A stretch of 10,221 nt of DNA from Tannerella sp. (GTDB lineage Bacteria; Bacteroidota; Bacteroidia; Bacteroidales; Tannerellaceae): the NCBI GenBank assembly GCA_031268395.1, contig JAIRXI010000181.1, positions 1 through 10,221 of the forward strand, in the 5' to 3' direction. The notes beneath the pieces were generated by a model. The model was not told where the DNA came from. It saw only the letters and a list, made by a program, of their open reading frames with translations, and did not search any database. Shown piece by piece: positions 1-10,221 of the stretch. Made by a program: the position numbers and the translations under genes. Numbering within the stretch: the stretch's first letter is position 1; every line of letters begins with the position of its first letter.

Positions 1-1
1 C

Positions 2-298
2 CGCGATAATTTTATTCGTGATTCAATTTTCCGTTACGATTCTGTTTTTGTCAAACAGACCGCCGACACGGTATTTTTTGAGCGATACAAATACCTGTAT
101 CGTGATAAAATCATTCGCGACAGTGTTTTCCTTTCAGACACAATCCGCGTACCATATCCGGTGGAAGTGGTTAAACAGGTCAAAGCACCATTGACAGGTT
201 GGCAGAACTTTCAATTATGGTGCGGGCGAATTTTACTAATAATCGTCTTGCTTGTTGTTTTATACTTCGTCCTAAAACTCAAAAAAATATTACCTTAA
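2..298 (+). CDS. C-terminal part of a small membrane-anchored mobile-element protein (5' end outside window)
   Basis: An open frame enters from the left edge and runs 98 codons to a TAA at 296-298; its start lies outside the window. The visible part is a hydrophilic, charged stretch with recurring arginine-aspartate-serine/threonine motifs (RDSIF, RDSVF, SDTIRV), followed after a WQNFQLW segment by one strongly hydrophobic segment (about residues 73-91 of the visible part) and a short basic tail. This layout, an extended repetitive RDS/DTV-rich part and then a single C-terminal membrane helix, is familiar from small proteins near the ends of Bacteroidales phages and mobile elements; no enzymatic motif is visible. 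The gene is clearly more AT-rich than the chromosomal genes to its right and is directly followed by a terminator. Mobile-element origin is an inference from composition and sequence style; the function is unknown. Confidence 0.6.
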   Translation, partial: RDNFIRDSIFRYDSVFVKQTADTVFFERYKYLYRDKIIRDSVFLSDTIRVPYPVEVVKQVKAPLTGWQNFQLWCGRILLIIVLLVVLYFVLKLKKILP

Positions 299-322
299 AA
301 GCCGCCGCAAGCGGCTTTTTTT
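297..322 (+). terminator. Rho-independent terminator of the left-edge gene
   Basis: An A-run and GCCGC pair with GCGGC and a run of seven T around a CGCAA loop. The stem starts at the stop codon of the partial gene. The A-run before the stem means it could also act on the opposite strand. Confidence 0.82.
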
Positions 323-323
323 C

Positions 324-346
324 GTGCTTTGGCTTTCGCCAAGCAC
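324..346. other. Hairpin between two terminators
   Basis: GTGCTT(t)GGC pairs with GCCAAGCAC across a TTTC loop, with one bulged T. It lies directly after the T-run of the first terminator and has no T-run of its own. It probably belongs to the same 3' end structure. Confidence 0.5.
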
Positions 347-363
347 TCATAAACAACAATAAG

Positions 364-387
364 AACGGCATTAAACCGCCGTTTTTT
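364..387 (+). terminator. Second hairpin terminator
   Basis: AACGGC pairs with GCCGTT across an 8-base ATTAAACC loop, followed by further T residues. Tandem terminators at the end of an element would insulate the chromosome from element transcription. Confidence 0.65.
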
Positions 388-419
388 ATTGCTATCTCTT
401 TGCCCTCTTAATCTTATAG

Positions 420-449
420 TTGTTTATTGCAGTAATAGTTGTACCTTTG
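420..449 (+). promoter_or_regulatory. Bacteroides-type promoter, no downstream gene recognised
   Basis: TTG (420-422), a 19-base spacer and TACCTTTG (442-449) fit the -33/-7 consensus of the Bacteroidota primary sigma factor (TTTG then TAnnTTTG). Transcription would start near 456. No convincing coding region follows for about 700 bases, so it may make a non-coding transcript, drive an unrecognised small gene, or be a promoter split from its gene by integration. The -7 box coincides with the integrase-core-like sequence described separately. Confidence 0.5.
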
Positions 450-473
450 CATCGTGCAATAGATACAACTATT
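434..473. repeat. Inverted repeat around a CTnDOT-type integrase core match (putative att site)
   Basis: AATAGTTGTA (434-443) and TACAACTATT (464-473) are a perfect 10-bp inverted repeat. Between them, GTACCTTTGC (441-450) fits the ten-base core GTANNTTTGC known for CTnDOT-family tyrosine recombinases, and a second small palindrome TTGCA-TCG-TGCAA (448-460) sits inside. An AT-rich mobile-type gene ends just to the left and GC-rich chromosome starts to the right, so an attachment junction is plausible. The core also fits a promoter -7 box, and the inverted repeat could equally be a repressor operator. Confidence 0.45.
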
Positions 474-478
474 TATTT

Positions 479-525
479 CTATATACGGATAAATTTTTTG
501 TACCGCTTTTGTACCACTATATACG
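479..525. repeat. Nested short direct repeats (possible integrase arm or repressor sites)
   Basis: CTATATACG occurs at 479-487 and again at 517-525. Between them TTTTGTACC occurs twice at an 11-base period (496-504 and 507-515), about one helical turn. Phased direct repeats beside a core-like inverted repeat are typical of arm-type sites of tyrosine recombinases or of repressor operators. The repeats are seen directly; the binding function is inferred. Confidence 0.42.
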
Positions 526-859
526 TAAAATACTGATAGTAAATTAAATAAATATTCTGTATCGGGAAATGAAGGATGAAGGCAACATAAGCTGTCGTCC
601 GAACGTCAAAACAGCCTGCTGTTTCACGCTATTTCCGGGGAGATAACCGCGGAAAAATCGAACACGCATCACCGCAGAGAGGGAGCCGGCCAGACAGGCC
701 GACACGCTCGACGTCGACGCCATGACGGATCCGGGACATGCGCCTGGCCATCTGCGGAGACAAAACAGACAACGCCGGCGTTTATGTCATCCTCACCAGA
801 AATGTATGCGAATATGAATCCGAACATCGTCACGGTCGTCTGACAGTTACGTTGCGCGA

Positions 860-958
860 CCAGAGTTGCCACTCTAAAGACTCCAGAGTTACCACTCTTG
901 AATGTCAAGAGTTACCACTCTAAAGACTCCAGAGTTACCACTCTGGTCACTCAAGAGT
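860..958. repeat. 23-bp tandem repeat array with a palindrome in each unit
   Basis: Four full units start at 860, 883, 906 and 929, followed by a partial fifth at 952. The unit opens with CCAGAGTTACCACTCT and ends in a more variable 7-base part (AAAGACT, TGAATGT, GGTCACT). Each unit contains AGAGT-TACC-ACTCT, a 5-bp stem with a 4-base loop that extends to 7 bp in unit four. Adjacent units can also pair with each other: ACTCTTGA (893-900) and TCAAGAGT (904-911) form an 8-bp stem. Units one and three share the same 3' part, which suggests duplication of a two-unit block. There is no sign of coding use. Confidence 0.9.
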
Positions 959-1062
959 AATCAAACAGTTATTTCACACTGCGGTTTGCCGTTTGCGGCC
1001 TGGGGAGTCAAAAGCCGAAATGGTCCGTCGAGCACGAAGACCGCCGGTTCACATGCAGGATG

Positions 1063-1132
1063 GCGGCAGGATGGACATACCCGTGACCCGTAGAGAGCCA
1101 TAAAAAGGTATCCTGCCGCATATTATTTTTTT
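1063..1132 (+). terminator. Long-loop inverted repeat followed by T-run
   Basis: GCGGCAGGAT (1063-1072) is perfectly complementary to ATCCTGCCGC (1110-1119). The loop is 37 bases, and a T-rich tract (1124-1132) follows. It could end transcripts coming from the left before the gntP promoter, or act as an attenuator for longer transcripts. The long loop makes a simple terminator less certain. Confidence 0.42.
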
Positions 1133-1149
1133 CTTCCGCCGGACAGTGA

Positions 1150-1173
1150 GATGAAATTTTTCATCTATCTTTG
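1150..1173 (+). promoter_or_regulatory. Probable gntP promoter with overlapping operator-like palindrome
   Basis: TATCTTTG (1166-1173) fits the Bacteroidota -7 box TAnnTTTG and lies 15 bases before the chosen ATG, giving a very short leader. No good -33 box is seen at the usual distance. Instead the spacer contains GATGAAA-TT-TTTCATC (1150-1165), a 7-bp palindrome touching the -7 box. A weak -33 with a palindrome in the spacer suggests binding of an activator or repressor, perhaps one sensing the sugar acid; no regulator gene is in the window. Confidence 0.45.
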
Positions 1174-1188
1174 CCGAAAATCGTATAT

Positions 1189-2541
1189 ATGTCATTATTG
1201 CCGCTTTGCATACTGGCGTTCAGCATCGTCTTATTGCTGTTTATGGTGCTGAAACTTAAGATTCACGCCTTTCTGTCGCTGCTGATCGTATCCGTCTTTC
1301 TGGGCATGGCTACCGGGATGCCGATGAATGCGATTCTGGAAAGCATGACGGAGGGGATGAGTTCCACGCTGGGATTTGTTGCGACGGTTGTCGGTATCGG
1401 GGCCATTTTCGGACAGGTGCTGGAATCCTCGGGCGGCGCCGAATCGCTGGCGCGCTCGCTGGTAACAAAGTTCGGAAAGGAGAAAGCGCCCTATTCGCTG
1501 GCTGCTGCCGGTTTCCTGGTAGCGATTCCCGTTTTTCTTGATGTCGGGTTCATCATCCTTGCGCCTGTCCTCTACGCACTGGCGAAAGACACGAAAAAAT
1601 CCCTGCTGTTCTATGCCATTCCGCTGCTGGCCGGCCTGGCCGTGACGCACGCCTTTATTCCGCCCACGCCCGGCCCGGTGGCCGTAGCCGAGATTCTCCA
1701 GGTCGATCTGGGTTGGCTGATATTCTTCGGCGCCGTGATCGGCATCCCGGTCACCCTGGTCGCCGGCCCGCTTTTCGGGAGATATATCGGAAACCGGATG
1801 TACGTGAAAACGCCCGATTTTTTCAAGGAGGAAGATCCTCTCCGCGAGACGACGCGCCTGCCGTCTTTCTGGCAGGTAACGGGCATGATCATCATCCCCC
1901 TGGCGCTGATTGTGGCTAACACGGTGACGGGTGTCTGGGCAAAAGCGCACGGCATGACCGACACGTTCCCGGTGCACCTGATTACCTTCCTGGGCCACCC
2001 GTTTATAGCCCTGCTGATAGCCACTTTGGTGGCTATATACACGCTGGGCATCCGGCGGGGATTTACGCGGACGGCGATACTGGAATTAAGCTCCAAAGCC
2101 CTTAATCCGGCGGGGCTGATCATCCTGGTGACCGGTGCGGGCGGCGTTTTCAAGCAGTTGCTGGTAGACAGCGGGATCGGGGTGGCGCTGGCGGAGAGCA
2201 TGTCCGGGTCGGCATTGCCGCCCCTTGTGCTGGCCTACCTGCTGGCGCTGATCATCCGCGTGACGCAGGGATCTGCCACTGTCGCCATGATTACGTCGGC
2301 CGGAATCATGGCGCCCCTGTTGAGCGCCTGCCTCCTCTCCGAACCGCACAAGGCGCTGATCGTAATAGCCATCGCTTCCGGTGCAACCACACTTTCGCAC
2401 GTCAACGACAGCGGGTTCTGGCTGGTAGGGAAATACCTCGGCATGAACGAAAAGCAAACGCTCCGCTCATGGACGGTGATGGAAACCATCATCTCGATTA
2501 CCGGTTTTACGCTGGCTTTCGGTTTAAGTTTCTTTTTCTGA
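1189..2541 (+). CDS. gntP: GntP-family gluconate:H+ symporter
   Basis: This 450-residue inner-membrane permease would import gluconate or a related sugar acid with protons. The sequence is hydrophobic throughout, consistent with about 12-14 membrane segments, and has the usual length for the GntP family. Family-typical blocks are visible: GFVATVVGIGAIFGQVLESSGGA (about 62-84), the VAIPVFLDVGFI block (about 111-122), the proline-rich THAFIPPTPGPVAVAEIL (about 153-170), GSATVAM in the C-terminal half and LSHVNDSGFW near the end. An in-frame TTG lies six codons upstream (1171), but it overlaps the -7 box, so the ATG at 1189 opening MSLLPL, as in relatives, is preferred. No gluconate kinase or dehydratase gene is adjacent, so the exact substrate (gluconate, ketogluconate, hexonates) is open. 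It is transcribed alone and ends at the hairpin terminator at 2583-2619. Confidence 0.9.
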   Translation: MSLLPLCILAFSIVLLLFMVLKLKIHAFLSLLIVSVFLGMATGMPMNAILESMTEGMSSTLGFVATVVGIGAIFGQVLESSGGAESLARSLVTKFGKEKAPYSLAAAGFLVAIPVFLDVGFIILAPVLYALAKDTKKSLLFYAIPLLAGLAVTHAFIPPTPGPVAVAEILQVDLGWLIFFGAVIGIPVTLVAGPLFGRYIGNRMYVKTPDFFKEEDPLRETTRLPSFWQVTGMIIIPLALIVANTVTGVWAKAHGMTDTFPVHLITFLGHPFIALLIATLVAIYTLGIRRGFTRTAILELSSKALNPAGLIILVTGAGGVFKQLLVDSGIGVALAESMSGSALPPLVLAYLLALIIRVTQGSATVAMITSAGIMAPLLSACLLSEPHKALIVIAIASGATTLSHVNDSGFWLVGKYLGMNEKQTLRSWTVMETIISITGFTLAFGLSFFF

Positions 2542-2553
2542 TGCTGTTGTGAA

Positions 2554-2580
2554 GATGAACCGTTCATCGTTCATCGTTAA
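2554..2580. repeat. CGTTCAT heptamer repeat, locus 1
   Basis: CGTTCAT occurs twice in tandem (2561-2574) and is closed by CGTTAA. The first copy also pairs with GATGAAC (2554-2560) just before it. The same heptamer with the same CGTTAA ending recurs at 9822-9848 with three copies. It lies in the 3' intergenic space of gntP. Confidence 0.8.
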
Positions 2581-2582
2581 AT

Positions 2583-2619
2583 ACGTAACGGGAAACGCGG
2601 CAGACGTTTCCCGTTACGT
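2583..2619. terminator. Bidirectional terminator between converging genes
   Basis: A perfect 15-bp stem (2583-2597 with 2605-2619, arm beginning ACGTAACGGG) encloses a 7-base loop CGGCAGA. It stands between the stop of gntP on the plus strand and the stop of the DUF1080 gene on the minus strand, so it likely serves both. Long T-runs are lacking; AAA before and TTT after the stem give weak tracts in both directions. Confidence 0.82.
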
Positions 2620-2630
2620 GTTTGCGGCCG

Positions 2631-3362
2631 TTACAGGGATTTTATCCTGAAGTTCCTGAATTCCACTTTCATGGGAGGACCCACATGCACTTGAACGCCA
2701 AGCAGTCCGGAGAGCCTTCGATTCGCCGCATCGCTGTCCGTCACATCGCTCGCCAGCACTCCGTTGAGGTAGTGCTGCAGGCGGTTACCTTTGGCAACGA
2801 TACGGTACTCGTTCCAGTCGTTTTTCCGGATGTGCCGGTTTAGCGGGTCGTGCTGAAAATCAATCGCGCTTACGTCCTGATGGGACGGCGAACGGTAAAG
2901 AGAGTCGATCACGACGGTCTGTCCACGCAGTGCCAGGAACTGGCGTCCCCGTTCCTCGTAATTTTGTCCCGTATACTGATTTCTTCCGTCGATATCGGCC
3001 TGGTAGCCTTTCAGTGCATAAGGCACGTCCGCTACCCGCTCGTTGCGATAGCTCACTCCGCTGTTTCCGTTTTCCGAAATCCGGTATTCCACTTTCAGTT
3101 CAAAATCTTCCAGGACGAGGTCTTTTCTGATGATGAACGTGTTCCGGCTCAGAAGGGTGGCAGGCGTGACTTCGCCTACCATGCAGCCGTTTTCGACACG
3201 CCAGTAGACCGGATCATACTCCCAGCCGTCCAGCGATTGCCCGTCGAAAACGGACTGGTATCCGCTACAGCACGTGCACAGGACGATTCCGCCGTAAACC
3301 GGAAGCATCCGGACATAGCGGCACAAGGTCTTTGTCTTCATACGGATTGCGTGAACGTTCAT
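2631..3362 (-). CDS. DUF1080 (3-keto-disaccharide hydrolase-like) probable lipoprotein
   Basis: A 243-residue exported protein. The N-terminus is basic, then hydrophobic (about 19-30), and ends in a cysteine cluster LCTCCSG (28-34), a plausible though imperfect lipobox. The rest is one DUF1080 domain, a concanavalin-like beta sandwich: it opens with SVFDGQSLDGWE (37-48), has FELKVEYRISENGNSGVSYR (87-106) in the middle, and closes with LLGVQVHVGPPMKVEFRNFRIK (220-241). Family members are annotated as 3-keto-glycoside hydrolases or carbohydrate-binding proteins, so action on a modified sugar outside the cytoplasm is likely; the substrate is unknown. The start at 3362 is chosen because its ATG overlaps the stop of the upstream peptidase gene (ATGA) and GAGGGA lies eight bases before it. 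An ATG at 3341 (MKTKTLC) is an alternative giving a shorter signal peptide. Second gene of a two-gene operon. Confidence 0.83.
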   Translation of the reverse strand: MNVHAIRMKTKTLCRYVRMLPVYGGIVLCTCCSGYQSVFDGQSLDGWEYDPVYWRVENGCMVGEVTPATLLSRNTFIIRKDLVLEDFELKVEYRISENGNSGVSYRNERVADVPYALKGYQADIDGRNQYTGQNYEERGRQFLALRGQTVVIDSLYRSPSHQDVSAIDFQHDPLNRHIRKNDWNEYRIVAKGNRLQHYLNGVLASDVTDSDAANRRLSGLLGVQVHVGPPMKVEFRNFRIKSL

Positions 3363-4903
3363 TCGTAAAGTCCCTCGCGCGAAAGCAGATGGTCCAGGTT
3401 GGCCACGCCCAGTCCGACAATGGCCATCACCGTTGCTGCATGTCGCTGGTATTCGGGGATGCTCTTCGTATACAGGTCCCGTTCCGTATGCCATATTTCG
3501 CGGTAATTGAAGTTGTAGCCCCTGACGTCGTCTTCGTCCAGCGCAATGGCAGGTATGCCCTTGATGGCGAAGACGGAGGCATCCGTCCCGCTGAGGCGTA
3601 CGGGTTTCGCCCGCGGGCCGGTTTGCTTCACCTCGAAGGGTATTTCGGGATGGATGGAAGAGAGCGGGGCGCAGATCCGGACGAAGTCGGGATACATGGC
3701 TTTCGGCACGCTGATGCTTACCGGAGGCAGCGGGCCGCCGTCGCGGTTGAAGACGTTGGAAATCCGGTCCCACTGTTCGGGATGCGAGGCGGCCCACGCC
3801 TGTGCGCCCAGCAGTCCGTATTCCTCGCCGGCAAAGGCGATAAAGAGCATGCTGCGTTTCGGACGGGCGCCCGAGGCGGCTACCAGACGGGCGGCTTCGA
3901 TGACGGCGGACACGCCCGACCCGCAGTCTACGCCGCCGGTGGCCGCGTCGTGCGAATCCAGGTGGCCGCTCAGGATGACGTATTCGTCGGGGTAGTCGCT
4001 TCCCCGGATTTTCCCGGCCACGCTGTAATATTTCACCGGCCCCAGCTTGAAATGGTTGCGGATGTCGAACTCCAGCTCGAACACGCGCCGCTCCTGCACC
4101 ATTTGCCGGATGATTCCGTACTGGTGTTCGTCGAGTTTAATGTCGGGGAGTTCGGGGAGGCGGTCGAAGGTCATGGTCGAATCCTTGACCACGCTCCGGT
4201 CATACAGCGCCACCAGCGGCACCGTTGCCGACTGGATGATGCCCAGAATGCCCGCCTCGCGCATTTCCCCGTAGAACAGGGCCGGCTCGTCGAGCAGCGT
4301 CAGCAGGGTGTCGTTCCTGTTTTTCAGGCGGTTGTTTTCGGCAATTTCCCGGTTTCGTTTGCGGATTTCCCCGTTCCGGGCAATGACGGACGCACGGATG
4401 GAATCGGCCGCGGCGCCGTGCGGAATGGACCAGCCGGTGTTTTTGCCGGTGATCAGCACCCATGCCCCTTTCAGCGCTCCTTTCATGCGGTCAAATTCCT
4501 CGCGCGTTTTCGGCTCAAGCAGGACGTGTCCACGTTGCAGCCCTTTCGTCCCGGAAGAGTATGACGGTGTGACGAAATGCAGTGCCATGGCCTGATCGCC
4601 GCCCAGCATCCGCCCGAACCACGGGCCGCGGTTGAATCCTACCGGCACGGTTCCGCCCTCGTTCCGCTCCACTTCCAGCCCCCATTCGGCAAAACTGGCA
4701 GCCACCCAGTCGACGGCGTTGTCATAGGCATCCGAGCCTATCGGACGGCCGCCAAAACGGTTGGTGAGCACATCCAGGTGATTCATCACCCGGTTGTCCG
4801 CCGTCCCGAGTTCGATCAGTTTTTGGACTGCCGCATCCTGTGCCGACGCAGTCGCAAGCGCTATGCCTATCCCGACAGCGCAAAGTAATACTGTTTTCTT
4901 CAT
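3359..4903 (-). CDS. Secreted M28-family metallopeptidase
   Basis: A 514-residue di-zinc aminopeptidase-type enzyme, probably periplasmic or secreted. It begins with a clean signal peptide (MKKTVLLCAVGIGIALATASA, cleavage near 21/22). The N-terminal half contains a PA-like insert region (about 120-250), and the catalytic half carries all expected M28 metal and catalytic residues: H314 and D316 in GHLDSHD, bridging D326 in GGVDCGSG, E360-E361 in FAGEEYG, D388 in NRDGG and H472 in IWHTERD. The commonly seen asparagine or acidic residue after the bridging aspartate is a cysteine here. A GTDASVF block (439-445) stands where relatives often have SDH-x-x-F. Its likely job is trimming residues from peptides or amide-linked compounds in the envelope. 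It is the first gene of an operon with the DUF1080 protein, overlapping by four bases, and has its own -7 box upstream. Confidence 0.9.
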   Translation of the reverse strand: MKKTVLLCAVGIGIALATASAQDAAVQKLIELGTADNRVMNHLDVLTNRFGGRPIGSDAYDNAVDWVAASFAEWGLEVERNEGGTVPVGFNRGPWFGRMLGGDQAMALHFVTPSYSSGTKGLQRGHVLLEPKTREEFDRMKGALKGAWVLITGKNTGWSIPHGAAADSIRASVIARNGEIRKRNREIAENNRLKNRNDTLLTLLDEPALFYGEMREAGILGIIQSATVPLVALYDRSVVKDSTMTFDRLPELPDIKLDEHQYGIIRQMVQERRVFELEFDIRNHFKLGPVKYYSVAGKIRGSDYPDEYVILSGHLDSHDAATGGVDCGSGVSAVIEAARLVAASGARPKRSMLFIAFAGEEYGLLGAQAWAASHPEQWDRISNVFNRDGGPLPPVSISVPKAMYPDFVRICAPLSSIHPEIPFEVKQTGPRAKPVRLSGTDASVFAIKGIPAIALDEDDVRGYNFNYREIWHTERDLYTKSIPEYQRHAATVMAIVGLGVANLDHLLSREGLYE

Positions 4904-4928
4904 CTAATTCAGTTTTTAAGTTCGGGCA

Positions 4929-4936
4929 CAAATGTA
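4929..4936 (-). promoter_or_regulatory. Probable promoter of the M28-DUF1080 operon (-7 box)
   Basis: On the minus strand TACATTTG matches the Bacteroidota -7 consensus exactly and lies 25 bases before the ATG at 4903. A clear -33 TTTG is not visible at the usual distance; upstream there is a run of eight T. It is divergent from the promoter at 5068-5096. Confidence 0.55.
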
Positions 4937-4994
4937 TTCAAAAAAAACGTACCGGCCCACATCTCCGGGCGATCTTCCCGAATCCGGCAGGGAT

Positions 4995-5012
4995 CACGGC
5001 CGTGCCGGCACG
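4995..5012. repeat. Overlapping short palindromes in the divergent intergenic region
   Basis: CACGGCCGTG (4995-5004) and CGTGCCGGCACG (5001-5012) are perfect palindromes sharing CGTG, in the middle of the 375-base space between two divergent operons. They could be a regulator binding site serving one or both sides. No regulator is in the window. Confidence 0.4.
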
Positions 5013-5067
5013 TCGTCGACGAAGTCCCCCTGACTCTCCTCCATTTTATAAATAACATTAATTTCGA

Positions 5068-5096
5068 TTGATGCTGTATAAGTGTATGTACATTTG
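5068..5096 (+). promoter_or_regulatory. Probable promoter of the GH38-MFS operon
   Basis: TTG (5068-5070), an 18-base spacer and TACATTTG (5089-5096) fit the Bacteroidota consensus well. The start of transcription would be near 5103, about 175 bases before the GH38 start codon. Confidence 0.6.
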
Positions 5097-5102
5097 CGGG
5101 GA

Positions 5103-5278
5103 TTTAATCGGCAAAGCCGGTTTCATAGCCATATTAGACGGATAGCGGGAATGAATCAGACTGTATGCGGCGTGGATTTGTGCAGAGAACCGGAAACCTT
5201 CCGGCAAGTTGCGGAGAAAAGATGTTCCGGAGGCAGATGCATCAACCCGAACCGCACCCAGTATTAAATAAATTAACG
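5103..5278 (+). other. Long 5' leader of the GH38 gene
   Basis: About 175 transcribed bases precede the ATG. They contain a small hairpin CGGC-AAAG-CCG just after the promoter and CCGGAA-ACC-TTCCGG (5190-5204). An in-frame ATG at 5165 would extend the protein by 38 residues, but that extension is hydrophilic and would bury the signal peptide, so it is treated as leader. No known riboswitch fold was recognised. The bases just before the start are AT-rich (TAAATAAATTAACG), as is common before Bacteroidota start codons. Confidence 0.45.
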
Positions 5279-7924
5279 ATGGAACGAACATTAAAAAACG
5301 GTCTTTTAGCGATCGGTGCGTTGGCGGTATTTGCGGAAGCGCCGGCGCAAAACGCCTCCTATTTCAGGGGAGGGAAATTATACCTTGTCAACTCAAGTCA
5401 CCAGGACATTGCGTGGATGGACAGTCCGGACGAATGTATCCGCTTCCGTGACGAACAGATGATTACGCCGGCGCTGAAGCGGCTGGCGGAGAGTGAGTCG
5501 TACTGTTTTTCGGTCGAAGACGCCCTTTCCCTGCGGGAATATCTCGAACGTCACCCCGACCGCTACAGCGACATCCTGAAGTATACGCGGGAGGGACGGC
5601 TGGAATGGGGCGCCACCAGCAAGCAGCCCTACCCGTCGATGTATGACGGGGAAGCGCTCGTCAGGCAAACGTACTTCGGACGGAAATGGCTGCGGAAAAC
5701 ACTGCCGGGCGGCGACTTCCGCACGGCATACAACGAAGACGTCCCCGGCGTAGCCCTGCAACTCCCGCAAATCCTGGCCAGAGCGGGCATTCCCTATTAT
5801 CAGATCAGCCGTCACCAGCCCGGTTTTTACCGGTGGTTCAGCCCCGACGGCAGCTCCGTCCTGGCGTGGACGCCGGGACAGTATCACGACAAAACGATGC
5901 CCATTGCCGAAGCGCCGACGGAAGCAGCACGCACAGATACCCTGATCCGTTACCTCAGCGAGTTTGACGACTATTACAGAAAACGGCATATCCCGCCGGT
6001 GCGTCTCGTGCTCTATTCCTTCGACTTCTCCAAGCCGGTGAACTGGGACAGGTACATGGACGACTGGAACGGCGAAGCACAGGGAGAGAATGCAAGAGGA
6101 TTGCCCCTGATCGGATATTCCACGTCGACCCGGGTGATGGACGAGATTACTGCGGGACAGGATGCGAAATTCGACGAACTGCTCGGCGAACGCCCGAACG
6201 TATGGCTCTACATACACGGACCCTCACATCGCCGTGCCTTGAAAGCCGGTCGGGAAGCAAGCCGCCTGCTGACGGCCGCGGAAAAATTCTCCACCTTCGA
6301 CGCCCTGCTCGAAAACACGTTCAGCCACTACCCTGCCCGCGAACTGACCGGCGCATGGGAAGCAGCCATCTATCCCGATCACGGCTGGGGCGGCAACCGG
6401 GGCGACATTACCGACCGCCTCTTCCGCGACAAGCTGGAATTTGCACGCGACTGCGGACAGGCGCTGCTCGACCGCTCGCTCACCTCCATCGCCCGGCGCA
6501 TCAACCTGAACAGCGCATACCGGCAGGCCGTGACCGTCTTCAATCCCCTCTCCTGGGAACGTACCGATCCGGTAACACTCACGCTCGATGTGGAGGGGCG
6601 GGCAAATACACATTACCGGCTGGTCGACGCCGATGGCCGCGAAATCCCCTGTCAGTTTACGGACTGTCCGCCCACCGGCAAAAGAGACGAAGTGATCACG
6701 CTCCTGTTTGTGGCCGAACAGGTGCCGGCGCTGGGCTATAAGACCTACTACCTGACCGAAGGAGCGCCTCCGGCAGGCAACGACCGGATTCCATCGGCCG
6801 TCCCTGCCTACGAAAACAACTATTACAGGGCTGTCCTCGGCGACGGCGGCATCGAAAGTCTGTATGACCGGGAACTGAAACGGGAATTTTTCCGCAACGA
6901 CAAGTTTTCGGGCGGCGAACTGTTCACCATGCAGTCCGTCGGCAACGGCGCGGGCGAATTTACCGATGTGCAGCAGCCGACCATGGAAGGCTTCGACCAG
7001 CTGCGCAATTACCGGCAGCAGTGGCAGTGTGTCGAGACCGGCGCCGTGCGCGATGTCTTCCAGACCGTCCAGCCGCTGAAGGAAACGCAGGCCGTCGTGC
7101 GGATAGCCTTCTACAGGACCGTCAAACGGATAGACGTAGAGGTCGACCTGAACCGTTTCAGCGGCGAGAACTGGCGCGAGTTCCGGCTCGCTTTTCCGGT
7201 CAACATGAAACAGGCCAGCGTGGCCTATGAAGTCCCGATGGGCGTCGTTGAAGTCGGCAAAGACGAAATAAAGGGCGCCGCCGGATATTCCAAGGCCACG
7301 CAGATATACGGCACTCCCTGCCGCGACGTGCACCCGCGCGAGGTGCAGGACTGGTTCTCGGCATCGGACGGAAAAGCCGGCCTGACCATCAGTTCGGACG
7401 TGGCCGTCTTCGACTGGATCGATCCGACCGACCGCCCGGCGGATTACGTCATCCTGCAACCCGTCCTGCTGGCCAGCCGCAAAAGCTGCCACTGGCTGGG
7501 CAATGCCTACATACAGCCCGGCAACCATTCCTGCCGCTTCTCCCTCTACACACATGCCGGCGACTGGCACAACGGCTACCGGCAGGGCACGCAGGCGCGG
7601 CAGACACTCAAAGTGGCCGTTACCGATACGGAAAAATATCAGGGCTTCCTCCCCGAACAGTTCGGTTTCGGCGCCCTGAGCGGACAGGGCGCTGTGGTCA
7701 GCACCATAAAAAAATGCGAAGACGACGATTCCGTCATCCTCCGCTACTACAACATCGAAGGCAACGATGCCGAGGTGACGTTCAGCCTGTTCAGGGATAT
7801 CGAATCGCTCCGCCGTACAAACCTGATCGAGGAAGAACCGGTCGCCGGGACGTTTTCCGGAAAAGGATTCTCGTACAGACTGGGGCATCACGCGATCGAA
7901 ACGTTTAAAATAGGAACCAAATAA
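5279..7924 (+). CDS. Secreted glycoside hydrolase family 38 (alpha-mannosidase-like) enzyme
   Basis: An 881-residue exported enzyme, likely periplasmic, expected to hydrolyse alpha-mannosidic bonds by the retaining, zinc-dependent GH38 mechanism. The signal peptide is MERTLKNGLLAIGALAVFAEAPAQ (cleavage near 23-25). The catalytic domain starts with YLVNSSHQDIAW, where H41 and D43 correspond to the zinc ligand pair H-x-D of the family. D154 in AYNEDVPGV is the likely nucleophile and zinc ligand, and H368 in YPDHGWGGNRGD the likely fourth ligand. A helical middle part (about 330-430) precedes the C-terminal beta-sandwich half (about 440-880), as in other GH38 proteins. The length is in the usual range. 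It is followed by an MFS carrier after a 64-base gap containing a strong hairpin, suggesting that the released sugar is taken up by the next gene product. Exact linkage and substrate cannot be read from the sequence; other sugar specificity is possible. Confidence 0.86.
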   Translation: MERTLKNGLLAIGALAVFAEAPAQNASYFRGGKLYLVNSSHQDIAWMDSPDECIRFRDEQMITPALKRLAESESYCFSVEDALSLREYLERHPDRYSDILKYTREGRLEWGATSKQPYPSMYDGEALVRQTYFGRKWLRKTLPGGDFRTAYNEDVPGVALQLPQILARAGIPYYQISRHQPGFYRWFSPDGSSVLAWTPGQYHDKTMPIAEAPTEAARTDTLIRYLSEFDDYYRKRHIPPVRLVLYSFDFSKPVNWDRYMDDWNGEAQGENARGLPLIGYSTSTRVMDEITAGQDAKFDELLGERPNVWLYIHGPSHRRALKAGREASRLLTAAEKFSTFDALLENTFSHYPARELTGAWEAAIYPDHGWGGNRGDITDRLFRDKLEFARDCGQALLDRSLTSIARRINLNSAYRQAVTVFNPLSWERTDPVTLTLDVEGRANTHYRLVDADGREIPCQFTDCPPTGKRDEVITLLFVAEQVPALGYKTYYLTEGAPPAGNDRIPSAVPAYENNYYRAVLGDGGIESLYDRELKREFFRNDKFSGGELFTMQSVGNGAGEFTDVQQPTMEGFDQLRNYRQQWQCVETGAVRDVFQTVQPLKETQAVVRIAFYRTVKRIDVEVDLNRFSGENWREFRLAFPVNMKQASVAYEVPMGVVEVGKDEIKGAAGYSKATQIYGTPCRDVHPREVQDWFSASDGKAGLTISSDVAVFDWIDPTDRPADYVILQPVLLASRKSCHWLGNAYIQPGNHSCRFSLYTHAGDWHNGYRQGTQARQTLKVAVTDTEKYQGFLPEQFGFGALSGQGAVVSTIKKCEDDDSVILRYYNIEGNDAEVTFSLFRDIESLRRTNLIEEEPVAGTFSGKGFSYRLGHHAIETFKIGTK

Positions 7925-7929
7925 AAAAG

Positions 7930-7972
7930 GTCCGGGTCGATACCGGCGGAGCATCTCCACATCGACCCGGAC
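7930..7972 (+). other. Intercistronic hairpin between GH38 and MFS genes
   Basis: GTCCGGGTCGAT (7930-7941) pairs perfectly with ATCGACCCGGAC (7961-7972). The 19-base interior can form a smaller stem GGAG-CAT-CTCC. No T-run follows, so a full terminator is unlikely. It may protect the 3' end of the upstream message or lower expression of the carrier relative to the enzyme. Confidence 0.78.
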
Positions 7973-7988
7973 GGAAACCGAAAGAATC

Positions 7989-9146
7989 ATGAACCGTAAA
8001 CCGGATTATTCGACACAAAAACAGTTGCCCGTCCTGTTCGGGTTTTTTATCATGGGATTTGTAGACGTGGTTGGAATTTCCACCAGCTATGTCAAGCAGG
8101 CATTCGGATTGAGCGACACGCTTGCCAACCTCCTGCCGATGATGGTATTTGTATGGTTTGCCCTATGTTCGCTGCCAACGGGCCTCCTGATGAGGCGAAC
8201 GGGTCGCCGGACAATGGCGCTTGTCAGCGCAGCCGTAACGGCGGTGGCCATGCTGATGCCCGTGGCAAGCTATTCGTTTGTCTCCTTTTTGACGGCCTTT
8301 GCCCTGCTGGGGATCGGCAATACGATCCTGCAAGTTTCACTCAATCCGCTGCTGACGGACGTGGTCGAGGCGCGCAAAGTCACCGGTTTCCTGACGCTGG
8401 GGCAGTTTGTCAAGGCCGTGTCGTCGTTTCTGGGTCCCGTACTGGTCGGGGTGGCGGCGAGCCGGTTCGGCAACTGGAGTTATGTGTTTCCGGTATATGC
8501 CGCTGCGACGCTGCTTTTTTTCGTCTGGCTGTATGCCACCCCCGTGGCGGAAACCCGGGAGACCGGCACGGCACATGCAGGATTCGGCGTTGTCGCGTCG
8601 CTGTTGAGAAACAGGCAAATGCTGATCTGGCTATCCCTGATCGTACTGATCGTCGGGTTCGAGATCGGACTGATGACCGCCGTTCCCAAATACCTGGAGG
8701 AGCGCTGCGCCCTGCCCCTGGAAAAGGGCGGTCTGGGGTGCAGCCTGTATTATGCCGCCCGCATGTTGGGCACGTTTGCAGGTTCCTTTTTACTGGTGCG
8801 GATGTCGTCGCGCCGGTTCATCCTGTTCACCCTGGCCGCCGCCATGCTGTTCTTCGGACTGTTCATGCTGGCCGGAAGCGTATGGGCGCTGATGACCGGC
8901 CTGTTTGGCATCGGGCTGATGTGTGCAAACGTATTTGCCATCGTCTTTGCCGCGGCCATCCGGTCGGATGCGTCGAAAGCCAACGAAATCTCTGCCCTGA
9001 TGATTATGGGAGTAGCGGGAGGCGCCCTGGTGCCGCCGGTCATGGGCATAATCGCCGACGCAGGCAGTCAGTGGAGCAGTCTGTTTGTCCCTCTGGCCAT
9101 ACTGACGTATCTGTGGGCGGGTTCGTTTCAGGCAATAAAAAAATAG
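7989..9146 (+). CDS. MFS sugar transporter (fucose/glucose-type carrier)
   Basis: A 385-residue inner-membrane carrier with about 12 hydrophobic segments and no signal peptide. The loop between helices 2 and 3 carries the MFS signature GLLMRRTGRR (65-74). The start LPVLFGFFIMGFVDVVGISTSYVKQAFGLSD and the GIGNTILQVSLNPLL stretch resemble the fucose:H+ / glucose-galactose (FHS-type) carriers of Bacteroidota. The likely role is proton-driven import of a monosaccharide, plausibly the product of the preceding GH38 enzyme. It starts at the ATG just after AAAGAATC, and no better upstream start exists. The substrate is inferred from context only. Confidence 0.86.
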   Translation: MNRKPDYSTQKQLPVLFGFFIMGFVDVVGISTSYVKQAFGLSDTLANLLPMMVFVWFALCSLPTGLLMRRTGRRTMALVSAAVTAVAMLMPVASYSFVSFLTAFALLGIGNTILQVSLNPLLTDVVEARKVTGFLTLGQFVKAVSSFLGPVLVGVAASRFGNWSYVFPVYAAATLLFFVWLYATPVAETRETGTAHAGFGVVASLLRNRQMLIWLSLIVLIVGFEIGLMTAVPKYLEERCALPLEKGGLGCSLYYAARMLGTFAGSFLLVRMSSRRFILFTLAAAMLFFGLFMLAGSVWALMTGLFGIGLMCANVFAIVFAAAIRSDASKANEISALMIMGVAGGALVPPVMGIIADAGSQWSSLFVPLAILTYLWAGSFQAIKK

Positions 9147-9152
9147 ACCGTC

Positions 9153-9245
9153 ATGAAAGAATCAATCGAAGCGTACCGGCAGGAAGGAAAAGACCATGAT
9201 CCCTGCCTGATTCGGGAACAGCGGCAGACGAAACCCGGTGTCTGA
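9153..9245 (+). CDS. 30-residue ORF, possible stump of a third operon gene
   Basis: The ATG lies six bases after the MFS stop and the frame ends at TGA 9243-9245, immediately before the left arm of the large inverted repeat (9252). The product starts MKESIEAYRQEGKDHDPCLI and is hydrophilic. It looks like the amino terminus of an ordinary soluble protein rather than a random frame, and the spacing is operon-like. I infer that a longer gene may have been cut off when the repeat element arrived. It could also be a chance ORF; no family was recognised. Confidence 0.35.
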   Translation: MKESIEAYRQEGKDHDPCLIREQRQTKPGV

Positions 9246-9251
9246 AAAGGC

Positions 9252-9339
9252 CGTCATACGTTCAGCGTATGGCCTGGCCTGTTCTTCCGGCGTATGCGGC
9301 GGGATTTCACCGCTACATTCCTTCGAGCAAACGAACCTC
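9252..9339. repeat. Outer inverted repeat, left arm
   Basis: About 77 of 88 positions match the reverse complement of 10135-10221, with one 1-base gap. It begins with a hairpin CATACG-TTCAG-CGTATG (9255-9271) that may serve as 3' end structure for the MFS operon, and contains CGGCGGGATTTCACCGCTAC in the middle. The match reaches the window edge on the right side, so the true arm may be longer. No coding sense is seen. Confidence 0.88.
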
Positions 9340-9357
9340 ATTTCCACCTCCTTTTAA

Positions 9358-9441
9358 TAACAAAACAACCTCAGTAGCGGCAAGCAGAGGATATGGGCGG
9401 ACCTCATTACCTCCTTATCCCATACTGAGGTTGTTTTGTTA
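9358..9441. mobile_element. 84-bp palindromic mini-element flanked by TTAA
   Basis: TAACAAAACAACCTCAGTA (9358-9376) and its exact reverse complement (9423-9441) enclose 46 bases. TTAA stands on both sides (9354-9357 and 9442-9445), and the perfect pairing extends through it to 24 bp. The corresponding place in the right outer arm reads CCTTTTAACCCG without the hairpin, so this looks like an insertion with an empty site in the same window. The interior can pair further (GGATA with TATCC). Because TTAA is itself palindromic, the target duplication is suggestive rather than proven. It carries no gene and would need a transposase in trans. Confidence 0.6.
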
Positions 9442-9450
9442 TTAAACCCA

Positions 9451-9806
9451 AAATGTCCATTAGACATTTCCCCGTCGTGTCTGGAAGAGGGCCTGCCGGT
9501 AAAAAACAGCCCGTCCCGGCCAGGGACGGAATGTTGGTAGAAAACGGAATGCAGCAGAATCACCCGTCCCGGCCGGGACGGAATGTGAACGAAAAAGGGG
9601 GCACGGCGGACACCTGCCGGGGCTGTGTCCATCCGCCTGTCTTACCCTGCGCCAAATAAGGCCCTTCCGACCACATTCCGTCCCTGGCCGGGACGGGTGG
9701 TGTACCCCGTGTTTCCTTTTCTACCCACATGCCGTCCCTGGCCGGGACGGGCCGTTTTACCGGCAGGGCGCCTTCCGGACACGACGGGGTAGTGTCTAAT
9801 GGACAT
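9451..9806. repeat. Palindromic repeat unit A
   Basis: The two halves are inverted copies centred near 9630. Both ends carry ATGTCCATTAGACA-type sequence, then CCCCGTCGTGTC-GGAAG, CTGCCGGTAAAA and two copies of the GC palindrome. The centre (about 9590-9665) is unique within the unit and has its own stem GGACAC (9608-9613) with GTGTCC (9625-9630). The open frames across it are by-products of the repeats. Confidence 0.85.
9563..9751 (+). repeat. 189-bp direct repeat, copy 1
   Basis: It matches 9855-10043 over its whole length with four substitutions and no gaps, at an offset of 292 bases. It covers three palindrome copies and the unit centre. The high identity means a recent duplication or conversion between the units. 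Confidence 0.9.
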
Positions 9807-9821
9807 GTACACAATGCCCCT

Positions 9822-9848
9822 CGTTCATCGTTCATCGTTCATCGTTAA
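9822..9848. repeat. CGTTCAT heptamer repeat, locus 2
   Basis: Three tandem CGTTCAT units end in CGTTAA. They sit exactly where unit B should have its missing left arm. The same heptamer and the same ending occur at 2561-2580, next to gntP. Confidence 0.85.
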
Positions 9849-9854
9849 GGAAGG

Positions 9855-10043
9855 CCCGTCCCGGCCGGGACGGAATGTGAACGAAAAAGGGGGCACGGCG
9901 GACACCAGCCGGGGCTGTGTCCATCCGCCTGTCTTACCCTGCGCCAAATACGGCCCTTCCGACCACATTCCGTCCCTGGCCGGGACGGGTGGTGTTCCCC
10001 GTGTTTCCTTTTCTACCAACATGCCGTCCCTGGCCGGGACGGG
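9855..10043 (+). repeat. 189-bp direct repeat, copy 2 (start of truncated unit B)
   Basis: 185 of 189 positions equal copy 1. Unit B continues to 10123 with an inverted copy of the GTCTAATGGACAT end sequence. It lacks the first palindrome copy and left end, which are replaced by the heptamer repeat. Confidence 0.9.
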
Positions 10044-10134
10044 TTGACGGGCGGAGATTCCGTTTGCGGCCGGCAGGCTGTCCTCTCTTCCGGACACGAC
10101 AGAGCAGCGTCTAATGGACATTTCGGGTTAAAAG

Positions 10135-10221
10135 GAGGTTCGTTTGTTCGGAGGAATGTAGCGGTGAAGTCCCGCCGCATACACCGGAGGCACATGCCAG
10201 GCCCACGCTGAACGTGTAACG
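10135..10221. repeat. Outer inverted repeat, right arm (runs off the window)
   Basis: This is the reverse-complement partner of 9252-9339. Near its end it has a hairpin CACG-CTGAA-CGTG, matching the left arm's CATACG stem with one compensatory base-pair change and a one-base deletion. It lacks the TTAA mini-element between it and the palindrome unit. Confidence 0.88.

Follow-up and report, generated by a model that had tools for sequence, protein, structure and literature searches.

A gene-less element with 16-bp inverted ends, nested inside a second repeat of a Tannerella genome, is likely moved in trans by an IS1380 transposase

The window analyzed here is an entire contig of 10,221 bases (G000:C270) from a draft Tannerella sp. 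genome (3.13 Mb, 425 contigs, 82% complete), and the repeat region at its right end consists of two repeat layers rather than a single palindrome that was duplicated. The inner layer, which we call element A, has 16-bp inverted ends and 5-bp direct repeats, is enclosed by a second element with inverted repeats, and probably reached this site through an IS1380 transposase acting in trans. Its ends, the repeated TTAAA next to them, host sites that are free of A, its copy number, its NTNAN flank, and its intergenic placement can all be seen in the DNA itself. We read the mobility of A from these marks of transposition, and it is the IS1380 identity of the enzyme that we infer.

An earlier note, made from the letters alone, had described arms, palindromes, a direct repeat, and heptamers in this region, and all of these were recovered by our repeat analysis of the window. 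The outer arms (9271-9348 and 10126-10203) are 78 nt long and 87% complementary, with 80 of 92 aligned positions identical. A perfect inverted repeat of 24 nt is found at 9353-9376 and 9423-9446, inner arms at 9453-9504 and 9755-9806 agree at 88%, and a 189-bp direct repeat (9563-9751 and 9855-10043) is 98% identical. Several GC-rich palindromes and a heptamer run near 9821-9846 are also present. These parts had been read as a single element of about 500 bp that included arms, end boxes, and core. Instead, the outer arms together with a 94-bp hairpin constitute a separate repeat family that is also found without the core, and the core (element A) sits inside this other repeat, flanked on both sides by a 5-bp direct repeat.

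Among 81 stretches fetched from the same genome, 12 hold the left arm of this host element (9231-9352, plus strand), which has 15 places in total, the window's two included. Several copies of the arm begin at the position equal to 9231; likewise, the arm in the window begins near 9231 rather than at 9252, where the repeated unit had been thought to start, and a broken reading frame (9153-9245) runs into it. The central hairpin (9353-9446) has perfect arms of 24 nt and a loop of 46 nt, and is found at 21 places in 18 of the 81 stretches. When folded as DNA, the left arm and hairpin together (9231-9446) give a z-score of -8.8. The inverted right arm (10133-10221, minus strand) is cut by the contig end, such that the window ends inside the host element repeat and the right border of this repeat lies beyond the contig.

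The broken frame is what remains of a small gene on the plus strand, whose translation gives 30 residues and then a stop. It resembles the start of an uninterrupted 140-aa gene in JAISXV010000113.1 (L062), a named relative in which this gene is whole, sits directly after the orthologous MFS gene, and has a weak Cupin_2 match (20.4 bits, below the cut-off of 27.2). No match to the element was found in JAISXV010000113.1. The small gene was likely broken by the host element, before A arrived. The other neighbors (window 1171-9146) are ordinary and encode a GntP permease, a 3-keto-disaccharide hydrolase domain, an M28 peptidase, a GH38 mannosidase, and an MFS transporter. The best named match of the MFS protein is from a Prevotellaceae bacterium MAG (78% identity).

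Host sites that lack A are common. A host motif, GGTTGTTTTGTTATTAA (at most one mismatch), is present in 37 copies in the fetched stretches, and 31 of these run on uninterrupted, a count that includes the window's own opposite arm and in which the two arms of one element count twice. Three of the 37 copies meet an A end (in the window, L141, and L146), and three meet another flank. Removal of A and one TTAAA from the window yields ...GTTATTAAAAGGAGGT..., which is equal to the uninterrupted host form. A host arm on both sides of an insert was observed in the window alone.

This arrangement could in principle have been produced during assembly if repeats were wrongly joined from fragments. The window terminates inside a repeat, and 29 of the 150 ends of wholly fetched contigs have an element match no more than 60 bp away (these contigs were chosen for holding matches), as might be expected from such joining. 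However, the outer A ends are bordered by matching TTAAA, the joined flanks equal uninterrupted copies found elsewhere, and composite units with exact duplications are present on other contigs. The outer arms, for which the earlier note had named an assembly artefact as a refuting outcome, are just 87% alike and are unlikely to be one. Overall, we consider misassembly to be a highly improbable account of the region. As to the host family more generally, copies at L137 5037-5408 (C358) and L175 3199-3812 (C419) carry outer ends of a separate type (about CACCSGTAAAACCMTGTGT), and a longer direct repeat (11 and 9 bp) is nearby in two of three paired copies; these features suggest that the host family uses a different transposase.

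Element A in the window is a composite of 681 bp (9447-10127) that has two inward-facing ends, an exact 5-bp repeat, and no recognizable gene. An end search located the left terminal repeat CCCAAAATGTCCATTA (9447-9462, plus strand) and the right terminal repeat CCCGAAATGTCCATTA (10112-10127, minus strand), which are equal at 15 of 16 bases. Beyond them are the two copies of the putative target-site duplication TTAAA (9442-9446 and 10128-10132), which match exactly over 5 bp and no further. Repeat and hairpin-motif analysis placed a REP-like pair of GC-rich hairpins at 9509-9590 (plus strand), and repeat analysis placed an inverted REP-like pair at 9665-9753 (minus strand). Between these pairs lies the center of the first A copy (9591-9664), which is found at 42 places in 38 of the 81 stretches, the window included. 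This first copy finishes in an eroded right end (9793-9812, minus strand), where GTACAC replaces the GTTGGG of most other copies.

A spacer with the heptamer repeat CGTTCAT follows (9813-9854, plus strand), and the interval 9809-9854 is found at 40 places in 31 of the 81 stretches, again including the window. The second A copy (9855-10127, plus strand) is missing its left part, opens with the second member of the 189-bp direct repeat, and closes with a segment (10044-10127) that matches 99 places of the A-end type in the 81 stretches. At position 476 of L188 there is an eroded junction identical to the window's 9793-9812, which makes it likely that the eroded form, or whatever it derives from, has been copied too. 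The internal duplication thus appears to be two A copies with a heptamer spacer between them, and the outer duplication suggests that these parts moved jointly. None of seven frames inside or overlapping A has an NCBIfam match, and the one Pfam match among them (DMRT5, E 0.023) is far below cut-off. The longest frame inside A is at most 98 aa. The earlier view of a non-autonomous, MITE-like, multi-copy element with an internal duplication, in which the second copy is without its left part, is supported by these findings.

The ends of A are abundant. The 16-bp end consensus CCCRAMATGTCCATTA (at most one mismatch) was found at 169 places in the own genome, compared to three for a reversed control pattern, and an end box, ATGTCCATTAGACA, was found at the same tolerance at 114 places compared to two for its control. 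Furthermore, at least 163 matches to the repeat region were obtained in the own genome when 40 of 302 candidates were scored. The region is thus multi-copy, and the objection that it might be unique in its genome is excluded. Matches to a 362-base core were found in 9 of 41 relative genomes, all from one genus. The 16-bp end (at most one mismatch) is present in 25 of 41 genomes of the genus, many of which have only one or two sites, a number explicable by chance.

Pairs of these ends were evaluated for flanking duplications in the 81 stretches from the own genome (739 kb), which hold 144 ends at no more than 4 mismatches in 19. All inward-facing ends within 4 kb were paired, whether adjacent or not, to give 47 pairs. 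An exact 5-bp direct repeat is present at 18 of these, whereas 10,000 shuffles of the flanks gave a mean of 3.5 and a maximum of 10. Shifted controls gave 0, 3, and 1 exact pairs at offsets 1, 2, and 3, respectively, and none at offsets 4-15, and the longest exact match is 5 bp in all 18 duplicated pairs. Exact duplications are found at 14 of 33 adjacent pairs and at 4 of 14 non-adjacent pairs. The window pair (9447 and 10127) is among these four, as its eroded inner end intervenes. Units with exact duplications span 51 to 963 bp, and the remaining 29 pairs do not have an exact duplication. Congener genomes gave 15 inward pairs, 7 of them with an exact duplication, a result that is only weakly above shuffles (P 0.03).

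The flanks also conform to a narrow target. NTNAN is present at every one of the 79 ends that deviate by no more than one base from the consensus, at 112 of the 114 that deviate by no more than two, and at 135 of 144 overall, compared to 4.2% of all positions and 13.9% of AT-rich 5-mers in the background. Among congener ends, 46 of 54 fit this pattern. All 18 duplicated pairs lie outside open reading frames, whereas 82% of random points lie inside them, as judged by a simple map (frames of at least 120 codons, flanks joined) rather than by annotation. As far as sequence can tell, the 5-bp duplication and the strict NTNAN flank are marks of transposition into a strict symmetrical target. Some 16-bp ends enclose unlike interiors (L154 3046-3225, L205 5024-5254, and L139 855-1084), one of which is AT-rich and the others of which carry CACGGAG repeats, and an exact 5-bp duplication is absent from these three pairs. 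Another genome, G050, has 44 ends that form pairs such as C31:5595-5903 and C276:8095-8282, and the few interiors inspected there begin unlike A.

Inside A, GC-rich hairpins form two inverted pairs and are followed by AATGT or ATGT; one hairpin of each pair then carries TGGTAGAA or a near form of it. These features raise the question of whether a Y1 (RAYT) transposase spread the hairpin pairs as REP sequences, with A as a BIME-like mosaic. Elements of the REP, BIME, and REPIN types that are associated with RAYT share with A an intergenic placement and paired, opposite GC-rich hairpins with a conserved tail, judging from the parts of two reports consulted (PMC3733652, PMC6006769). Moreover, the paired hairpins with their conserved tail (ATGTTGGTAGAA) are found without A ends in other species. 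Tail-bearing hairpins with no A end within about 150 bases were seen by eye in congeners, and a search of 393 genomes from the order detected a strict tagged hairpin motif in nine, which represent nine families, with the highest number (52) in the own genome.

However, a search for the Y1 transposase domain (PF01797) gave no match in the own genome (82% complete) or in G015, though the same search was positive in 13 of 25 genomes. Movement with a 5-bp duplication follows the 16-bp ends, which differ from the ends of REP-type units and set the moving unit of A. End pairs as short as 50-53 bp exist, and for one of these (L146 10361-10411), 51 bp long and devoid of hairpins, the 5-bp duplication is exact. 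Likewise, of the 40 strict tagged hairpins in stretches of the own genome, 34 have an A end no more than 450 bp away, and the remaining six are no farther than about 310 bases from a contig end. Spread of A as a REP or BIME unit is accordingly very unlikely, and a RAYT system as its mover is largely refuted by the missing Y1 match in the own genome. The earlier suggestion of a BIME therefore fails as to membership, even though the GC-rich hairpins within A do resemble REPs.

Because such short end pairs and some unlike interiors occur, and because hairpin pairs exist without A ends in other species, the REP-like hairpins are best read as likely cargo of A. When 18 duplicated interiors were clustered, 15 fell into a single cluster, by direct or chained similarity, and three remained singletons, so one cargo type dominates in the own genome. 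An A interior in G015 is 94% identical to that in the own genome, and its adjoining gene has no match in the own genome, a comparison that bears neither for nor against horizontal transfer between the two genomes. In G180, from another family, the tagged hairpin has tails on both sides and gives overlapping plus and minus matches (C23:9769-9812, C56, C58, and C78).

A conserved structured RNA or regulatory hairpin, retained for its fold, would agree with the strict intergenic placement of A and with its very strong folding. Folding of the inner 681 bases reaches -411 kcal/mol, well beyond chance, compared to -276 +/- 9 for 20 dinucleotide shuffles (z-score of -15). Yet this strength follows from a region made of inverted repeats, which must fold anyway. 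In an alignment of nine copies, both partners differ in only 5 of 128 predicted pairs, and covariation contributes an unfavorable term (+7.45). The size range of the duplicated units also speaks against a retained fold, and an Rfam search of the region gave no match. The RNA reading, which had also been offered earlier, is thus extremely improbable.

A candidate mover is indicated by pieces of IS1380-type transposases, which lie beside such ends at G000:C76, G049:C346, C358, C157, and G001:C200. At G000:C76, in the own genome, the end is equal to CCCAACATGTCCATTA at 14 of 16 bases and is about 200 bp from a partial IS1380 frame. At G049:C346, the ends are separated by 1484 bp around a transposase piece. 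In the G049 copies on C346 and C358, the TAA stop codon of the transposase is the inner end of the 16-bp repeat, and the repeat and the gene therefore belong together. All six ends at IS1380 pieces carry the NTNAN flank. The NCBIfam IS1380 model was the best match for each of the six pieces submitted, which come from four loci; none of their scores reaches the curated cut-off of 180 bits.

The own genome and the congener loci examined yielded no intact IS1380 gene; the own copy is partial, and the others are broken or partial. Across the genus, Pfam PF13701 has matches in 15 of 41 genomes, eight of them above cut-off, and part of those loci were examined for ends. One frame (L235 2128-2853, on G000:C76) overlaps the start of the broken IS1380 gene and has no Pfam match. 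By eye, it resembles an IS110-type transposase.

These data must also be weighed against the view that A is mobile through the same ends but is served by another transposase, with the IS1380 copies merely another user of the ends. The IS1380 model has no match in 5 of 10 end-bearing genomes checked, including G050 and G015 (11 ends, 99% complete), and only weak matches in G004 and G021. A clear end of the A type was not found at the IS1380-like copies of G017, G019, G042, G044, and G045. In addition, the sole two-ended IS copy (L268 1485-2968) has no target duplication, as it is flanked by TTTAT on the left and ATAAA on the right, and no intact copy with both ends and a target duplication was found among those examined. 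Other DDE genes are available; one of these, of the IS4 type, lies on C341 roughly 20 bp ahead of an A element.

Regardless, the ends are found at IS1380 pieces in three genomes, they share the NTNAN flank, and the stop codon is inside the repeat in two copies. The own genome is incomplete, and the partner may be absent from the assembly. If the partner was lost after a burst, or is lacking from the assembly, some of the missing IS1380 matches would be accounted for. We therefore regard a mover other than IS1380 as unlikely. The IS4-type gene on C341 was evaluated as a mover and rejected: IS4 is the family it matches best, the start of the contig truncates it, the adjoining A end faces away from it, and no end was found upstream of it within the stretch examined.

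Under the preferred IS1380 reading, the enzyme would bind two inward-facing 16-bp ends and cut there, and the released segment would be inserted at NTNAN with duplication of 5 bp. Only the intact outer ends would be needed, such that anything between them travels. The cargo in the window would be the A copy with its eroded right end, the heptamer spacer, and the second A copy without its left part. A more tentative extension, which we think is possible but somewhat doubtful, is that these ends act as a universal border. Any two facing ends among the approximately 170 would then mobilize whatever intervenes, and composites would keep forming, including arrays of REP-like hairpins that have no REP transposase of their own.

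By its sequence features, A can be classed as a MITE, in that it is short and gene-less and has inverted ends, a target duplication, and dispersed copies; its movement in trans is predicted. Its derivation from IS1380 agrees with the shared ends and the 5-bp duplication, and an intact two-ended copy with a duplication was not among the copies found. We compared A with members of the IS1380 family, namely IS1247, ISPme1, and ISEcp1, as well as IS612-IS615 and IS942 of Bacteroides. The 16-bp terminal repeat and 5-bp target duplication of A are like those listed for IS1247 (PMC3281130, Table 2), and DDE transposase pieces are found at the same ends. Unlike these elements, A has no transposase gene, spans 51-963 bp, and has ends that far outnumber gene-bearing copies here. 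A review, as far as consulted, states that the IS1380 family also mobilizes adjacent DNA by misreading end-like sequences, and that a loose requirement for ends lets ISEcp1 and ISPme1 acquire neighboring genes (PMC9330008).

The main text of a review of prokaryotic MITEs (PMC10969869) does not name IS1380, and no IS1380-linked MITE was evident from titles or abstract openings in a limited look at the literature. One genome paper reports an IS1380 element and 147 MITEs and, in the part consulted, does not state a relation between them (PMC3542288). Element A is thus a very abundant, unnamed repeat of the genus that appears tied to a transposase family for which that limited look gave no described MITE. 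Its strict NTNAN flank, 5-bp duplication, and composites would allow a natural test of the minimal end needs of IS1380. Such repeats probably also break assemblies of these genomes.

Similar mosaics bounded by two ends are known among the TIMEs, Tn3-derived miniature elements that are non-autonomous and make duplications of 5-6 bp. According to the part of the report consulted (PMC4133298), TIMEs have 38-bp ends of the Tn3 type and were caught in trap plasmids, whereas A is known from sequence alone. Another parallel is offered by the MITEs of Porphyromonas gingivalis (MITE239, MITE464/PgRS, MITE700, and BrickBuilt), which like A are gene-less, intergenic, and built with internal tandem repeats. 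BrickBuilt_18 is a case of one P. gingivalis MITE nested in another, the ends of these MITEs match IS5-family elements, and BrickBuilt duplications are irregular, as described in the sections consulted (PMC4596501). Element A differs in that its ends match IS1380 pieces, its duplication is 5 bp, its flank is NTNAN, and its spacer holds a 7-bp repeat. This tandem repeat (CGTTCAT or ATGAACG) recurs beside many A ends and host-element copies, for example at 9821-9846 in the window and in L007, L016, L142, L229, and others.
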